A stretch of 64,000 nt of DNA. It comes from Massilimicrobiota sp. An134 (GTDB taxonomy: Bacteria; Bacillota_I; Bacilli_A; Erysipelotrichales; Coprobacillaceae). A program made the position numbers and the translations under genes. This document shows positions 1 through 64,000 of the stretch, one piece after another. Where the stretch lies: positions 1 to 64,000 of the forward strand of contig NZ_NFLH01000003.1 in the NCBI RefSeq assembly GCF_002160815.1. The letters are read 5' to 3'. Positions within the stretch are counted from its first letter, which is position 1, and every line of letters starts with the position of its first letter. The notes under the pieces were generated by a model. That model saw only the letters and a program-made list of their open reading frames with translations. It was not told the origin of the DNA and did no database searches.

Positions 1-291
1 AAGATAATAAAGGCAGCGGGTGTCGCCCCATTTCACTACGAATCAAGTCAGTACGAAGCCAAGCATAGTGCCATAACCAAGCAGGGATCGAGCTATTTAA
101 GAAAGACGTTATATCAGATTATTGTGCCGGTCATAAGATACAACAAGGTCTTCAAGGATGACTATGACCTTAAACGCTCACAGGGAAAAAGTCATCGCTG
201 TGCGCAGGGACATTGCATCAGGAAGCTGTTGAGGGTCATCTATCATCTGGTAACGACAAATCAGCAGTTTGATGCATCGTTACTGAGATAG
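1..291 (+). pseudogene. IS110-family transposase, C-terminal part (cut by window start)
   Basis: An open frame runs from base 1 to a TAG at 289-291 and gives 96 residues. It starts with AGVAPFHYESS and continues with a G-SSYLRKTLYQI block, the transposase_20 domain that closes IS110/IS1111 DEDD recombinases. The catalytic serine region belongs to this domain, and the RuvC-like N-terminus would lie left of the window. Base composition is GC-richer than the chromosome further on, which fits a mobile element. I cannot tell whether the gene is intact upstream. IS110-type elements carry a guide (bridge/seek) RNA in a flanking non-coding end, and for the IS1111 subgroup this lies after the gene, so the following gap could contain it. 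Confidence 0.85.
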
Positions 292-846
292 AAAGAAAAT
301 GAAACCGCATTCAAAAAAGTCTATTCCATAGGCTGTTTTCGTCATGTCCAAAAATACAAATCATATTCACATTTCAAAGATCTTACATATTGATGAGCTA
401 CCATAATCAAATCATTTAACATTTTAAAACTTTTTCATCAAATGACTTGATTTTTATATAGTTAGCTCCTCGTTTATTGATTCGTTCATGCTATGCGTAC
501 TGTTGATTTTCTGAAAAACATCTATCCAATGAATATATAGAATGAATTGCTTTTAATTAAAATGGATATCATACATATCAAAGGAGCTAAAATTTAGAAA
601 TAATAAGGTTAAAAAGATATTCTGTTTACTGATCAGGATTGCCGTATCACCCTGTTTGATTCCGTCTTTCTTAATATCATCGCCCCGCATACATATATTT
701 CGTAGAGTATTCTACTCTAAGTATTACGTATTCCTTAAAAATAAACAATAATATATATATTTAGTATATAAAATAAAGCATCGTTTGTCAAGAAGGGGCA
801 ACTCTAATAAGCGCATATTATCTGAACTTTTTGAGGATTAATAGTA
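292..846. other. 555-base non-coding gap between IS110 remnant and integrase fragment
   Basis: No convincing gene is visible. The stretch is AT-rich, with a 9-base perfect inverted repeat (TTAGCTCCT at 462-470, AGGAGCTAA at 582-590) and a small hairpin around 704-718 (AGAGTA-ttc-TACTCT). The first part should hold the right end of the IS110-like element; its exact boundary cannot be set because this family often lacks clear inverted repeats and target duplications. Confidence 0.5.
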
Positions 847-894
847 TTGTTTCTTTATCACCGTCAAAATAATAGTCGAAAGGAGGGAACTTTC

Positions 895-1336
895 ATGCCA
901 AGAAAAGGAGAAAATATTTATAAAAGAAAAGACGGAAGATGGGAAGCTCGATATATTAAAAGTCATGATATCTCAGGAAGAGCAAAATATGGGTATGTTT
1001 ACGGAAAATCTTATCGGGAAGCAAAGCAAAAACAACATAATGCGCTGGCGAAGCTAGAGGATTCCCTTGATACTGGAAATAATCAAGTCTTTTTATACAA
1101 GAGTGATGTCAAAGCGTTATCCGTTTGCTGGCTTACTTCAATAGAACCACAGATTAAACAATCTACATTCAATAAATATAATAATTTGCTGGCTTCTTAT
1201 ATAGTGCCATATTTAGGAGACATTGTCTTCGCGATTAAGGGAGAGAGCTTCCGGGGAAAGCGACTGGAAACCATCTCCCTGCGGATGACCGCTGCTGTGG
1301 CCACCGCCCATGCCGAAAGCAGAAACAAAGATTAAT
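895..1336 (+). pseudogene. Truncated tyrosine-type integrase fused to IS21-like istB 3' end
   Basis: The likely start is the ATG at 895, preceded by AAAGGAGGG. Residues 1 to about 109 match the N-terminal arm-binding and SAM-like core-binding parts of ICE/phage integrases (MPRKGENIYKRKDGRWEAR start, later STFNKYNNLL). The catalytic domain with the R-H-R-Y residues is absent. After about 1221 the sequence turns GC-rich and reads VFAIKGESFRGKRLE, resembling the tail of an IS21-family helper ATPase, then stops. The frame is therefore a chimera made by an IS insertion or deletion, not a working integrase. The half-tRNA scars at 2858-3010 fit a former integrative element of this kind. Confidence 0.75.
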
Positions 1337-1452
1337 TCACATTTCAAGTGAGGGTTGGCTACGCTTTCTTAACTTGGATTGGTTATTTTCAGTGGACTAA
1401 AATTGGTTGTTTTCGATGGACCCGGAGTGGTTGATTTCGCCGGACCCGAACA
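1222..1452 (+). mobile_element. Right end of an IS21-like element with three terminal repeats
   Basis: The segment holds a helper-ATPase-like tail, a short spacer and then three imperfect 24-base tandem repeats (1378-1401, 1402-1425, 1426-1449) of the form ATTGGTT-TTTC-GGAC. IS21-family ends carry multiple subterminal repeats bound by IstA, and their tips are TG...CA; a CA occurs at 1451-1452 exactly where a second istB reading frame resumes. The family assignment is inferred from this architecture. Confidence 0.6.
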
Positions 1453-1817
1453 CCTATGCTAGTAGCTAAATGGGTCTTTCCTACACCACTAGGACCTAAG
1501 AACACTATGTTCTCTGCTTTATCTAAAAATCCTAAGCTTTCAAGCTCCAAGATCTGTTGTTTGTTTATAGAAGGTTGAAATTCAAAATCAAAATCTTTTA
1601 TCTCTTTCATAAACGGAAATGCTCCAACCTTAACCATGGATCTTATTGCATTTTCTTTTCTATGATCGATTTCAACGTTTGTTAGTTTCAACAATCCTTC
1701 TGTAAAGCTTATATTATTAGCTGTGACTTGATCTATGATCTCATCTAGTCTTCTAGATATCTCAAAGAGCTTCAATTGTTCTAAATTTGTTCTAAGTTGC
1801 ATATAAACACTTGTCAT
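1453..1817 (-). pseudogene. istB: IS21-family helper ATPase IstB, truncated after Walker A
   Basis: The frame starts at ATG 1817 and overlaps the istA remnant by four bases (ATGA), the usual istA-istB arrangement. It carries the IstB N-terminal region and the P-loop GPSGVGKTHLATSIG near residues 108-122. Right after the P-loop the family sequence stops at about 1453, where the end of another IS21-like element begins; the open frame runs on to 1389 as junk. Walker B, sensor and C-terminal parts are missing, so the ATPase cannot work. Helper ATPases of this family select target DNA for the IstA transposase. Confidence 0.85.
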
Positions 1818-1963
1818 TTATATAGTTCTCCAATCTGCTTTAAATTTTGTTCTGCTATTTTTTTGATCTTATCATCATCAGTATCAAAGGACATTTTTAA
1901 TGTTTCGATATAATGATCGATATGATAATTTCTTTTTGTTGATGAACATACTTTATTCGGTTT
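1814..1963 (-). pseudogene. istA: IS21-family transposase IstA, last ~49 codons only
   Basis: A frame open from 1963 to a TGA at 1816-1814 overlaps the istB start. It encodes an IstA-like tail ending IGELYK, rich in Lys and Asp. Upstream an in-frame TGA (1966-1964) and a change of sequence character mark the break. The catalytic DDE core is lost. The assignment rests on position and the coupled stop/start with istB rather than on a catalytic motif. Confidence 0.6.
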
Positions 1964-2085
1964 TCAAAGTACAAGTGAAAGGCTTCCGTTTTCGTGGTTC
2001 GGAATTAACCCCTTCACTTGTTTGAAATGGGAGAGCGTTTTTGGGGGGTGTTTTTTCAAAATTTCTTAAATTTTTTTCTGAACGC

Positions 2086-2133
2086 AAAAAAGCCGCCTAT
2101 TTTCCTCTTAATGAGGTCAATAGACGGCTTTTT
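2086..2133 (-). terminator. Rho-independent terminator
   Basis: Long stem AAAAAGCCGcCTATT / AATAGaCGGCTTTTT with a nested CCTC-TTAAT-GAGG hairpin in the loop and T runs on both sides. It lies just after the stop of the small minus-strand gene at 2149-2337 and could work in both directions. Confidence 0.8.
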
Positions 2134-2148
2134 ACTTTTCGTTATTAT

Positions 2149-2337
2149 TTAAATGTATTCTATTTTAATTTTTCTTTTCTTAGATGATAGTACCTTGCAA
2201 AGAACATCATCTACTACGTCAGTGTATCTGCCTTGTGCTATCAGGCTGTTTTTCAAACGGATAAGTGATTGCAAAACTCTCCTGTATTCTTCATCGGAAA
2301 GATATAAATGATATTTCTGTTCTTTCAATACAACCAC
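2149..2337 (-). CDS. Small ICE-associated protein of unknown function
   Basis: Sixty-two residues beginning MVVLKEQKYHLYLSDEEY and ending with a basic tail (SSKKRKIKIEY). The start is preceded by an AGGAGGTGGTTG-type ribosome binding site. No catalytic motif is visible; the small charged helical protein could be a DNA-binding accessory factor. It resembles short proteins I associate with conjugative elements of gut Firmicutes, usually near relaxase or oriT regions, but this is recall rather than a search. The non-coding repeat region directly upstream supports a role at an origin of transfer or replication. Confidence 0.6.
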   Translation of the reverse strand: MVVLKEQKYHLYLSDEEYRRVLQSLIRLKNSLIAQGRYTDVVDDVLCKVLSSKKRKIKIEYI

Positions 2338-2640
2338 CTCCTGTTGCTACAATTATATAATAGGAAAAGGCATAGAGGTAGTGTGCGATTGTCGCTCGCC
2401 ACCCCTAAATGAACAAATTAACAGGGTAACGACCGCCTTGTCCATTAGCAAGAATTTTGCTCGAATTTTTCTGCCATTAGCAGAGAGGGCATTTTCATTA
2501 GCAAAACACCGATTTTTTTGCTAATTTTTATTAGCAAGCCGTCCACCTGAAAGGCGGACGACATTAGTCCTAATTTCCATTAGCTGACGGAAGATTTGCT
2601 AATGAAAATCAATGAATTTCACGATTTTTCTCTTTTACCG
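2338..2640. repeat. Non-coding region with ATTAGCA repeats (possible oriT/ori)
   Basis: ATTAGC(A) occurs at 2444-2450, 2476-2482, 2497-2503, 2530-2536 and 2579-2584, and its inverse GCTAAT at 2520-2525 and 2598-2603. A further GTCC(G)CC...GGCGGAC inverted repeat lies at about 2540-2560 (TCCACCTGAAAGGCGGA). There is no open frame. Repeated short boxes next to a small ICE-type gene suggest protein-binding sites of an origin of transfer or replication. Function is inference. Confidence 0.5.
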
Positions 2641-2654
2641 AAAAAATGAAAAAA

Positions 2655-2690
2655 CGCCGGAAACCCTTGATTTTACTGGGTTTTCCGGCG
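2655..2690 (-). terminator. Terminator of tRNA-Arg
   Basis: Strong GC-rich hairpin CGCCGGAAACCC / GGGTTTTCCGGCG. On the minus strand it follows the tRNA CCA end by a few bases and is followed by a T-rich run. Confidence 0.85.
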
Positions 2691-2697
2691 GAGTTTT

Positions 2698-2774
2698 TGG
2701 CGTTCCCGAGGTGATTCGAACACCCGACCTACCGCTTAGGAGGCGGTCGCTCTATCCAGCTGAGCTACGGAAAC
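2698..2774 (-). tRNA. tRNA-Arg(CCT)
   Basis: A full cloverleaf can be folded on the minus strand. The acceptor stem is GTTTCCG/CGGGAAC with one T-G pair; the D arm is GCTC...GAGC; the anticodon stem is CCGC/GCGG around loop CTCCTAA with anticodon CCT; the T arm carries GTTCGAATC. The discriminator G is followed by an encoded CCA (2698-2700 on the plus strand read TGG). It reads codon AGG. Transcription would run from the half-tRNA region on its right. The 3' side is flanked by GC-rich element-like DNA, so this copy may have been restored or brought by an integrated element. Confidence 0.95.
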
Positions 2775-2857
2775 ATCTTTGAAATCTATTCAATTTTAGG
2801 CTTAGATTAACTCGTTGTCAATCACTTTTCCCCAAAAGGCGGTCGTTATAACATATT

Positions 2858-2897
2858 CTTAGGAGGCGGTCGCTCTATCCAACTGAGCTATAGCGAC
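2858..2897 (-). repeat. Truncated 5' half of tRNA-Arg(CCT), copy 2 (att scar)
   Basis: Forty bases matching the tRNA-Arg 5' half at 35 of 40 positions, from the first acceptor base to the anticodon loop end CCTCCTAAG, then unrelated sequence. There is no 3' half, so it cannot fold as a tRNA. The break at the anticodon loop is a known crossover site for tRNA-targeting tyrosine integrases. Confidence 0.75.
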
Positions 2898-2970
2898 ATT
2901 TGGAAAATCTATATTTAATTTTACTTGCTACCTTTTCCTTTGTCCTCCGAAGTATATGTTATAGCACTTT

Positions 2971-3010
2971 CTTAGGAGGCAGTTGCATTATCCAGCTGTG
3001 CTACGTGGAC
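2971..3010 (-). repeat. Truncated 5' half of tRNA-Arg(CCT), copy 3 (att scar)
   Basis: A second half-tRNA, 32 of 40 identical to the intact gene and ending at the same CCTCCTAAG core. After the core both half copies continue with similar sequence (AAGAAtatGtTATAAC versus AAGAAagtGcTATAAC), as expected if they are junctions of related elements. Copies are spaced 113 and 123 bases apart. Confidence 0.7.
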
Positions 3011-3061
3011 ATTTCAACTTTTAACATGCTTTATTCTAACATGTTATATACTTGAATTCAA

Positions 3062-3238
3062 TCATTGAATAGACATTCGATACTGATTCCATCTTTTCAG
3101 CAATATTTCAATATAATAAATCGTCATTTTTTCATACCACTCACCTGTTTTTAAATCTACTAAGCAATATAAATGATTTTCTCTCTTTAATAAACCCAAA
3201 TCATAATAATATAAAGCTGCCTGTATCTCAATAGACAT
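3062..3238 (-). CDS. Small hypothetical protein, 58 residues
   Basis: A frame from ATG 3238 to TGA 3062-3064 encodes a protein starting MSIEIQAALYYYDLGLL and ending WNQYRMSIQ. GGAGG lies eight bases before the ATG, an ideal ribosome binding site. Composition is ordinary for a folded cytosolic protein, with many Tyr and Leu and no signal peptide. The ribosome binding site is one arm of the terminator hairpin that follows cysE, so translation would depend on that hairpin being open. No family was recognised. It could be a spurious frame, but the codon use and the well-placed site argue for a real gene. Confidence 0.5.
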   Translation of the reverse strand: MSIEIQAALYYYDLGLLKRENHLYCLVDLKTGEWYEKMTIYYIEILLKRWNQYRMSIQ

Positions 3239-3242
3239 CAAT

Positions 3243-3282
3243 AAAACCTCCTATTTCATTTTTATGAAGCAGGAGGTTTTTT
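3243..3282 (-). terminator. Terminator after cysE, overlapping a ribosome binding site
   Basis: Stem AAAACCTCCT/AGGAGGTTTT with an inner TTCAT/ATGAA pairing and T runs on both strands. Its 3' arm on the minus strand supplies the GGAGG of the downstream 58-residue frame. Confidence 0.75.
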
Positions 3283-3355
3283 ATGAATAAAATACAAATA
3301 AATGAATTCATCTCATACAAAAACAATACTATAAGTTATCATATAGCATCATAGT

Positions 3356-3928
3356 TTATAATGCTTTATCTACCCTTTCTCCATTTTCCTTTACAATTCT
3401 GCCAGGAATACCAATAACTGTACAATTAGCTGGCACATCTTTTAATACTACTGAAGAAGCCCCAATAATGCTATTATCACCAATCGTGACATCCCCAATG
3501 ACTTTGGCCCCAGCTGATACCATGACATTATTTTTTAAAGTCGGATGTCTTTTAACTTTATGTTCACCAGTTCCAACTCCCCCTAATGTCACACCCTGAT
3601 ATAAAGTACAATCATCTCCAATGATTGTTGTTTCACCAATAACGACTCCCATTCCATGATCAATAAAGAAACGTTTTCCAATAGTTGCTCCAGGATGAAT
3701 TTCAATCCCTGTTAAAAAACGCGCAATTTGACTCAATAGACGTGCAATGAGCTTGAAGTGACATTTCCATAAAAAATGATAAATACGATATAAAAACATA
3801 GCATGTAATCCAGGATAGTTCACAATGACATTCAAAGGATGTCGTGCTGCCGGATCCATTTCTAATATTCTACCAATTAATGTTTTTTCCATATTCTTCA
3901 CCTTCTCTTTTTCTTTATATTTAACCAT
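3356..3928 (-). CDS. cysE: Serine O-acetyltransferase
   Basis: CysE makes O-acetylserine from serine and acetyl-CoA, the first step of cysteine synthesis in the cytosol. The protein has a short N-terminal helical part with PAARHPLNV and then a left-handed beta-helix of hexapeptide repeats ([33 protein letters not shown]). The family signature D-H-G-G-GE is present around residues 90-100. At 190 residues it is the short Firmicute form. ATG 3928 follows AGGGG; an internal ATG (MEKTLIG, residue 13) is an alternative start matching the usual family N-terminus. It stands alone with its own terminator; no cysK is nearby. Confidence 0.92.
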
Positions 3929-4013
3929 AAAATACCCCTATACACAAATCATATTATCATTTTTATATTATCATATGTGAATTTAATCTATTTGTATTGA
4001 CTTTTATCATATT

Positions 4014-4042
4014 AAAAAAAAGTTTCTCTACTTGAGAGAAAC
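4014..4042 (-). terminator. Terminator of the galactofuranose operon
   Basis: Hairpin GTTTCTC/GAGAAAC overlapping the stop of the PAP2 gene, followed on the minus strand by eight T. Confidence 0.8.
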
Positions 4043-4669
4043 ACGTTTTTCTATCTGAAAAATATCTTTTTTATAAATCAGAATATATAAAATAATAGCC
4101 AATAATATTGCTGCCACAGCATCCAATATAGAATGCTGTTTAATAAACATCGTTGATAAAGTAATCATAATAGCTGAAAGAGATGCAAATATTTTTATAC
4201 CTTTAGATTGTTTAAAATCTGGACACAATATCAAAGCCAATGCACATCCAATAGAATTATAGACATGAATACTAGGAAATACATTTTGACTCTTATCAGC
4301 ATGATAAATAAACTGAACAAGATTCATAGATAAAGAATTCTGTTCAATCACAGGACGATGATCAAAACTTGTTGGATATATTGTAAAAATAATCAAACAG
4401 ATGGTCATTCCTATAAACAAAAATGCAACACATTTATAAAAATCACGACGATGTGTAAAAAACAAATAGGCAATTGTCCCTGCTACAAAAAGGAACCAGT
4501 AAATATAAGGATAAATAAACCATGAAACAAAAGGTATACATGCATCTATACTTGTATAAACATCATGAAAAGAAATATCCCTTAACTGTAATCCAAAATA
4601 CCATGGTAAATAAAGAATAAAATATGTAAATACCCATGCATGACGATAACGATATAACAAATTCTTCAT
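4028..4669 (-). CDS. PAP2-superfamily membrane phosphatase/phosphotransferase
   Basis: A 213-residue integral membrane protein with about six hydrophobic segments. It carries the PAP2 signature in two parts: FPSIHVYNS near residue 132 (PSxH, acid/base histidine) and STMFIKQHSILDA near residue 172 (nucleophile histidine and aspartate). The usual first KxxxxxxRP motif is weak. Such proteins dephosphorylate lipid phosphates or transfer head groups at the outer membrane face. It is last in the operon after a GT2 and UDP-galactopyranose mutase and shares one base with the GT2 stop, so a role in lipid-linked glycan or lipoglycan processing is likely. Confidence 0.8.
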   Translation of the reverse strand: MKNLLYRYRHAWVFTYFILYLPWYFGLQLRDISFHDVYTSIDACIPFVSWFIYPYIYWFLFVAGTIAYLFFTHRRDFYKCVAFLFIGMTICLIIFTIYPTSFDHRPVIEQNSLSMNLVQFIYHADKSQNVFPSIHVYNSIGCALALILCPDFKQSKGIKIFASLSAIMITLSTMFIKQHSILDAVAAILLAIILYILIYKKDIFQIEKRVSLK

Positions 4670-5685
4670 TAATTAAATCCAAACAGCTTTCTAGAAATAG
4701 CATATCCTGTTGTAATCATTTTCTTACCAACATGTCCATCCATTTCCATCATAGAACCTAAAAATGTATGTTTAACAGCTTTATAAAGTTCAGGATTTTT
4801 ATTTTTTAAATACTGCCATAATTCATTTTTCTTTTGTAAATGTTCAGGTGTTCCTGATTTAATCAGTAAAACTGTTGATACAGTTGTAATCATCGTTAAA
4901 TATTTCACCATATAGTTTCTCAGTTTACGACTCTTTAATTTCATCACATCACAACAATCAATCATCATCTTATTGACTTTAATCTGTTGATCAATACGTG
5001 AAATCATCACTTTTTCATTAACAGACTGATCTTCCCTACCAATATAGTAACGATATAAATCAACATTTAAATAATACAGTGTATTGACATAAGGTAAAGG
5101 CTGATAAACAAATAAATTATCAACATAAAATGTATGTTTTGGCAATTGTAAATTACAATTTCTTAATAACTGTGTACGATAAATAACACTATGCATTAAT
5201 AAATTCTGTTGTGGGTAAAAATGTTTTAAATCATACCATCTGAATGTTCTATTTTGTGGCAATGCATTTGTATATTTAATCACACTAGATTTATTGGCAC
5301 TTGGTTTTTCATATACATAATTTGCAATGAACATATCGACATCTTGATCTTTTTGATGTAACTGTTTAATTGTTTCTATCACTTTAACAAGTGAAGACTG
5401 GTCAAACCAATCATCACTATCCAAAACTTTAAAATAAAGTCCTGTTGCATTTTTTAAACCTGTATTTACAGCTTGACCATGTCCCCCATTTTCCTGATGT
5501 ATACATTTGATTGTATCAGGATATAAAGAGGCATAGTCATCACCAATCTGGGCTGTTCTATCTTTAGAACCATCATCAACAATAATAATTTCTACATCAT
5601 CTTTTAAAATTAAACATGATTCAATCGCTTTATCCATATAATCTTGTGAGTTATAACATGGAATCGCAATACTTAAATATTTCAT
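4669..5685 (-). CDS. Family 2 glycosyltransferase
   Basis: A 338-residue cytosolic GT-A enzyme. The N-terminus MKYLSIAIPCYNSQDYM and the DDGSKDRT segment bind the nucleotide sugar; DSDDW near residue 90 is the metal-binding DXD motif. The C-terminal half is helical and lacks transmembrane segments. It directly follows UDP-galactopyranose mutase with nine bases between, so UDP-galactofuranose is a plausible donor; the acceptor is unknown. It lies between glf and a PAP2 protein in one operon. Confidence 0.88.
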   Translation of the reverse strand: MKYLSIAIPCYNSQDYMDKAIESCLILKDDVEIIIVDDGSKDRTAQIGDDYASLYPDTIKCIHQENGGHGQAVNTGLKNATGLYFKVLDSDDWFDQSSLVKVIETIKQLHQKDQDVDMFIANYVYEKPSANKSSVIKYTNALPQNRTFRWYDLKHFYPQQNLLMHSVIYRTQLLRNCNLQLPKHTFYVDNLFVYQPLPYVNTLYYLNVDLYRYYIGREDQSVNEKVMISRIDQQIKVNKMMIDCCDVMKLKSRKLRNYMVKYLTMITTVSTVLLIKSGTPEHLQKKNELWQYLKNKNPELYKAVKHTFLGSMMEMDGHVGKKMITTGYAISRKLFGFN

Positions 5686-5694
5686 AACATCCTC

Positions 5695-6831
5695 CTACAA
5701 TGTTTTAACAAGTTTTAAAGCTTCTTCTACAATGCCATCAATATTATAATATTTATATTGTGCTAAACGCCCTAACAAGTAAAAGTGAGAAAATGGTTTG
5801 ACATAATCCACATATTTTTGATACATCATTAAGTTTTCTGGAGATAAAATAGCATAATAAGGAACTTGAGTTTCATCACGATATATTTCTGGATATTCTT
5901 TAACAATAGTTGTTCCAGAAATCTCTTGACCTGTTAAATATTTAAATTCTGTAATACGTGTAAAATCTTCACTGACGGTATAATTGACAACACCATGACT
6001 TTGATAGTGATCTTCAGGATAATGTTCATACTCAAAGCGTAATGAACGATATGGCAATCTTCCTAAACAATGATCAAAGAAATCATCAATTGCACCTGTA
6101 AAAATAATTTTTCCCTGCCACAGTTGTCCCTGATAATAAACCTGATGTGTTTGCATATCAAAAGATAAATCTTCCTTGGCATCCTTATTTAATTCAATTT
6201 CTATGTTTTCATGATTCAACATATTTTCAAATAACTTTGTATATCCTTCTAATGGCATTCCCTGATATTGATCTTGAAAATAACGATTATCATAAGAAAT
6301 CAAAACCGGTACTCTGGCAGTGACGCTTTGATCAACTTCTTCAGGTTTTTGATTCCATTGTTTCATTGTATATTTCAAAAAGATATTTTCATAAACATAC
6401 TGTGCCACTTCCTGAATTCCTGAAGATGGATTCTTCTGTAATTCTAAAATAGGAACTCTTGCATTTTCACCATAAGCATCAATCAATTCCTGTTTTAAAC
6501 GTTCACCTTTTTCTTGGCCAAAAACAATCATTAATGTATTCAAGTTAAATGGAATTGGAATAATCTTTCCATAAACATTTCCAACAACTTCATGACGGTA
6601 ATCATACCATTTTGTAAAACGTGATAAAAAATCATAAACGTCTTTATTATTTGTATGAAAGATATGAGGTCCATATTTATGAACCAGAACACCATATTCA
6701 TCATATTCATCATAACAATTTCCACCTATATGATCTCTTTTTTCAATAATCTTGACTTTTTCACCACGCTGGGCTAAAACTCTCGCCACAACACTTCCAG
6801 CAAAACCACTTCCGATAATTAATGTATCCAT
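5695..6831 (-). CDS. glf: UDP-galactopyranose mutase
   Basis: Converts UDP-galactopyranose to UDP-galactofuranose with reduced FAD. The N-terminal Rossmann motif GSGFAGSVVA is followed by IIEKRDHIGGNCYDEYDEYG, the FAD-binding and substrate loop region. YGPHIFHTNNKDVY is the conserved Glf block, and the later VNYTVSEDFTRITEFKYL and LLGRLAQYKYYNIDGIV blocks close the FAD site. At 378 residues it is full length. It indicates that the cell makes a galactofuranose-containing surface polymer, since mammals lack this sugar and bacteria use it only in glycans. It lies mid-operon, 14 bases after a GNAT gene. Confidence 0.96.
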   Translation of the reverse strand: MDTLIIGSGFAGSVVARVLAQRGEKVKIIEKRDHIGGNCYDEYDEYGVLVHKYGPHIFHTNNKDVYDFLSRFTKWYDYRHEVVGNVYGKIIPIPFNLNTLMIVFGQEKGERLKQELIDAYGENARVPILELQKNPSSGIQEVAQYVYENIFLKYTMKQWNQKPEEVDQSVTARVPVLISYDNRYFQDQYQGMPLEGYTKLFENMLNHENIEIELNKDAKEDLSFDMQTHQVYYQGQLWQGKIIFTGAIDDFFDHCLGRLPYRSLRFEYEHYPEDHYQSHGVVNYTVSEDFTRITEFKYLTGQEISGTTIVKEYPEIYRDETQVPYYAILSPENLMMYQKYVDYVKPFSHFYLLGRLAQYKYYNIDGIVEEALKLVKTL

Positions 6832-6845
6832 TTTTTCACCTCATT

Positions 6846-7427
6846 TTATTTATCATAACATAAACCTAGACATGATTCAATTTGTTGAAGGGATAGCTTC
6901 GAAAAAGGAATAAAAGATTCTACATGACGAGGATCTCCAATAGCTTTTTCCATCCAGATGACATCATGCCATTGTTTGGCTTTATATCCCGCACGATGAA
7001 AACATCCCACATACTGAAACTGTAATGATTCATGAAATCTTTCACTTTTGACATTGGGATGAGTAATACAGGCATAGACATTTTGAATATGCATGCACTT
7101 TAACAGTGCCAATAAAACCTGATAAAGTTTTTTTCCAATCGCCTGTCCATGATAATGCTGATCTAAATAAATAGATAATTCACTCCCCCATTGATAAGCA
7201 GCTCGACTATGAAAAGAAGAGGCATAAGCATAACCAACAATCTGACCTTGAACTTCTGCAACTAAATAAGGATATGAATCTAATGTTTGACAAATACGAT
7301 TTGTCATATCTTCTAAAGAAGGAACATCATATTCAAAAGTAATATTGGTCGATAGAACATAAGGGGCATAAATATCTAAAATAGCACGCGCATCTTCTTT
7401 TTTAGCCACTCTTATATTTACAGACAT
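6846..7427 (-). CDS. GNAT acetyltransferase, phosphinothricin-acetyltransferase-like
   Basis: 193 residues. The GNAT fold is evident from an N-terminal RVAKKEDARAILDIY start, the acetyl-CoA loop HGQAIGKKLYQ near residue 97 (Q/R-x-x-G-x-G/A) and the H-xSLxF-like block FHESLQFQYVG. The order of blocks matches the PAT/Bar and YwnH group, which acetylates small amines such as methionine sulfoximine or unknown metabolites. The last ~30 residues are an extra tail. The start overlaps the exonuclease stop by ten bases, so it is part of the RNase HI operon. The true substrate is unknown. Confidence 0.85.
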   Translation of the reverse strand: MSVNIRVAKKEDARAILDIYAPYVLSTNITFEYDVPSLEDMTNRICQTLDSYPYLVAEVQGQIVGYAYASSFHSRAAYQWGSELSIYLDQHYHGQAIGKKLYQVLLALLKCMHIQNVYACITHPNVKSERFHESLQFQYVGCFHRAGYKAKQWHDVIWMEKAIGDPRHVESFIPFSKLSLQQIESCLGLCYDK

Positions 7428-8332
7428 TCTTTTCTCCCCTCTAAAAGCTTTAAATATTCTTTTTCATGAATAATTCTTAAATCTTGTCCCTGTTTCATTA
7501 ACTGTAAAGCTTTCTGAACTTTTTTATTGTCTTTGCCAAAACGTACTTTATGATAACCTTTACCACCAATAACCAGATAATTGGTTTGGGTACTGACCTG
7601 ATTGGTTGATAAGGCACAGACTTCTTTTGTTTTTTCTTCCAATAATTCTCGAGGCATAGATAATTTACCAGTAAAACAGATTGATTGATGATACAACAAA
7701 GCATCTTCTTTTTGATTCATTTCTAATAATTGCGTTGCTGATTCAGCTGACATAATATTTCGATAATAGTTTTCCTTCATCTCACCAAATTCTAAATGAT
7801 ACTTCTGATGCAAAGCATATAAACTGTCTACATCTTCACGTTCCATCATTTGAATCAACAGATAAGCACAAGCTTTCGCATCTTCTAAAGCATGATGAGC
7901 CTGAAATGCAAAACCATTCATTTGAGATAGATCTTTAAGATTATATTTTTGAAGATTTGGATAAACAAGATGTGCCAAAACATTTGTACAGGACATAAGT
8001 AATCGTGGATATGGAATATGATTCTGTTTCAAGGCTGCCCTTAAATTCATCATATCACCTTGAATATCATGAGAAACAACAATCGTATTTTCAAAATAAT
8101 GATGAATGTCTTTCCATACTTCTACAAATGTTTTTTCTTTATACAATGATTGAGGTCTAATTTGATGTATTTTATAGCGATAGCTATCAAAACTTAAATT
8201 TTTAGGTTTCACTAAGGCATAATATGTTGAAATGACTTCTTGATTTTGAATTTCTACAATACCAATGGCACATAAACTCGCGGGATCCTGATTTAAAACT
8301 TCAATATCAAAAACAGTTATTTTTTCACTCAT
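7418..8332 (-). CDS. DEDDh 3'-5' exonuclease with C-terminal BRCT domain
   Basis: 304 residues in two parts. Residues 1-165 are an epsilon-type exonuclease with FDIE at 8-11 (first acidic pair), VVSHDIQGD near 100 and the HHALEDAKA motif with catalytic His and Asp. About residues 210-300 form a BRCT domain (SICFTGKLSMPRELLE, then NYLVIGGKG), the type found in DNA ligase and in DnaQ-like Firmicute proteins. The first motif has Ile where many relatives have Val or Thr. It probably trims DNA during repair. It overlaps the RNase HI gene by four bases, so both are translated together. Confidence 0.85.
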   Translation of the reverse strand: MSEKITVFDIEVLNQDPASLCAIGIVEIQNQEVISTYYALVKPKNLSFDSYRYKIHQIRPQSLYKEKTFVEVWKDIHHYFENTIVVSHDIQGDMMNLRAALKQNHIPYPRLLMSCTNVLAHLVYPNLQKYNLKDLSQMNGFAFQAHHALEDAKACAYLLIQMMEREDVDSLYALHQKYHLEFGEMKENYYRNIMSAESATQLLEMNQKEDALLYHQSICFTGKLSMPRELLEEKTKEVCALSTNQVSTQTNYLVIGGKGYHKVRFGKDNKKVQKALQLMKQGQDLRIIHEKEYLKLLEGRKECL

Positions 8333-8916
8333 GCTATACCTACTGCTTTTTTAGCCAACTGATCGGCCATCTCATTATAGAAGTCCCCACTATGTGCCAA
8401 AACTTTTATAAAGCGAATATCAATCTTTTGACGACTGGCATCAATAAATGACTGATAAGCCTTTGTTCCAGGGCGATTGGCCTGCCATTGATGATTGGCC
8501 CATTTTTCTATACCTTCATAATCATAATAGATACAAATCATAGGATAGCAATGTTCAATCGCATAACAGATTGCCTGATGTGCACCCGCAATTTCACCAG
8601 CCACATTACGCATACTGACATAATCAGGATGGCTGCCTTTACCATTGACTTTCAAAATCACTTTTTGGCCTTCAAGTAAGATACAACCATAACCATATTC
8701 TCGTGTCTTTTGATTATAACTGCCATCTACATATGCAATCAGTCCATAACCATCAAAAGATTGAGGCTGTTCATCTAAATACGCCTGAGCTTCATTGAAT
8801 GTAGGAAATGATTTATATACTGCTCCCTTGAAACCATTCACCATTGACTGACATTCTTCCCATGTCGAAAAAATACCAGTTTTTCTTCCTTTTTTCACTG
8901 CATAATATTTTGCCAT
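8329..8916 (-). CDS. rnhA: Ribonuclease HI with N-terminal viroplasmin (RNA:DNA hybrid-binding) domain
   Basis: 195 residues. The first ~50 (KYYAVKKGRKTGIF...W-EC) are the caulimovirus-viroplasmin-like domain that binds RNA/DNA hybrids, as in eukaryotic RNase H1. The rest is the RNase H fold with catalytic acids in AYVDGSYN, NVAGEIAGA, YYDYEGIEKW and NEMADQLAK. It removes RNA from hybrids such as R-loops and primers. The start at 8916 has a GGAGG seven bases upstream. It is the first gene of a six-gene minus-strand operon that ends with glycan genes. Confidence 0.95.
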   Translation of the reverse strand: MAKYYAVKKGRKTGIFSTWEECQSMVNGFKGAVYKSFPTFNEAQAYLDEQPQSFDGYGLIAYVDGSYNQKTREYGYGCILLEGQKVILKVNGKGSHPDYVSMRNVAGEIAGAHQAICYAIEHCYPMICIYYDYEGIEKWANHQWQANRPGTKAYQSFIDASRQKIDIRFIKVLAHSGDFYNEMADQLAKKAVGIA

Positions 8917-9020
8917 CTTTTTAACCTCCGCTCCCTATTATAATCATATTCATGACATTTGGCTAGTAAAAAATATGATTCCTATGATATAATCATGATA
9001 AAGAGAGAAGGTTATGAAAA

Positions 9021-10256
9021 ATGAAAATAGAAAACAGATTTTTAAAATATGTCAGTTTCCCAACACAATCTGATCCATATTCAACCACTTCACCTTCTTC
9101 TGCCAATCAAAAAGAATTTGCTCAATTTTTAATAGAAGAAATGCGTATTTTAGGATTGGTTGATGTGGAAATGAGTGAATATGGTGTTGTTTATGGAAAG
9201 ATTCCATCTAACAATGATCATCAAGGTGATGTTATAGGCTTTATTGCCCATATGGATACTTCCCCTGATGCCAGTGGTGAACATATTCATCCCCAAATCA
9301 TTCGTCATTACAAAGGACAAGACATTCCTTTTCAAAATGACCGTTTATTATCCCCAAGAGAATTCCCTGATTTGAATAAAGTGATTGGACATGATCTGAT
9401 TACAACTGATGGAACAACACTTTTAGGTGGTGATGATAAGGCTGGAATTGCGATTATTATGAGTATGGCGGAATATATGTATAAACATCCTGAATTTAAA
9501 CATAATGATATTATGATTGCCTTTACTCCTGATGAAGAAGTCGGACGTGGCACTGAACATTTTGATCTTGATATTTTTCAGGCTGACTATGCCTATACAA
9601 TTGATGGTGGCGATATTAATGAATTTCACTTTGAAAACTTTAATGCCTATCAGGTACTTGTTGAAATCAATGGAAAAAGCATTCACCCTGGTAGTGCCAA
9701 AGACAAAATGGTGAATTCACAGGAAGTGGCTATGGAATTTCACCACATGTTACCATCTGGGCAGAAACCTCAATTCACTGAAGGATATGAAGGATTCCAT
9801 CATTTAACACATATGCAGGGAAATTGTGAACAGACACGATTAGAATATATTGTACGTAACCATGATTATTTAAAACTGAAACAACAGCTTAATGATTTTT
9901 CGCGTATCCAAGCTTATTTGAATAGTTTTTATGGCTATGAAGCTATTCATATCACGATGCATGAACAATATCTCAATATGAAAGATGTTATCAAAGATCA
10001 TCCTCATATTGTAGAACAGGTTGAAATCGCTATGCAGGATATTGGCTTACAGCCTCGTATTACACCTATTCGTGGTGGAACAGATGGTGCCCGTCTTTCA
10101 TTTTCAGGACTTCCTTGTCCTAACCTTGGAACAGGTGGCTTCTATTGTCATGGTCCTTATGAATTTGTTTCTATTCATATGATGAAAAAAGGTGTTGAAC
10201 TTTTATTAAGACTAATCCGTAATAATGTCTATGCGAAAGAAGATATTCCATTTTAG
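9021..10256 (+). CDS. pepT: Peptidase T (tripeptide aminopeptidase)
   Basis: A 411-residue M20 zinc peptidase that releases the N-terminal residue from tripeptides in the cytosol. Metal and catalytic motifs are visible: GFIAHMDTSPD (first zinc His and Asp), LLGGDDKAG (bridging Asp), TPDEEVGRG (general-base Glu and zinc Glu), IDGGD and the late NLGTGGFYCHGPYE histidine. The dimerisation domain lies between. The ATG at 9021 is preceded by GAGAAGG. It is the first plus-strand backbone gene, transcribed away from the RNase HI operon. Confidence 0.96.
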   Translation: MKIENRFLKYVSFPTQSDPYSTTSPSSANQKEFAQFLIEEMRILGLVDVEMSEYGVVYGKIPSNNDHQGDVIGFIAHMDTSPDASGEHIHPQIIRHYKGQDIPFQNDRLLSPREFPDLNKVIGHDLITTDGTTLLGGDDKAGIAIIMSMAEYMYKHPEFKHNDIMIAFTPDEEVGRGTEHFDLDIFQADYAYTIDGGDINEFHFENFNAYQVLVEINGKSIHPGSAKDKMVNSQEVAMEFHHMLPSGQKPQFTEGYEGFHHLTHMQGNCEQTRLEYIVRNHDYLKLKQQLNDFSRIQAYLNSFYGYEAIHITMHEQYLNMKDVIKDHPHIVEQVEIAMQDIGLQPRITPIRGGTDGARLSFSGLPCPNLGTGGFYCHGPYEFVSIHMMKKGVELLLRLIRNNVYAKEDIPF

Positions 10257-10306
10257 GTTTATCTTCTTTTTGATTAATGGTAAAATAAAAATAAGGAGTG
10301 TTCATT

Positions 10307-11227
10307 ATGAAATGTTTATTTATCATTAATCCCAGTGCCGGCACAAAGACAATTCAAAAAAAACTGGATCAGATCATTGGTCAAATGATTTTAAAAAAGC
10401 TGGTTTCTACAATTGATGTCTTCTATACGGAAAAGAAAGATGATGCTTATCAGTATTGTTTAAAATTAAAAGATGATGATTATGATTTTGTGGTCAGTGT
10501 TGGTGGTGATGGCACAGTCAATGAAATCATTAATGGTTTTATTGAAAACCATTTACAGACTCCTCTTGCGATATTACCAGGAGGAACAGTGAATGACTTT
10601 GCCAACCATTTACATTTACCTCATGATACTGATGATTTTATTCAAATGATTGAAGATTTTCAGACAATGAAAGTAGATATTGGAAAAGTGAATGAACATT
10701 ATTTTGCAAATGTGATTGCTGGAGGCATGTTTAGTGATATTAGTTTTCAAGTTTCAAAAGCTGATAAAGAAAGATTTGGTCCTTTAGCTTATTATATCAG
10801 TGGTATAAGACAATTACCTACCCAACTGCATACTTCATTGCATTTAAAAATCACTGCTGATGATCAAACTTTTGAAGAAGATGCCAAACTGTTTATTATT
10901 ACAAACACTTCACAGGTAGGTGGCTTTAAAGACATTACACCTCATGCGAATGTTCAAGATGGTCAATTAGATTTATTAATTATTAAAAACTGTTCTACTA
11001 CGGATTTAATTTCTTTATTTAAAGATTATAAATTAAACAGTCATGAAAAGAGTCCTTTTATTACTTATGTACAAGCTAAAGAATTAACTATTGAATGTGA
11101 TAAGGATATTATATACGATGTTGATGGAGAAAAAGGAACAACCTTTCCAATTCATGTCAGTGTTAAAAAACAATCCTTATGTGTCATCATTCCACATCAT
11201 TTCAATTATCAAGGAGAATCATTATGA
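10307..11227 (+). CDS. Diacylglycerol/lipid kinase, DagK family
   Basis: Start is ATG 10307 behind AAGGAG; an in-frame GTG at 10298 is part of that site. The 306-residue protein has the DAGK catalytic domain: FIINPSAG at the start, VSVGGDGTVNEIINGF near residue 65 (nucleotide binding) and LPGGTVNDFANHL. The C-terminal half is the YegS/BmrU-type beta-sandwich with a DGQLDLLII block. Such kinases phosphorylate diacylglycerol or related lipids at the inner membrane face. The stop overlaps the next start (ATGA), so the following unknown gene is translationally coupled. Confidence 0.92.
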   Translation: MKCLFIINPSAGTKTIQKKLDQIIGQMILKKLVSTIDVFYTEKKDDAYQYCLKLKDDDYDFVVSVGGDGTVNEIINGFIENHLQTPLAILPGGTVNDFANHLHLPHDTDDFIQMIEDFQTMKVDIGKVNEHYFANVIAGGMFSDISFQVSKADKERFGPLAYYISGIRQLPTQLHTSLHLKITADDQTFEEDAKLFIITNTSQVGGFKDITPHANVQDGQLDLLIIKNCSTTDLISLFKDYKLNSHEKSPFITYVQAKELTIECDKDIIYDVDGEKGTTFPIHVSVKKQSLCVIIPHHFNYQGESL

Positions 11228-11691
11228 CAACACGTTATCAGGTACAACTCACTCAAGACGATGATATCAAAAGTGCTTATGAATTATTACTTTGGGATCA
11301 TAGTCACATATATTTTCAAGACTATTCCATTGCATTTCAGGATATCCAGGAAATCAATATTTCCATGTGCTCTATGATGCAAATGTTAAACATTTTAAGC
11401 ATCTATATGAATTACTATGTGGATATCAATATCATCACACCCAAAGAAGAATATGCTTTTCAAATCATGAATCATGATACCCTTCTTTCATTTTTCAAGA
11501 CAGTTTCATCTTTTCCTATCCCAATCAATGATCCTTTGCATATTCTTCAATTATATACAGATATGCCAGATAACTATGCACGTACCAAATATTTAGATCG
11601 TCATTTTAAAAAATGGGCACAACAATATCATCTGGATAACCCTCGTGGAAAATGTATTCCCACACAGTTTTCTTTTCATAGAAAATCATAA
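11224..11691 (+). CDS. Hypothetical protein coupled to the lipid kinase
   Basis: A 155-residue protein without recognised domains. The ATG at 11224 sits behind AAGGAG and overlaps the kinase stop by four bases. The sequence is acidic in the first third, with many Tyr, Asp and His, a likely soluble alpha/beta protein; there is no signal peptide or membrane span. A mid-region MLNILSIYMNYYVDINII and a basic end (PTQFSFHRKS) stand out. It reads like a cytosolic protein of about 150 residues, possibly lineage-restricted. Its only contextual clue is the lipid kinase. Confidence 0.75.
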   Translation: MTTRYQVQLTQDDDIKSAYELLLWDHSHIYFQDYSIAFQDIQEINISMCSMMQMLNILSIYMNYYVDINIITPKEEYAFQIMNHDTLLSFFKTVSSFPIPINDPLHILQLYTDMPDNYARTKYLDRHFKKWAQQYHLDNPRGKCIPTQFSFHRKS

Positions 11692-11722
11692 AGTCAAAAC
11701 AGATCTGATATATTATTTTTAT

Positions 11723-11748
11723 AGATATCCTTGAGGATATCTTTTTTT
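11723..11748 (+). terminator. Terminator of the lipid kinase pair
   Basis: AGATATCC/GGATATCT hairpin with a TTGA loop followed by seven T. Confidence 0.9.
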
Positions 11749-11758
11749 ATCAAATAAA

Positions 11759-11787
11759 AAACAATAAGATAGAATACCTTATTGTTA
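11759..11787 (-). terminator. Terminator of the PspC-domain gene
   Basis: AACAATAAG/CTTATTGTT stem; on the minus strand it is followed by a T-rich run. It faces the plus-strand terminator just before it. Confidence 0.75.
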
Positions 11788-11805
11788 AAAGTGAAATCAA
11801 TCCTA

Positions 11806-11997
11806 TTATTGATATGGATTTTTAGGGATAATAACAGCACCTATTAAATAAGCAAATAGACCTGTACCCCAACTTAAAATAAGCGCAACTGCAACTAATC
11901 TGACAATTGTAGGATCAATGTCAAAATATTCAGCAATTCCACCACAGACACCACATACCATGACATCGCGTTTTGATCTATATAATTTTTTACTCAT
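11806..11997 (-). CDS. PspC-domain small membrane protein
   Basis: 63 residues. The first 35 (MSKKLYRSKRD, then CGVCGGIAEYFDIDPTIVRL) are the PspC domain, followed by one membrane span with a central Gly-Thr-Gly (SWGTGLFAYLIGAVIIP). PspC proteins sit in the cytoplasmic membrane and in proteobacteria take part in the phage shock response; in Firmicutes single-domain versions are common and poorly understood. GGAGG lies seven bases upstream of the ATG. Single gene. Confidence 0.92.
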   Translation of the reverse strand: MSKKLYRSKRDVMVCGVCGGIAEYFDIDPTIVRLVAVALILSWGTGLFAYLIGAVIIPKNPYQ

Positions 11998-12063
11998 TTG
12001 ATTTCCTCCATTTTCTTATTCTATACTTTATAACCGGAAAAATATGCTGTCAAGTCTTAAAAA

Positions 12064-12090
12064 CAAGAAAAAGGGGATGAACTCCCTTAT
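12064..12090 (-). terminator. Probable terminator of the ROK kinase gene
   Basis: Short AAGGG/CCCTT stem at the gene end followed on the minus strand by T-rich sequence. Weak stem. Confidence 0.45.
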
Positions 12091-12968
12091 CTTTCGTTAG
12101 CCATTTTTGCAAGTGCTAATGCACCACAAACACCTGCATTATCTCCTAATCCTGGATATACAACATAATCCTGAATAGCATCTGTTGTAATTTCATCTTT
12201 TTGAACATAACCATTTAATCTTTCTTGAAGATATTTATGAATCATTGGGAATAATTGTTTTTGATGCATAACTCCTCCACCTAAAATAATCTTCTTTGGT
12301 GAAATTGTTAAAACATAAATTGCTAATGCCTGAGCAATATACCATGCTTCTAAATCCCATGCAGGGTGATCTTCAGGTAATTCACTTCCCTTTATTCCCC
12401 ATCTTTCTTCAATGGCTGGTCCTGCTGCTAAACCTTCAAAGCAAGTTCCATGATATGGACATTTTCCTTTATAAGTATCGTCTTCTCTTTGTTCTAGAAT
12501 CATGTGTCCCATTTCTGGATGTAGTAAACCATGAACAAGGTTTCCTTCCACAATGGCTCCTCCACCAATTCCAGTTCCAATTGTTAAATATAAAGCACTA
12601 TCTAATCCTTTGGCTGCACCAAAATATGCTTCACCAAGTGCTGCACCATTCACATCTGTATCAAAACCAATTGGCAAATCTGGATAATGTTCCTGTAAAG
12701 CTCCTACAATATTATAGTTTGTCCATCCTGGTTTAGGTGTTGTTGTAATATATCCATATGTTGGACTCTTTAAATCAGGATCAATAGGTCCAAAACATCC
12801 TAATCCTAAAGCTTCAATGTCCTTTCCATCAAAAAATTTAAAAATATTTTCAACTGTTTCTTGTGGTGTTGTTGTTGGAAAAGAATCTCTTTCTAAAACA
12901 TTTCCATTTTCATCTCCAATAGCAACAACAAACTTTGTTCCACCGGCTTCAATTGCACCTAATCTCAT
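12087..12968 (-). CDS. ROK-family fructokinase
   Basis: A 293-residue sugar kinase. It has the N-terminal phosphate loop [10 protein letters not shown], the ROK signature region [13 protein letters not shown] near residue 125, and the zinc-binding block [15 protein letters not shown] near residue 170, typical of the fructokinase subgroup (B. subtilis GmuE/YdhR type). It would phosphorylate fructose or a related hexose at O6 in the cytosol. The start has AGGAGGAAG upstream. No sugar transporter is adjacent, so the supply route is unclear. Confidence 0.92.
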
Positions 12969-13024
12969 TTTCTTCCTCCTTATTATCTTCTTTTATTTTA
13001 TCACAACTTGTTTCTATTCAAAAG

Positions 13025-14257
13025 TTATTTCTTCATTGTAAGTGATAATTGTAATGACTGTGAAGATTCTGTTTCCTTTAACATACTTTCTAAATACTGT
13101 TGATAAAAACTTAAATCTTCATTTTGTAAATATTGATAACCATCGCTAGAGCGAAGTTCATCTACATATTGATTGATGTTACCAGTAAAATAGTAACGAT
13201 TGGCTTTCACTAATACATCTTGAATCGCTGTTCTTTTTTGAGTATCTGATATTCCCTGTAAAGATTTACCAAATTTATTTGCAGAAACTGTATCAAAATA
13301 CTCATCTGCATTGACTGAAATTGATAATGACTGGGTATGATAGTTCATTTGATCCTGATTCAATTCAATAATGCCATATTGAAGTGGAGCATCCAATAAT
13401 GATGAAGACGCAATATCATAGATTCCTTGAATCGTTTTGATATTTTGACAATGTATATGTCCACTTAATACAAATGGAACATGATATTGAGAAAACAGTT
13501 TTGCAATCTTCTCATGATCATTAATGGTAAATCCATTATTTAACAATTCATTGTGAATTGCTAAATTATGATGCATCGCAACGAGTGGCGTTTTGCCATC
13601 TTTTTGAATATCCTGAAGCTGCTTTTCTAACCATTGCATAGTTGAATCTGTAAAAAATCCACTTGCTCCTAGCATCATTTCTGTTTGTTCATGTGCATTC
13701 GAATCCATCATCAACAAGGCAAAATCAGGATTCAAATCAATACGATAACTCAAAGATTCATCATGTTTCGAAGTTGCCAGACGATAACCTAGATTTTGAT
13801 AAATATCCTGAAAATCCTTAGCATTAATATTATCCACATCAAAATAATCATCTTGACCATAACCTTTTGTATAGATATTATCAATATCATGATTTCCTGG
13901 TATAACAGCAACCTGAATGTTCTTTTCTCTTAATTGTTCTAGTTTTTGAGCTAACTTCTGATGACTGCCTTTTTCCCCATTAAAGCTTAAATCACCTGTC
14001 AAAACAACAAGATCAGGCTTTTCCTGGATAACCGCCTGTACAAAAGCATCTACAATCTCATCGCCATAAGTGACCATCTTGCCATCACCATATAACATGG
14101 AATCTTCAAACCATTCACAATCCTGATAATAATCCTTTAAAAAATAATGTATATCACTTGCGACAATGATTTTTAAATCTTCTTTTTCACTTAATGTTTT
14201 TGATTGACATCCCATCAGACAAAGACAAAAAATAAGACAATAAATAATCTTTTTCAT
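13025..14257 (-). CDS. Metallophosphoesterase lipoprotein
   Basis: 410 residues. The N-terminus MKKIIYCLIFCLCLMGC is a lipoprotein signal with lipobox LMGC, so Cys17 should be lipidated and the enzyme held outside the membrane. The calcineurin-like metal-binding motifs follow in order: VASDIHYF, LTGDLSFNG, IPGNHD, AMHHN and LSGHIHCQ. These hold two metal ions and cleave phosphomonoesters or diesters; the substrate is unknown. The C-terminal ~120 residues are a helical extension. It lies downstream of an orphan PTS IIB with a terminator between them, so it is probably transcribed alone. Confidence 0.88.
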   Translation of the reverse strand: MKKIIYCLIFCLCLMGCQSKTLSEKEDLKIIVASDIHYFLKDYYQDCEWFEDSMLYGDGKMVTYGDEIVDAFVQAVIQEKPDLVVLTGDLSFNGEKGSHQKLAQKLEQLREKNIQVAVIPGNHDIDNIYTKGYGQDDYFDVDNINAKDFQDIYQNLGYRLATSKHDESLSYRIDLNPDFALLMMDSNAHEQTEMMLGASGFFTDSTMQWLEKQLQDIQKDGKTPLVAMHHNLAIHNELLNNGFTINDHEKIAKLFSQYHVPFVLSGHIHCQNIKTIQGIYDIASSSLLDAPLQYGIIELNQDQMNYHTQSLSISVNADEYFDTVSANKFGKSLQGISDTQKRTAIQDVLVKANRYYFTGNINQYVDELRSSDGYQYLQNEDLSFYQQYLESMLKETESSQSLQLSLTMKK

Positions 14258-14268
14258 AACACATCTAA

Positions 14269-14297
14269 AAAGAATGGATAGCTAAGCTATTCATTCT
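14269..14297 (-). terminator. Terminator of the PTS IIB gene
   Basis: Near-perfect palindrome AAGAATGgATAGC/GCTATtCATTCTT between the PTS IIB stop and the metallophosphoesterase start, with T's after it on the minus strand. Confidence 0.8.
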
Positions 14298-14309
14298 TGA
14301 TTATCCCTA

Positions 14310-14609
14310 TTATTTTTGACAAGCATCATATGCCATATCAAAAATCTTTTGTGCATTGAAATTCTTAAAATCATCATCGCTAATTAAAATGACTGGTTTA
14401 TCAGGGTTGTCTGCTTTGATTTTTTCATATGATCCTTTTAATTGAGGTTCTACAAGAATAACATCAGCAAGATTACTTGAATATTCTACTGCATGTTCTG
14501 AAGCGGACCAAACTGTTGCGTCAACTCTCTTTCTTGAAGCAGCATCTTTTAATTTTGAAGCAAACAAAGTAGATGTTACACCAGCCAAACAACACAATAA
14601 GATTTTCAT
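14310..14609 (-). CDS. Orphan PTS IIB subunit, lactose/cellobiose type
   Basis: 99 residues starting MKILLCCLAGVTSTLFASKL. The C-L-A-G-V-T pattern is the phosphocysteine loop of cellobiose IIB proteins, with Cys7 at the active site, at the end of the first beta strand. It would accept phosphate from a IIA protein and pass it to sugar on a IIC permease. No IIA or IIC gene is in the neighbourhood, so it either serves a distant permease or signals regulation. It has its own ribosome binding site (AGGAGG) and terminator. Confidence 0.82.
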   Translation of the reverse strand: MKILLCCLAGVTSTLFASKLKDAASRKRVDATVWSASEHAVEYSSNLADVILVEPQLKGSYEKIKADNPDKPVILISDDDFKNFNAQKIFDMAYDACQK

Positions 14610-14668
14610 GATTATATTCCTCCTTTTTAGTTCCCTACTATTATTTTATCACATTTTGATATTGACTT

Positions 14669-15280
14669 CTATTTCTTTTCACTATCCATTATAAATTTAT
14701 TTGCATCTTCTAAAGAGGCATAGCCATAAGCTTTTACTGTATTCATTAATATTTTTTCAATTAAATTTTCATTCTTTTGAACCATATCCAAAACCATTTG
14801 ACCATATAAATATAATGTTTCATCACTATAAGTCATTAATTCACCTCTTAAATAAGTTTCAAATGAGGTATCATCTTTTTCATCTTCCAAAGAATGAGTG
14901 AAACGGGCTTGAGATAATAAATAAGGATATTGATCATTCATATCTTCACGCATTGATACTTCAATATCACATAAAGCATTAATAAAGTCTTTCTTTTGTT
15001 GATCAACAGCAGGTAACTGATCTCGAATCGTATTAAAATATTCTGGATCCGTACTTTCCATCATATAGGCATATTTTTCCATGACTGGATTTCTCCCTAT
15101 TTGTTGAGCTAGTTTTAAATCTTGTAGACAAGCTTTTTGAACATTTTGATAAAAAGCTTCAAACTGACTTTTTCTTTGTAGATAAAATGTTTCAAAATCA
15201 TCCTGACAACTGGCACGGCCATCAATATGATGAACCTGTTGAAAAAAATCCCATTCTAATTGTACAATTTCATCAACCAT
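14669..15280 (-). CDS. DUF4125-family protein
   Basis: 203 residues, helical and acidic, with DGRASCQDDFETFYL near residue 22 and a MEKYAYMMESTDP block near residue 70, features I recognise as DUF4125. No catalytic function is established. The start lies three bases after the stop of the TPR-nucleotidyltransferase gene, so the two are co-translated and probably form a functional pair; this pairing is one I recall from other Firmicutes. The conserved R-x-S-C-Q-D suggests a binding site. Confidence 0.75.
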   Translation of the reverse strand: MVDEIVQLEWDFFQQVHHIDGRASCQDDFETFYLQRKSQFEAFYQNVQKACLQDLKLAQQIGRNPVMEKYAYMMESTDPEYFNTIRDQLPAVDQQKKDFINALCDIEVSMREDMNDQYPYLLSQARFTHSLEDEKDDTSFETYLRGELMTYSDETLYLYGQMVLDMVQKNENLIEKILMNTVKAYGYASLEDANKFIMDSEKK

Positions 15281-15283
15281 TTT

Positions 15284-17032
15284 CTATCCCTCCATAACAT
15301 GTTTCATGCGTATACAATCATCTTGAATATGTGACATGACTTCCATTGTGTGATTGTCTAAAAAATCATCATCACTTGTCGATAAGCCTTGTCGATGAAG
15401 TTCACCAATGACTAACTGACATATTTTTTCAATCAGCACAACTTTTTGATCATCAGTATTAATAATATTGTTCTTTTGAGGCCAATGTTGCTTTTGAGAT
15501 GGCAATTGAACCAATTGTAAAAGCAGTGGTGTGACTGCCTGTAAACATGTACAATCTTTTAATCCATAATAACTCCATTTATAATAAGGCTTATATTTTT
15601 TATTCAGTAAATAGAGAAGAGATAATGTCTGATCTATAAACTCATTCAATGCCAGCGTCGCAGCAACTTCATCTTCTCTTTGCATACATCTGGCATAATT
15701 ATATTGACCAGATTGTGCCATTTTAGCTAAACAACGGGCTATTTTTTTAATACGGATATCTTCTGGATAATAACTTAAATATTGTCTGATTTGAGTCACT
15801 TGACCATAATTGTCTTCAAAAATACGTCCATTTGTACAAGCTAAAAGAGCATTTTCATCAGCATATAACCAATCATCTAAAGTTTGTGGTATATGTCTTA
15901 AAAACTGTTTAAAAAAGCTTTCAGTTTCAAAAACACCGACTCTTCCATTTCCATGAGCTGAGGTTAATCTTTGAATACCCATGAATTCTTGTGGTAGCTT
16001 TTGATAACTGGCCTGTATTTGTTTATAATACTGCTGATAAATATCATGAGGAAGCAAAATACAAAAACCAGGTCCAAAATCATGGTCATGAGAAATCTCA
16101 TCATCATAGCCCAGACAATCTGATCCCATCCCCAATAATCCAACCGCCATATATGGTTTAATTTCTGAAAACTCTTCTTCTATCATGTTTCTGCCATATT
16201 GTTGATAAAAAGCTTCACACAAATCTAAACCTTTGATTGTTTTCATTTCTTTTTGAATTCTGTCAATATTCTTTTGAATTGTCTGATAATCTTTATTTTG
16301 TCCATAGACACTCTCTATGAAATGTAAGACACGCTGATAAATATCTAAAGCTTTTACATAATCTTTTTGCATATAATGGCTTTGCGCTAAAGTCGCTAAC
16401 GAAGCAAAGTAGTGTGGATCATGAGGTCCATATTGTTGAAAAAGAGAGATCGCCTGATGTAAACATTTTTGAGCTTCATCATTTTGATTGATACTGAGAT
16501 ACATTTGTGAAAGATTTGTATAAGTAATGGCTTCTTCAATTCTATAATCATCCAGTTGTTCAACTATCGCCAATGCTTTCTTTTGCATGTCAATAGCTTG
16601 CTGATAATCACCCATTTCCTGATATAACAGGCTTAAATTATTATAAAAGGCACTATAAAGTTCATCCTGTGGTTCTAATTCATGATGATAAATCTTTTCT
16701 GTCTTTTGATAAAGCGATAAAGCTTCCTGATATTTTCCCTGTACACGATAAAAAGTCGCTATATTGATATATGATGTAGCACCATCAATCGTTTCTTCAA
16801 GTCCACACATGTCAAGAATTTTAAATATCTGTAAAGCAATCTGATTTCCAGATTGAAATTGTGAAGTAACACGAAAGTAACCTATCATTTCATTAAGCAA
16901 AAACAAAATCGTTGCATTATCCTGTCTTTGAACAGCAAGATTGACTTGTTCAACTAAAAAAGCATAAGCTTCATCCAATTCATTATTGGCATACATTTTA
17001 TCTAATTGTTTCTGTAATTCCTGTATAGTCAT
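15284..17032 (-). CDS. TPR protein with DUF4037 nucleotidyltransferase-like domain
   Basis: 582 residues. About residues 1-260 hold tetratricopeptide repeats (for example YINIATFYRVQGKYQEALSL, YNNLSLLYQEMGDYQQAI). Near residue 300 begins a DUF4037 domain with GMGSDCLGYDDEISHDHDFG, which resembles the GS...DxD metal site of minimal nucleotidyltransferases. The C-terminal part carries histidine- and tyrosine-rich helices. This suggests transfer of a nucleotide to a protein or small-molecule target with the TPRs recognising the partner. It precedes the DUF4125 gene by three bases. Confidence 0.78.
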   Translation of the reverse strand: MTIQELQKQLDKMYANNELDEAYAFLVEQVNLAVQRQDNATILFLLNEMIGYFRVTSQFQSGNQIALQIFKILDMCGLEETIDGATSYINIATFYRVQGKYQEALSLYQKTEKIYHHELEPQDELYSAFYNNLSLLYQEMGDYQQAIDMQKKALAIVEQLDDYRIEEAITYTNLSQMYLSINQNDEAQKCLHQAISLFQQYGPHDPHYFASLATLAQSHYMQKDYVKALDIYQRVLHFIESVYGQNKDYQTIQKNIDRIQKEMKTIKGLDLCEAFYQQYGRNMIEEEFSEIKPYMAVGLLGMGSDCLGYDDEISHDHDFGPGFCILLPHDIYQQYYKQIQASYQKLPQEFMGIQRLTSAHGNGRVGVFETESFFKQFLRHIPQTLDDWLYADENALLACTNGRIFEDNYGQVTQIRQYLSYYPEDIRIKKIARCLAKMAQSGQYNYARCMQREDEVAATLALNEFIDQTLSLLYLLNKKYKPYYKWSYYGLKDCTCLQAVTPLLLQLVQLPSQKQHWPQKNNIINTDDQKVVLIEKICQLVIGELHRQGLSTSDDDFLDNHTMEVMSHIQDDCIRMKHVMEG

Positions 17033-17050
17033 GAATATTCTCCTTTAAAA

Positions 17051-17078
17051 ATAAATAGACACATGGGTGTCTATTTAT
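17051..17078 (-). terminator. Terminator of pflA
   Basis: Perfect 12-base stem ATAAATAGACAC/GTGTCTATTTAT overlapping the pflA stop, with T's after it on the minus strand. Confidence 0.8.
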
Positions 17079-17817
17079 GATTGAGTGCATCTTTCATACC
17101 TTTTAAAACAACTTCTCTTGCTGTGATGGCATCTTTTTTATCTAATGGTGGAATACCTTCCAATGGATAATCAATACCTAAGTTCTTATATTTAGCAACA
17201 CCCATAGTATGATATGGTAAAACATCTAGAGCTTTGACATGTTTAAGGGTTGCGATAAATTGACCTAAACGATATAAATATTCATCATTTTGTGTAATTG
17301 TTGGAACAACAACATGTCTGATCCATAAATCAATACCCTTATCATCTACATATTTAGCAAATTTTAATATCATATCATTAGGTTGTGCAGTTAACTTTTT
17401 GTGTTCTTCAGGATCAATATGTTTAATATCTAACATAATTAAATTTGTTGAAGCTAACAAACGATCTAATTTCTTTAAGTATTCAGGATTTTCATGAAAA
17501 GTAATCCCTGACGTATCTAGACATGTGTGAATATTTTCTTCACGACATCTTTCAAATAATTCTATCAAGAAATCTAATTGCATCATGGGTTCTCCACCTG
17601 TACAAGTGATTCCTCCATTTTTATAAAACTCTTTCTTTGTATTAAATTCTTTGAGAATTTCATCAACTGTCATCTGTGTTCCCGTATTTGGTTTCCATGT
17701 ATCAGGGTTATGACAGTATAAACAACGCATTGGACAACCTTGAAAAAAGACTACAAAACGGATTCCAGGACCATCAACAGTTCCACAACTTTCTAAAGAA
17801 TGAATATATCCTTTCAT
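17071..17817 (-). CDS. pflA: Pyruvate formate-lyase activating enzyme (radical SAM)
   Basis: The start chosen is ATG 17817 (MKGYIHSLESCGTVDGPGIR), preceded by GGTGAG; the longer frame upstream lacks the family's look. The CxxxCxxC cluster motif is in QGCPMRCLYCHNP. Other radical SAM parts are GGEPMMQ and LDIKHIDP. The protein of 248 residues has the PflA length. It takes the hydrogen from the glycine of pyruvate formate-lyase using S-adenosylmethionine. Its substrate would be the separate 80-residue radical domain at 20435-20677. It stands alone, about 2.6 kb downstream of the pfl operon on the same strand. Confidence 0.95.
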   Translation of the reverse strand: MKGYIHSLESCGTVDGPGIRFVVFFQGCPMRCLYCHNPDTWKPNTGTQMTVDEILKEFNTKKEFYKNGGITCTGGEPMMQLDFLIELFERCREENIHTCLDTSGITFHENPEYLKKLDRLLASTNLIMLDIKHIDPEEHKKLTAQPNDMILKFAKYVDDKGIDLWIRHVVVPTITQNDEYLYRLGQFIATLKHVKALDVLPYHTMGVAKYKNLGIDYPLEGIPPLDKKDAITAREVVLKGMKDALNHK

Positions 17818-18004
17818 TATCTCACCAACTTTCTTTATTATTTTAACATATTTTCTATAAAATATCATTTCATATGTTTTATTTTTCAAACAAAAAGTAA
17901 CAAAATGTAACATTATCGTAAGCGTAGAATAAAATTTGTTAACTTAAACAATGATAATATAACTACTTTTAAACATGTAAATAATATACTCATCATTATC
18001 AGTT

Positions 18005-18048
18005 AAAAAAATAATATTTAATTCTATTAAATAGGATTAAATATTATT
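18005..18048 (-). terminator. Terminator of the toxin-antitoxin operon
   Basis: Long AT-only stem AATAATATTTAATTCTATT / AATAGGATTAAATATTATT, one to two mismatches, ending on the toxin stop, with T6 on the minus strand. Confidence 0.75.
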
Positions 18049-18316
18049 TCAATTTTACTGATGAGTTTAAATAAGCAATATCTTCAATAACAACAATCTT
18101 ATTATCTTCAAAAATAATATATAGTATTTCTAAATTTCTATTTGGTATTTTTACAACTCTACAATTTTTATTACTAACTCCATGACGATTATATAGTGGA
18201 TACATATATGGAAATTTTTCGATATTGTCTTTTATATGTTCCAATATATCAGATATAACTATATGATTTTCCTGAGCAAATATAAATATACTTTCATTAT
18301 ATTTGATATTATACAT
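18044..18316 (-). CDS. RelE/ParE-like toxin (putative)
   Basis: 90 residues ending in NSSVKLK. The predicted beta-rich C-terminal half (CRVVKIPNRNLEILYIIF then KIVVIEDIAYLN) has the pattern of RelE/ParE superfamily toxins, with an N-terminal helix (VISDILEHIKDNIEK). The antitoxin-like gene upstream ends two bases before the start, the usual antitoxin-toxin order. The protein would cleave mRNA at the ribosome or poison gyrase; which one cannot be read from the sequence. Assignment rests on size, order and fold pattern, not on a recognised active-site residue. Confidence 0.6.
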   Translation of the reverse strand: MYNIKYNESIFIFAQENHIVISDILEHIKDNIEKFPYMYPLYNRHGVSNKNCRVVKIPNRNLEILYIIFEDNKIVVIEDIAYLNSSVKLK

Positions 18317-18317
18317 A

Positions 18318-18533
18318 CTATAATCCTTCTTTTTTTAATATAGCAATCATTTCTTCATGAGTATAACTTTTTCTCTTATCTAATACAATTTCTTCTGCCT
18401 CTTTTACATGCTTTTTTATATATTCATTAGATTTATAATAATCGATTAATTCATTTAAAATATTCTTTGGAACTATGCAAACGTCATTTAAACTTGGAAA
18501 ATCTTTTATATCTATTTTTTGATTTAAATCCAT
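18318..18533 (-). CDS. Putative antitoxin of the RelE/ParE-like pair
   Basis: 71 residues from ATG 18533, with GGAG eight bases upstream (an in-frame GTG nearer the GGAG is less likely). Acidic and helical, with a C-terminal block ending SYTHEEMIAILKKEGL that looks like a toxin-wrapping or DNA-contact helix. No classic HTH or AbrB motif is seen. The gene precedes and nearly abuts the toxin. It would neutralise the toxin and, in this family, bind the operon promoter. Confidence 0.6.
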   Translation of the reverse strand: MDLNQKIDIKDFPSLNDVCIVPKNILNELIDYYKSNEYIKKHVKEAEEIVLDKRKSYTHEEMIAILKKEGL

Positions 18534-18626
18534 TACAATCACTCCTTTTTTTAATTATACCATTTATATACCAAATTTAAAACATTCTTATCCATATATT
18601 ATATTTATAAGGGTAGGTCAAATGAC

Positions 18627-18944
18627 CTACCTATTATTTCCAAACAGAATAGATAGCATCTCATTGATTCTATTAATATGTTGGTTATCTAATAAAACAA
18701 AGAAATTATTTTCGAAACGATCAACACAGAATATCATGACATATAAGATTTCTAGCCTTGTTAATACTTAGGTATTATCTTCGCTATCATATTTTACGAT
18801 AATGGCAGAGCCAACTAAAGGATTTTAGAATGCATTACTTTCCAAATCTAATACATGAAATGTGATAGAAAATCTTTTTAGTAAAAACTCATTATCAACA
18901 ATTATTTCAAACTTATAATCTTTAAAACCATACATATGAAACAT
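18627..18944 (-). pseudogene. Decayed gene of unknown function, two in-frame stops
   Basis: A single minus-strand frame of 106 codons from ATG 18944 to TAG 18629-18627 contains TAA at 18825-18827 and 18768-18770 but otherwise reads as sensible protein (KFEIIVDNEFLLKRF early, NQHINRINEMLSILFGN at the end). The stop is inside a palindrome (GGTAGGTCA/TGACCTACC, 18612-18630). No further frame covers this stretch. It probably encoded a small protein of about 105 residues or a fragment of one. No family recognised. Confidence 0.55.
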
Positions 18945-19053
18945 AAGTAATCATACCACCTATTAAATTCCTCATTGTTTCATAATCAATCATTTCCTTT
19001 TCATAAGGAAGACTTCAAAACATTTTTTAGTCCACTTAAAGATAAAATTTTCT

Positions 19054-19614
19054 TTACAATATCAAATATTCAATCAGTTTCATCATACCACATAATATCA
19101 TCACATATATAGGATCCATCTTTTTATACTGTAATAATATCATTCCAATTGCAAATATGATCATCATATCAATGCGCATAGATGATAAAGTATGGACTGT
19201 ATTTTCTCCAAAAAAAGCACTGACTAATATAGACACACCCGCAGTTGCAATCATCGCAATAACAGCTGGTCTTAACGTTTCTAATATACCCTGTAACATT
19301 GATAATTTTCTATATTTTAAATAGAAATAAGCTAACAAAGAAACAATGATGCATGATGGGAGTATACATCCAATGGTTGCAAATATAGCTCCCCATATAC
19401 CAGCAATTTTTTGACCAACAAATGTAGCAGAATTAATCGCAATAGGACCAGGTGTCATTTGAGAAATTGTGACCAAATCAGTAAACTCACTCAGTGATAA
19501 CCAAGGATGTAATGTCACCACCTGATTTTGAATCAATGGCAAGGCTGCATATCCACCACCAAAACTAAACAATCCCACCTGTAAAAAGCTCAAAAAAAGT
19601 TCCAGCAAAATCAT
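19054..19614 (-). CDS. chrA: Chromate transporter family subunit (second half)
   Basis: 186 residues with about five or six membrane spans. The N-terminal motif FSFGGGYAALPLI and the later TPGPIAINSATFVG are the ChrA signature (FGGG and PGP). It overlaps the preceding paralogous gene by four bases, and short ChrA proteins act as pairs of oppositely oriented subunits. In many gut anaerobes the substrate is unknown; export of chromate is the only tested role in this family. The start MILLELFLSFLQVG is directly at the overlap. Confidence 0.9.
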   Translation of the reverse strand: MILLELFLSFLQVGLFSFGGGYAALPLIQNQVVTLHPWLSLSEFTDLVTISQMTPGPIAINSATFVGQKIAGIWGAIFATIGCILPSCIIVSLLAYFYLKYRKLSMLQGILETLRPAVIAMIATAGVSILVSAFFGENTVHTLSSMRIDMMIIFAIGMILLQYKKMDPIYVMILCGMMKLIEYLIL

Positions 19615-20171
19615 CCATGATCACTTCCTTTATGATAAAACGTTCTGACAACCCCTATAGCAATACAAATCAATATCACATAAATCACATTGACATTAAA
19701 GAAACATGTGACAACAAATGCAATCATCATAATAGCATTGTTCATCCAACTCTTTGTTTTGATAAGATCTTTTGACATATCATAAACAACAGAACAAATC
19801 ACTGCACCTACACCTGCCTGCATTCCATCCAATATCAATTTAACATAAATATTGGATTGAAATATTTCATAAAACACAGAAATGGCGGATATAATGATAA
19901 ATGGCGGAATAATTGTTCCTAATATAGAAACCAATAATCCTGGTATACCTGCTATTTTATATCCAACAACAATGGCTCCATTCACCGCAATAGCCCCTGG
20001 TGATGATTGTGCTATAGCCACTAAATCTAACATTTCATCTTGATCAATCCAATGAAGTGTATCTACAAACTTCTTTTTCATCAATGTCACAATGACATAT
20101 CCTCCACCAAAAGTAAAGGCACTTAAATAAAGTGTAGATACAAATAATTGTATTAATTTATTATTCTTCAT
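19611..20171 (-). CDS. chrA: Chromate transporter family subunit (first half)
   Basis: 186 residues, paralogous to the next gene downstream. FTFGGGYVIVTLM and SSPGAIAVNGAIVVG are the ChrA motifs, the second with SPG instead of the PGP seen in the partner. About six membrane spans. The two half-size genes together equal the long ChrA protein. The start at 20171 follows AGTGATGAG. Confidence 0.9.
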   Translation of the reverse strand: MKNNKLIQLFVSTLYLSAFTFGGGYVIVTLMKKKFVDTLHWIDQDEMLDLVAIAQSSPGAIAVNGAIVVGYKIAGIPGLLVSILGTIIPPFIIISAISVFYEIFQSNIYVKLILDGMQAGVGAVICSVVYDMSKDLIKTKSWMNNAIMMIAFVVTCFFNVNVIYVILICIAIGVVRTFYHKGSDHG

Positions 20172-20397
20172 CTCATCACTTCTTTCTTGAACTTCATTAA
20201 AGCAAACGATCAGTTTGATTTTCTATAACTTGTAAATATAAGAATCAGCTCATTACAATAAATGATTTTTTATTCATTATATATAATTTTCATAAATAAT
20301 CATTTTCCTATGTCTATTGACATCATAGAAATTTGTTTTATTGATGCAATTCAAAAATCCCACTAAAAATAAGTTTCATTCATTCTTTTATAACATC

Positions 20398-20426
20398 AAA
20401 AAAGGTGCTTAACTCAGCACCTTTTT
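20398..20426 (-). terminator. Terminator of the split pfl operon
   Basis: AAAAAGGTGCT/AGCACCTTTTT hairpin followed by T's on the minus strand, immediately after the 80-residue glycyl-radical gene. The three pfl genes have no other terminator between them. Confidence 0.9.
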
Positions 20427-20434
20427 CATCCTCA

Positions 20435-20677
20435 TTACATTGCTTCGTGGAATGTACGAGAAATAACATCATCTTGTTGTTCTTTTGTTAATTTAACAAA
20501 GTTAACAGCATATCCAGAAACACGAATAGTTAATTGTGGATATTTTTCAGGATGTTTTTGAGCATCAATTAATGTATCTCTGTTTAAAACATTAACATTT
20601 AAATGATGTCCTCCTTTTGAAGCATATGCATCTAACATTCCAACTAAATTTTCAACTTGTTGTTCACTTGCAGCCAT
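20435..20677 (-). CDS. Stand-alone glycyl-radical domain of pyruvate formate-lyase
   Basis: 80 residues. [11 protein letters not shown] then [33 protein letters not shown] and [10 protein letters not shown] match the C-terminal ~80 residues of full-length PflB almost block for block. Gly55 in RVSGYAVNF is the radical site. The gene has its own AAAGGAGGAG site and ATG, and it ends the operon. It is shorter than E. coli GrcA/YfiD (127 residues), which is only a repair spare. Here the main protein lacks its own radical domain, so this piece must supply it. PflA should act on it. Confidence 0.93.
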
Positions 20678-20691
20678 GATTTTCTCCTCCT

Positions 20692-20898
20692 TTAAAATTC
20701 ATCATCGTCATCCATTGGTAAATTTGGAATTTTACAAGCAGTATCACCACTATCACAATCCATCTTTGACACAACAGTGACTTCTTCCATTTCAATATGA
20801 GCATCTTCATTCACTTTGACATTAACATGTCCTGAACCAGAGCTCATGCGACCATCTAACATTTTGACTAGTTCATCAATTTCTTTTTGAGTGGCCAT
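20692..20898 (-). CDS. Glycyl-radical-domain paralogue lacking the radical loop
   Basis: 68 residues in the pfl operon between the catalytic gene and the radical-domain gene. Residues 6-31 ([12 protein letters not shown], then GHVNVKVN) parallel the start of the 80-residue radical domain ([20 protein letters not shown]). After residue 32 the similarity ends: instead of the PEKYP...RVSGYAVNF segment there is an acidic stretch with Cys48 and Cys55 (CDSGDTACK) and a DDDDEF tail. No radical glycine is present, so it cannot carry the radical. It could occupy the same docking cleft as the radical domain and so plug, protect or regulate the catalytic subunit. The role is inference. Confidence 0.8.
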
Positions 20899-20915
20899 GT
20901 TTTCACTTCTTTCTA

Positions 20916-22988
20916 TTAATCAAGATTTCCGTTTTTAATTGATTCGATATCTAAGTCACCAGCGAAAACTTGGTCGTCTTTTCCTAAAGCACCAGGGATG
21001 ACAGTAAATGTATTTGAAATACCATCTTGTGCATCTTTGAATGGTAATTTAGCAACTGATGATAATGAAGAAATAGCACCATGAGAATCTCTACCATGCA
21101 TTGGGTTAGCACCTGGAGCAAATGGTTGACCAGCTTTTCTACCATCAGGAGTATTACCTGTAGCTTTACCATATACAACGTTAGAAGTAATTGTTAAGAT
21201 TGAAGTTGTAGGATAAGAATTTCTATAAGTATGATGAGAACGTACCATTGCCATGAAAGTTTCAACTAACCAAGTTGCAATTTCATCAACTCTGTCATCA
21301 TCGTTACCATATTTAGGGAAATCTCCTTCTACTTCGTAATCAACAACAACTCCATCTTCATCTCTAATACATTTAACTTTAGCATATTTAATAGCTGATA
21401 AAGAGTCAGCAACGACTGATAATCCAGCAATACCTGTTGCGAAATAACGTTTAACTTCTCTATCATGTAATGCCATTTGAATTCTTTCATAAGCATATTT
21501 ATCATGCATATAATGAATGATATTTAACGCATTAACATAGACACCAGCTAACCAAGACATCATATCTACAAATTTAGCTTTAACATCTTCGTAATCTAAG
21601 TAATCACCTTCAACTGGTCTATATTTTGGTCCAACTTGTTTCTTAGTTTTTTCATCTACACCACCGTTGATAGCGTATAATAAACATTTAGCTAAGTTAG
21701 CACGTGCACCAAAGAATTGCATTTCTTTTCCAACTCTCATTGAAGATACACAACATGCAATTGCATAGTCGTCACCATGAGTTACTCTCATTAAGTCATC
21801 GTTTTCATATTGAATTGATGAAGTTTCAATTGAAGTTTTTGCACAGAATGCTTTGAAGTTTTCTGGTAAACGAGTTGACCATAAAACTGTCATATTTGGT
21901 TCAGGAGCTGTTCCTAAGTTAGATAATGTATGTAAATATCTAAATGAAGTCTTAGTAACCATATGACGTCCGTCAACACCAACACCACCGATTGATTCAG
22001 TTACCCAAGTTGGATCTCCTGCGAAAATTGAGTTATATTCTGGAGTTCTTGCGAATTTAACAATTCTTAATTTCATAATGAAATGATCAATAAATTCTTG
22101 GACTTCTTCTTCAGTGAATAATCCTTTCTTTAAATCTCTTTCTACATAGATATCAATAAATGTAGAAGTACGTCCTAAAGACATTGCTGCACCATTTTGT
22201 TCTTTAACTGCACCTAAATATCCAAAGTATAACCATTGAATAGCTTCTTGGCAGTTAGTTGCTGGTTTAGAAATATCAAAACCATATTTTGCAGCCATTT
22301 CTTTTAATTCACTTAAAGCTCTAATTTGTTCACTTAATTCTTCACGTAATTGAATAACTTTAGAAGTCATTCTCTTTTCAGTTGTCGCAAATTGATTTTT
22401 CTTATCTTCAATTAATTTATCTACACCATAAAGTGCAACTCTACGGTAGTCACCAATAATACGTCCACGTCCATATCCATCTGGTAAACCAGTGATAATA
22501 TGTGAAGAACGACAAGCTCTAATTTCTGGAGTATAAACATCAAATACACCTTGGTTATGTGTTTTTCTGTATTCTCTGAAAATATAAGAAACTTCTGGAT
22601 CCACTTTATATCCATTTGTTTCACAAGCTTGTTCAGCAATACGGATACCACCAAATGGTTGTAAAGATCTTTTGAAAGGTTTATCAGTTTGAACACCAAC
22701 AATTTTTTCTTTAGATCTGTCTAAATAACCAGCATCATGTGAAGTTAATGTTGATACAACTTTTGTATCCATATCTAAAACTCCACCAGCTTCTCTTTCT
22801 TGCTTAGTTAAATCCATAACTTGTGCCCATAAATCTTTTGTGTTTTGAGTAGGACCAGCCAAGAAAGAATCATCACCATCATATGGTGTGTAGTTTAATT
22901 GAATGAAATCTCTTAAATTCACTTCCTTGTTCCATTTCCCTGCTTGGAAACCATCCCAAGCATCATTCCATTTTTCTTTAAATGTCAT
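20916..22988 (-). CDS. pflB: Pyruvate formate-lyase catalytic subunit, lacking the glycyl-radical domain
   Basis: 690 residues against about 740-760 for standard PflB. It has the catalytic cysteine pair IACCVSSM at residues 412-413 and the barrel sequences throughout ([34 protein letters not shown]). It ends [15 protein letters not shown] followed by about 15 unrelated residues ([17 protein letters not shown]) and a stop, exactly where other PflB proteins continue into the radical domain. The enzyme converts pyruvate and CoA to acetyl-CoA and formate during anaerobic fermentation. The gene is first in a three-gene operon with the stand-alone radical domain. Confidence 0.95.
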
Positions 22989-23021
22989 TTTCTAAACCCC
23001 CTGTTTGTTTATTTCTCATTC

Positions 23022-23050
23022 ATTATAGCACTAATATACTATTGAAACAA
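23022..23050 (-). promoter_or_regulatory. Sigma-A-type promoter of the pfl operon
   Basis: On the minus strand: -35 TTGTTT (23045-23050), 17-base spacer, -10 TATAAT (23022-23027). It gives a leader of about 30 bases before the pflB ATG, whose ribosome binding site is AGGGGG. Confidence 0.75.
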
Positions 23051-23204
23051 TAAAATAACTTGTTTTTTTTCGCAATTTTCTGCCATAAAATGAGTCGCTG
23101 GAACTTGACAACTACAATATAACAGATTCTTTTTTTTAATGCTATTTATATGCTTCAAAAATTGATTTTTTTTACAAAATCTTTACAAAAAAAAGATATA
23201 CAGG

Positions 23205-23552
23205 TTATCCTATATATCTCTTCATATCAGCTTCTATATTTTCTGACTGTCTACCAAAAATCATTGATAAACTGTCTTTTCCTTCAACAATTCCACTTGC
23301 TCCTAAAGATCTGATTTTTTCAATATCGACAAGCTGTTGATTATCCAATACAACTGTAACTTTAGAAGCACTGCTACGTACTTCTTTAATATTGTTTTTC
23401 CCACCAAGGGCTTGTAATAATTCTTCAATTGGTAATGTTGATTTCATTTCCTGATCTAAACGTTTATTCTTAATAAAATGAATAAATCCAAAATAAAGTA
23501 AAATCAAAGCCAAAATAATCGCAATCACAACAAAAATATATTCAACATCCAT
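23205..23552 (-). CDS. Membrane-anchored, cysteine-less PTS EIIB-like protein
   Basis: 115 residues. One membrane span (residues 4-27) is followed by a glucose-type EIIB domain (PIEELLQALGGKNNI, then LVDIEKIRSLGASGIV and SMIFGRQSENI). In phosphorylating EIIB proteins the segment after NI carries C-x-T-R; here it reads SSASKV, so the phosphocysteine is Ser61. It cannot carry phosphate in the normal way. It may act as a sensor or scaffold in the membrane. It is transcribed away from rodA with a promoter region between them. Confidence 0.85.
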   Translation of the reverse strand: MDVEYIFVVIAIILALILLYFGFIHFIKNKRLDQEMKSTLPIEELLQALGGKNNIKEVRSSASKVTVVLDNQQLVDIEKIRSLGASGIVEGKDSLSMIFGRQSENIEADMKRYIG

Positions 23553-23632
23553 ATTTTCACATCCTTTTTTAATTGAAGTATTTCTTTTTTATAGTATACT
23601 ATAAGAAGATAAAAAAAGAAAGGAGCAATGTC

Positions 23633-24841
23633 ATGGAACAAATCAAAAAACTCTGTCGTGAACAACCATTGATTTGTATCATTTGTATTCTGGCATTGAT
23701 TAGCTGTTTTGCTATTTTAAGTGCTACGCCTATGATTTCTAATAAAGTTGGAAATCCTGAAACATTATGGTTAAAACAAGGCGCTTTTTATATAATTTCT
23801 GCAGTTATGGTTTTTATTATATATAAAATAGGGAAAGATCAGATTTATGATAAAATCTGGATCATCTATTGGATATTGATGGTTCTCTTAATTATTTTGG
23901 CTATCGAGCATTTCATTTATACAAGATTATGGCCTGGTCATCATATTATTCCTCTGGTCAATACGGCTGGGGGTGCAACCTCATGGTTTAACTTTCCTTT
24001 TTTAAGTATACAACCATCAGAATTTATGAAAATTGCCATCGTTATCGCCTTAGCGAGAATCACAAAAGAGCATAATGATTATTATCTCATTCATACGACA
24101 GAAACAGAAATCAAATATATCTGGAAATGTATGAAAGTCGTCATTCCCCCTGCTTTACTTGTTTTACTTCAAAATGATACGGGTGTTGTTTTGATTTTAT
24201 TAGTTGGTGCTGCTTTTGTTATTTTTTCCAGTGGTCTTAGAAAGCAATGGTTCATTTTTGGTTTTGGCTTGATTGGTATTATATTGTTGATAGGAGTCTA
24301 TCTCTTTGTTTATCAACCTGAGATTTTTGAAAAGCTTTTAAGTTCCCATCAAGTTGATCGTTTTTATGGATGGCTTGATCCTGAAGGCACATACAACAAA
24401 GAAGGATATCAATTGTTTAATTCTTTACTTTCTTATGGAAGTGCCGGATGGTTTGGACATGGTTTCCAATCTGTCATTAAAGTCTTTCCAGAAGCGCAGA
24501 CCGATTTTATCTTTGCTGTTATTTTAACAAATTATGGTTTTGTTGGTGGTTTGATTACCGTTGGGGCTATTGTTGCTTTTGATATCATCATTTTAAAGAT
24601 TGGGCTTGATTCTACCAATCAGCAAGATAAGTTCATGACCATTGGTATCATTGGCATGCTGTTGTTTCAGCAGATATGGAATATGGGTATGATTTTAGGT
24701 CTATTACCTATTACAGGTATTACATTGCCATTTATTTCTTATGGTGGGTCTTCACTTTTATCTTACATGATTGCAGTTGCATTATTTATTGATATCAACA
24801 CTCAAAATAATATTATGAAAAACAGATCTGTGATTCAATAA
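23633..24841 (+). CDS. rodA: RodA/FtsW/SpoVE-family peptidoglycan polymerase
   Basis: The start is ATG 23633 behind AAAGGAG; the frame reads open upstream but has no other site. The 402-residue protein has about ten membrane spans and the SEDS blocks: QPSEFMKIAIVIAL, VLLQNDTGVVLI and LPFISYGGSSLLSYM. SEDS proteins polymerise glycan strands from lipid II together with a class B PBP. The shorter length and absence of a long tail favour RodA over FtsW, but the call could be another SEDS paralogue. Confidence 0.85.
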   Translation: MEQIKKLCREQPLICIICILALISCFAILSATPMISNKVGNPETLWLKQGAFYIISAVMVFIIYKIGKDQIYDKIWIIYWILMVLLIILAIEHFIYTRLWPGHHIIPLVNTAGGATSWFNFPFLSIQPSEFMKIAIVIALARITKEHNDYYLIHTTETEIKYIWKCMKVVIPPALLVLLQNDTGVVLILLVGAAFVIFSSGLRKQWFIFGFGLIGIILLIGVYLFVYQPEIFEKLLSSHQVDRFYGWLDPEGTYNKEGYQLFNSLLSYGSAGWFGHGFQSVIKVFPEAQTDFIFAVILTNYGFVGGLITVGAIVAFDIIILKIGLDSTNQQDKFMTIGIIGMLLFQQIWNMGMILGLLPITGITLPFISYGGSSLLSYMIAVALFIDINTQNNIMKNRSVIQ

Positions 24842-24857
24842 CAGACCTGTTTTTTTG
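24821..24857. terminator. Bidirectional terminator between rodA and the RluA gene
   Basis: AACAGATCTGT / ACAGACCTGTT stem with one mismatch overlapping both gene ends, with T7 on the plus strand. Confidence 0.7.
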
Positions 24858-25656
24858 TTATAACAATCTTTTGTTTTGTAACTGGATGAACAAATCCAAC
24901 CATATAACTATCTAAATCAAAATTGCCCTGACCATCACCATATAGACAATCACCAATCAAAGGATGATTGATAGCTGCCATATGAACTCTAATCTGATGT
25001 GTTCTCCCTGTTTCAAGTTTCATTTCTAATAGGGTTCTATCATGTTTTATAGCTTTGACAGTATAGTGCGTACAAGAATCTTTCCCACGTTTATCAATCA
25101 TACGCTTCATTTGGAATTCCTCTTTATAAATAGGCAAACGAATCGTTCCACCCTCTTTGACTATCCCTTTGACATGAGCACGATAACGTCTATCAATATG
25201 CTGGAGATCTTTCATGATTTTATCATGAATATAACGATATTTTGCAACAATCATTAATCCGCTGGTATCTTTATCTAAACGATTAACAAGATGAATGGTT
25301 GAATTCAAATGAATTTGCTGATAATAAAAAGTTAAAGCATTCGCTAAAGTATAATAGGGATGCTGACGAGTTGGAATCGAAGGCAATCCCTTAGGCTTAT
25401 CAACAACCAATAAATAATCATCTTCATAGACAATCTTTAATGGTATTTCAACTGGTACCATATGATTGTCTTCTGGTGGATAAATAATGGTTAAGGTTTC
25501 CCCAACCTGCAATAGATATCGAACTGTCTGATGTTTTCCATCTACCAGAATTTCTCCCTTCATTTTAATAGCTTTGATTGCTTTTTGACTGATTCCATGA
25601 CGTAAAAGAAACTCACCAATAACACAAGGTTCATCTATAATCCAATATTGTTTCAT
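24835..25656 (-). CDS. RluA-family pseudouridine synthase
   Basis: 273 residues with an N-terminal S4-like domain (HGISQKAIKAIKMKGEIL) and the RluA catalytic domain. The active aspartate is in HLVNRLDKDTSGLMI, with the later LETGRTHQIRVHM block. It isomerises uridine in rRNA or tRNA; which site is not certain (RluD-like by organisation). The stop overlaps the rodA end and the gene overlaps nadK by four bases (ATGA), forming an operon with it. Confidence 0.9.
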   Translation of the reverse strand: MKQYWIIDEPCVIGEFLLRHGISQKAIKAIKMKGEILVDGKHQTVRYLLQVGETLTIIYPPEDNHMVPVEIPLKIVYEDDYLLVVDKPKGLPSIPTRQHPYYTLANALTFYYQQIHLNSTIHLVNRLDKDTSGLMIVAKYRYIHDKIMKDLQHIDRRYRAHVKGIVKEGGTIRLPIYKEEFQMKRMIDKRGKDSCTHYTVKAIKHDRTLLEMKLETGRTHQIRVHMAAINHPLIGDCLYGDGQGNFDLDSYMVGFVHPVTKQKIVITKKQVCY

Positions 25657-26429
25657 GAATTCAGATATGCCCTTTTTAAACGCTGTGTAAAAGACACATT
25701 TCTATATTGTAAAAAACGTGCTTTTTTGGAAGACATTTTGACACAGATACAATCCTTATCTTTTAAATCAATAACCAGATGATCAACGCCAAGAATAGCC
25801 CCTTGATAACTTTGTGACTGAAAACGAATTGTATGCGATTGATCAAGAATCAAAGAAGAGCCTAGTGAGCGATAAGCATTATGGTGAATACCTGCAATTT
25901 CACTTAACTGCATCAATCCTGTACAAGTATGAATAACAGCGCCTCCTAAAGATTTATTATAGGCTGTTGACCCTACTGGGGTTGATACACATAGACCATT
26001 TCCTCTAAAAGTTTCAAAATATTCATCATTAATATAAACATCCATAACCTGAGAACGACGATTATTTTCAATTCTCACTTCATTTAAAGCAAAATATGTT
26101 CCTTCTAAGCAAGACACTTCCAACAAATGACGTTCATAAATACGATGCTGTCCATTTTTAATATCCAAAACAAGCTGTAGATATTCATCACGCTGATAAT
26201 CAGTTAAAAATCCCAACGTTCCTGTATGAATTCCAATGAAAGCAACACGATCAATCGCATCTATATATTTATGCACACTATAAAGCATTGTTCCATCGCC
26301 ACCTACGCTAATCACGATATCTGGTTCTTTTTCATTATATGTCAAAAACGTATTTAACTGTTCTTTTAATTTTTCACTGAGTGTGATAGATTCCTGATCT
26401 TGTTTACATACAATTGCATATGTTTTCAT
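25653..26429 (-). CDS. nadK: NAD kinase
   Basis: 258 residues. The family motifs are present: VISVGGDGTMLYSVHKY (GGDG diphosphate loop) near residue 40 and LNEVRI near residue 115, then TPVGSTAYNKSLGGAVI. It phosphorylates NAD at the 2' position to make NADP. The ATG 26429 has GGTGG upstream, and it overlaps the RluA gene by four bases. Confidence 0.93.
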   Translation of the reverse strand: MKTYAIVCKQDQESITLSEKLKEQLNTFLTYNEKEPDIVISVGGDGTMLYSVHKYIDAIDRVAFIGIHTGTLGFLTDYQRDEYLQLVLDIKNGQHRIYERHLLEVSCLEGTYFALNEVRIENNRRSQVMDVYINDEYFETFRGNGLCVSTPVGSTAYNKSLGGAVIHTCTGLMQLSEIAGIHHNAYRSLGSSLILDQSHTIRFQSQSYQGAILGVDHLVIDLKDKDCICVKMSSKKARFLQYRNVSFTQRLKRAYLNS

Positions 26430-26509
26430 AACTTCACCACCTATGATTTATATTATATAAAAATTGCAATAGAATGCAATACAAGATAAAATAAGGTGAG
26501 GTGATTTCA

Positions 26510-27082
26510 ATGCAACAATTAGAAATAGAATATAAAATTCTTTTAACTCAAGATATCTTCCATCAAATTCTTCATGATTATCAAAATAAGATAACAAAAG
26601 ATTATATCCAAATCAACGATTATTTCACTCATCCTATTTTATCTCAAAAAAAATATATGTTACGTATTCGTACTAAAAACAATCAGTACGAACTCACTTT
26701 AAAAAGACCTTATCAAAATCATCGTTTAGAAACCAATCTGTCTTTAACAGAAACAGAAAAAAATTTATTTTTGCAATATCGTTTAAAAAACGAAATCACG
26801 GATATTTTAGAAAATGATGGCATTAAGATCAATGAATTACAACATCCCTTTTCATTAACAACCCATCGCTATGATATTCAATTACCTGAAGGTGTTTTAT
26901 CTTTAGATGAAAATACTTATTTAGATCAACATGATTATGAACTAGAATTTGAAGTCAATGATGAAACCCAAGGATTCTCACAATTTTTAAAAATCATTGA
27001 GCCTTATCATTTACACTATCAACACAATTGTCCAAGTAAAGTTGCACGTGCTTTTGAAGCATATAAAAACAGTCATAAGTGA
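26510..27082 (+). CDS. CYTH-domain triphosphate tunnel protein
   Basis: 190 residues from ATG 26510, the in-frame GTG at 26501 lying in the GAGGTG site. MQQLEIEYKILL starts the EXEXK strand of the triphosphate tunnel fold, followed by YMLRIRTKNNQYELTLKRP and GVLSLDENTYLDQHDYELEFEV. The conserved tunnel acidic and basic residues are present. The subgroup is YjbK-like. Substrate may be inorganic triphosphate or thiamine triphosphate; none is proven for this subgroup. Divergent from nadK. Confidence 0.85.
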   Translation: MQQLEIEYKILLTQDIFHQILHDYQNKITKDYIQINDYFTHPILSQKKYMLRIRTKNNQYELTLKRPYQNHRLETNLSLTETEKNLFLQYRLKNEITDILENDGIKINELQHPFSLTTHRYDIQLPEGVLSLDENTYLDQHDYELEFEVNDETQGFSQFLKIIEPYHLHYQHNCPSKVARAFEAYKNSHK

Positions 27083-27090
27083 CTGTTTTT
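27065..27090. terminator. Bidirectional terminator between CYTH gene and cutC
   Basis: Perfect AAAAACAGTCA/TGACTGTTTTT stem with a TAAG loop. Confidence 0.9.
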
Positions 27091-27829
27091 ATAATTGCTG
27101 AAGTATGTTTTCAACTAATTTTTGACTGACGATTTCATAATCTTTTTCATGTGGGGCAGGCGCATAAGCAAAAGAAACATCTTTTGCTATCGTTGAAGCA
27201 TCTTCAACCCAATCTTTACAGGAACTATGTACCTGTTGCACTTTTGTTTTCTGTAAGATTTCTAAAACATTTGAAGCATTCACACCACTACCAACTAAGA
27301 TTTCTATATCTTGTCCATAACACTGTTGAAGCTTTTCTAAAAGTTCAAGAGCATCTATCGCTTTTGCTTTTAAACCACTTGTTAAAAGACGATCAACACC
27401 TAATTGAATTAATATTTCAATAGCCTGAAAAGGATCATCCACACAGTCAAAAGCACGATGAAAAACAGCTTCCTTATGATAGGCATGGATGAGCTCAACA
27501 AATTCTTGAGTACGTTTTTCATCAATATGTCCTGATGCATCTAAAAATCCAAATGCCAAGCCCTCTGCTCCATTTTCTAACATGATCTTTGCATCCTGTT
27601 TCATCACTTCATATTCTTCTTCATCATAACAAAAACCAGCACCCCTAGGGCGAATCATTGTTATGACTTTTAAACCTGTATTTTGCTTTGTCATTTTCAA
27701 TGTAGCCAATGTAGGTGTCAAACCACCTAATGATAAAGCACTATTCAATTCAATGCGTGTTGCTCCAGCCTTCCATGCCGCTAAAGCATCACTATAACTT
27801 CCACAACAAATTTCTACTATTGGTTTCAT
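27089..27829 (-). CDS. cutC: CutC-family protein
   Basis: 246 residues with a TIM-barrel fold. MKPIVEICCGSYSDALAAWKAGA at the start and later TMIRPRGAGFCY and RAFD-type HRAFDCVDD are the CutC hallmarks. The family was linked to copper tolerance, but that is now disputed and its reaction is unknown. It is eleven bases after the asparaginase gene, so both are in one operon. Confidence 0.92.
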   Translation of the reverse strand: MKPIVEICCGSYSDALAAWKAGATRIELNSALSLGGLTPTLATLKMTKQNTGLKVITMIRPRGAGFCYDEEEYEVMKQDAKIMLENGAEGLAFGFLDASGHIDEKRTQEFVELIHAYHKEAVFHRAFDCVDDPFQAIEILIQLGVDRLLTSGLKAKAIDALELLEKLQQCYGQDIEILVGSGVNASNVLEILQKTKVQQVHSSCKDWVEDASTIAKDVSFAYAPAPHEKDYEIVSQKLVENILQQL

Positions 27830-27839
27830 ACAATCTCCT

Positions 27840-28793
27840 CTACTTTTCTTTCAATGGGGCCATGCGTGTTTGCATATATTCATCAAGCCATTGTTGACTG
27901 GCAGGTTGATAGGTACAATGATTTCCTTCTCTTTTTACCAGATAAACAGTTGGTTTTAAATGTGGTAAACAAACGACAAAAGAAAATGCTTCAATATTAC
28001 TTGCCACACCAAACTCGCCATCCTTATTCATTGCCACAACAGATAAATCCCCTGCATGCCCTCGTCTTTTGATTAATTTTTGTTCAAGTTCAAAAACAGC
28101 TTTTTCACAAGCTTTTTGTGGATGCATTCCCTGTGCCATGAGTCTGACGATTTCATAAGAAATACATCCTTTCATTAAATCTTCACCTAAGCCTGTCGCT
28201 GAAGCTCCTCCAATTTGTGAATCTACATAAAAACCCGAACCTATAATAGGTGAATCACCAACTCGCCCTTTTTTCTTCATAAACAATCCACTCGTTGATG
28301 TCGCTGCTGTCATCTTACCAGAATCATCTAAACACACCATCCCAACTGTATCATGACCAGCATATGGCTGGAGTTTTGATTGCTCTTCTTTGATGCGATT
28401 TTTATAATGAATCTTAGCACGATCCGTAAGCATATTCTTTCTTTCAAAACCTTCCTGACTGGCAAAACTTTCAGCCCCTTGACCAACCAGCATGCAATTG
28501 ACTGTTTCATGTGATAAACGTCTGGCAATTGATATAGGATTTGCAAAATCTTGAAGAGAAGCCACTGCTCCAACACTTAAAGTATCTCCATTCATGTATG
28601 CTGCATCTAATTCTACTTCCATGGCTTCATTAGGTAATCCACCATATCCCACTGACTTATAATAAGGAAAATCTTCCACTTCTTTAATAGCTGTTTCAAT
28701 AGCGTCACCAGCATCACCTTGACTATCTAATATTTTTTCAGCTTTTTCAATCCCTTCCTTAGCCATACGCCAAGTTGCAATAATCCCCCACAT
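27840..28793 (-). CDS. N4-(beta-N-acetylglucosaminyl)-L-asparaginase / isoaspartyl peptidase family
   Basis: 317 residues, an N-terminal nucleophile hydrolase made as a precursor. The autocleavage site is before Thr in GHDTVGMVCLD (about residue 150), and GRVGDSPIIGSGFYV is the substrate block. Such enzymes remove asparagine-linked GlcNAc or cleave isoaspartyl and asparaginyl bonds. There is no signal peptide, so it works in the cytosol. The start has AAAGGAG upstream. It precedes cutC. Confidence 0.88.
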   Translation of the reverse strand: MWGIIATWRMAKEGIEKAEKILDSQGDAGDAIETAIKEVEDFPYYKSVGYGGLPNEAMEVELDAAYMNGDTLSVGAVASLQDFANPISIARRLSHETVNCMLVGQGAESFASQEGFERKNMLTDRAKIHYKNRIKEEQSKLQPYAGHDTVGMVCLDDSGKMTAATSTSGLFMKKKGRVGDSPIIGSGFYVDSQIGGASATGLGEDLMKGCISYEIVRLMAQGMHPQKACEKAVFELEQKLIKRRGHAGDLSVVAMNKDGEFGVASNIEAFSFVVCLPHLKPTVYLVKREGNHCTYQPASQQWLDEYMQTRMAPLKEK

Positions 28794-28795
28794 GT

Positions 28796-31066
28796 TTATC
28801 TCCTTTCTTTCATATATCGTATTTCAAATTCTTGTTGACTTATAGGTCTATCATAATAATAACCCTGTCCATAATGACAACCAAGTGACTTAACAAAATC
28901 ATGATATTCTTTTGTTTCTATTCCTTCAACAACTGTAGAAATAGATAAAATTTTTGTCAATTTAATAATTTCTTCCAAAATAATTTGAGCTTTCTTATTT
29001 TTTCCATCTAATATTTCTTGTAAAAATATTCTGTCTATCTTTAATTCATCAATATCAATCTTTCCTAAAATATTTAAAGATGAATAACCACTTCCAAAAT
29101 CATCCATTGAAACTTTAAATCCTATTTGATGTAGCTGTTCTATCTTTTCATTGACTGCATCTACATTATTAATGACCAAATCTTCTAATATTTCTAAAGT
29201 CAGCAAATGAGCTGGTACTTGATACTTTTGAACAATCGCATTTAATCGTTCGACATAATCAGATTCATAAAACAATAATTTAGATTGATTGACAGAAATA
29301 CCGATAGGCTCTATGCCTTGATCCATCCATTTTCTAATTTGTAGACACGCCTGTTCAAACATATACATATCTAATTTCATACAAAAGCCACTTTTTTCAA
29401 AAATAGGAATAAATTGATTAGGATACAATTGCTGGTTATCTTGTGTGGTCCAACGGACTAAAGCTTCACTACTTTGTAATTGACCAGTTTCCATATCAAC
29501 TTTTGGCTGTAAATATAATTGAAATTCTCCATCTTTTAAAGCCTGTTCCATATGACTTTCAATATAATTATCCATTATTTCCTGTTCATGTAATTCAATA
29601 TCATAAAACCAAATATTAGAAAGTATCGTTTCCTTTGATTTTGCTAAAGCAAACATAACTCTGACCATTAAATCTTCAAAACAATTATCCACAATCAGCT
29701 CTTCACTTGATATCGCCACACCACAATGAATCTTCAAATGATAATTTGTGTGTAATAAATCCATATATTCAATAATCTCTTCCATCATTTGATTAAGGCG
29801 TGTCAATAAAACGGATTCCTCTGTTTCACATAGAAAAACATAAAATTGGTCTGCTGTATCACGGCAAAAAAATTCTCCATCATGTAGATGGTTTTCAATC
29901 ACTTTCTTTTCATGACATAACAACTGATCTCCCAAATCATGTCCAAAAATTTCATTAAAAAACTTAAATTGATGAATATTTAAAACAGCCACACTACAAC
30001 ATTTATTATCCATAAAGTATCGTTCACCCAAAGTCATAAAATAAGAAAAATTATACGCTCCTGTTAAATGATCAAAATAAGCGACTTTCTGTAACTCACG
30101 ATTGTTTTTTAAAATAATACGATATCCATAAATCAATAATCCTACAACTAACAATATGATACTTAAAAATATCAAACCTACCATTCTCATATTCCTATCA
30201 GCAAACAAGTGAGAATTTTCCAACATATTAACACATAAAAGATTCCAATCTTTTAATCCAATGGGTTTTAATAGAGCATGATATTGTGCATTTTCATATT
30301 CAAATGAAAATGTTATATCTTGATGATCTTTTAAATGTTCTTTCATTTGCTGATAATCTTGTTTTTGCAAAAAAGGTTGTTGAAATATTGAAGTCTGATG
30401 AAAAATATCATATTGAGAGTTAACTAAAACTTGACCAGATTCATCAACAAGATAAGCATACGTATCCCCACCTAAAATACCACTTCCTTGCCCAGCATCC
30501 ATCAGCAATTCTACTGTTTGTGTGGCGATTAAAGCTCCCACAATCTGTTTGTTTTGATAAACTGGGACTCCATAAGCATAAATCATTTCATGAGTTAATT
30601 GACTTTGAAAAATATCAGATACAGTACGTTGATTAGCCAAAGTATCATAAACAACTCTTTGAATTTCTTCTTGAAAATCTGTTAGAGGCTTATTGACCAA
30701 TACCTCTTGATTTAAATTGGCAACAACTCCCCTTTCATTCAAATCAAAATACATCATCGTTATAAAATCATTTTGTTCATTAGTTTCTTCTAAAACCTGT
30801 GGAAATTCTTGATTGTTTGTTATATTTTCCAGCTGTAAAACACTAGCAAAAGAATCTAAAAATTGAAAATCATTATCTATTTGTTTTTGTATTATATGAA
30901 TGTATTTATCAACAGTATTATCAACTTGGTCAATCATATTATTTCTGACAATATGATTTAAATAAATACGCAAAAAAATACTCATAGTCAAAAGCAGCAC
31001 TACAATAACAGAAGAAATTATGATCATTTTTTTCATTTTTTTCTCAAGTTCCCCTTTTATCATCAT
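28796..31066 (-). CDS. Cyclic-di-GMP phosphodiesterase (Cache sensor, degenerate GGDEF, EAL)
   Basis: The start chosen is ATG 31066, with GGAGG five bases upstream. The protein of 756 residues has a membrane span near the N-terminus, an outside Cache-like sensor, a second span near residue 300, a GGDEF domain and an EAL domain. The GGDEF active site (around residue 405) reads DTADQF, so the cyclase is likely dead; its nucleotide pocket may still sense GTP. The EAL domain keeps SEALVRW, ISVNQSK, DDFGSGYS, ELKIDR, VEGIE and GQGYYY, so it should hydrolyse c-di-GMP. The stop is two bases before the asparaginase start. Confidence 0.88.
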   Translation of the reverse strand: MMIKGELEKKMKKMIIISSVIVVLLLTMSIFLRIYLNHIVRNNMIDQVDNTVDKYIHIIQKQIDNDFQFLDSFASVLQLENITNNQEFPQVLEETNEQNDFITMMYFDLNERGVVANLNQEVLVNKPLTDFQEEIQRVVYDTLANQRTVSDIFQSQLTHEMIYAYGVPVYQNKQIVGALIATQTVELLMDAGQGSGILGGDTYAYLVDESGQVLVNSQYDIFHQTSIFQQPFLQKQDYQQMKEHLKDHQDITFSFEYENAQYHALLKPIGLKDWNLLCVNMLENSHLFADRNMRMVGLIFLSIILLVVGLLIYGYRIILKNNRELQKVAYFDHLTGAYNFSYFMTLGERYFMDNKCCSVAVLNIHQFKFFNEIFGHDLGDQLLCHEKKVIENHLHDGEFFCRDTADQFYVFLCETEESVLLTRLNQMMEEIIEYMDLLHTNYHLKIHCGVAISSEELIVDNCFEDLMVRVMFALAKSKETILSNIWFYDIELHEQEIMDNYIESHMEQALKDGEFQLYLQPKVDMETGQLQSSEALVRWTTQDNQQLYPNQFIPIFEKSGFCMKLDMYMFEQACLQIRKWMDQGIEPIGISVNQSKLLFYESDYVERLNAIVQKYQVPAHLLTLEILEDLVINNVDAVNEKIEQLHQIGFKVSMDDFGSGYSSLNILGKIDIDELKIDRIFLQEILDGKNKKAQIILEEIIKLTKILSISTVVEGIETKEYHDFVKSLGCHYGQGYYYDRPISQQEFEIRYMKERR

Positions 31067-31142
31067 TTTTTCCTCCATTGTTTCTCATTTCTCTATGATA
31101 TTATATCACTTTCTTGACAACTATAAAACATTCTCTCACAAA

Positions 31143-31175
31143 ATAAAAATCGCCTCTATCTCAGTATAGAAACGA
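31143..31175 (-). terminator. Terminator of the spx gene
   Basis: TCGTTTCTAT/ATAGAGGCGA stem with one G-T pair, followed by T5 on the minus strand. Confidence 0.7.
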
Positions 31176-31186
31176 CTCATTATCTT

Positions 31187-31642
31187 TTATTCACAACCAT
31201 CATCACATTTGTGATCCTGATAATATTGTTCCTTAATATCAGTAAATTGTGGACAGAAGTCACTATTATTACACTCTTGTAAACGACGCAGTTCACGAGG
31301 AATAAAAGCACGAATTTCTTCAGCATTATAACCGACCTGAAAACGTCTTTCATCAATAATAATAGGTCTTTTTAAAATAGATGGATTTTCTTGAATAAAA
31401 TGAATTAATTCATTAATAGACATATCATCTAAATCTATTTTATTTTCTTTAATAATCTTTGATCTTTTAGAAATAATGTCATCTGTTCCATTTTCACTTC
31501 TTTCTAAAAGTTCTTTTAACTCAGTTTCACGTAATAATGTAGAAAAAATATTTTTTTCAACATAAGGAATCTGATGTTCTTTCAGCCATGCTTTGACTTT
31601 TCTACATGAAGCACAACTTGGTGCTGTATAAATTCTAATCAT
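31187..31642 (-). CDS. spx: Spx/ArsC-family redox regulator
   Basis: 151 residues starting MIRIYTAPSCASCRKVKAWL, with the CxxC redox switch at residues 10-13. LLRETELKELLERSENGTDDIISKRS and KRPIIIDERRFQVGYN are the Spx contact segments for RNA polymerase alpha. The tail has extra Cys and Asp (CDDGC). Spx activates thiol-stress genes under oxidation. A single gene with its own terminator, divergent from the T-box leader of trpS. Confidence 0.9.
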   Translation of the reverse strand: MIRIYTAPSCASCRKVKAWLKEHQIPYVEKNIFSTLLRETELKELLERSENGTDDIISKRSKIIKENKIDLDDMSINELIHFIQENPSILKRPIIIDERRFQVGYNAEEIRAFIPRELRRLQECNNSDFCPQFTDIKEQYYQDHKCDDGCE

Positions 31643-31713
31643 TACATCATCTCCTCTTGTTTACTCATTATACATCATTTTCAACAATTATGAAATTATT
31701 TTTTATGATTCTA

Positions 31714-31742
31714 TTGATTTTACATCTTTGTCGTTCTATAAT
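31714..31742 (+). promoter_or_regulatory. Promoter of the trpS T-box transcript
   Basis: TTGATT (31714-31719), 17-base spacer, TATAAT (31737-31742). It matches sigma-A and lies ten bases before the T-box leader. Confidence 0.8.
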
Positions 31743-31751
31743 GACTTTACA

Positions 31752-31960
31752 GCAATGAAAGAATGGAGTAGTTATCTATTCATGTTAAGAAAGCTTGTGG
31801 GTGATGCAAACAAGCCATGAACGATAATGAATTGGGATTCTGGAGCTAAAAATGGCATGAGTCATTTTTCGTGAGTCGCGTTAAGACAAGAGTGCATATC
31901 AATGATATGAATAAAGGTGGTACCGCGTATTTATACGTCCTTTTTTAAGGACGTTTTTTT
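31752..31960 (+). promoter_or_regulatory. T-box riboswitch of trpS
   Basis: The leader begins AATGAAAGAATGGAGTAG and continues with stem I. The T-box core AAAGGTGGTACCGCG is at 31913-31927 and pairs in the antiterminator. The terminator ACGTCCTT/AAGGACGT with a T run is at 31935-31960. It reads uncharged tRNA: when tRNA-Trp is uncharged the leader lets transcription reach trpS. The specifier Trp codon TGG is expected in stem I; several TGG triplets are present and I have not assigned which one. Confidence 0.9.
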
Positions 31961-31978
31961 ATTTTAAAGGAGGTCGTT

Positions 31979-32971
31979 ATGATGAAAAGAATGTTAAGTG
32001 GAATCAAACCAACTGGTCGTGTGACTTTAGGTAATTATATTGGAGCTATCAAACCTTTTGTTTCTTATCAGGATGAATATGAAATGTTTATTTTTATTGC
32101 TAATCTTCATTCTATGACTATTTATCAAAAGCCTGCTGATTTACGTAAAAACACGAAAGATTTAATTGCATTGTATATTGCTGCTGGATTAGATCCTGAA
32201 AAAGTAACTTTATTTTTACAGTCAGATGTTTTAGAACATGCTCAACTTGGTTGGTATTTAGGATGTATGGTGTCTATGGGAGAACTTTCACGTATGACAC
32301 AATACAAAGATAAGAAAGCCAAAAATGAAGTCATTGGTGCTGGTATATTTAATTATCCTTCATTAATGAATGCTGATATTTTAATGTATGATCCTGATTT
32401 TGTACCGGTTGGTGAAGATCAGAAACAACACGTAGAATTATGTCGTGATATTGCTGAAAGATTTAATTCACGTTATAGCGAAACTTTCAAAATTCCAGAA
32501 CCATTAGTGACTAAAGTAGGGGGACGTATTATGGATTTACAAAATCCTACAAAGAAGATGTCCAAATCTGATGAACTAGGAAAAGGAACCATTTATATCT
32601 TAGACGATATCAATATTTCTAAAAAGAAAATCAAATCTGCCGTGACGGATAGCGATGGTCATATTCATTATGATCCTGAAAATAAACCAGGTATTTCTAA
32701 CTTATTGGAAATTTATTCAATATTAGCAAATCGTCCTATTGAAGATCTTGAAAAACAATATGATGGTAAAGGATATGGAGAATTTAAAAATGATTTAGCT
32801 GAAGTTTTAGGAGAAGAACTTGAGAAGATACAAAATCGTTATCATGAAATTATGAGTGGTTCTTATTTAGATGACATTTTAGAAGAAGGTGCCAAGAAAG
32901 CACGCATCATCGCAAGAAAGAAACTAGCCAAAGTGGAAAGAAAAATTGGAATTACAATTAAAAAGAAATAA
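31979..32971 (+). CDS. trpS: Tryptophanyl-tRNA synthetase
   Basis: 330 residues. The class I motifs are PTGRVTLGNYIGA at the start (HIGH-like) and KMSKSDELG near residue 195. The protein attaches tryptophan to tRNA-Trp. ATG 31979 and ATG 31982 are both possible; the AAAGGAGG site is 5 and 8 bases away. It follows the T-box terminator, so its expression depends on tRNA-Trp charging. Confidence 0.97.
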   Translation: MMKRMLSGIKPTGRVTLGNYIGAIKPFVSYQDEYEMFIFIANLHSMTIYQKPADLRKNTKDLIALYIAAGLDPEKVTLFLQSDVLEHAQLGWYLGCMVSMGELSRMTQYKDKKAKNEVIGAGIFNYPSLMNADILMYDPDFVPVGEDQKQHVELCRDIAERFNSRYSETFKIPEPLVTKVGGRIMDLQNPTKKMSKSDELGKGTIYILDDINISKKKIKSAVTDSDGHIHYDPENKPGISNLLEIYSILANRPIEDLEKQYDGKGYGEFKNDLAEVLGEELEKIQNRYHEIMSGSYLDDILEEGAKKARIIARKKLAKVERKIGITIKKK

Positions 32972-32976
32972 AACAG

Positions 32977-33013
32977 AAAGCAAACTTCTTATGAATATGA
33001 AGTTTGCTTTTTA
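32977..33013. terminator. Bidirectional terminator after trpS
   Basis: AAAGCAAACTTC / GAAGTTTGCTTTTT stem, with a T run on the plus strand and an A run for the minus strand. Confidence 0.9.
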
Positions 33014-33601
33014 ACCTTTTTGAACCAATTCTTTATACAATAATTCATGCAAGGATGTATATCCTTTTTCAATCTTATGTTTTAAAGCCAAATATTTTTC
33101 ACTGGGATTTTCTCCCTCAATATGAAATTGTTGGCATATTTCCAAAAAGACATCATAACGGATCACAAAAATCTCATCAATAACTTCTTCTAGACACATT
33201 TTCTTTAAACGCTCATTTCTTGTTAAACCAAATTCTTTATCATAAGCTTCATCTTTGATCTGATATTGAAAAAAAGTTATCGGTTCTTGTTTTAATATGT
33301 CATTAATCTGTTGTCTTTGTTGCCATGAAAAAGTTCCTCTACGTACAATTGTATGATTTTTAATATCCACAACAAAGCAATAATGACCATCACCAACAAT
33401 AAAAATACCATCTGTTCCACTGAATTGATAAAACTTCGCATATAAAAAATCATGTAACTGTTTTGTTGAAACATGATAAAGAGGTGCATTTTCTATTTCT
33501 TCATAAGAATCATCGTCCTGCCACTCATATGGTTCTAATAATTCTTCATCATCATAAACAAAATTCACTAACAAAATATTCAACCCCCTGTAATGTATCA
33601 T
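33011..33601 (-). CDS. YjbA/DUF3603-like protein
   Basis: 196 residues, cytosolic and acidic at the start (YDDEELLEPYEWQDDD). A VGDGHYCFVVDIKNHTIVRRG strand pair is followed by a ...SWQQRQQINDIL and NERLKKMCLEEVIDEIF helix block, resembling DUF3603 of Bacillus (YjbA). In B. subtilis yjbA also neighbours trpS, which supports the call. The molecular role is unknown. It converges on trpS. Confidence 0.6.
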   Translation of the reverse strand: MIHYRGLNILLVNFVYDDEELLEPYEWQDDDSYEEIENAPLYHVSTKQLHDFLYAKFYQFSGTDGIFIVGDGHYCFVVDIKNHTIVRRGTFSWQQRQQINDILKQEPITFFQYQIKDEAYDKEFGLTRNERLKKMCLEEVIDEIFVIRYDVFLEICQQFHIEGENPSEKYLALKHKIEKGYTSLHELLYKELVQKG

Positions 33602-33641
33602 ATGTTTATTATACCTAAAAAGACCATTCTATAATCATCAT

Positions 33642-33674
33642 AAAAAGAAAAAGACTCACTGTTGCAGTAAGTCT
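33642..33674 (-). terminator. Terminator of the BTAD regulator gene
   Basis: AGACTtACTG/CAGTgAGTCT stem with T's downstream on the minus strand. Confidence 0.65.
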
Positions 33675-33720
33675 AAAAATGGGTATGTCAATATATGTTG
33701 TTTCATTTATTTGTCACGCT

Positions 33721-34905
33721 TTATTGCTTTGGCATGATTTCTCCAACCATGAAATCAATCGTTAATGTTGTATGATTCAATGAATATTTTATTTTACGTA
33801 AAACTCTACTCATAACACTTTTGGCATCGTCATTATGACATGCAGGCAAAAGAACAACAAACTGATTCACATTTAACCTGCATACAACATCGCCAATACG
33901 AAGACCACTGAGTAAAGCATCCTGAACTTTCGTCATCATTCTTTCAATAGCTTTTTGGGAATGTTGATCCTCAATCTGTGAATGATCAAGAATTGTGATT
34001 AAACATAACTGAGAACAAATTCCTAATCTTCCCATCATTCTTGATTGCATAGTATATATTTCTCTAAATGTTCCATACTCACAAAGAAAAGCCCCATAAG
34101 CTTCATCACGTGAAAGCTCCTGTTGAATTTCCATAATATCTAAATCTTCATCATGACTTTCTTTTTTAATCATCTCATATAATTTCAGCATTGACTTAGA
34201 TGGTTTAACGCCCAAAGTCTGATACAATAAATCAGTTGTTGCTTTATATATCTCTTTTGCTTTTTTATACTGCTGTTGAAAATATAAAGAACGAATCCAG
34301 ATTTCATAAATAGACTCTTCTCAATTATCAATCTCAATAGCACGCTTAGCTATTGTTTCCATCTTCTCATAATCCTGCTTATCTTCCAACAGCTTTGCAT
34401 ACTCAACAACCTTATCCATATAAAGTGAATGATAATAAACACGTTTAGATAAAGTATTATGATCTTCTTTAATTTCTACCAAATACTTCCCTGTATATTC
34501 ATTAAGAAACTTTTCAAAATATTCTGGTTTTGAAGAATCTCTTAAATATTTTTCATACTTTTCAAATTCAACTGTATCTATTCTTAAATGATATGCCAAA
34601 TTAATCGCATACGATCCTTTTCCAGTTATAATAAAATCTGTAAATCCAAACTCTTTTTTTAATAAGGCTCTTAATCTATATATTAAATTTTTTAATGCTC
34701 CTATAGGATTATCAACATCATCTAAATACCATAACATTTCAATCAGTTCATTAGAAGGCACTGTTCGCTGATAATGAGATAGAAGATAAGCAAATAATTT
34801 CACAAGTTTTTCAGATTTCATCGTGTCACTATCAATTGTACAATTATGATATGAAAACGAAAATTTACGAAACATTGTTATATGAACATAATCGTTCATT
34901 GACAT
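33721..34905 (-). pseudogene. OmpR-type winged-helix/BTAD regulator with GGDEF-like tail, interrupted by in-frame TGA
   Basis: One continuous frame of 395 codons from ATG 34905 to TAA 33721, broken only by TGA at codon 195 (34321-34323). Residues about 5-105 are a winged helix (SNELIEMLWYLDD, ALKNLIYRLRALLKKE) of the SARP/AfsR type; residues 110-260 are the helical BTAD repeat domain, which runs through the TGA (AIEIDN stop EESIYEIWIRSL...KKAKEIYKATTDLLYQTLGVKPS). The C-terminal ~130 residues resemble a degenerate GGDEF domain without the active site. Without read-through only the DNA-binding half and part of the BTAD are made. An internal ATG at 34227 could express the last 168 residues. Confidence 0.8.
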
Positions 34906-35125
34906 ATAACCCCGCTCCCTATATAATCTGTGTTTTCATTTTTATTTTAATAGTTTTCTTTAAATTTGACAAGAATTTTAGAATATAATAACACAATTCA
35001 AAAAAGCGCTTACATTTTTGACAAAGTTGATGTCTTTTTTTGTTATTTTTTCTATGAAATATTCAAAAAAAATAATCACTTTTACATATAATCAAAGATC
35101 AATAAATATATAGTTTTATACAAAA

Positions 35126-35149
35126 AAGCCAACTCAATGAGTTGACTTT
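35126..35149 (-). terminator. Terminator of fba
   Basis: AAAGTCAACTCA/TGAGTTGGCTTT stem with T's after it on the minus strand, 13 bases beyond the fba stop. Confidence 0.8.
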
Positions 35150-35162
35150 GCTTCACATGAAA

Positions 35163-36029
35163 TTAAGCTTTACCAATGCATCCGAATAATTCCATTTTTT
35201 CTTTAACACAAGTTTTAATAGCTTCAGCACCTGGAGCTAATAATTTACGAGGATCGAATCCTTTACCTTCTAAATCTTTACCAGCTTCAATATATTTACG
35301 AGTAGCTTCTTGGAAATATAATTGACATTCAGTATTAACGTTGATTTTAGAAACTCCTAATGTGATAGCTTTTTTAATCATATCAGCAGGAATTCCTGTA
35401 CCACCATGTAATACTAATGGTAAAGTTCCTGTTTCTTGTTGAATAGCATCTAATGCATCAAAATCTAAACCTTCCCAGTTAGCAGGATATTTACCATGAA
35501 TATTTCCAATACCTGCTGCTAAGAAATCTACACCTAAATCAGCAATCATTTTACATTCTTTAGGGTCAGCAACTTCACCTTTACCGATAACTCCGTCTTC
35601 TTCTCCACCAATTGAACCAACTTCTGCTTCAACTGATACACCTTTTGAATGACATAAAGCTACGATTTCTTTTGTTTTTTCAATATTTTCTTCGATTCCA
35701 TAATGAGAACCATCAAACATAATTGAAGAGAAACCAGCTTCTAATGCAGCTTTAGCTCCTTCATAACTACCATGATCTAAGTGTAAAGCAACTGGTACAG
35801 TAATATTTAAAGATTCAACCATTGCTTTCACCATTGCAGAAACTGTTTTATATCCAGTCATGTATTTAGCAGCTCCTTCAGAAACTCCTAAAATAACTGG
35901 TGCTTTTAATTCTTCCGCAGTTAATAAAATTGATTTAGTCCATTCTAAGTTGTTGATATTAAATTGACCAACAGCATAGTGACCTGCTTTTGCTTTATCA
36001 AGCATTTCTTTAGCTGAAACTAATCCCAT
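35163..36029 (-). CDS. fba: Class II fructose-bisphosphate aldolase
   Basis: 288 residues. Class II zinc aldolase of glycolysis: ALHLDHGSYEGAKAALEAGFSSIMFDGSH carries the catalytic Asp and first zinc ligand His, with VEAEVGSIGGEEDG and later LHGGTGIP holding more zinc ligands and the phosphate loop. It converts fructose-1,6-bisphosphate to DHAP and glyceraldehyde 3-phosphate. Codon choice is strongly biased (many GCT, GAA, ATC-poor codons), as for a highly expressed gene. Ribosome binding site AAAGGAG. Confidence 0.97.
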   Translation of the reverse strand: MGLVSAKEMLDKAKAGHYAVGQFNINNLEWTKSILLTAEELKAPVILGVSEGAAKYMTGYKTVSAMVKAMVESLNITVPVALHLDHGSYEGAKAALEAGFSSIMFDGSHYGIEENIEKTKEIVALCHSKGVSVEAEVGSIGGEEDGVIGKGEVADPKECKMIADLGVDFLAAGIGNIHGKYPANWEGLDFDALDAIQQETGTLPLVLHGGTGIPADMIKKAITLGVSKINVNTECQLYFQEATRKYIEAGKDLEGKGFDPRKLLAPGAEAIKTCVKEKMELFGCIGKA

Positions 36030-36111
36030 AATTCAAATCTCCTTTACATTTTTTTTACACATATATCATACACTGATTTTATGAAAATTTCCATAAATAT
36101 TCTCTTTTTTA

Positions 36112-37275
36112 TCATTCTTTTATTGCTTTTTCTAATTGTTCTAAAGCTTGTTTTAATGTTGAACGTGGACAAGCGACATTAAATCTTTCAAATCCTTCTC
36201 CACCTGTTCCAAAAATATAACCTTCATCCAGCCATAAATGTGCTTTTTCCAACATAAATGTTTCTAATTCATCTTTATTCATACCTAAGCTTCGCATATC
36301 TACCCAGACCAGATACAATCCCTGTGGATCAATCACCTTAATTTCTGGTAGTCTTTCAGCAAAGAATTCTTTCATATAAGCTATATTTCCAGATAAATAA
36401 TCTACCAGTTCATCAACCCACTGAGCTCCATATGTATAAGCTGCTTCACAAGCTTCTAATCCAAAAATATTAGGATCACTCATACCTGAAGCATTTTTTT
36501 CTTTTTGAAATTTTTCACGTAGATCTTCATTTTTAATAATAATATTAGATGTCTGTAGAGCCGCCAAGTTAAATGTTTTAGATGGTGCTGTACAAATAAT
36601 ACTGAATTCAGCAAATGATGGATCTACATTATAGAAAGGAACATGTTCATTTCCCTCATAAATAAAGTCCATATGAATTTCATCACTAATCACATAAACA
36701 TGATGTTTTTGACAAATTTTACCTATCTGATACAATTCATCACGTGTCCAGACTTTACCAATGGGATTATGTGGATTACATAAGATAAACATCTTGACAT
36801 CATGATCAACGATCTGTTTTTCAAACACTTCAAAATCACATTCATAATGATCATCCTGAAATACAAGTGGGCATTCTACAACCATTCTTTCATTTAAATT
36901 GATAGATGCATCAAAAGGATAATAAACAGGTTTCATAACCATAATGGCATCACCTTTTTGTGTATAAGCTCTTACCGCTAATTTTAAAGCACCTACAACA
37001 CCTGAAGTTGTGACAATCCATTCTTTTTGAATATCAAAATGATGGCGTGTCTTCATCCAGTTAATGACAGACTGATAATAACTTTCAGTTGGTGTAGCAT
37101 ATCCAAAAACGCCATGACTGGCACGCTTAACCAAAGCTTCTTTGACTTCTGGAAGAGTTTCAAAGTCCATATCTGCTACCCACATTGGAATCATATGTGA
37201 ATCTTGCATTTTTTCACCATCATATTTCACACTGTTTGTTCCTTTTCTTTCAATCACTTTATCAAAATCATACAT
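36112..37275 (-). CDS. MalY/PatB-type aminotransferase (cystathionine beta-lyase-like)
   Basis: 387 residues, fold type I PLP enzyme. IPMWVADMDFETLPEV at the N-terminus is the MalY/PatB substrate region, NPHNPIG holds the PLP-contact Asn and Asp, and TAPSKTFNLAAL carries the Schiff-base Lys. The family cleaves cystathionine to homocysteine or acts as an aminotransferase. In this genome it sits after a TrmH gene with an eight-base overlap. The substrate is inferred only from the family. Confidence 0.9.
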   Translation of the reverse strand: MYDFDKVIERKGTNSVKYDGEKMQDSHMIPMWVADMDFETLPEVKEALVKRASHGVFGYATPTESYYQSVINWMKTRHHFDIQKEWIVTTSGVVGALKLAVRAYTQKGDAIMVMKPVYYPFDASINLNERMVVECPLVFQDDHYECDFEVFEKQIVDHDVKMFILCNPHNPIGKVWTRDELYQIGKICQKHHVYVISDEIHMDFIYEGNEHVPFYNVDPSFAEFSIICTAPSKTFNLAALQTSNIIIKNEDLREKFQKEKNASGMSDPNIFGLEACEAAYTYGAQWVDELVDYLSGNIAYMKEFFAERLPEIKVIDPQGLYLVWVDMRSLGMNKDELETFMLEKAHLWLDEGYIFGTGGEGFERFNVACPRSTLKQALEQLEKAIKE

Positions 37276-38008
37276 CTTCTCTTAATACCTCTTTTCCTTC
37301 AAATTCTGCTTTTGAAAAATGAAATAATGCTATTCCTAATGCCATTGACAAATTTAATGAATCAATTTCCTCATGATGAGGAATAAAAACACTTTGACCA
37401 TAATTTAAATATGTATCATCCAAACCATGACTTTCATTACCAAAAATCAAACTATGACATTGATGAGAATGAACCTGATGAATATTTTTAGCCCCTTTCA
37501 ACATAAAAGGATAGAATTCATGATCAGAAAATGCATGATAATATTCTTCAAACGACTCATAGTAAGCAACATTCAAATGAAAGATAGCACCCATTGACGC
37601 TCTAATGACTTTCGGGTCAAAAATATCAACAGCTGGTTTAATAATAGCTAAGTTTTTATATCCAAATCCTAACATTGTACGCATAATTGTTCCCATATTT
37701 CCCATATCCATGGGATGTTCCAAAACAACATGATGAGCCTGTTGTAAGGGGGATGTATAGATTTTAAAAACGCCAATCGCATAACAATTATTTTTAGGAC
37801 TTAATTTTTCAATCGTACGATCATGTACATCAATCGGAATATGATATTGTTGGCATAATTCTTGAATCATAGGATATCCCCTATTTTGATGAATGGATGA
37901 ATGAACAACCACTCTGACGACATCCTGTGGTCTATGCTTTAACAGTTCAATCGTTGGAAAAACACCTAAAGTATAAGACTGATCATTTCCTTTTTTATAT
38001 AATTTCAT
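37268..38008 (-). CDS. TrmH/SpoU-family RNA 2'-O-methyltransferase
   Basis: 246 residues from ATG 38008 (GGGA upstream), which overlaps the Sel1 gene by 14 bases; a longer start is less likely. The SPOUT knot motifs are in order: EHPMDMGNMGTIMRTM, then LIFGNESHGLDD and SLNLSMALGIALFHF, which bind S-adenosylmethionine in the trefoil knot. It methylates ribose in tRNA or rRNA; the target is not predictable. Translation overlaps the following aminotransferase. Confidence 0.9.
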   Translation of the reverse strand: MKLYKKGNDQSYTLGVFPTIELLKHRPQDVVRVVVHSSIHQNRGYPMIQELCQQYHIPIDVHDRTIEKLSPKNNCYAIGVFKIYTSPLQQAHHVVLEHPMDMGNMGTIMRTMLGFGYKNLAIIKPAVDIFDPKVIRASMGAIFHLNVAYYESFEEYYHAFSDHEFYPFMLKGAKNIHQVHSHQCHSLIFGNESHGLDDTYLNYGQSVFIPHHEEIDSLNLSMALGIALFHFSKAEFEGKEVLREDV

Positions 38009-39104
38009 ATTCCCTTTCTTTTTCCTTCCTGATAATTTGTGCCTGCTGATAATAAGACAAAGCAAAGCGATGATTCTTTTCTACATAACGTCCAAGTTCA
38101 TATAATTGGCTTAACAATAAGCAAGCATCATAACTATTTAATCGTGCTGACTGATGTAAATAATCTAATGCTTTCTTTTGATTTTTATCCACAACAATAC
38201 CATCAAAGTAAATCATAGCCAGTTCATAGGCACAATCTTCCTGCAACAGATAATATCCATATATAAAATAATGCATGGCTTCTTTTAAATCCAAATCCAC
38301 ACCTATACCTAACTTCAATAACAGTCCAACCTTATACATACATTCTTTTTGAAAATGCTTTGCTCCTAATAAATAAGATTGAAAAGCTTCAGAATATTCT
38401 CTCTGTTTTTCTAATAAAATTCCTTTATAAAGATATGCTTCTTTTTGTTGACTTTGTGATAAATACTGGATTGCTTTTTGATCATCTTGAGTCACATAGC
38501 GTCCATACATATAAAACAGCCCCAACCTTAAAGCTGATAAGCTGTCAACATTTTGTTTGTAGTAATTGAATGCCTGTGCAATATCCTGTTCAACACCATA
38601 TCCATGTTCATACATATAACCGATATAATAACAACATTCATGATATCCATGCTGATATAAATAAGAAAAGATTTCAAAAGCTTTCTCATAATCCTGTTTG
38701 ATTCCAAAACCTAAAAAATAAGTTCTTGCCAGAACATAGAGATGTGAATCATTATTTTGTTGATAAGCTGTTTTTAAAAATTCTTCAACATCAGGTATTT
38801 CAAAATAATAACCTATTTCATCAATCACTTGAGAAAATACACTCACCATAAATAAAGCTTCTTCTTCACTTAATGAAGCAAATTCACATAAATAGCGAAC
38901 ATATCGAGAGATTTCAAAATCCTCATCAAATATAATAGCTTCAAAAACACCCATTTTCATTCCTAAAACAACCAAATAACATTCATCCATCATATCTGGT
39001 GCTTCATCATTTAAAACTTCCTCAAAACGTTCAATCTGAAACCTTAATCCATCTCCATAGCGATTAAAGACATCTATAACCTTTTCAATAATCTGAATAT
39101 TCAT
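37995..39104 (-). CDS. Sel1-like repeat protein
   Basis: 369 residues with several Sel1/TPR-like helix pairs (for example YVLARTYFLGFGIKQDYEKAFEIF and YIGYMYEHGYGVEQDIAQAFNYY). Such repeats form a solenoid that binds partner proteins. The N-terminal 110 residues are non-repeat. There is no signal peptide, so it is probably cytosolic. It starts one base after the 90-residue gene ends and overlaps the TrmH gene, forming a four-gene operon with the aminotransferase. Confidence 0.85.
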   Translation of the reverse strand: MNIQIIEKVIDVFNRYGDGLRFQIERFEEVLNDEAPDMMDECYLVVLGMKMGVFEAIIFDEDFEISRYVRYLCEFASLSEEEALFMVSVFSQVIDEIGYYFEIPDVEEFLKTAYQQNNDSHLYVLARTYFLGFGIKQDYEKAFEIFSYLYQHGYHECCYYIGYMYEHGYGVEQDIAQAFNYYKQNVDSLSALRLGLFYMYGRYVTQDDQKAIQYLSQSQQKEAYLYKGILLEKQREYSEAFQSYLLGAKHFQKECMYKVGLLLKLGIGVDLDLKEAMHYFIYGYYLLQEDCAYELAMIYFDGIVVDKNQKKALDYLHQSARLNSYDACLLLSQLYELGRYVEKNHRFALSYYQQAQIIRKEKEREYEII

Positions 39105-39377
39105 TTATTCACTTTGATTAATCTGATGAATTGATTGTAATTCTTTTTTCGCATTATCTCGTAGTGCTTCAAAATGTGCTTTATCAAAATGAGCACCCTG
39201 ATCAATAAAATCAATCAATTCATTATATTTTTCTACAATCACTTCATATAAAGATTCTTTAATCACATAATCCAATTCATTATGAGCCTGTTGTGTGATT
39301 TGATTAATAGACTTATATTGTTCTTTAAACATGGCATCATAATCAATGACCGTTTTTTTCTTTTTAAATAATCCCAT
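39105..39377 (-). CDS. Hypothetical helical protein
   Basis: 90 residues starting MGLFKKKKTVIDYDAMF, then amphipathic helices with many Gln, Glu and Lys. No signal peptide or membrane span; possibly a coiled coil. It is the first gene of the minus-strand operon with the Sel1-repeat protein. No family recognised. Confidence 0.75.
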   Translation of the reverse strand: MGLFKKKKTVIDYDAMFKEQYKSINQITQQAHNELDYVIKESLYEVIVEKYNELIDFIDQGAHFDKAHFEALRDNAKKELQSIHQINQSE

Positions 39378-39576
39378 AAACTTCTCCTTTCATCACTCTT
39401 AACATTATTCTACTTGATTTCTTAAAAAAATAAAGCCCTTTTTTGATTTTCATCATTTTGATAAAAAAGTTCAACTTTTTTTCATTATCCATATAAATCA
39501 TGAACTTTATTTTCAAAATTCTATAAATAATTTCCCTTTTTTAGATTTTATGAGATAATTTCATTGAGGTGAAAAT

Positions 39577-40023
39577 ATGGATGATTTATTACAATTAGAA
39601 AAGGACTTATCTTTTCAGTCTTTCGATCATGAAGATGCCTATATTTTAGGACAGATGCTTGTTGAAAAAGTGAAACAAGATCATCTCAAAAACATTCGTA
39701 TCCGTATTGTTTTGCATCATGATATTGTTTTTCAATACCTGATGAATGGAAAAACAGGTGATGAATGGCTGAATCGTAAACAAAAAACAGTTGAAACATT
39801 TGGTCATTCCTCATATTATATCTGGGCTCAGAATGAACAAACACATCAATATAACCATTATCTCCAAGATTCCCAGTTTGCGATATGTGGTGGTGGTTTT
39901 CCATTAATGGTCCAAAATCAAAGAATAGGATGTTGTATTGTTTCAGGATTAGAACATGATCAAGATCATCAAATCATCGTCCATTGTCTACAAAAATTAA
40001 AAAGAAAGAAGGAGCAATCATGA
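39577..40023 (+). CDS. UPF0303 (HbpS/GlcG-fold) protein
   Basis: 148 residues. The block NGKTGDEWLNRKQKTVETFGHSS and the CGGGFPLMVQNQRIGCCIVSGL stretch are the UPF0303 signature, related to the HbpS/GlcG heme-binding-like fold. The function is unknown; these proteins often sit beside oxidoreductases. It overlaps the following Gfo/Idh/MocA gene (ATGA), so it is the first gene of that operon. Confidence 0.85.
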   Translation: MDDLLQLEKDLSFQSFDHEDAYILGQMLVEKVKQDHLKNIRIRIVLHHDIVFQYLMNGKTGDEWLNRKQKTVETFGHSSYYIWAQNEQTHQYNHYLQDSQFAICGGGFPLMVQNQRIGCCIVSGLEHDQDHQIIVHCLQKLKRKKEQS

Positions 40024-41003
40024 AATTAGGAATTTTAGGAACCGGAATGATTGTCAAAGATTTAATGACAACTTACTCAAAGTTCGATATTAAAAAAACA
40101 TATTTACTGGCAACGACACAAACTCAACAAGAAGCTGAAGAATTATGTCAAAAGTTTCACTTAGATCAAATCTTTTATGACTATGATCAATTATTAGACA
40201 GTGATATTGATACAGTCTATATAGCATTACCTAATCATTTGCATTATGGTTTTGCGAAAAAAGCGATATTAAAAGGAAAGCATGTGATTATCGAAAAGCC
40301 TATTTGTGCCAATGCCCATGAATTACAGGATTTAATTGCTTTAAGTCATGAACATCATATCATCATTTTAGAAGCTATGAATATCCATTATTTACCAGCC
40401 TATCAATCTTTAAAAACACATTTATCCAAATTAGGACAAATCAAAATCTTAAACTTTAATTATAGTCAGTATTCATCACGTTATGACGCTTTTAAAGAAG
40501 GTCGTATTTTACCTGCTTTTGATTATCATAAAGCTGGTGGTGCTTTAATGGATTTAAATGTTTATAACTTACATGCTATTATAGGGTTGATGGGACAGCC
40601 TGAAAATCAGCACTACTTTGCTAATATTGAAAAAGGTATTGATACAAGTGGTATTATGGTTTTAGAGTATCCTCATTTAAAAGCGATTTCTATTGGAGCT
40701 AAAGACTGTAAAGCGCCTATTACTTCAACTCTTCAGGGAGATCAGGGCGTTATTGTGATTGATAAACCTATGAATCAGATGACTGAATATACATTCATTG
40801 ATAATAAAGGACATCAGACAAAATATGAATTCCCTCAAGATCAGCATCGTTTATATTATGAATTTGAAGAATTTATCAGAATCATTAATGAAAAAGATTT
40901 TGAAAAAGCACAAGCCATGATAGGATTAAGTTTACAGGTTGCTCAAGTTATGGAAAAAGGTAGGCAACAGGAAGGAGTTATTTTTGACAATGATCAACAA
41001 TAA
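40020..41003 (+). CDS. Gfo/Idh/MocA-family oxidoreductase
   Basis: 327 residues from ATG 40020 behind AAGGAG. The Rossmann motif KLGILGTGMI and the KHVIIEKPICAN stretch with catalytic Lys are the family hallmarks, and YNLHAIIGL lies in the C-terminal domain. It oxidises or reduces a sugar, inositol or related polyol with NAD(P); the exact substrate is unknown. It overlaps the next oxidoreductase gene by 14 bases. Confidence 0.92.
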   Translation: MKLGILGTGMIVKDLMTTYSKFDIKKTYLLATTQTQQEAEELCQKFHLDQIFYDYDQLLDSDIDTVYIALPNHLHYGFAKKAILKGKHVIIEKPICANAHELQDLIALSHEHHIIILEAMNIHYLPAYQSLKTHLSKLGQIKILNFNYSQYSSRYDAFKEGRILPAFDYHKAGGALMDLNVYNLHAIIGLMGQPENQHYFANIEKGIDTSGIMVLEYPHLKAISIGAKDCKAPITSTLQGDQGVIVIDKPMNQMTEYTFIDNKGHQTKYEFPQDQHRLYYEFEEFIRIINEKDFEKAQAMIGLSLQVAQVMEKGRQQEGVIFDNDQQ

Positions 41004-42021
41004 ATTAGTATTAGGTTATATTGGAAATGGGAAAAGTGCCAATCGTTACCATATTCCATTTGTTTTACAAAGACAGAACAAATTTATGATGAAAAAGATT
41101 TTTGATATTCACGTTCGTCATGATATATGGAAGGCCATTGATGGTGTAGAATATTGTGAAGATGTCAATGCATTACTACAAGATCCTGACATTGATATGA
41201 TTGTTGTGTGTACAACACATCATTTTCATTACAATTATGCCAAAATGGTACTAGAAGCAGGTAAGCACTGTTTAGTAGAAAAACCATTTATGGAAAATTC
41301 AAAGCAGGCAAGAGAAATCTTTGATTTAGCGAATCAAAAAGGACTTTATTGTTCTGCATATCAAAACAGACGTTATGACAGTGATTTTTTAACTGTTCAA
41401 AAAGTCATTGAAAGTGGAAAATTAGGTGATTTATTAGAATTAGAAATGCATTTTGATTATTATCGTCCTGAAGTTCCAGAAAATGTTGATCACTTTGATC
41501 CGGCCCATTCTTACTTATATGGTCATGGATGTCATACTTTAGATCAAGTGATTTCTTATTTTGGTCGACCTGCTCATGTTCATTATGATGTCAGACAATT
41601 GCTTGGTGAAGGAAGAATGAATGATTATTTTGATTTAGATCTTTATTATGGGACTTTAAAAGTTTCTGTCAAATCAAGTTATTTTAGAATCAAAGAAAGA
41701 CCAAGTTTTATTGTTTATGGAAAAAAAGGAATGTTTGTCAAACAAACAAAAGATCGTCAGGAAGAACATCTGAAATTATTCTATATGCCTGATCATGAAG
41801 ATTTTGGAAAGGATACTCCTGCACATTATGGTGTATTAACATATGCAGATGATCAAGGTCAATATCACGAAGAAAAAGTTCCTAGTGTTGATGGTGATTA
41901 TGCGAGAGTTTATGATGGTATCTATGATTGTATAGTCAATGGAAAACCGCAAATCATTACACATGAACAAACCCTTTTACAAATGGAAATGTTAGAAAAA
42001 GGAGTTCAAAATTTAAAATAA
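40990..42021 (+). CDS. Gfo/Idh/MocA-family oxidoreductase
   Basis: 343 residues from ATG 40990 (AAGGAG at about 40971). LGYIGNGKSANRYHIPF is the NAD-binding turn and AGKHCLVEKPFMENSKQA the EKP motif. HSYLYGHGCHTLDQVISYFGRP is the Gfo C-terminal block and resembles YvaA/YdgJ-type scyllo-inositol dehydrogenases. It lies downstream of a UPF0303 protein and another family member, so the three probably handle one sugar or inositol route. Confidence 0.92.
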   Translation: MINNKLVLGYIGNGKSANRYHIPFVLQRQNKFMMKKIFDIHVRHDIWKAIDGVEYCEDVNALLQDPDIDMIVVCTTHHFHYNYAKMVLEAGKHCLVEKPFMENSKQAREIFDLANQKGLYCSAYQNRRYDSDFLTVQKVIESGKLGDLLELEMHFDYYRPEVPENVDHFDPAHSYLYGHGCHTLDQVISYFGRPAHVHYDVRQLLGEGRMNDYFDLDLYYGTLKVSVKSSYFRIKERPSFIVYGKKGMFVKQTKDRQEEHLKLFYMPDHEDFGKDTPAHYGVLTYADDQGQYHEEKVPSVDGDYARVYDGIYDCIVNGKPQIITHEQTLLQMEMLEKGVQNLK

Positions 42022-42051
42022 AAGAGATTTCCTATTGTGAAATCTCTTTTT
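42020..42051. terminator. Bidirectional terminator between oxidoreductase and RpiR genes
   Basis: AAAAGAGATTTC/GAAATCTCTTTT stem with a CTATTGT loop. Confidence 0.9.
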
Positions 42052-42874
42052 ATGATTGTCTATTGTCTATAGACTTTTTCTGCTTTTTATACAACAAGGA
42101 ATAAAGAATACTCAAAACATATTGAAAAGATATCTGCGAATAAAATGTAGCTATTTTTTCATTTTTTTCTTTATGAGGAATCAATATATGATAGCGACTG
42201 TATTTAAATAGAATATCATCATGATTAGAGGTAATTGTGATGATAGGCACATGATTATATAATAATATTCTAAGCGATTCACGATAAACATCCTGCTTAG
42301 AATAAGTGATAAATAAGGCCACATCTTGAGGTGTAGCAGCCTTAGAAAAAGAAACTTCTTCTTTATTTTCTGTTGCGATATAAAAGAATTTCCCTATTTT
42401 GATGAGTTTATTAGTAAAACCCATAGCAGTAATCTTGGAATCTCCAGTCGCATAAATAAAGACTCTTTGACTACGATCAAGTAAATCCACAATTTTTTCG
42501 AGTTCATCTATATCTAACTGACTATTAATCAAGTCAATACTTTCCTTATAGACATGCGCTAAGCTATTAATAATCTGCCATGTCGGTTCATCACTTTGAA
42601 AAGGAAATGAAAAATCAATATCCTGCCTGACATATTTTAAAGACTCCATATAACGCATAAAGTCTATTTTAAAATCACGAAAGCCTTTATAGCCTAGTTT
42701 TCTACATAGTCTAATAATACTTGCATTCGAAGAAAAAGTTACCTGTGCCAATTCTTTAATCGTCATGAGGATGACAGCCTGTGGATTTTCTTTGATGTAA
42801 TGGACAATCTCTAATTCATTTTTTGTAAATAAAGTTTCATTGTCTAACAAATCAATGATATTCATAGCCTTCAC
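42050..42874 (-). CDS. RpiR/MurR-family transcriptional regulator
   Basis: 274 residues. The N-terminal half is an RpiR HTH (TIKELAQVTFSSNASIIRLCRKLGYKGFRDFKID), the C-terminal half a SIS sugar-phosphate isomerase domain (RVFIYATGDSKITAMGFTNKLIKIGK). It would bind DNA and release it, or activate, in response to a sugar phosphate. The target is unknown, but the convergent Gfo/Idh/MocA genes are near neighbours. Confidence 0.92.
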   Translation of the reverse strand: MKAMNIIDLLDNETLFTKNELEIVHYIKENPQAVILMTIKELAQVTFSSNASIIRLCRKLGYKGFRDFKIDFMRYMESLKYVRQDIDFSFPFQSDEPTWQIINSLAHVYKESIDLINSQLDIDELEKIVDLLDRSQRVFIYATGDSKITAMGFTNKLIKIGKFFYIATENKEEVSFSKAATPQDVALFITYSKQDVYRESLRILLYNHVPIITITSNHDDILFKYSRYHILIPHKEKNEKIATFYSQISFQYVLSILYSLLYKKQKKSIDNRQS

Positions 42875-43026
42875 TCCCTTTTTCCCATTATAACATGCCT
42901 CTTTTCTTTTTGATAAGTCCTTTCAAAATAATAAACATGTTTTATTCATTCGCATACATTCTTAGGACGCTTTGTATTTTCAAATATATATAAACATGAT
43001 ATAATGCACAAAAAAGGAGGAAGTTT

Positions 43027-43836
43027 ATGCATCATCTTGCTTGTCCTAAATGTCATGAACCACTTATTCTCGATGGTAAAAGTTATCGTTGTCAAAATGG
43101 TCATTGTTATGATCTTGCGAAACAAAAATATATCAATCTCTTATTAAATCCAGATAAAGCCACAAATAATCCTGGTGATAATAAAGAAAGTCTTCTATGT
43201 CGTCAACATCATTTAAATAAAGGTTACTATGATGGTATTTTAAATGAAGTTATGCACTGTCTAACAAAATATACATCTTCTCCACGTCAATTATTAGATT
43301 TAGGATGTGGTGAAGGCTATTATACATATCGTATCAAAGAACTATTAAATGATGATTCAACGATTTATGGTTTAGATATTTCTAAAATTGGTATTCAAAT
43401 GGCTACAAAATATACTAAAGATATTTATTGGATTGTAGGTAATTCTAAAAACATTCCTATTGATGATCATTCTTTGGATGTTATAACAGCTTTATTTACG
43501 GTTGTTAATGCACAGGAAATAGAACGTTGTCTAAAGAAAAATGGCTATATCATTCATGTTACAGCTAATCCTTATCATCTTGTGGAATTCAAAGAACTGA
43601 TTTATGATGAAATTAAAATCAAATCTGATCAGCATATACGTTTACCTTTTTCAGTTGTTGAAAGTTATGATTATAAACAGACCATTCATTTACAGACAAA
43701 AGAAGATACACTCAATCTTTTACAAATGACACCACATTTTTATCATATTAAAAAAGAACGTCGTCATGTTTTAGATACTTTAGGTGAATTTGATGTGACT
43801 ATTGATATTCGTATAACAGTTTATCAAGTCTCATGA
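43027..43836 (+). CDS. rlmA: 23S rRNA guanine N1-methyltransferase, RlmA family
   Basis: 269 residues. The N-terminal zinc finger (CPKCHEPL, YRCQNGHC) is followed by a SAM-binding Rossmann motif LLDLGCGEGYYTYRI. It methylates G745 or G748 of 23S rRNA (RlmA(I) or (II)), which affects macrolide or tylosin sensitivity. Which position is unknown. The start has AAAGGAGGAAG upstream and the end overlaps the RluA gene by four bases. Confidence 0.92.
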   Translation: MHHLACPKCHEPLILDGKSYRCQNGHCYDLAKQKYINLLLNPDKATNNPGDNKESLLCRQHHLNKGYYDGILNEVMHCLTKYTSSPRQLLDLGCGEGYYTYRIKELLNDDSTIYGLDISKIGIQMATKYTKDIYWIVGNSKNIPIDDHSLDVITALFTVVNAQEIERCLKKNGYIIHVTANPYHLVEFKELIYDEIKIKSDQHIRLPFSVVESYDYKQTIHLQTKEDTLNLLQMTPHFYHIKKERRHVLDTLGEFDVTIDIRITVYQVS

Positions 43837-44738
43837 AATATCAGATTCGTCACTCTTATTTAACACTCTTTATTGATTCACCTATATCCATCATTGATTT
43901 ATTTCAACAGTTTCATTTATCTAAAAAAACAATTCATCTTATGAAACAAAATAAATCATATCTTGTCAACAATCGTTATGTTTCACCTTCAACAGTATTA
44001 GTCAAAGGTGATCAATTGACATTCAAAGCTTTTCAAGAAGATGATGGGATGTATCCACCCGTATATGAAGATTTAGATATTGTTTATGAAGATGAGTTTT
44101 TATTGATTGTGAATAAACCACCTTTTCTTCAAGTCTTTCCAGCTAAACCAGATGATACAAATTCTTTGGCGCACCGTGTCAGTGGTTATTATCATCAACA
44201 GGGTTATAATCTTCCCGTTCGCTTTATTCATCGTTTAGACTATGAAACAAGTGGATTAATGATTTTTGTGAAATGTGCATTTGTACAGCCTTTATTAGAT
44301 TATCAATTGTCTATGAAAGACATTCATCGTCATTATTTGGCTATTGTTGAGGGAAATTTTCATGATCATCAATGGCATACCATTGATAAACCGATTGGTA
44401 AAGACCGTCACCATCAACAACGCATGATTGTGCATCCTCATGGTAAAAAGGCATGTACACATTATCGTTGCCTTTCCAGCAAGAATCATCTTTCTTTGAT
44501 AGAATGTGTTTTAGATAGTGGCAGAAAACACCAGATTAGAGTCCATATGTCTGCTATTGGACATCCTATTTTATCAGATCAACTTTATGGTCACTCTTCT
44601 GCCCTGTTGAATCATCAAGCGTTGCACGCTTATCAAATAGAATGCATTCATCCTATTACCAAAGAAAAACTGACCTTCACTTGTCAGCCTCCATCAGATA
44701 TGTTGAAACTTATAAAAAAAATGGATCCTCAATTTTGA
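43833..44738 (+). CDS. RluA-family pseudouridine synthase
   Basis: 301 residues. An N-terminal S4-like part precedes the RluA domain with HRLDYETSGLMIF (catalytic Asp) and LDSGRKHQIRVHMSAIGHP. It isomerises uridine in rRNA. It is translationally coupled to rlmA (ATGA), an rRNA-modification pair. A second RluA paralogue occurs at 24835-25656 in this window. Confidence 0.9.
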   Translation: MKYQIRHSYLTLFIDSPISIIDLFQQFHLSKKTIHLMKQNKSYLVNNRYVSPSTVLVKGDQLTFKAFQEDDGMYPPVYEDLDIVYEDEFLLIVNKPPFLQVFPAKPDDTNSLAHRVSGYYHQQGYNLPVRFIHRLDYETSGLMIFVKCAFVQPLLDYQLSMKDIHRHYLAIVEGNFHDHQWHTIDKPIGKDRHHQQRMIVHPHGKKACTHYRCLSSKNHLSLIECVLDSGRKHQIRVHMSAIGHPILSDQLYGHSSALLNHQALHAYQIECIHPITKEKLTFTCQPPSDMLKLIKKMDPQF

Positions 44739-44750
44739 GGATTCTTTTTT
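44725..44750 (+). terminator. Terminator of rlmA-RluA operon
   Basis: GATCCTCA/TGAGGATT hairpin overlapping the RluA stop, followed by six T. Confidence 0.85.
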
Positions 44751-45319
44751 ATACTGACCATTTTCATAACATTCTTTTCATTTATATCAAATAAAATATG
44801 AGCATCTATTTCACGACGTATACCACAATCAGAAAACACAATCCATTCTCCATCACAACTATGTTTATACCCTGTGATACAAACCCAATGCCAATTAGCA
44901 TCTTCAAGTTCTTTGGCCTGATGAGATAAAATCAGTAAGCTTACTGGATTACCTTCATCTATACTCTTTTCAACAAAGTTCATAGCCTGCCAATAACTTT
45001 TAGACTGTTTCATGTAAACAGGTTTCAAGAACACCTGCTTTTCTTGCATCATCTGACAAAATGTTCTTGCAAATTTATATAAAAATGGATAACCCATTTT
45101 TCCTGGAGTAAAGCGTTGAAACATCTGATTCATAATTTCTAAAAATTCTGACTTTGACATTTGTGTGATAGATAAATAATATGTATAAAGATGACTTGCT
45201 AAAACACTGGCACAACCAGCCTTTTTGGCCCAATCATCTAAAAACCAGTCCTGATTACCACCATAGCCAATACATTGACCGTTTTCATAAATATGAATCA
45301 TATCCAATTCTTTTTTCAT
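44729..45319 (-). CDS. Papain-like/C39-like cysteine protein, unassigned
   Basis: 196 residues without a signal peptide. AGCASVLASHLYTYYL near residue 35 could hold the catalytic Cys (after Gly), WHWVCITGYK near residue 145 the His, and VFSDCGIRRE the Asp/Asn, an order typical of C39/papain-like folds. It may cleave peptides or only bind them. It overlaps the RluA end convergently. Family assignment is tentative. Confidence 0.5.
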   Translation of the reverse strand: MKKELDMIHIYENGQCIGYGGNQDWFLDDWAKKAGCASVLASHLYTYYLSITQMSKSEFLEIMNQMFQRFTPGKMGYPFLYKFARTFCQMMQEKQVFLKPVYMKQSKSYWQAMNFVEKSIDEGNPVSLLILSHQAKELEDANWHWVCITGYKHSCDGEWIVFSDCGIRREIDAHILFDINEKNVMKMVSIKKNPQN

Positions 45320-45340
45320 ATTTGATCCTCCTCGACATTA

Positions 45341-45370
45341 TTGTAACATACCCACAAAATATTGTATAAT
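45341..45370 (+). promoter_or_regulatory. Promoter of the MATE gene
   Basis: TTGTAA (45341-45346), 18-base spacer, TATAAT (45365-45370). The start of transcription would be near 45377, so the open frame upstream of it is not translated, supporting the downstream TTG start. Confidence 0.7.
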
Positions 45371-45403
45371 GATTCCAATGTCTTAAAGATGGGAGGAATT
45401 TTT

Positions 45404-46756
45404 TTGGCAACAAATTTCACTGAAATCATTAAAAATCAATCTGTACTTTCAAATAAACAAAAAATCAATATTATTATTCAATTAAGTATTCCAACGATTT
45501 TATCACAAGTTTCTTCTATTTTAATGCAATATATTGATGCTGCCATGGTTGGACATCTCGGTCCTGATGCTTCAGCTTCAATTGGAATTGTATCAACCAG
45601 CAGTTGGCTTTTAAGTGGTCTATGTAGTGCTATGGCAACCAGTTTTGCGGTTCAGGTGGCACAACTCATTGGAGCAAGTCAATATGAAAAAGCACGTCGT
45701 ACTTTCAAAACCGCGCTTATCACATCCCTCATTTTTTCTTGTATATTATTAATCATCGGTGTGCTTGTCAATCAAAGTTTATTAACATGGTTAGGTGCTG
45801 ATCCAGCTATTTTTGATAATGCTTCTGCCTATTTTCTTGTTTTCACATTAAGTTTACCTATTTTACAATTAAATAGTTTATGCAGTTCCATGTTACAATG
45901 TAGTGGTAATATGAAAATACCGAGTTTACTCAATGCTTCCATGTGTGGATTAGATGTGATTTATAATCTTATTTTCATTCATTACTTTGGTGTTGTGGGA
46001 GCAGCCATTGGAACAGCGCTTGCCCAGTTGACAGTCTGTTTTATCAATCTCTGGTATACAACTTGTCATTCTTCTCTATTAAAATTCCAAAATCATGAAA
46101 AGTTCTATCTTGAAAAAGAAACATTGAAAAATGCTTTTCAGATTGGAACACCCTTAGCTTTTGAACATATAGCCATTTGTGGTGCCATGGTGATGTCTAC
46201 AAAGATTATTGCCCCTTTAGGAACAATTGCAATTGCTGCTCATTCCTTTGCGATCACTGCTGAAAGCTTATGTTATATGCCTGGATATGGACTGGAAGCT
46301 GCCGCAACCACATTAGTTGGTCAATGCATGGGTGCTCAAAGAAAAGAACTTGCAAAGTCCTTTTCCAATTTAACTGTTGCCTTTGGTGCTATCATCATGG
46401 GAATCATTGCGATTGTTATGTTTGTCATTTCACCATTTGTTTTTCAAATCTTAACTCCAGATGCGCAGACCCAACAGCTGGCTACAGAAGTTTTACGAAT
46501 TGAACTTTTTGCCGAACCACTCTATGGTGTTTCCATTGTAGCTTCTGGTGCCTTGCGTGGAGCTGGAGATACACTTATACCAAGCTTACTCAATCTTTTG
46601 AGTATTTGGGGTGTTCGTTTATCTCTATCCGTTCTTTTTGTTCAAACTATGGGATTACATGGAGTTTGGCTGGCTATGTGCATTGAATTATGTGTCAGAG
46701 GTTTATTGCTTCTCTATCGTCAACAACGTGGTCAATGGTTAGAAAAATCACTATAA
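45404..46756 (+). CDS. MATE-family multidrug/metabolite exporter
   Basis: About 450 residues with 12 membrane spans. PTILSQVSSILMQYIDAAMVGHLGPDASASIG at the start and the repeated half-domain (ALRGAGDTLIPS) are MATE hallmarks. It exports cationic compounds against sodium or protons. A GGAGG lies eight bases before TTG at 45404, and the promoter -10 box covers the upstream frame start, so TTG 45404 is the likely start. Confidence 0.92.
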   Translation: MATNFTEIIKNQSVLSNKQKINIIIQLSIPTILSQVSSILMQYIDAAMVGHLGPDASASIGIVSTSSWLLSGLCSAMATSFAVQVAQLIGASQYEKARRTFKTALITSLIFSCILLIIGVLVNQSLLTWLGADPAIFDNASAYFLVFTLSLPILQLNSLCSSMLQCSGNMKIPSLLNASMCGLDVIYNLIFIHYFGVVGAAIGTALAQLTVCFINLWYTTCHSSLLKFQNHEKFYLEKETLKNAFQIGTPLAFEHIAICGAMVMSTKIIAPLGTIAIAAHSFAITAESLCYMPGYGLEAAATTLVGQCMGAQRKELAKSFSNLTVAFGAIIMGIIAIVMFVISPFVFQILTPDAQTQQLATEVLRIELFAEPLYGVSIVASGALRGAGDTLIPSLLNLLSIWGVRLSLSVLFVQTMGLHGVWLAMCIELCVRGLLLLYRQQRGQWLEKSL

Positions 46757-46800
46757 AAGACATCATAAATCATATTTTATTCTTTCTGTTTTGTAAAAAA

Positions 46801-46828
46801 GAAAAAGTTGCTATAAAGCAACTTATTT
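46801..46828 (+). terminator. Terminator after the MATE gene
   Basis: AAGTTGCT/AGCAACTT stem with an ATAA loop; the following T's are few (TTATTTCC). Confidence 0.55.
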
Positions 46829-46927
46829 CCTGTTTGTATTCTTACGGGAAAACGAATACGATTATAGATATTTGGGACATGCTTATCATATCATAAATTT
46901 TATAAAAATGTTTTCATATTATGAAAA

Positions 46928-47656
46928 TTATCTATCACGAAAATAAATTTCTATCGTAAAATAAACCTCATCTTCCTGACTTCTTCCTTCAACAATATAA
47001 CGATGACCATTTTCAGCCATAAAAAGTTTAACTTTTTCTAATGGTCTAATTTCTTTACGATATTGAATATTCAAATCACTGATATAACACTGATGATGTT
47101 TATCAAAATCAATGAAATCCAATGCCCACTCAACATAGCGTGTATTGTTCATATGCTGATTAATATCGACATCACTATATAGAACTTTTCTTTCTGTCAT
47201 ATATTGGAATTCCATATCTTTTTGAATAGCTGGTGGTAATTCTAATAAATGCTCCAAAGGCGCTTCTGGAAAGGTAATCCCTATTTTTTGTGGTGAAACC
47301 ATTCTTCTTTTTTGAATATCTAATAATGTCCAAACAGAAGAACATGTGCCAATCAGACGATTATCTTTTTTAATATAATAATATCTTGGAAAACTCACAT
47401 ATGTTCCTTTCGAAATCGTTGTTGATAATTCAATACGATCTTGATAATGAATAGGTTCATCTAAATGAAGATACTGTTTAGCCACAACCCATCCATATTT
47501 TGACATCATATCATAATTCCATACACCTAACTTCATAGCGCTCTCTGTTGCAATTTGAGCAAAACGATTTAAAAGATGATGAAAGAAATATTCTCCCATA
47601 TCATCAACTTCATTAATTTCAATAACACGTGTTTCATAACTCTTTAAATCTTCCAT
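46928..47656 (-). CDS. Acyl-ACP thioesterase (FatA/FatB family)
   Basis: 242 residues, two hotdog domains. NDVDINQHMNNTRYVEW-like YSDVDINQHMNNTRYVEWALD carries the active-site Asn-His region and RIELSTTISKGTYVSF lies in the first domain. It releases free fatty acids from acyl carrier protein; in gut Firmicutes this may feed lipid remodelling. A fatty-acid operon is not nearby. Single gene. Confidence 0.9.
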   Translation of the reverse strand: MEDLKSYETRVIEINEVDDMGEYFFHHLLNRFAQIATESAMKLGVWNYDMMSKYGWVVAKQYLHLDEPIHYQDRIELSTTISKGTYVSFPRYYYIKKDNRLIGTCSSVWTLLDIQKRRMVSPQKIGITFPEAPLEHLLELPPAIQKDMEFQYMTERKVLYSDVDINQHMNNTRYVEWALDFIDFDKHHQCYISDLNIQYRKEIRPLEKVKLFMAENGHRYIVEGRSQEDEVYFTIEIYFRDR

Positions 47657-47779
47657 ATTTTCACTTCCCTAGTGTCTATTATAATAAAAATTCATAAAGA
47701 TTTCACATATTTTCATTTTTTTCTAGGCGAAAAGCAAAATTATATGTATAATAGAGAAGTATGAAAGGAAGTTTAATTT

Positions 47780-48268
47780 ATGCAGGAAATTTTTTCATTA
47801 GTTCTATCGTTTGTTTTAATAATTATTTTTCTTTGGTTTACATATTCTATCGCTAACATTATTGTTACGTTTTTTCGTTGTCGTAAACAAGATCATTCTT
47901 TACAGCTTTGTTTAAATACTGGTGGTCTTATTTTTTATGTAATTTTAACTATCATTTATTTGATTGCGGTTATTGGTGGTATTATTGCTGTTGTATATGG
48001 AATCATCACTTCTCGTTCATCATTTTTCCATAATGGATTAAATGCAGCAGCACTATTAACAGTTGTTTATGCTTATTTTCTTTCAACAATTGTGTTAGTA
48101 GGTCGTAAAAACTTAATGGTAGGAAGAATGCTGATAGATTATCGTAAACTGAAAAAAGTGAATTTCACTTATAACAATAAAGTTACATTTGTTTATGCTC
48201 AAAAAGATTATAGTTTCCCAACACGTTTTGTTGATAAGACAAAATTAAGAAAAATGATTTCTCGATAA
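47780..48268 (+). CDS. Hypothetical membrane protein
   Basis: 162 residues with three or four membrane spans (LVLSFVLIIIFLWFTYSI, GGLIFYVILTIIYLIAVIGG and a third at 90-107) and a basic cytosolic tail (GRMLIDYRKLKKVNF...KMISR). No family recognised. It follows AAAGGAAG and is flanked by terminators; single gene. Confidence 0.75.
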   Translation: MQEIFSLVLSFVLIIIFLWFTYSIANIIVTFFRCRKQDHSLQLCLNTGGLIFYVILTIIYLIAVIGGIIAVVYGIITSRSSFFHNGLNAAALLTVVYAYFLSTIVLVGRKNLMVGRMLIDYRKLKKVNFTYNNKVTFVYAQKDYSFPTRFVDKTKLRKMISR

Positions 48269-48271
48269 AAT

Positions 48272-48300
48272 AAAAACACGAAGCTCGTGTTTTTATTTTT
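48272..48300. terminator. Bidirectional terminator
   Basis: AAAAACACGA/TCGTGTTTTT stem between the plus-strand membrane protein and the minus-strand ABC exporter end. Confidence 0.9.
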
Positions 48301-50029
48301 GTATTTCAAACTGACTATAATATAAATGGTGATAAAAGCCATGCTTTTTCAATAACTCTTCATGTTTTCCCTGTTCAATAATTTGTCCATGATTCATGAC
48401 AAGAATCTGATCAGCTTTTTGGATAGTTGATAAACGATGTGCAACAATAAAGGTTGTACGTCCTTCCATCATTAAATCAAACGCTTCTTGAATTTGCTTT
48501 TCAGTACGTGTATCAATTGAACTTGTCGCTTCATCTAAAATCAACATTGGTGGTTTAACTAACATAATACGCGCAATGCATAATAACTGTTTTTGCCCTT
48601 GTGATAGATTTCCACCTTCTTCGCTAATCATTGTATCATAGCCATCTTTTAACTGAATAATAAATTTATGTGCATGAGCTTTTTGGGCTGCTTCTATAAT
48701 TTCCTGATCAGTTGCCTCTTTTTTCCCATAAGCAATATTATCCTTAATACTTCCTTGAAATAACCAAGAATCTTGTAAAACCATTCCATATAGACTTCTG
48801 ACATAATCACTGCTCATATCCTGAATATCAATGCCATCAATGCATATTTGACCATGTTGTGGCTGATAAAATTTCATTAATAAATTAATAAAAGTTGTTT
48901 TTCCACATCCTGTTGGTCCTACAATTGCAATGGTTTGCCCTGGTTTTGCTTCCACATTGAAATCTTCTATGAATGGTTCATCATCTCGATAAGAAAAACT
49001 GAGGTGTTGAATCTGGACATGTCCTTGAATATGCGAAAGTGTTTTCGTTGGACCCTGTTTAGGACTTGAATCTATATCTAATAAATGAAAAACTCTTGAA
49101 GCACAAGCCAATGCTGTTTGTAATTCGGTAAAGACATTAGAAATTTCATTAAAAGGTTTTGTATACTGATTGGCATAACTTAAAAAACTTGATAAAGCTC
49201 CTACACTCATAGAGCCACCAATCACATATAAAGATCCTGCAATACAGACACTGGCATAAACAATATTGTTGACAACTCTTGTACTCGGATTGGCTAATGC
49301 TCCTAAAAACTGTGATTTAACACCACTGATATAAACACGCTGATTGATTTCTTCAAAACGCTCCTGATTTGTTTGTTCATAACCATAAGCCTTGACAACT
49401 TTAACACCGCCAATCATTTCTTCTACATAAGCACCAAGTTCTCCTCTTAAAGCCAGTTGTTCTTGAAAATACTTATATGTCTTATTGGCAATAATTGTTG
49501 CTACAACCAATGATAAAGGTGTTAAAACAATCACAATCAATGCAACTGTTGTTTGAATATATAACATAAAACAAATCGTTCCAATAATAGTCGCAATCCC
49601 ATTAAATAAATGTGTAAATCCCTGTAAAAGACCATCACCAATTAAATCTATATCATTAACCATACGACTTAACAGATCACCATGAGCATGACTATCAATA
49701 TAACTTAAAGGCAATGTTTCATATTTTTCAAATAATTGATCACGTAAATCTTTTGTAATCGCATATGTCATACGATTAGATAATCTCACTACCAGCCAAT
49801 CAAAAATTTCCGCAATCAGAACACTTCCCAATATCCAAAGCATTTTTTGAAATAACAAATCAAACGCCACAAGTCCCTGTCCAATAATATGATCAACAGC
49901 CTGTCCAATAAAAACAGGTGTCAACAATGTAAAAACAATCTGTCCTGATGAACATAATAAAGCACAATATAAATATTTCATATACGGGCGACAAAATGAT
50001 AATAAACGCTTCATTGTTTTGATATCCAT
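48293..50029 (-). CDS. ABC exporter, canonical half
   Basis: 578 residues: six membrane spans and an ATPase domain. Walker A GPTGCGKTT, signature NLSQGQKQ, Walker B LILDEATSSID and the H-loop VAHRLST are complete. The catalytic Glu is present (DEAT). It pairs with the gene just upstream, one base apart, as a heterodimeric exporter for drugs, lipids or peptides. Its partner has a degenerate site. Confidence 0.93.
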   Translation of the reverse strand: MDIKTMKRLLSFCRPYMKYLYCALLCSSGQIVFTLLTPVFIGQAVDHIIGQGLVAFDLLFQKMLWILGSVLIAEIFDWLVVRLSNRMTYAITKDLRDQLFEKYETLPLSYIDSHAHGDLLSRMVNDIDLIGDGLLQGFTHLFNGIATIIGTICFMLYIQTTVALIVIVLTPLSLVVATIIANKTYKYFQEQLALRGELGAYVEEMIGGVKVVKAYGYEQTNQERFEEINQRVYISGVKSQFLGALANPSTRVVNNIVYASVCIAGSLYVIGGSMSVGALSSFLSYANQYTKPFNEISNVFTELQTALACASRVFHLLDIDSSPKQGPTKTLSHIQGHVQIQHLSFSYRDDEPFIEDFNVEAKPGQTIAIVGPTGCGKTTFINLLMKFYQPQHGQICIDGIDIQDMSSDYVRSLYGMVLQDSWLFQGSIKDNIAYGKKEATDQEIIEAAQKAHAHKFIIQLKDGYDTMISEEGGNLSQGQKQLLCIARIMLVKPPMLILDEATSSIDTRTEKQIQEAFDLMMEGRTTFIVAHRLSTIQKADQILVMNHGQIIEQGKHEELLKKHGFYHHLYYSQFEIQK

Positions 50030-51730
50030 TTATGCCACCTCCTTAGACATTTGTGATGTGACAATTTGTTGATATATTTCACAAGTTTTCATCAACTCAT
50101 CATGTTTTCCCATTCCCACTAATTCACCATGACTCAAAACAAGAATCTTATCAGCATGCATAATTGCACTGACACGTTGAGAAACAATAATTGTTGTTTG
50201 AGGAAGTGTGGCAATGGCTTTTCTTAAAGCAGCATCAGTCGCAAAATCCAATGCACTGGCACTATCATCTAATATAAGAAGTTCAGGATTTCTCACCAAT
50301 GCTCTGGCAATCGTTAAACGTTGTTTTTGTCCACCAGAAAGATTATATCCACCTTGTGTAATATGACTATAAATGCCATCTTTCCACTCATCTACAAATG
50401 ATGCCTGTGCCAAATGCAAGGCCTGTTTGACTTCATCATCGCTAGCATTTTCTTTAGCCAAACAGATATTTTCTTTAATCGTTCCTGTAAAGAGCGTAGC
50501 CTGTTGTGGAACCAAGCCAATCATCTGTCTTAAAGAAAATAAAGAATAATCTTGAATAGGTCTGTTCTTGATATAAATTTGTCCTTGCGTCGCTTCATAG
50601 AAACGAGGAATCAGATGGATGAGAGTTGATTTTCCCGAACCAGTCCCACCAATGATTCCAATTGTTTCTCCCTGATGAATAGAAAAAGATAGATCATGCA
50701 ATGCATGGCTACCCTGATATGAAAAACTGACATGATCAAATGTCACCAATGGACCTTCTTGATTATCAATAAGACATTTTCCATCCTGAATAGCTGGTTG
50801 AATAGCTAAAACTTCCTGTACACGTTTATAACAAGCTGTTGCTTTATTATAAATGACTATCACATTAGCAAATGCAAACATTGATAATAGAATTTGATTC
50901 ATGTAATTGATTAATGCTATTACTTCTCCCTGGGTTAAATGTCCCGCATTGACCTGTAAACCACCTGCATACAAAATGACCAAAATAGCACAGTTGACAA
51001 TCACACTGGTACTTGGATTTAAAAGTGCAGAAAGTTTTCCAACCTGTATTTGCATGTTTTTTTGTTTTTGAGTTGCCTGTTGAAAACGTTCTTTTTCTTG
51101 TTTCTGTTTAGAAAAAGCGCGAATCACACGAATACCTGCTAAATTCTCACGACAAATCAATGATACATGATCCAGTTGTTTTTGAATTTTTAAATAAAGG
51201 GGCAGGGATTTTGACATCACTCCATATATTGCTAAAGCGAGTATTGGTGCTGCACAAATAAAAATCAAAGCAATCGGTACTGAAATACGAAAAGCCATGA
51301 CTAATGAACCTAAAATTAAAAATGGTGAACGTGATGCCAAACGAATCGTCATCGCAACTGCCAACTGTAATTGATTCGTATCATTAGTGATACGTGTCAT
51401 TAATGATGGAATTCCAATTTCATCTATATTTTCATAATCATAAGCATGAATCGCTTTAAACATATCATTTCTTAAATAAGTTCCAAATCCCTGAGATGTT
51501 TTTGAGGCAAAATACTGACACACCAAAGCACAAGCATATCCTAATAAAGCTAATACTAATAATAAAAGGCCTCGCTGTAAAATGTATTGTTGATCTTGAT
51601 GTAAGATTCCATAATCAATAATATCTGCCACAACAATAGGTACAATCAATTCAAAAAAAGCTTCTATCAATTTAAAGAAGAAACCAATAACAGCTTCTTT
51701 ACGATACGGTTTTAAATATTTCATCCACAT
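50030..51730 (-). CDS. ABC exporter, half with degenerate catalytic site
   Basis: 566 residues with six spans and an ATPase domain. Walker A GGTGSGKST, signature NLSGGQKQ and Walker B LLILDDSASALD. The catalytic Glu of the Walker B is Asp here, and the H-loop reads VSQRVSA (His replaced by Gln). This is the usual arrangement of heterodimeric exporters, where one ATP site is slow or silent and the other, in the partner gene, turns over. It is the first gene of the pair and is divergent from a LysR regulator, which may control it. Confidence 0.93.
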   Translation of the reverse strand: MWMKYLKPYRKEAVIGFFFKLIEAFFELIVPIVVADIIDYGILHQDQQYILQRGLLLLVLALLGYACALVCQYFASKTSQGFGTYLRNDMFKAIHAYDYENIDEIGIPSLMTRITNDTNQLQLAVAMTIRLASRSPFLILGSLVMAFRISVPIALIFICAAPILALAIYGVMSKSLPLYLKIQKQLDHVSLICRENLAGIRVIRAFSKQKQEKERFQQATQKQKNMQIQVGKLSALLNPSTSVIVNCAILVILYAGGLQVNAGHLTQGEVIALINYMNQILLSMFAFANVIVIYNKATACYKRVQEVLAIQPAIQDGKCLIDNQEGPLVTFDHVSFSYQGSHALHDLSFSIHQGETIGIIGGTGSGKSTLIHLIPRFYEATQGQIYIKNRPIQDYSLFSLRQMIGLVPQQATLFTGTIKENICLAKENASDDEVKQALHLAQASFVDEWKDGIYSHITQGGYNLSGGQKQRLTIARALVRNPELLILDDSASALDFATDAALRKAIATLPQTTIIVSQRVSAIMHADKILVLSHGELVGMGKHDELMKTCEIYQQIVTSQMSKEVA

Positions 51731-51831
51731 GCTTTTATCATTCCTTTTCTTGATTTATTATAACGAAAATTGTATTATATGTATAATATATATAAAATAT
51801 AATTGGTATACTTTTAGGATATGGTGATTCA

Positions 51832-52686
51832 ATGGATATTAAACAGATGATTTATTTTAAAACAATTGTAGAAGAAGGAACAATTTCTAAAGCAGCGAAA
51901 ACTTTACATATGGCACAACCCCCTTTATCTATGCAACTGAAACAATTAGAAGAAGAACTCGGTGTGACTTTATTAAAACGTGGACATCGAAAAATAGAAT
52001 TGACTCAAGCTGGAAAAGTCCTTTATAAAAGAAGCTTGCAGATGATTTCTTTAAACGAGATGACATTTCATGAAATCCAGGATATGCAAAATGAAGTTTT
52101 AAGAATTGGGATCACATCTTCTAATTCCAATGTTCTTCCAAGTTGTTTAGCTCAAAATCAAAATCTAGCCCATGTTTCTTTTCGTATCTATGAAGGAAGC
52201 ACTTATGAAATCATAGACTTATTAATGGCACATCATATTGATTTAGGTATTGTGCGTACCCCTTTTGATCAAAGCCAACTGCATTGTCAGGCGTTTTTAA
52301 AGGATCCTATGGTCGCCGTTGGTATTCCTGAACTTTTACATTCCAACATGACACATATGTCAGACTATCAAAATAAACCATTAATTATTCATCAGCGTTA
52401 TTTATCACTTATTACTGATTATTGCCTGAATCTTCATTTTCATCCTTATATTAAAATTACATGTGATGATTCAAGGACATCTTTACAATGGGCTCAAGCT
52501 GGTTTGGGTATTGCGATTGTGCCACAAAATATCCTTACTTTCTATCCAGACTCCAAACTGAACCATGTAATCCTTGAAGATGAAGTTTTAAAAACAGATT
52601 TAACATTGATTACACGTCCTCATGAAGTCTTAAATACGTCTTTGCAGACACTTATTGAATTATTTGCGAATCAGCAGAAAGGATAA
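51832..52686 (+). CDS. LysR-family transcriptional regulator
   Basis: 284 residues. The N-terminal HTH (YFKTIVEEGTISKAAKTLHMAQPPLSMQLKQLEEELGV) is followed by a periplasmic-binding-like effector domain. It is divergent from the heterodimeric ABC exporter with about 100 bases between starts and likely regulates it. The region holds several AT-rich T-N11-A-like sites. The next gene starts five bases after its stop. Confidence 0.93.
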   Translation: MDIKQMIYFKTIVEEGTISKAAKTLHMAQPPLSMQLKQLEEELGVTLLKRGHRKIELTQAGKVLYKRSLQMISLNEMTFHEIQDMQNEVLRIGITSSNSNVLPSCLAQNQNLAHVSFRIYEGSTYEIIDLLMAHHIDLGIVRTPFDQSQLHCQAFLKDPMVAVGIPELLHSNMTHMSDYQNKPLIIHQRYLSLITDYCLNLHFHPYIKITCDDSRTSLQWAQAGLGIAIVPQNILTFYPDSKLNHVILEDEVLKTDLTLITRPHEVLNTSLQTLIELFANQQKG

Positions 52687-52691
52687 TATTT

Positions 52692-53000
52692 ATGCAACTA
52701 TCTCAATTCCCTCAATTTGAAATTATCATTTTACATCTATTGAAACAACAAGATTTTTCTGGTGAACACATTTATCAGATTTTAAATAAACACTTTCAAA
52801 TTATTGAAGGAGATATTCTCATTTCACTTTTCTTTCTTCAAGATACACATCTTATTTCAAGCTATTCATTAGAAAACATTGTTTTCTATCATATTGAAGA
52901 TCCTGGTCTTGTCAGATATACAACATTAAAAAGAGAATATCAAAATATTCATCAATCTATGGAGGCATTATTTCAAAATGAAAAAACAAAAATTCAATAA
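52692..53000 (+). CDS. PadR-like small regulator
   Basis: 102 residues. IIILHLLKQQDFSGEHIYQILNKHFQIIEGD-type helix-turn-helix followed by a wing-like ISLFFLQDTHLISSYSLEN stretch, and a C-terminal helix; PadR-like by pattern but without the conserved PadR loop residues. It lies five bases after the LysR gene. Its stop overlaps the next gene's start. Confidence 0.6.
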   Translation: MQLSQFPQFEIIILHLLKQQDFSGEHIYQILNKHFQIIEGDILISLFFLQDTHLISSYSLENIVFYHIEDPGLVRYTTLKREYQNIHQSMEALFQNEKTKIQ

Positions 53001-53397
53001 TAAAAATACCAAAAAATATTATCATCAATTATATACAACATTTCCATTACACAATGTCCAAGAAAAAAAGTTTCTCACATTCTTCAAAACAAGATTACAT
53101 GAATATGAGCGACAATATCCTGATTGTTCCTATCAGGATTATATATATCATTTTGGACTACCTGAAGATATTGTCATTGATTTTTATCATCACTACGATC
53201 ATCATTATGCTATTACACATATGAAATCTCGTAAAATTCTTCAATATGCTTCTATCATTCTTGTTCCTTTAATAATGGCATGTATTATCTATGTCCTTTA
53301 TACAACTTATCTTTATTATCAAAATTATATAGAAAGCTATCCTCTTTATCAGGAGGAAATTATCTATGACTATGGTGATATCCCCATGTATGAATAA
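52978..53397 (+). CDS. DUF6120/HAAS-like single-span membrane protein
   Basis: 139 residues. The N-terminal ~85 residues are a HAAS-like domain (KKFLTFFKTRLHEYERQYPDCSYQDYIYHFGLPEDIVIDF) as found in membrane proteins partnered with PadR regulators. One span (residues ~88-110) follows, then an extracytoplasmic Tyr-rich tail. It overlaps the PadR-like gene. In other Firmicutes such pairs respond to envelope stress or antimicrobials. Confidence 0.6.
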   Translation: MKKQKFNNKNTKKYYHQLYTTFPLHNVQEKKFLTFFKTRLHEYERQYPDCSYQDYIYHFGLPEDIVIDFYHHYDHHYAITHMKSRKILQYASIILVPLIMACIIYVLYTTYLYYQNYIESYPLYQEEIIYDYGDIPMYE

Positions 53398-53416
53398 ATA
53401 CAGGGATATTTTTTTA
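53378..53416 (+). terminator. Terminator of LysR-PadR-DUF6120 operon
   Basis: ATATCCC/GGGATAT stem spanning the last codons, followed by seven T. Confidence 0.8.
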
Positions 53417-53434
53417 TTTCATATCATTAGAACA

Positions 53435-53464
53435 CAAAAAAAGCCATTGATTTGTCAATGACTT
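53435..53464 (-). terminator. Terminator of secA-prfB-yitT operon
   Basis: AAAGTCATTGA/TCAATGGCTTT stem with T7 on the minus strand, at the yitT end. Confidence 0.85.
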
Positions 53465-53467
53465 TCA

Positions 53468-54355
53468 TTAAGAAACATGATCTCTTATTTGTTTATCTAA
53501 ATCAATATTAGGTAATGTAAATCCTCTACCTTTAACACTATGTATTTCACTACCAATAATAAATGCAGTTGGATCAATTTCCATAACCAAATCATTAATA
53601 ACAGGATACTCTCTGTTATTGACAACACATAATACTGCTTTTTGCTGATCATGGAAATATCCTGTTGTGACATTGACAAAAGTACAACCACGATCTATTT
53701 CTTTAAAGATAGCTTCAGCAATTTCTTCATGATGAGCAGAAATCACAAGTACCTGAAGATTTCTTTCCCCAAAGATTGTCACTTTATCTAATACAATAGC
53801 TGTAATAAACACTGTGATAATTCCATATAAAATACCTTCAAAGCTCGTAAAGAATGATTGTCCCAGTAAAACAACAACATCAAATAAATAAACACAGACT
53901 CCAAGTGAAATATGAAGCTTTTTATTCATAATGATGGGTGGTATATCCATTCCTCCTGTACTATACCCTACTCTAAATACAATTCCACATCCCAGTCCAG
54001 TAAATAATCCAGCATAGATGGCTGATAATAACATATCTGAAGTTAAATGCTGAAGTTGTGGAATGGCTTCAAACATTGCTAAAAAGAATGGAAAAATCAA
54101 AGAACTCAATATTGTTCCAGCAGCAAACTTCTTACCCAAAACAATAAATCCAAGCAATAACATCACCATATTAATGACAAATACAACAGTTGCATAATTG
54201 ACTGGAATAAATTCACAAATAATCAAAGCAATCCCTGTTGCTCCTGCAACAATTAAGTTAGATGGAACAGCAAATACAGCGACACCAAAAGCCAGAATTA
54301 AATTGCCTAATAACACAAGCAATGTATCACGTACAAGATGTTTTGCCTGATGCAT
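53468..54355 (-). CDS. YitT-family membrane protein
   Basis: 295 residues: about five membrane spans (DUF161) and a cytosolic C-terminal DUF2179 domain (NLQVLVISAHHEEIAEAIF). The function is unknown. The start shares one base with the prfB stop (TAATG), so translation is coupled. It ends the secA-prfB operon. Confidence 0.92.
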   Translation of the reverse strand: MHQAKHLVRDTLLVLLGNLILAFGVAVFAVPSNLIVAGATGIALIICEFIPVNYATVVFVINMVMLLLGFIVLGKKFAAGTILSSLIFPFFLAMFEAIPQLQHLTSDMLLSAIYAGLFTGLGCGIVFRVGYSTGGMDIPPIIMNKKLHISLGVCVYLFDVVVLLGQSFFTSFEGILYGIITVFITAIVLDKVTIFGERNLQVLVISAHHEEIAEAIFKEIDRGCTFVNVTTGYFHDQQKAVLCVVNNREYPVINDLVMEIDPTAFIIGSEIHSVKGRGFTLPNIDLDKQIRDHVS

Positions 54356-55464
54356 TAGTCATCCTCCTTTACCATTGATTTTAAATAGGCATAAATGCAT
54401 TCATCCAAATCCCCATCTAAAATAGCTTTAGGATTATTAGATTCATAACCACTACGATTATCTTTGACCATAGAATATGGATGTAAAACATAAGAACGAA
54501 TCTGACTTCCCCACTCGATAGCCTTTTGTTCCCCTTTAATTTCATTAAGCTCAGAAGCCTGTTTTTCTAACATGAGCTGATATAATTTAGATTTCAGCAT
54601 AATCATAGCTTGTTCACGGTTTTGAATCTGTGAACGCTGTGATTGACAAGTTACCACAATGTTTGTTGGTAAGTGCGTAATACGAATTGCTGAATCTGTT
54701 TTATTAATGTGCTGACCTCCAGCTCCAGAAGCACGATAAGTATCAATACGGATATCATGAGGATCAATCTCAATTTCAATATCATTGTCAAATTCTGGCA
54801 TGACATCCACAGAAGCAAATGATGTATGACGACGTTTTGACGCATCAAATGGCGAAATACGCACCAGACGATGAACACCTTTTTCAGCTTTTAGATGTCC
54901 ATAGGCATTATATCCCACAATACGCAAACTGACTGACTTCAATCCTGCTTCTTCTCCATCCAAGTAATCAAGGACTTCAATTTTCCAACCTTTTTTATCA
55001 GCATATCTTTGATACATACGCATCAACATGGATGCCCAATCCTGTGATTCTGTTCCTCCAGCACCTGGATGAATTTCCAATAACGCATTATGATGATCAT
55101 ATTCACCTGAAAATAAAAGCGTTTTTTCAAAATCATCCATTTCTTTTTCAAATGTTAAATAATCTTCATCCAAAACAGCTTTAAAGTCTTCATCATCACT
55201 CTCTTTGACATATTGATAAGTTTCTTCTAATTCATTTAAAGCTGTTATTAAATGATCATATGTATCAGCTTTCTTTTTCATTTCATTTAATTGATCATAT
55301 ATTTTTCTAGCATGGTCTTGATCATTCCAGAAGTTTTCATCCATTGTTTGAACTGTTAAACCTTCAATTTCTCTTTTTAAACCATCAATATCAATCGAAA
55401 TAAAGAGTTCATTGAGTAAAGAACGGGCTTTTTCAAGCCCATTCTTCATTTCATATAATTCCAT
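54355..55464 (-). CDS. prfB: Peptide chain release factor 2
   Basis: 369 residues in one frame. It has the tripeptide anticodon SPF (RISPFDASKRRH) for UGA/UAA stops, and the GGQ motif SGAGGQHINKTDSA that triggers peptide release. In many bacteria codon ~25 is a TGA read by programmed +1 frameshift; here the region reads straight through (ELFISIDIDGLKREI), so autoregulation by frameshift is absent. Its start and stop overlap secA and yitT (TAATG). Confidence 0.97.
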   Translation of the reverse strand: MELYEMKNGLEKARSLLNELFISIDIDGLKREIEGLTVQTMDENFWNDQDHARKIYDQLNEMKKKADTYDHLITALNELEETYQYVKESDDEDFKAVLDEDYLTFEKEMDDFEKTLLFSGEYDHHNALLEIHPGAGGTESQDWASMLMRMYQRYADKKGWKIEVLDYLDGEEAGLKSVSLRIVGYNAYGHLKAEKGVHRLVRISPFDASKRRHTSFASVDVMPEFDNDIEIEIDPHDIRIDTYRASGAGGQHINKTDSAIRITHLPTNIVVTCQSQRSQIQNREQAMIMLKSKLYQLMLEKQASELNEIKGEQKAIEWGSQIRSYVLHPYSMVKDNRSGYESNNPKAILDGDLDECIYAYLKSMVKEDD

Positions 55465-58112
55465 TAATCTGCTTTAAACTCCAATTCTATCTGAACAGCT
55501 GGAATTTGTTTTTCCTGTTCACTACCAGGTGCAATACCCATATGAACAATATTTCGTGTAATATCTTGAGAAATTGATTTTGTCATTTCTTCAAACATGT
55601 AGAAGGCTTCTTCAGTATATTCTTGAAGTGGATCTCTTTGGGCATAAGCACGTAAATAAATACCATTTCTTAATTTTTGCATAGCATCAATATGATTAAT
55701 CCATGTATGATCAATAACCCCTAATAAAACTCTTCTTTCATAATCCAATTTCACTTCTGCTGGTAAATCTTTATTAAATCTATTTTGATATTGTAAATAA
55801 ATCACTTCAGATAAACTTATTGATAATTTCTTTGCATCATGTTCAACTGCTTCTTTATTTTTAGCTGTTAACGTAGCTAATAACATATAGTTTTTAGAAA
55901 TATAGTTTAATGCTCCATCAACATCCACATTATCTTTTTTACCATCATGTTTTGTAAATTGACGTACTGTATGTTCTACAGCCTGATCAAACATACCTCT
56001 TACAATAGGTCCTAAATCTGTTTGTGACATAATATCATCACGTTCTTTGTACATAATTTCACGTTGTTGACGCATCACATCATCATATTGTAATAATTGT
56101 TTACGAATATCAAAGTTCTGACCTTCAACACGTTTTTGTGCATTTTCAATAGATTTTGTGACCATCTTACTTTCAATCGCTTCATCTTCTAAGAAAGATC
56201 CCATTCTATCTTTCATCTTTTCATTTGCGAATCTTTGCATCAATTCATCTTCAAATGATACAAAGAACAATGAACATCCAGGATCTCCCTGACGACCAGA
56301 ACGACCTCTTAACTGGTTATCAATACGTCTAGACTCATGTCTTTCACTTCCAATAACCATTAATCCTCCAATTTCAGGAACACCTTCACCAAGTTTAATG
56401 TCAGTCCCACGACCAGCCATGTTCGTTGCGATAGTTACAGCTCCCATAACTCCAGCTTTTTCAATAATCAAAGCTTCTTTCGCATGGTTTTTCGCATTTA
56501 AGACGTTATGTTTAATACCACGTTTATTTAACATTTTACTTAATAATTCTGATGTTTCTACTGAAACTGTCCCTAATAAGATCGGTTGTCCATAACTATG
56601 TCTTTTTTCAACTTCGTCACAAATCGCTTTATATTTAGCAGCCTGTTTAGCGAAAACCAAATCTGATTTATCATCTCTAATAACTGGTTTATTCGTTGGA
56701 ATTTCTACAACACGCATATTGTAGATTGTTCTGAATTCTTCTTCTTCTGTTTTTGCAGTTCCTGTCATCCCCGCTAATTTATTGAATAAACGGAAGAAAT
56801 TTTGGTAAGTAATTGTCGCTAATGTCACTGTTTCCTCTTTAATCGGAACTCCTTCTTTAGCTTCAAGTGCCTGATGCAACCCATCACTATATGCACGACC
56901 TGGCATCACACGACCAGTAAACTGATCAATAATCATAATGCTGGCATTTCTGATATCATGGCTTCCATCTTCAGTTGCAATCATATATTCTACATTCAAA
57001 CTCATTGTATAGTTAGCTTTTAATGCCTGATTGATATGATGCACCAAAGCTGTATGCTCAGGATCATATAAATTTTTAATCTTAAAAGCTTTTTCTGCTT
57101 TAGAAATACCTTCAGCAGTTAAAGCAACAGTTTTACTTTCAATATCAACTTCATAATCTTTATCTTCACGTAAAGATTTGACAAACTTATCAGCTTGAAT
57201 ATATAAAGCTGCGGTATTTTTCTTACCACCAGAAATAATCAATGGTGTTCTTGATTCATCAATTAAGATAGAGTCAACTTCATCAACCAATGCAAAATTT
57301 AATGGTCTTAAAACTTTATCTTCTAATCTTGTCACCATATTATCTCTTAGATAGTCAAATCCAAGTTCAGCATTTGTTGTATACGTAATATCACAAGCAT
57401 GTTGTGCACGTTTTTCTTCTTTAGATAACTCTCTTTTATTTAACCCAACAGTTAAACCTAAAAATTCATACACTTTTCCATTGTCTGTTTTATCACGTTC
57501 AGCTAAATAATCATTAACTGTCACAACATGAACACCTTGTCCAGTTAAAGCATTTAAATAAACTGGGAAAATAGATGTTAATGTTTTTCCTTCTCCAGTT
57601 TTCATTTCTGCAATATCACCATTATGAAGTGAAATAGCTCCCATAAGCTGAACTTTAAATGCTTTTAATCCTAAACGTCTAAATGCAGCTTCACGAACAG
57701 TCGCAAAAGCCTCAATTAATAAATCATCTAAAGTTTCACCATTTTGTAGACGTTCTTTAAAAAGATCAGTCTGATGAGCTAATTCTTCATCACTCATTGC
57801 CTGATAACGAGGCTCTAAGTCCATAATTTGTAGTGCCTGCTTTTCTAACTTCTTTAATATTTTATTATCTTGTGAAAAAGCCTTTTTAATAGAACCTAAA
57901 AAACCTTTCTTTTCCTTTTGTGGTGTTGTATTAAATTCAATCGGTTGTGATGGTTTTTTCACCACATCATCAAATGTTTCTACAACAACATCTTCATCTA
58001 AATCATCGTTTAAATCCACGATTTCGGCATTAGGATTCAATCCAAGTTCTTCTAATTCTTTGGCTTCTTTCTTTTTTAATTGCTTTCTAATTTCTTGTTT
58101 TTTACTTGCCAT
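55464..58112 (-). CDS. secA: Preprotein translocase ATPase SecA
   Basis: 882 residues from ATG 58112 (AAAGGAG upstream; ATG 58130 is too close to no site). It drives protein export with SecYEG. Walker A AEMKTGEGKTLT, DEVDSILIDE and GRSGRQGDPG (second ATPase domain) are intact. Two peculiarities: about 68 extra N-terminal residues before the normal SecA start (the family begins near FLGSIKKAF), Lys-rich then acidic (LNDDLDEDVVVETFDD); and no C-terminal zinc-binding tail, as the protein ends ELEFKAD. The gene heads the secA-prfB-yitT operon. Confidence 0.95.
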   Translation of the reverse strand: MASKKQEIRKQLKKKEAKELEELGLNPNAEIVDLNDDLDEDVVVETFDDVVKKPSQPIEFNTTPQKEKKGFLGSIKKAFSQDNKILKKLEKQALQIMDLEPRYQAMSDEELAHQTDLFKERLQNGETLDDLLIEAFATVREAAFRRLGLKAFKVQLMGAISLHNGDIAEMKTGEGKTLTSIFPVYLNALTGQGVHVVTVNDYLAERDKTDNGKVYEFLGLTVGLNKRELSKEEKRAQHACDITYTTNAELGFDYLRDNMVTRLEDKVLRPLNFALVDEVDSILIDESRTPLIISGGKKNTAALYIQADKFVKSLREDKDYEVDIESKTVALTAEGISKAEKAFKIKNLYDPEHTALVHHINQALKANYTMSLNVEYMIATEDGSHDIRNASIMIIDQFTGRVMPGRAYSDGLHQALEAKEGVPIKEETVTLATITYQNFFRLFNKLAGMTGTAKTEEEEFRTIYNMRVVEIPTNKPVIRDDKSDLVFAKQAAKYKAICDEVEKRHSYGQPILLGTVSVETSELLSKMLNKRGIKHNVLNAKNHAKEALIIEKAGVMGAVTIATNMAGRGTDIKLGEGVPEIGGLMVIGSERHESRRIDNQLRGRSGRQGDPGCSLFFVSFEDELMQRFANEKMKDRMGSFLEDEAIESKMVTKSIENAQKRVEGQNFDIRKQLLQYDDVMRQQREIMYKERDDIMSQTDLGPIVRGMFDQAVEHTVRQFTKHDGKKDNVDVDGALNYISKNYMLLATLTAKNKEAVEHDAKKLSISLSEVIYLQYQNRFNKDLPAEVKLDYERRVLLGVIDHTWINHIDAMQKLRNGIYLRAYAQRDPLQEYTEEAFYMFEEMTKSISQDITRNIVHMGIAPGSEQEKQIPAVQIELEFKAD

Positions 58113-58204
58113 GAATAAATCTCCTTTCATGCATACTGAAACATTTCACATTATAGCATATAATCTTAAGAAAACAAAGTAAATATCATGTAAAATTCAT
58201 GAAC

Positions 58205-58240
58205 AAAAACAAAAAGAGATATGCTTTCTACATATCTCAA
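58205..58240 (-). terminator. Terminator of the cold shock gene
   Basis: GAGATATG/CATATCTC stem with T5 and further T's on the minus strand. Confidence 0.8.
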
Positions 58241-58245
58241 TTTCA

Positions 58246-58443
58246 TCAAATTTTTACAACATGTCTGGCTTGCAAACCACGTTCTGTTGAATAAAGCTCA
58301 AACTCTACCAGTTCACCTTCATTTAAAGATTTATATCCATCTTGTATAATTTGACTATAATGAACAAAAACATCTTTTCCTTCACCACGATCAATGAACC
58401 CAAATCCTTTTTCAGCATTAAACCATTTTACTTTACCTTGCAT
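58246..58443 (-). CDS. Cold shock protein
   Basis: 65 residues from ATG 58443 (GGAG eight bases upstream). The CSD fold has RNP1 KGFGFI and RNP2 VFVHYSQI for single-stranded nucleic acid. [18 protein letters not shown] is the standard CspA/CspB start. It melts mRNA structure. Single gene with its own terminator. Confidence 0.95.
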
Positions 58444-58586
58444 ATTCACAACTCCTTTACTTCATGGTTGTGTCTATTATAAATGATTGATTTTAAAAAA
58501 GAACGCAGATCCTGTCGATGAATTTTATTTTTCTTTCTATCAAAGTTTATCTTTTTTATAGTCATTTCCCTGGAAATTATATTTTT

Positions 58587-59204
58587 TTAGCGAATAAAGT
58601 TTGTATGAACTGTTTCTTCTTTTTCTGGCAATCCTAGCTGCTTTTTACCTAACTGAATACTTTTGATAAGAAAAGCCATATTCTTACCTAAAGTACGCAT
58701 CGTTTGTAATCCTTCCAAATCTTGTTGGACTTCTTCAGGTGTATTGCCGTGCACCATATTCCAATATTGACTAGAAACAATTGGCATTTGAGAAATTGTA
58801 AAGTATTTATTCAATTCATCAAAAGTAGCTGTTGTTCCAGCACGTCTGGCACTGACAACGGCCGCTCCAACTTTCATTGTTTTATCTGCCAAAGTACTAT
58901 AGAATAAACGATCTAGAAAAGAAATCAGAGTGCCATTAGCACTGGCATAATACACAGGACTGCCAATGACAATACCATCACTTTCAGCAAATTTCTTTGC
59001 GACTACATTGACTTCATCATCAAAAACACATTGTCCATTTGTTTTGCATTGACGACAACCAATACAACCACGAATATCTTTTTGACCAACTTGAATGATC
59101 TCTGTTTCAATACCTTCCTGTTCTAATGTTTTTGCAACCTCATTTAATGCTGTATAAGTACAACCTCTTGGACGAGGACTACCATTAATTAAAAGAACTT
59201 TCAT
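58587..59204 (-). CDS. NADPH-dependent FMN reductase-like iron-sulfur flavoprotein
   Basis: 205 residues from ATG 59204 (GGAG nine bases upstream; ATG 59213 is too close). The flavodoxin-like fold has LINGSPRPRGCTY (FMN phosphate loop), the CIGCRQCKTNGQCVFDDE Cys-rich segment (C-x2-C-x2-C-x5-C) of iron-sulfur flavoproteins, and SPVYYASANG. It reduces small molecules using FMN. Single gene. Confidence 0.88.
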   Translation of the reverse strand: MKVLLINGSPRPRGCTYTALNEVAKTLEQEGIETEIIQVGQKDIRGCIGCRQCKTNGQCVFDDEVNVVAKKFAESDGIVIGSPVYYASANGTLISFLDRLFYSTLADKTMKVGAAVVSARRAGTTATFDELNKYFTISQMPIVSSQYWNMVHGNTPEEVQQDLEGLQTMRTLGKNMAFLIKSIQLGKKQLGLPEKEETVHTNFIR

Positions 59205-59295
59205 TGTTTTCATCTCCTATTCTGACTCTATTATAATACTTTTTCCTCATATAGAAAATGATGAAAATGTACACTTCTTTATAAGAAATGTACAT

Positions 59296-59937
59296 TTATA
59301 TTGTTTGAAAGCTTTTTGTTGATAAGACTAATAATTCGATGCATTGAGGATGGCCTGTCTTAATGAGAGATAGACAAGCTGTTAATGTTGATGATGATGT
59401 AATCACATCATCAAAAATTAAAACTTTTTTCCCTTGAAGTTCTTCTGGATGATGAATACCTATTTTATGAACAACATTTTTTCTCTCTTCAAATGATAAC
59501 CCACTTTGTTTATATGCTTCTTTTTTATATAATCCTGTAAACACATGTTCTGAAAATGTATGGGCTATGGTTTCCATTGGAGCAAAACCACGTTTTTCAT
59601 TTTCGACTGATGAACTCGGGGCTACTGCTATCAAATATTCATCATATTGTGTTTTGAACTTGGATAAATACGTACAAAGAAACGCATCTTTGAGGGCATA
59701 ATCATAGAGTCCTTTATACTGATAGAGAAGTGTTCTAAAAAATTCATTGTATTCATAAAGAATCCTTAAAGGATAGTGATGAAAAGTTGTCTGGATATCA
59801 AGAACATGAAATTGTGATAAGCAGTTTTGACAAAGCGGTAATGGGCAAAGAAGATGAGCTAAAGATATTTGTTTCAGGAGTGGCGCATGACAAATCAGAC
59901 ACTCATCTGATTGAGATTTTTGATTGTATGAATGCAT
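59296..59937 (-). CDS. comFC: ComFC-like phosphoribosyltransferase
   Basis: 213 residues. The N-terminus has a zinc finger (CLICHAPLL, LCQNC) and the C-terminus a PRT loop VLIFDDVITSSSTL. ComFC helps natural DNA uptake with ComFA. It overlaps comFA by 43 bases. Confidence 0.9.
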   Translation of the reverse strand: MHSYNQKSQSDECLICHAPLLKQISLAHLLCPLPLCQNCLSQFHVLDIQTTFHHYPLRILYEYNEFFRTLLYQYKGLYDYALKDAFLCTYLSKFKTQYDEYLIAVAPSSSVENEKRGFAPMETIAHTFSEHVFTGLYKKEAYKQSGLSFEERKNVVHKIGIHHPEELQGKKVLIFDDVITSSSTLTACLSLIKTGHPQCIELLVLSTKSFQTI

Positions 59938-61031
59938 TGTCTAATAGAGGAGGTATGTTCATTTGATAATATGTAAACATGACCTTGAGGATGAGAAATT
60001 TTACGCCCCACGCGTCCTGCTATTTGAATCAGTGTTCTTCGATCAAATAAATCATGTTCACCATGATAAACAATAACCTGTACATCTTCTATTGTGATTC
60101 CACGTTCTAATAATGTTGTAGAAACAATCACATCAATATCGCCATTTTTTAAAGCCATCAGATTATCTTGATTATGTTTGTGTATAGATGATACACCACG
60201 AACTCTTAAATGTGTATAAGATTGTAATTGACTAGCCAGTTTATCCACATCTTGAACGAGTGGTACAAAAACAATGACTTTCTTTTTCCATTTCTTAAGC
60301 AAAAATGAAATCAATAACACTTGTAAACAATGAGGACAAATGATCAGTTGAGGTACTGGAAGATCATAGCCATGGTATCTTCTATTCATAATTAGTAATT
60401 CTTCACCATCAATATCCTCTTTGACAAATGTAGCACTTAACTTAACATAATTTCCTATACAACAACGCATAAAAATTTGTTGTAAGACAGGATTGCCATA
60501 AAATGGAAAGGCATCCACTTCATCAGCTATCATCAAATGAAATCCACTTTTTTCAAAACGATAAAGCTGGTGCATAGTACATACTATCAATTGCGCATTG
60601 ATATTTTCAATATGTCCACCATAAACCAGACCAATATCTATTTGATGAAAAGCTTCTTTTATTCTTTGATAAAGCTCTTTAACCAATTCTTTACGTGGAA
60701 TACAGAAACATACACGATCACCTCTTTGTAAAGCATATTGTATTAATTCAAAAACAATTTCGGTCTTGCCAGATCCACAAACTGCCAAGACTAAGGAATG
60801 ATAATGATTTTGATAATTGTAAACCAATTGTCTAGATATATCCTGTTGGGATTTTGACAATTCAAAATCAAGAGAATATCTTACTTTTTGTGGAGGAAAA
60901 CGTGTATGATCTTGAGTATATGGCTCATCTACCCAAACACGATGAAAAGCTATACATTGTCGGCAATAATACTTACCATGAAGCTTATATAAACGTTTGA
61001 CATTTTGATTATGGCATCTTGGACATTCCAC
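59895..61031 (-). CDS. comFA: ComFA DNA helicase/translocase
   Basis: 378 residues. N-terminal zinc Cys4 (CPRCHNQN, YYCRQC), then a DEAD-like SF2 helicase: AVCGSGKTE (Walker A), IADEVDAFPF (DEAD-like DEVD), LLERGITIEDV and QIAGRVGRK. It pulls single-stranded DNA into the cell during competence. It is shorter than B. subtilis ComFA (~460). The following comFC overlaps it. No other com genes are in this window. Confidence 0.92.
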   Translation of the reverse strand: MECPRCHNQNVKRLYKLHGKYYCRQCIAFHRVWVDEPYTQDHTRFPPQKVRYSLDFELSKSQQDISRQLVYNYQNHYHSLVLAVCGSGKTEIVFELIQYALQRGDRVCFCIPRKELVKELYQRIKEAFHQIDIGLVYGGHIENINAQLIVCTMHQLYRFEKSGFHLMIADEVDAFPFYGNPVLQQIFMRCCIGNYVKLSATFVKEDIDGEELLIMNRRYHGYDLPVPQLIICPHCLQVLLISFLLKKWKKKVIVFVPLVQDVDKLASQLQSYTHLRVRGVSSIHKHNQDNLMALKNGDIDVIVSTTLLERGITIEDVQVIVYHGEHDLFDRRTLIQIAGRVGRKISHPQGHVYILSNEHTSSIRQCIHTIKNLNQMSV

Positions 61032-61155
61032 TTTTCATCACCCACCTGTATCATAGCATAGATCTATCATTAAAAATCTCAAGTTTGTCTTCTTTTTTTC
61101 TCTGATTTGTTTCATATTTTTTAAATCCATTCATACATTGTATGGGGTGAAATCT

Positions 61156-62952
61156 ATGTGTGGTATTATAACAATCTGTAATTATTCAAAACATTTATTT
61201 GATTATGATGAGAAAATCATGACAATGACAAAGTTACTGCAAAAACGTGGTCCTGATCATATCGGCTATATGATGACACCACATTGTTTAATGGGACATA
61301 CACGTTTAGCAATCATTGATTTAAAGAATGGCAATCAGCCTATTCTCTATACTCATCATGAGAAAACATATCGTATGACTTATAATGGTGAAATCTATAA
61401 TATGACTCAAATCAAGAATCATCTGATTGAACTAGGTTATACTTTTCATACAATGAGTGACAGTGAAGTTGTTTTAGCTGCATATATTGAATATCAGGAA
61501 CACTGTCTGGACTTATTTGAAGGTATTTTTGCGTTCGTCATTGATGATGGACAAAAGCTTTTTGCAGCCAGAGATCCACTAGGTGTCAAACCACTTTACT
61601 ATACCTTACAAAAAGACACACTTGTCATTGCCAGTGAAATCAAAAGTCTTTTAAGCTATATTGGAAAAGCTGTCGTGGATGAAAATGGGGTGAAAGAATT
61701 ATTAGGACTGGGACCAAGCTTAACACCAGGATTAACACTTTATAAAGATATATACGCTTTAAGACCTGGCTACTACTTATATTTCCAAAAAACACTGCAT
61801 ATTCAATGTTATTGGAAGCTTCATGATGAATCACATGATGAAAATTTAACTGAAACTATCCAACACGTTCGTCATCTTGTCATTCAAAGCATCCAGCATC
61901 AATTATTAAGCGATGTTCCATTATCAACCATGTTATCTGGTGGACTGGATTCTAGTATTATTACAGCCATCACTTCACAATATGTACGTCCACTTTCGAC
62001 TTACAGCGTGACTTATGAAGACCAGGATAAATATTTCCATGCCTATGATTATCAGACAACAATGGATGATAGTTATATTCAACAGATGGTATCACGTTAT
62101 GCAACACATCATCATTCTATTGTTTTAAAACAAACTGATTTAATAGAGGCTTTAAGGGAAGCACTCATTGCCAGAGATATGCCAGGTATGGCGGATATTG
62201 ATGCAAGCTTTTTACTGTTTTCTAAAGCTATTTCAAAAGAACATAAAGTCACATTATCAGGTGAATGTGCTGATGAAATCTTTGGAGGATATCCATGGTT
62301 TTATAAAGAAGAACTCTACAACCAGCCTTATTTCCCTTGGATGCGTGATTTAGATCAGAGATTAAGTATGTTTAATGAAAAGGTTCAAAAATTAAATCTT
62401 AAAGACTATATTATTCAACGTTATCAGGAATCTTTACAGGAAATTCATACTGACAATCGTAAAAAACAGCTTATCTATCTCAATACACAATGGTTTATGC
62501 AAACACTTTTAACACGTGCTGACAGTCAAACCATGCGTGCTTCATTAGAAGTCCGTGTTCCATTTGCTTCAACTCAAATTTTACAGTATCTCTATAATAT
62601 GCCTGAAGCCTATATGTTTGATCAAGGTGAAGAAAAAGGTATTCTTCGTCAGGCATTTGCTGATTTTTTACCAGATGATATTGTGCATCGAAAGAAAAAC
62701 CCATATCCTAAAACTTATTCTCCACTATATGAAAAACTAATTGAAGACAAATTAAAAGAATCCCTTAAGGATCCTTCTAATCTCTTATTTCAATTCTTTG
62801 ATATTCCAAAACTGGAAAACTTCATTCAATCACATGGTCAAAGCTTCACTGCACCATGGTTTGGTCAACTCATGATGGGTCCACAACTTATGGCTTATTT
62901 CTATCAAATTTATTTATGGGGAAAAATTTATCATATTCAACTTGAATTTTAA
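61156..62952 (+). CDS. asnB: Asparagine synthetase (glutamine-hydrolysing)
   Basis: 598 residues from ATG 61156 (GGGGTG upstream); a longer start would bury the nucleophile. Cys2 in MCGIITI is the glutaminase nucleophile. The synthase domain has MLSGGLDSSIIT (PP-loop) near residue 260. It makes asparagine from aspartate with glutamine and ATP. Single gene; converges on the GDPD gene with a four-base overlap. Confidence 0.95.
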   Translation: MCGIITICNYSKHLFDYDEKIMTMTKLLQKRGPDHIGYMMTPHCLMGHTRLAIIDLKNGNQPILYTHHEKTYRMTYNGEIYNMTQIKNHLIELGYTFHTMSDSEVVLAAYIEYQEHCLDLFEGIFAFVIDDGQKLFAARDPLGVKPLYYTLQKDTLVIASEIKSLLSYIGKAVVDENGVKELLGLGPSLTPGLTLYKDIYALRPGYYLYFQKTLHIQCYWKLHDESHDENLTETIQHVRHLVIQSIQHQLLSDVPLSTMLSGGLDSSIITAITSQYVRPLSTYSVTYEDQDKYFHAYDYQTTMDDSYIQQMVSRYATHHHSIVLKQTDLIEALREALIARDMPGMADIDASFLLFSKAISKEHKVTLSGECADEIFGGYPWFYKEELYNQPYFPWMRDLDQRLSMFNEKVQKLNLKDYIIQRYQESLQEIHTDNRKKQLIYLNTQWFMQTLLTRADSQTMRASLEVRVPFASTQILQYLYNMPEAYMFDQGEEKGILRQAFADFLPDDIVHRKKNPYPKTYSPLYEKLIEDKLKESLKDPSNLLFQFFDIPKLENFIQSHGQSFTAPWFGQLMMGPQLMAYFYQIYLWGKIYHIQLEF

Positions 62953-62971
62953 GCAGGGTATCCTGCTTTTT
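62949..62971 (+). terminator. Terminator of asnB
   Basis: AAGCAGG/CCTGCTT stem followed by five T; the stem lies within the end of the convergent GDPD gene. Confidence 0.8.
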
Positions 62972-63998
62972 CAATATCTTCATAATAATAAGAATATGGA
63001 TGTTCTTTGAGATATTCATCAATTGCTTTTCGACCTTTATCAGGATAATTGGTAATCAGTCCACTTACTCCCATATCTAAATACTGTTTCATTTTCTTAC
63101 CATTATCTACCGTCCATATATAAATAGGAATCATTTGAGATGTTGCCTTTTGGATTAGAGATGTACTCGCACGATTCTCTTCAATCGCTAAAAAATCTAT
63201 ATCCATATCCCAAATACTATTATCTATATCACCAATACTTCCATAAATACAATAACCAACCCACCACTTTGGATACAAATGCTGTAAATAAGCAACACTT
63301 TGATAATGCAGTGACATAAAGATAGCTTGTGATTCAAAATGATATTTTTGTATAATCTTGACAACTTCATCTACCATTTTTCGATAGTTGTCATTGGTTG
63401 GCTTGAATTCAATCAGTAATTTGACATCTAATTGTTGTTCCTGCATTTTTTGAATCAGATGTTCTAAAGAGATAGGACTAGCCGTTAATCTCTGGTCATG
63501 TAAAGATAGATTTTCAAATTCCTGAGCCGATAATTTTGAAACGGGTGAAGAAGAGTCAGATAATCGAGACATCGTTGTATCATGATAAACAACAGGAATT
63601 TGATCTTGTGAAAGCTGAATATCAATTTCCGCAAAATCACTGCCACACTGATTGGCATTTTCAACAGCTTCAAAAGTATTTTCTATGACATATCCTGAAC
63701 CTCTATGCCCGATCACATAAGGCTTATGTAATCTTGAATCTTGATGCAAATAAACGAAGCTTCCAACAATCACACAGACAATACAAATCAAACGAATCGT
63801 TTTTTTATAAGTCTGAATCCATTGAATTTGAAAAACACGCTGTTTTATTTTTTCAATCAATGATGTGAAATGATTTTGAATATTAGCTAATGTCTGTTGT
63901 AAACGGGTTGTATCCATCTGAACATCCTGAATTGTCATAAAATGCGTTTCATATTGACAAAATAGAGATGCCAGAAATCTTAAAAAGAATATCATTGC
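62949..63998 (-). CDS. Membrane-linked glycerophosphodiester phosphodiesterase (5' end outside window)
   Basis: The frame is open to the window edge, so the N-terminus is missing. The visible part has a hydrophobic stretch near the edge, one clear span (RLICIVCVIVGSFVYLH) and then a GDPD domain: VIGHRGSGYVIENTFEA, FAEIDIQLSQDQIPVVYHD and ADF-like FEFKP (LIEFKPTN) metal ligands. Proteins of this type usually carry a multi-span membrane domain in front. It would cleave glycerophosphodiesters outside the membrane. The only ATG at 63995 is probably internal. Confidence 0.85.
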   Translation of the reverse strand, partial: AMIFFLRFLASLFCQYETHFMTIQDVQMDTTRLQQTLANIQNHFTSLIEKIKQRVFQIQWIQTYKKTIRLICIVCVIVGSFVYLHQDSRLHKPYVIGHRGSGYVIENTFEAVENANQCGSDFAEIDIQLSQDQIPVVYHDTTMSRLSDSSSPVSKLSAQEFENLSLHDQRLTASPISLEHLIQKMQEQQLDVKLLIEFKPTNDNYRKMVDEVVKIIQKYHFESQAIFMSLHYQSVAYLQHLYPKWWVGYCIYGSIGDIDNSIWDMDIDFLAIEENRASTSLIQKATSQMIPIYIWTVDNGKKMKQYLDMGVSGLITNYPDKGRKAIDEYLKEHPYSYYYEDIEKAGYPA

Positions 63999-64000
63999 AA

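Follow-up and report, generated by a model that had tools for sequence, protein, structure and literature searches.

A small protein encoded within a split PFL operon as a possible radical-free accessory subunit with a cysteine-peptide payload

The window, i.e. the whole stretch of 64,000 nucleotides that was analysed, carries three closely spaced genes on its minus strand in the order pflB', a small gene and grcA3. The pflB' gene (20916..22988) encodes a pyruvate formate-lyase (PFL) catalytic barrel of 690 aa which stops before the radical domain and covers positions 1-666 of the 744 positions of TIGR01255. The grcA3 gene (20435..20677) encodes a stand-alone glycyl-radical subunit of 80 aa with the motif RVSGYAV, which scored 165.1 bits against NF038360 (cut-off 158) and covers TIGR01255 positions 663-744. 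PflB' and GrcA3 thus make up one PFL that is cut just before the radical domain, the arrangement that defines a split PFL, in which PflB' is devoid of the radical domain and a separate gene encodes it. The small gene (20692..20898), which starts with ATG and encodes 68 aa including the two cysteines C48 and C55, is separated by 17 nt from the stop codon of pflB' and by 14 nt from grcA3. No second PFL1 was found in the window's genome, and the two other glycyl radical enzymes encoded there are distant (28-29% identity).

A probable intrinsic terminator, read by eye, lies 3' of grcA3 on the minus strand (20398..20426; stem AAGGTGCT / AGCACCTT followed by a T run). The terminator scan did not list this hairpin; a similar one was found downstream of grcA at another locus (L094). 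The pflA gene (17071..17913, minus strand), which encodes the PFL-activating radical SAM enzyme (TIGR02493, 301 bits, cut-off 231.75), is located 2.5 kb beyond grcA3, and its true start codon is probably downstream of the listed start of the reading frame. In most relatives pflA is much nearer to grcA, often immediately 3' of it. The interval between grcA3 and pflA in the window is occupied by a chromate-transporter-type gene pair (19054-20171, Pfam match checked for 19611-20171) and by two small adjoining genes (18044-18542), one with a weak match to the ParE toxin and the other a possible antitoxin.

The initial annotation had described the 68-residue reading frame as a duplicated and then reshaped copy of the radical domain, resembling the domain at its N-terminus, lacking the glycine loop and ending in an acidic tail with two cysteines. 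It is a real gene, with homologues in the window's family that are under purifying selection (mean pN/pS 0.163 over 12 genomes), and the description, with the duplication a partial one, was borne out by both alignment and profile-profile comparison. The local alignment of the small protein with the 80-aa radical subunit gave a score of 70, which was reached by none of 5000 shuffles, and hhalign matched small-protein residues 1-32 with GrcA residues 2-33 (probability 96.4%, E 1.2e-9). We refer to residues 1-32 (20803..20898, minus strand), which comprise a helix and the strand GHVNVKV and are homologous to GrcA3 residues 2-33 and to β10 of PFL, as the dock. The GrcA3 model NF038360 matched residues 3-31 only, with 20.6 bits against the cut-off of 158, and similarly weak matches over the dock were found in 11 of 14 diverse homologues. 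Homology to PF01228/GrcA is therefore present in the region of the β10 strand, and the resemblance to GrcA3 stops past residue 32. There is no RVSGY loop in the small protein, and the RVxGY loop with the radical glycine is absent from all 19 members in the family as well as from the distant members. In E. coli PFL, β10, which lies within the region equivalent to the dock, is replaced by the own first strand of YfiD (PMC8683613).

Where the glycine loop would be, the small-protein family conserves the motif D-C-x3-7-C-x-[ITV]-P-[NT] and an acidic end. This cysteine peptide, residues 44-68 in the window (20695..20769, minus strand), is referred to as the payload. In 11 genomes that do not have the small gene, PflB' itself ends in the same peptide, as exemplified by DLDCSNGACGTPTLFEGLDAE in G252, DCGPNEACKIPNLEIGLDDE in G342 and NDECEGQACKIPNLD in G328. 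These tails were recorded among 60 split-PFL loci, 20 more loci from genomes and the viral loci; the count of 11 includes G234, whose degenerate tail departs from the full motif, and G251, which was placed in this class by hand from its C-terminus (SVDSACNIPNL). Both cysteines and the proline are invariant across 18 payloads from both arrangements, and the spacing of the cysteines varies. Since the same peptide occurs either on the small protein or on PflB', the small protein looks modular, composed of a GrcA-like dock and a cysteine payload. That this peptide is a module in its own right had escaped the initial annotation. A metal site as the main reading was rejected, since no more than two cysteines are conserved and the distance between them is variable. 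No clade-specific extra cysteines that might serve as partners of the payload were found in PflB'.

The small gene is present in 19 of the 43 genomes of the window's family (38-94% identity). It lies directly upstream of a stand-alone grcA in all 19 carriers, and between pflB' and grcA wherever the contig permits the check. None of the 23 genomes of the family with a one-piece PFL carries it, and one further genome has no PFL1. Beyond this family, at least 11 genomes have a more distant small gene between pflB' and grcA; ten belong to a second family (G136, G137, G214-G217, G248-G250 and G277) and one to a third (G520). In a tree of 93 PflB sequences, from which the tail had been excluded by trimming the alignment, all 38 payload-bearing PflB' proteins (27 accompanied by the small gene and 11 with the tail) form one clade (SH-aLRT 97), and the payload occurs in 0 of the 42 other split PFLs and 0 of the 13 one-piece PFLs. 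The tail-type enzymes branch first within this clade, and three more (G234, G252 and G253) nest within the three-gene group. A single clade for the three-gene state was rejected by the AU test (p 0.006), which means that the cis and trans forms interchange. With tail types at the base and others nested, the payload was probably a tail first and became a separate protein later, with at least one further switch.

The suggested co-occurrence of the small gene with split pfl thus stood in the window's family. It did not extend to split PFL in general, which does not need the small gene: the 42 other split PFLs have neither the gene nor the peptide, and 11 carry the tail. Split PFL is widespread in the window's class, and most of these 42 PflB' proteins are about 660-680 aa long and stop directly behind the LGK motif. 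In the phylum sample no match to the small gene was found outside the window's class, nor was any homologue found in plasmids, phages or viral contigs. Viral contigs do carry GrcA and split PFL, in each case without the small gene. The large viral contig IMGVR_UViG_3300028591_000126 (L218/L287) has a split PFL without the cysteine peptide (L218), and other large viral contigs (L215-L217, L219-L226) encode a stand-alone GrcA of 74-82% identity, none of them with the cysteine peptide; grcA of L223 adjoins an activase-like gene. The split PFLs of two further viral contigs, L268 and L286 (IMGVR_UViG_3300031992_000074 and 3300028833_000149), contain three in-frame stops in place of tryptophan residues, as though TGA encoded Trp, and a grcA reading frame lies directly upstream of pflB'. 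Extra grcA copies away from pflB' also occur in split-PFL genomes (G024:C44, G053:C3, G054:C11 and C1, G139:C6, G479:C1); these stand-alone copies are possibly spare parts.

AlphaFold2 was run on a single-chain fusion in which the L094 small protein follows its PflB' by in-frame read-through of the pflB' stop codon, as that genome happens to permit. A first run with 22 alignment rows was too poor for use (pLDDT 62). The fusion model (pLDDT 73.3, pTM 0.80) matches E. coli PFL in the structural alignment (2pfl, Z 49.6), and the small protein is modelled as a helix (697-712, pLDDT 63-78), a strand (717-724, pLDDT about 58), a second strand (727-733) and a disordered tail. The payload tail has a pLDDT below 50, so that the placement of its cysteines is not reliable. 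When the low-confidence parts were left out, the match to 1cm5 placed model residue 723 (N30 of the small protein) on PFL residue 710, and sequence homology gives the same register (H24 of the small protein corresponds to H25 of GrcA and to PFL residue 704, hence N30 to 710). The model thus puts, with moderate confidence, the dock strand into the β10 slot normally taken by the strand of the radical domain; the docking place was read from the ranges of the structural alignment, and the homologous sequence, the short linker and the shallow alignment all favour this answer. Such a placement makes plausible the earlier proposals that the protein plugs the cleft or competes with the radical subunit.

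Considering all these results, we assign a probability of roughly 45% to the reading that the small gene encodes a radical-free accessory subunit of split PFL which presents a dithiol tail to PflB'. The dock, copied from the beginning of the radical domain, would fill β10 of PflB', the slot that the first strand of GrcA3 needs, and the small protein would take this slot when the radical subunit is out, i.e. before loading, during activation or after its destruction by oxygen. The payload would then be a flexible two-cysteine peptide brought to the open active site with the C412-C413 pair of PflB'. We infer that its role is redox-related: most likely it would act as a dithiol reductant or hydrogen donor, like the C-terminal cysteine tail of class I ribonucleotide reductase (RNR), keeping the active-site cysteines as thiols or returning them to this state, or quenching a stray radical. 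Fresh GrcA3 would displace the small protein. In the related enzymes the payload is joined to the end of PflB' itself. The 42 split PFLs that manage without the peptide count against this model. The more specific version, in which an RNR-like dithiol tail serves PFL either in cis or in trans by means of a decoy copy of the radical domain seated in the slot of the radical subunit, is tentative and, on balance, doubtful. It also speaks against the model that, to our knowledge, PFL completes its normal cycle without any outside reductant, which leaves an RNR-like tail without an obligatory task. No thioredoxin-like gene was found beside the operons, save one putative motif match in L181.

The dock homology and the modelled β10 placement in the homologous register are also consistent with another function, in which the small protein is a placeholder that fills β10 while PflB' is free of the radical subunit, and thereby covers the open barrel or competes with GrcA3. 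The sole task of the cysteines would in this case be to form a disulfide which fixes the shape of the small protein or, in air, sets it free. The same strand position is needed by GrcA3, as follows from the first strand (y-β1) of YfiD (PMC8683613). However, the peptide is kept without the dock as a PflB' tail in 11 genomes, and its conservation there argues for a role of the peptide independent of plugging. We regard the placeholder function as a minor though realistic option.

The small protein might alternatively be a loading factor which mimics the stub that YfiD must recognise on cleaved PFL (residues 696-733 of the E. coli enzyme, β10 included) and recruits GrcA3 and/or PflA to the stub-less PflB'. 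When residues 696-733 are missing, E. coli PFL barely binds YfiD or activates it (PMC8683613). Part of this region is copied in the dock, and pflA lies downstream of the operon in most relatives. This function is nevertheless unlikely: 42 split PFLs whose PflB' ends before the stub have no such protein, and the tail-type enzymes retain only the cysteine peptide and no strand. Even less probable is a half-site filler, by which one PflB' protomer would bind GrcA3 and the other the small protein, so that one radical per dimer is enforced. The same slot would be usable by both proteins, and half-site reactivity of PFL was reported in vitro according to work cited in PMC12338860, but E. coli in vivo data do not support it (PMC12338860) and the tail-type enzymes would be left unexplained. 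That the gene is a functionless, decaying leftover of a grcA duplication, as a partial copy of the neighbouring gene without the glycine might suggest, is hardly credible in view of the purifying selection and of the position and motif conserved in 30 genomes of three families.

PFL, which some gut bacteria make as two proteins rather than one, holds a central place in the fermentation of gut anaerobes and is very sensitive to oxygen. The accessory dithiol subunit proposed here may protect or reset this enzyme. The stand-alone radical subunit is already known as the named NCBI family GrcA3; the accessory protein and the payload alternating between cis and trans are new. In Pfam there was no match for the window protein and only weak matches for its homologues, and no NCBIfam cut-off was reached by the small-protein family. 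Neither the small protein nor its profiles nor the payload produced a meaningful match when searched against PDB sequences, and a literature search, which covered few subscription journals, revealed no paper on a split PFL with such a protein. If the RNR-like reading is true, PFL would gain its first known subunit for redox repair or radical quenching. The natural cis/trans variation of the payload opens experiments on how the active site is guarded while the radical domain is away.

Among known systems, GrcA/YfiD (NF038360 GrcA3, TIGR04365) is closest to the dock: residues 1-32 of the small protein share the helix and the HxNVxV strand, the genes are adjacent and the partner is a PFL barrel without its own radical domain. 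Unlike GrcA/YfiD, the small protein has no glycine loop and no C-terminal helix but ends in an acidic tail with two cysteines, and it is therefore unable to harbour a glycyl radical. We know of small accessory subunits for just a few glycyl radical enzymes. The β and γ subunits of BSS and the γ subunit of HPAD are likewise proteins of 7-10 kDa made together with a glycyl radical enzyme; BSS β controls the radical, and further accessory subunits of such enzymes may still await identification (PMC12590467). Those subunits bind [4Fe-4S] clusters, in BSS within a HiPIP-like fold, whereas the small protein has a dock derived from the radical domain and just two conserved cysteines across the 18 payloads.

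The C-terminal cysteine tail of class I RNR extends to the active site, and thioredoxin or glutaredoxin returns it to the reduced form (PMC5704485). The C-terminus of E. coli NrdA (DDGCESGACKI), a comparison picked after the fact, scored 10.7 bits against the payload profile, a value reached by 1 of 5000 free shuffles (0.02%) and by 8 of 5000 shuffles with the cysteines fixed (0.16%). The search of the PDB with the payload profile did not find NrdA at E values up to 10. Given this PDB result and the post hoc choice, the payload is to be taken as something that works like the RNR tail rather than as such a tail itself, and its resemblance to the NrdA redox tail appears at the motif level only. 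The payload differs from the RNR tail in the variable spacing of its cysteines, the proline after the second cysteine and the acidic end; moreover, it resides on a separate protein in the window, and PFL has no known turnover disulfide. Both systems have a flexible C-terminal pair of close cysteines beside a ten-stranded radical barrel, with similar residues of the xACKI type. The conserved cysteine pair is found near the C-terminus of either the small protein or PflB', the tail is disordered in the model, and in the 11 relatives with the tail the peptide is joined to the barrel subunit, as in RNR.
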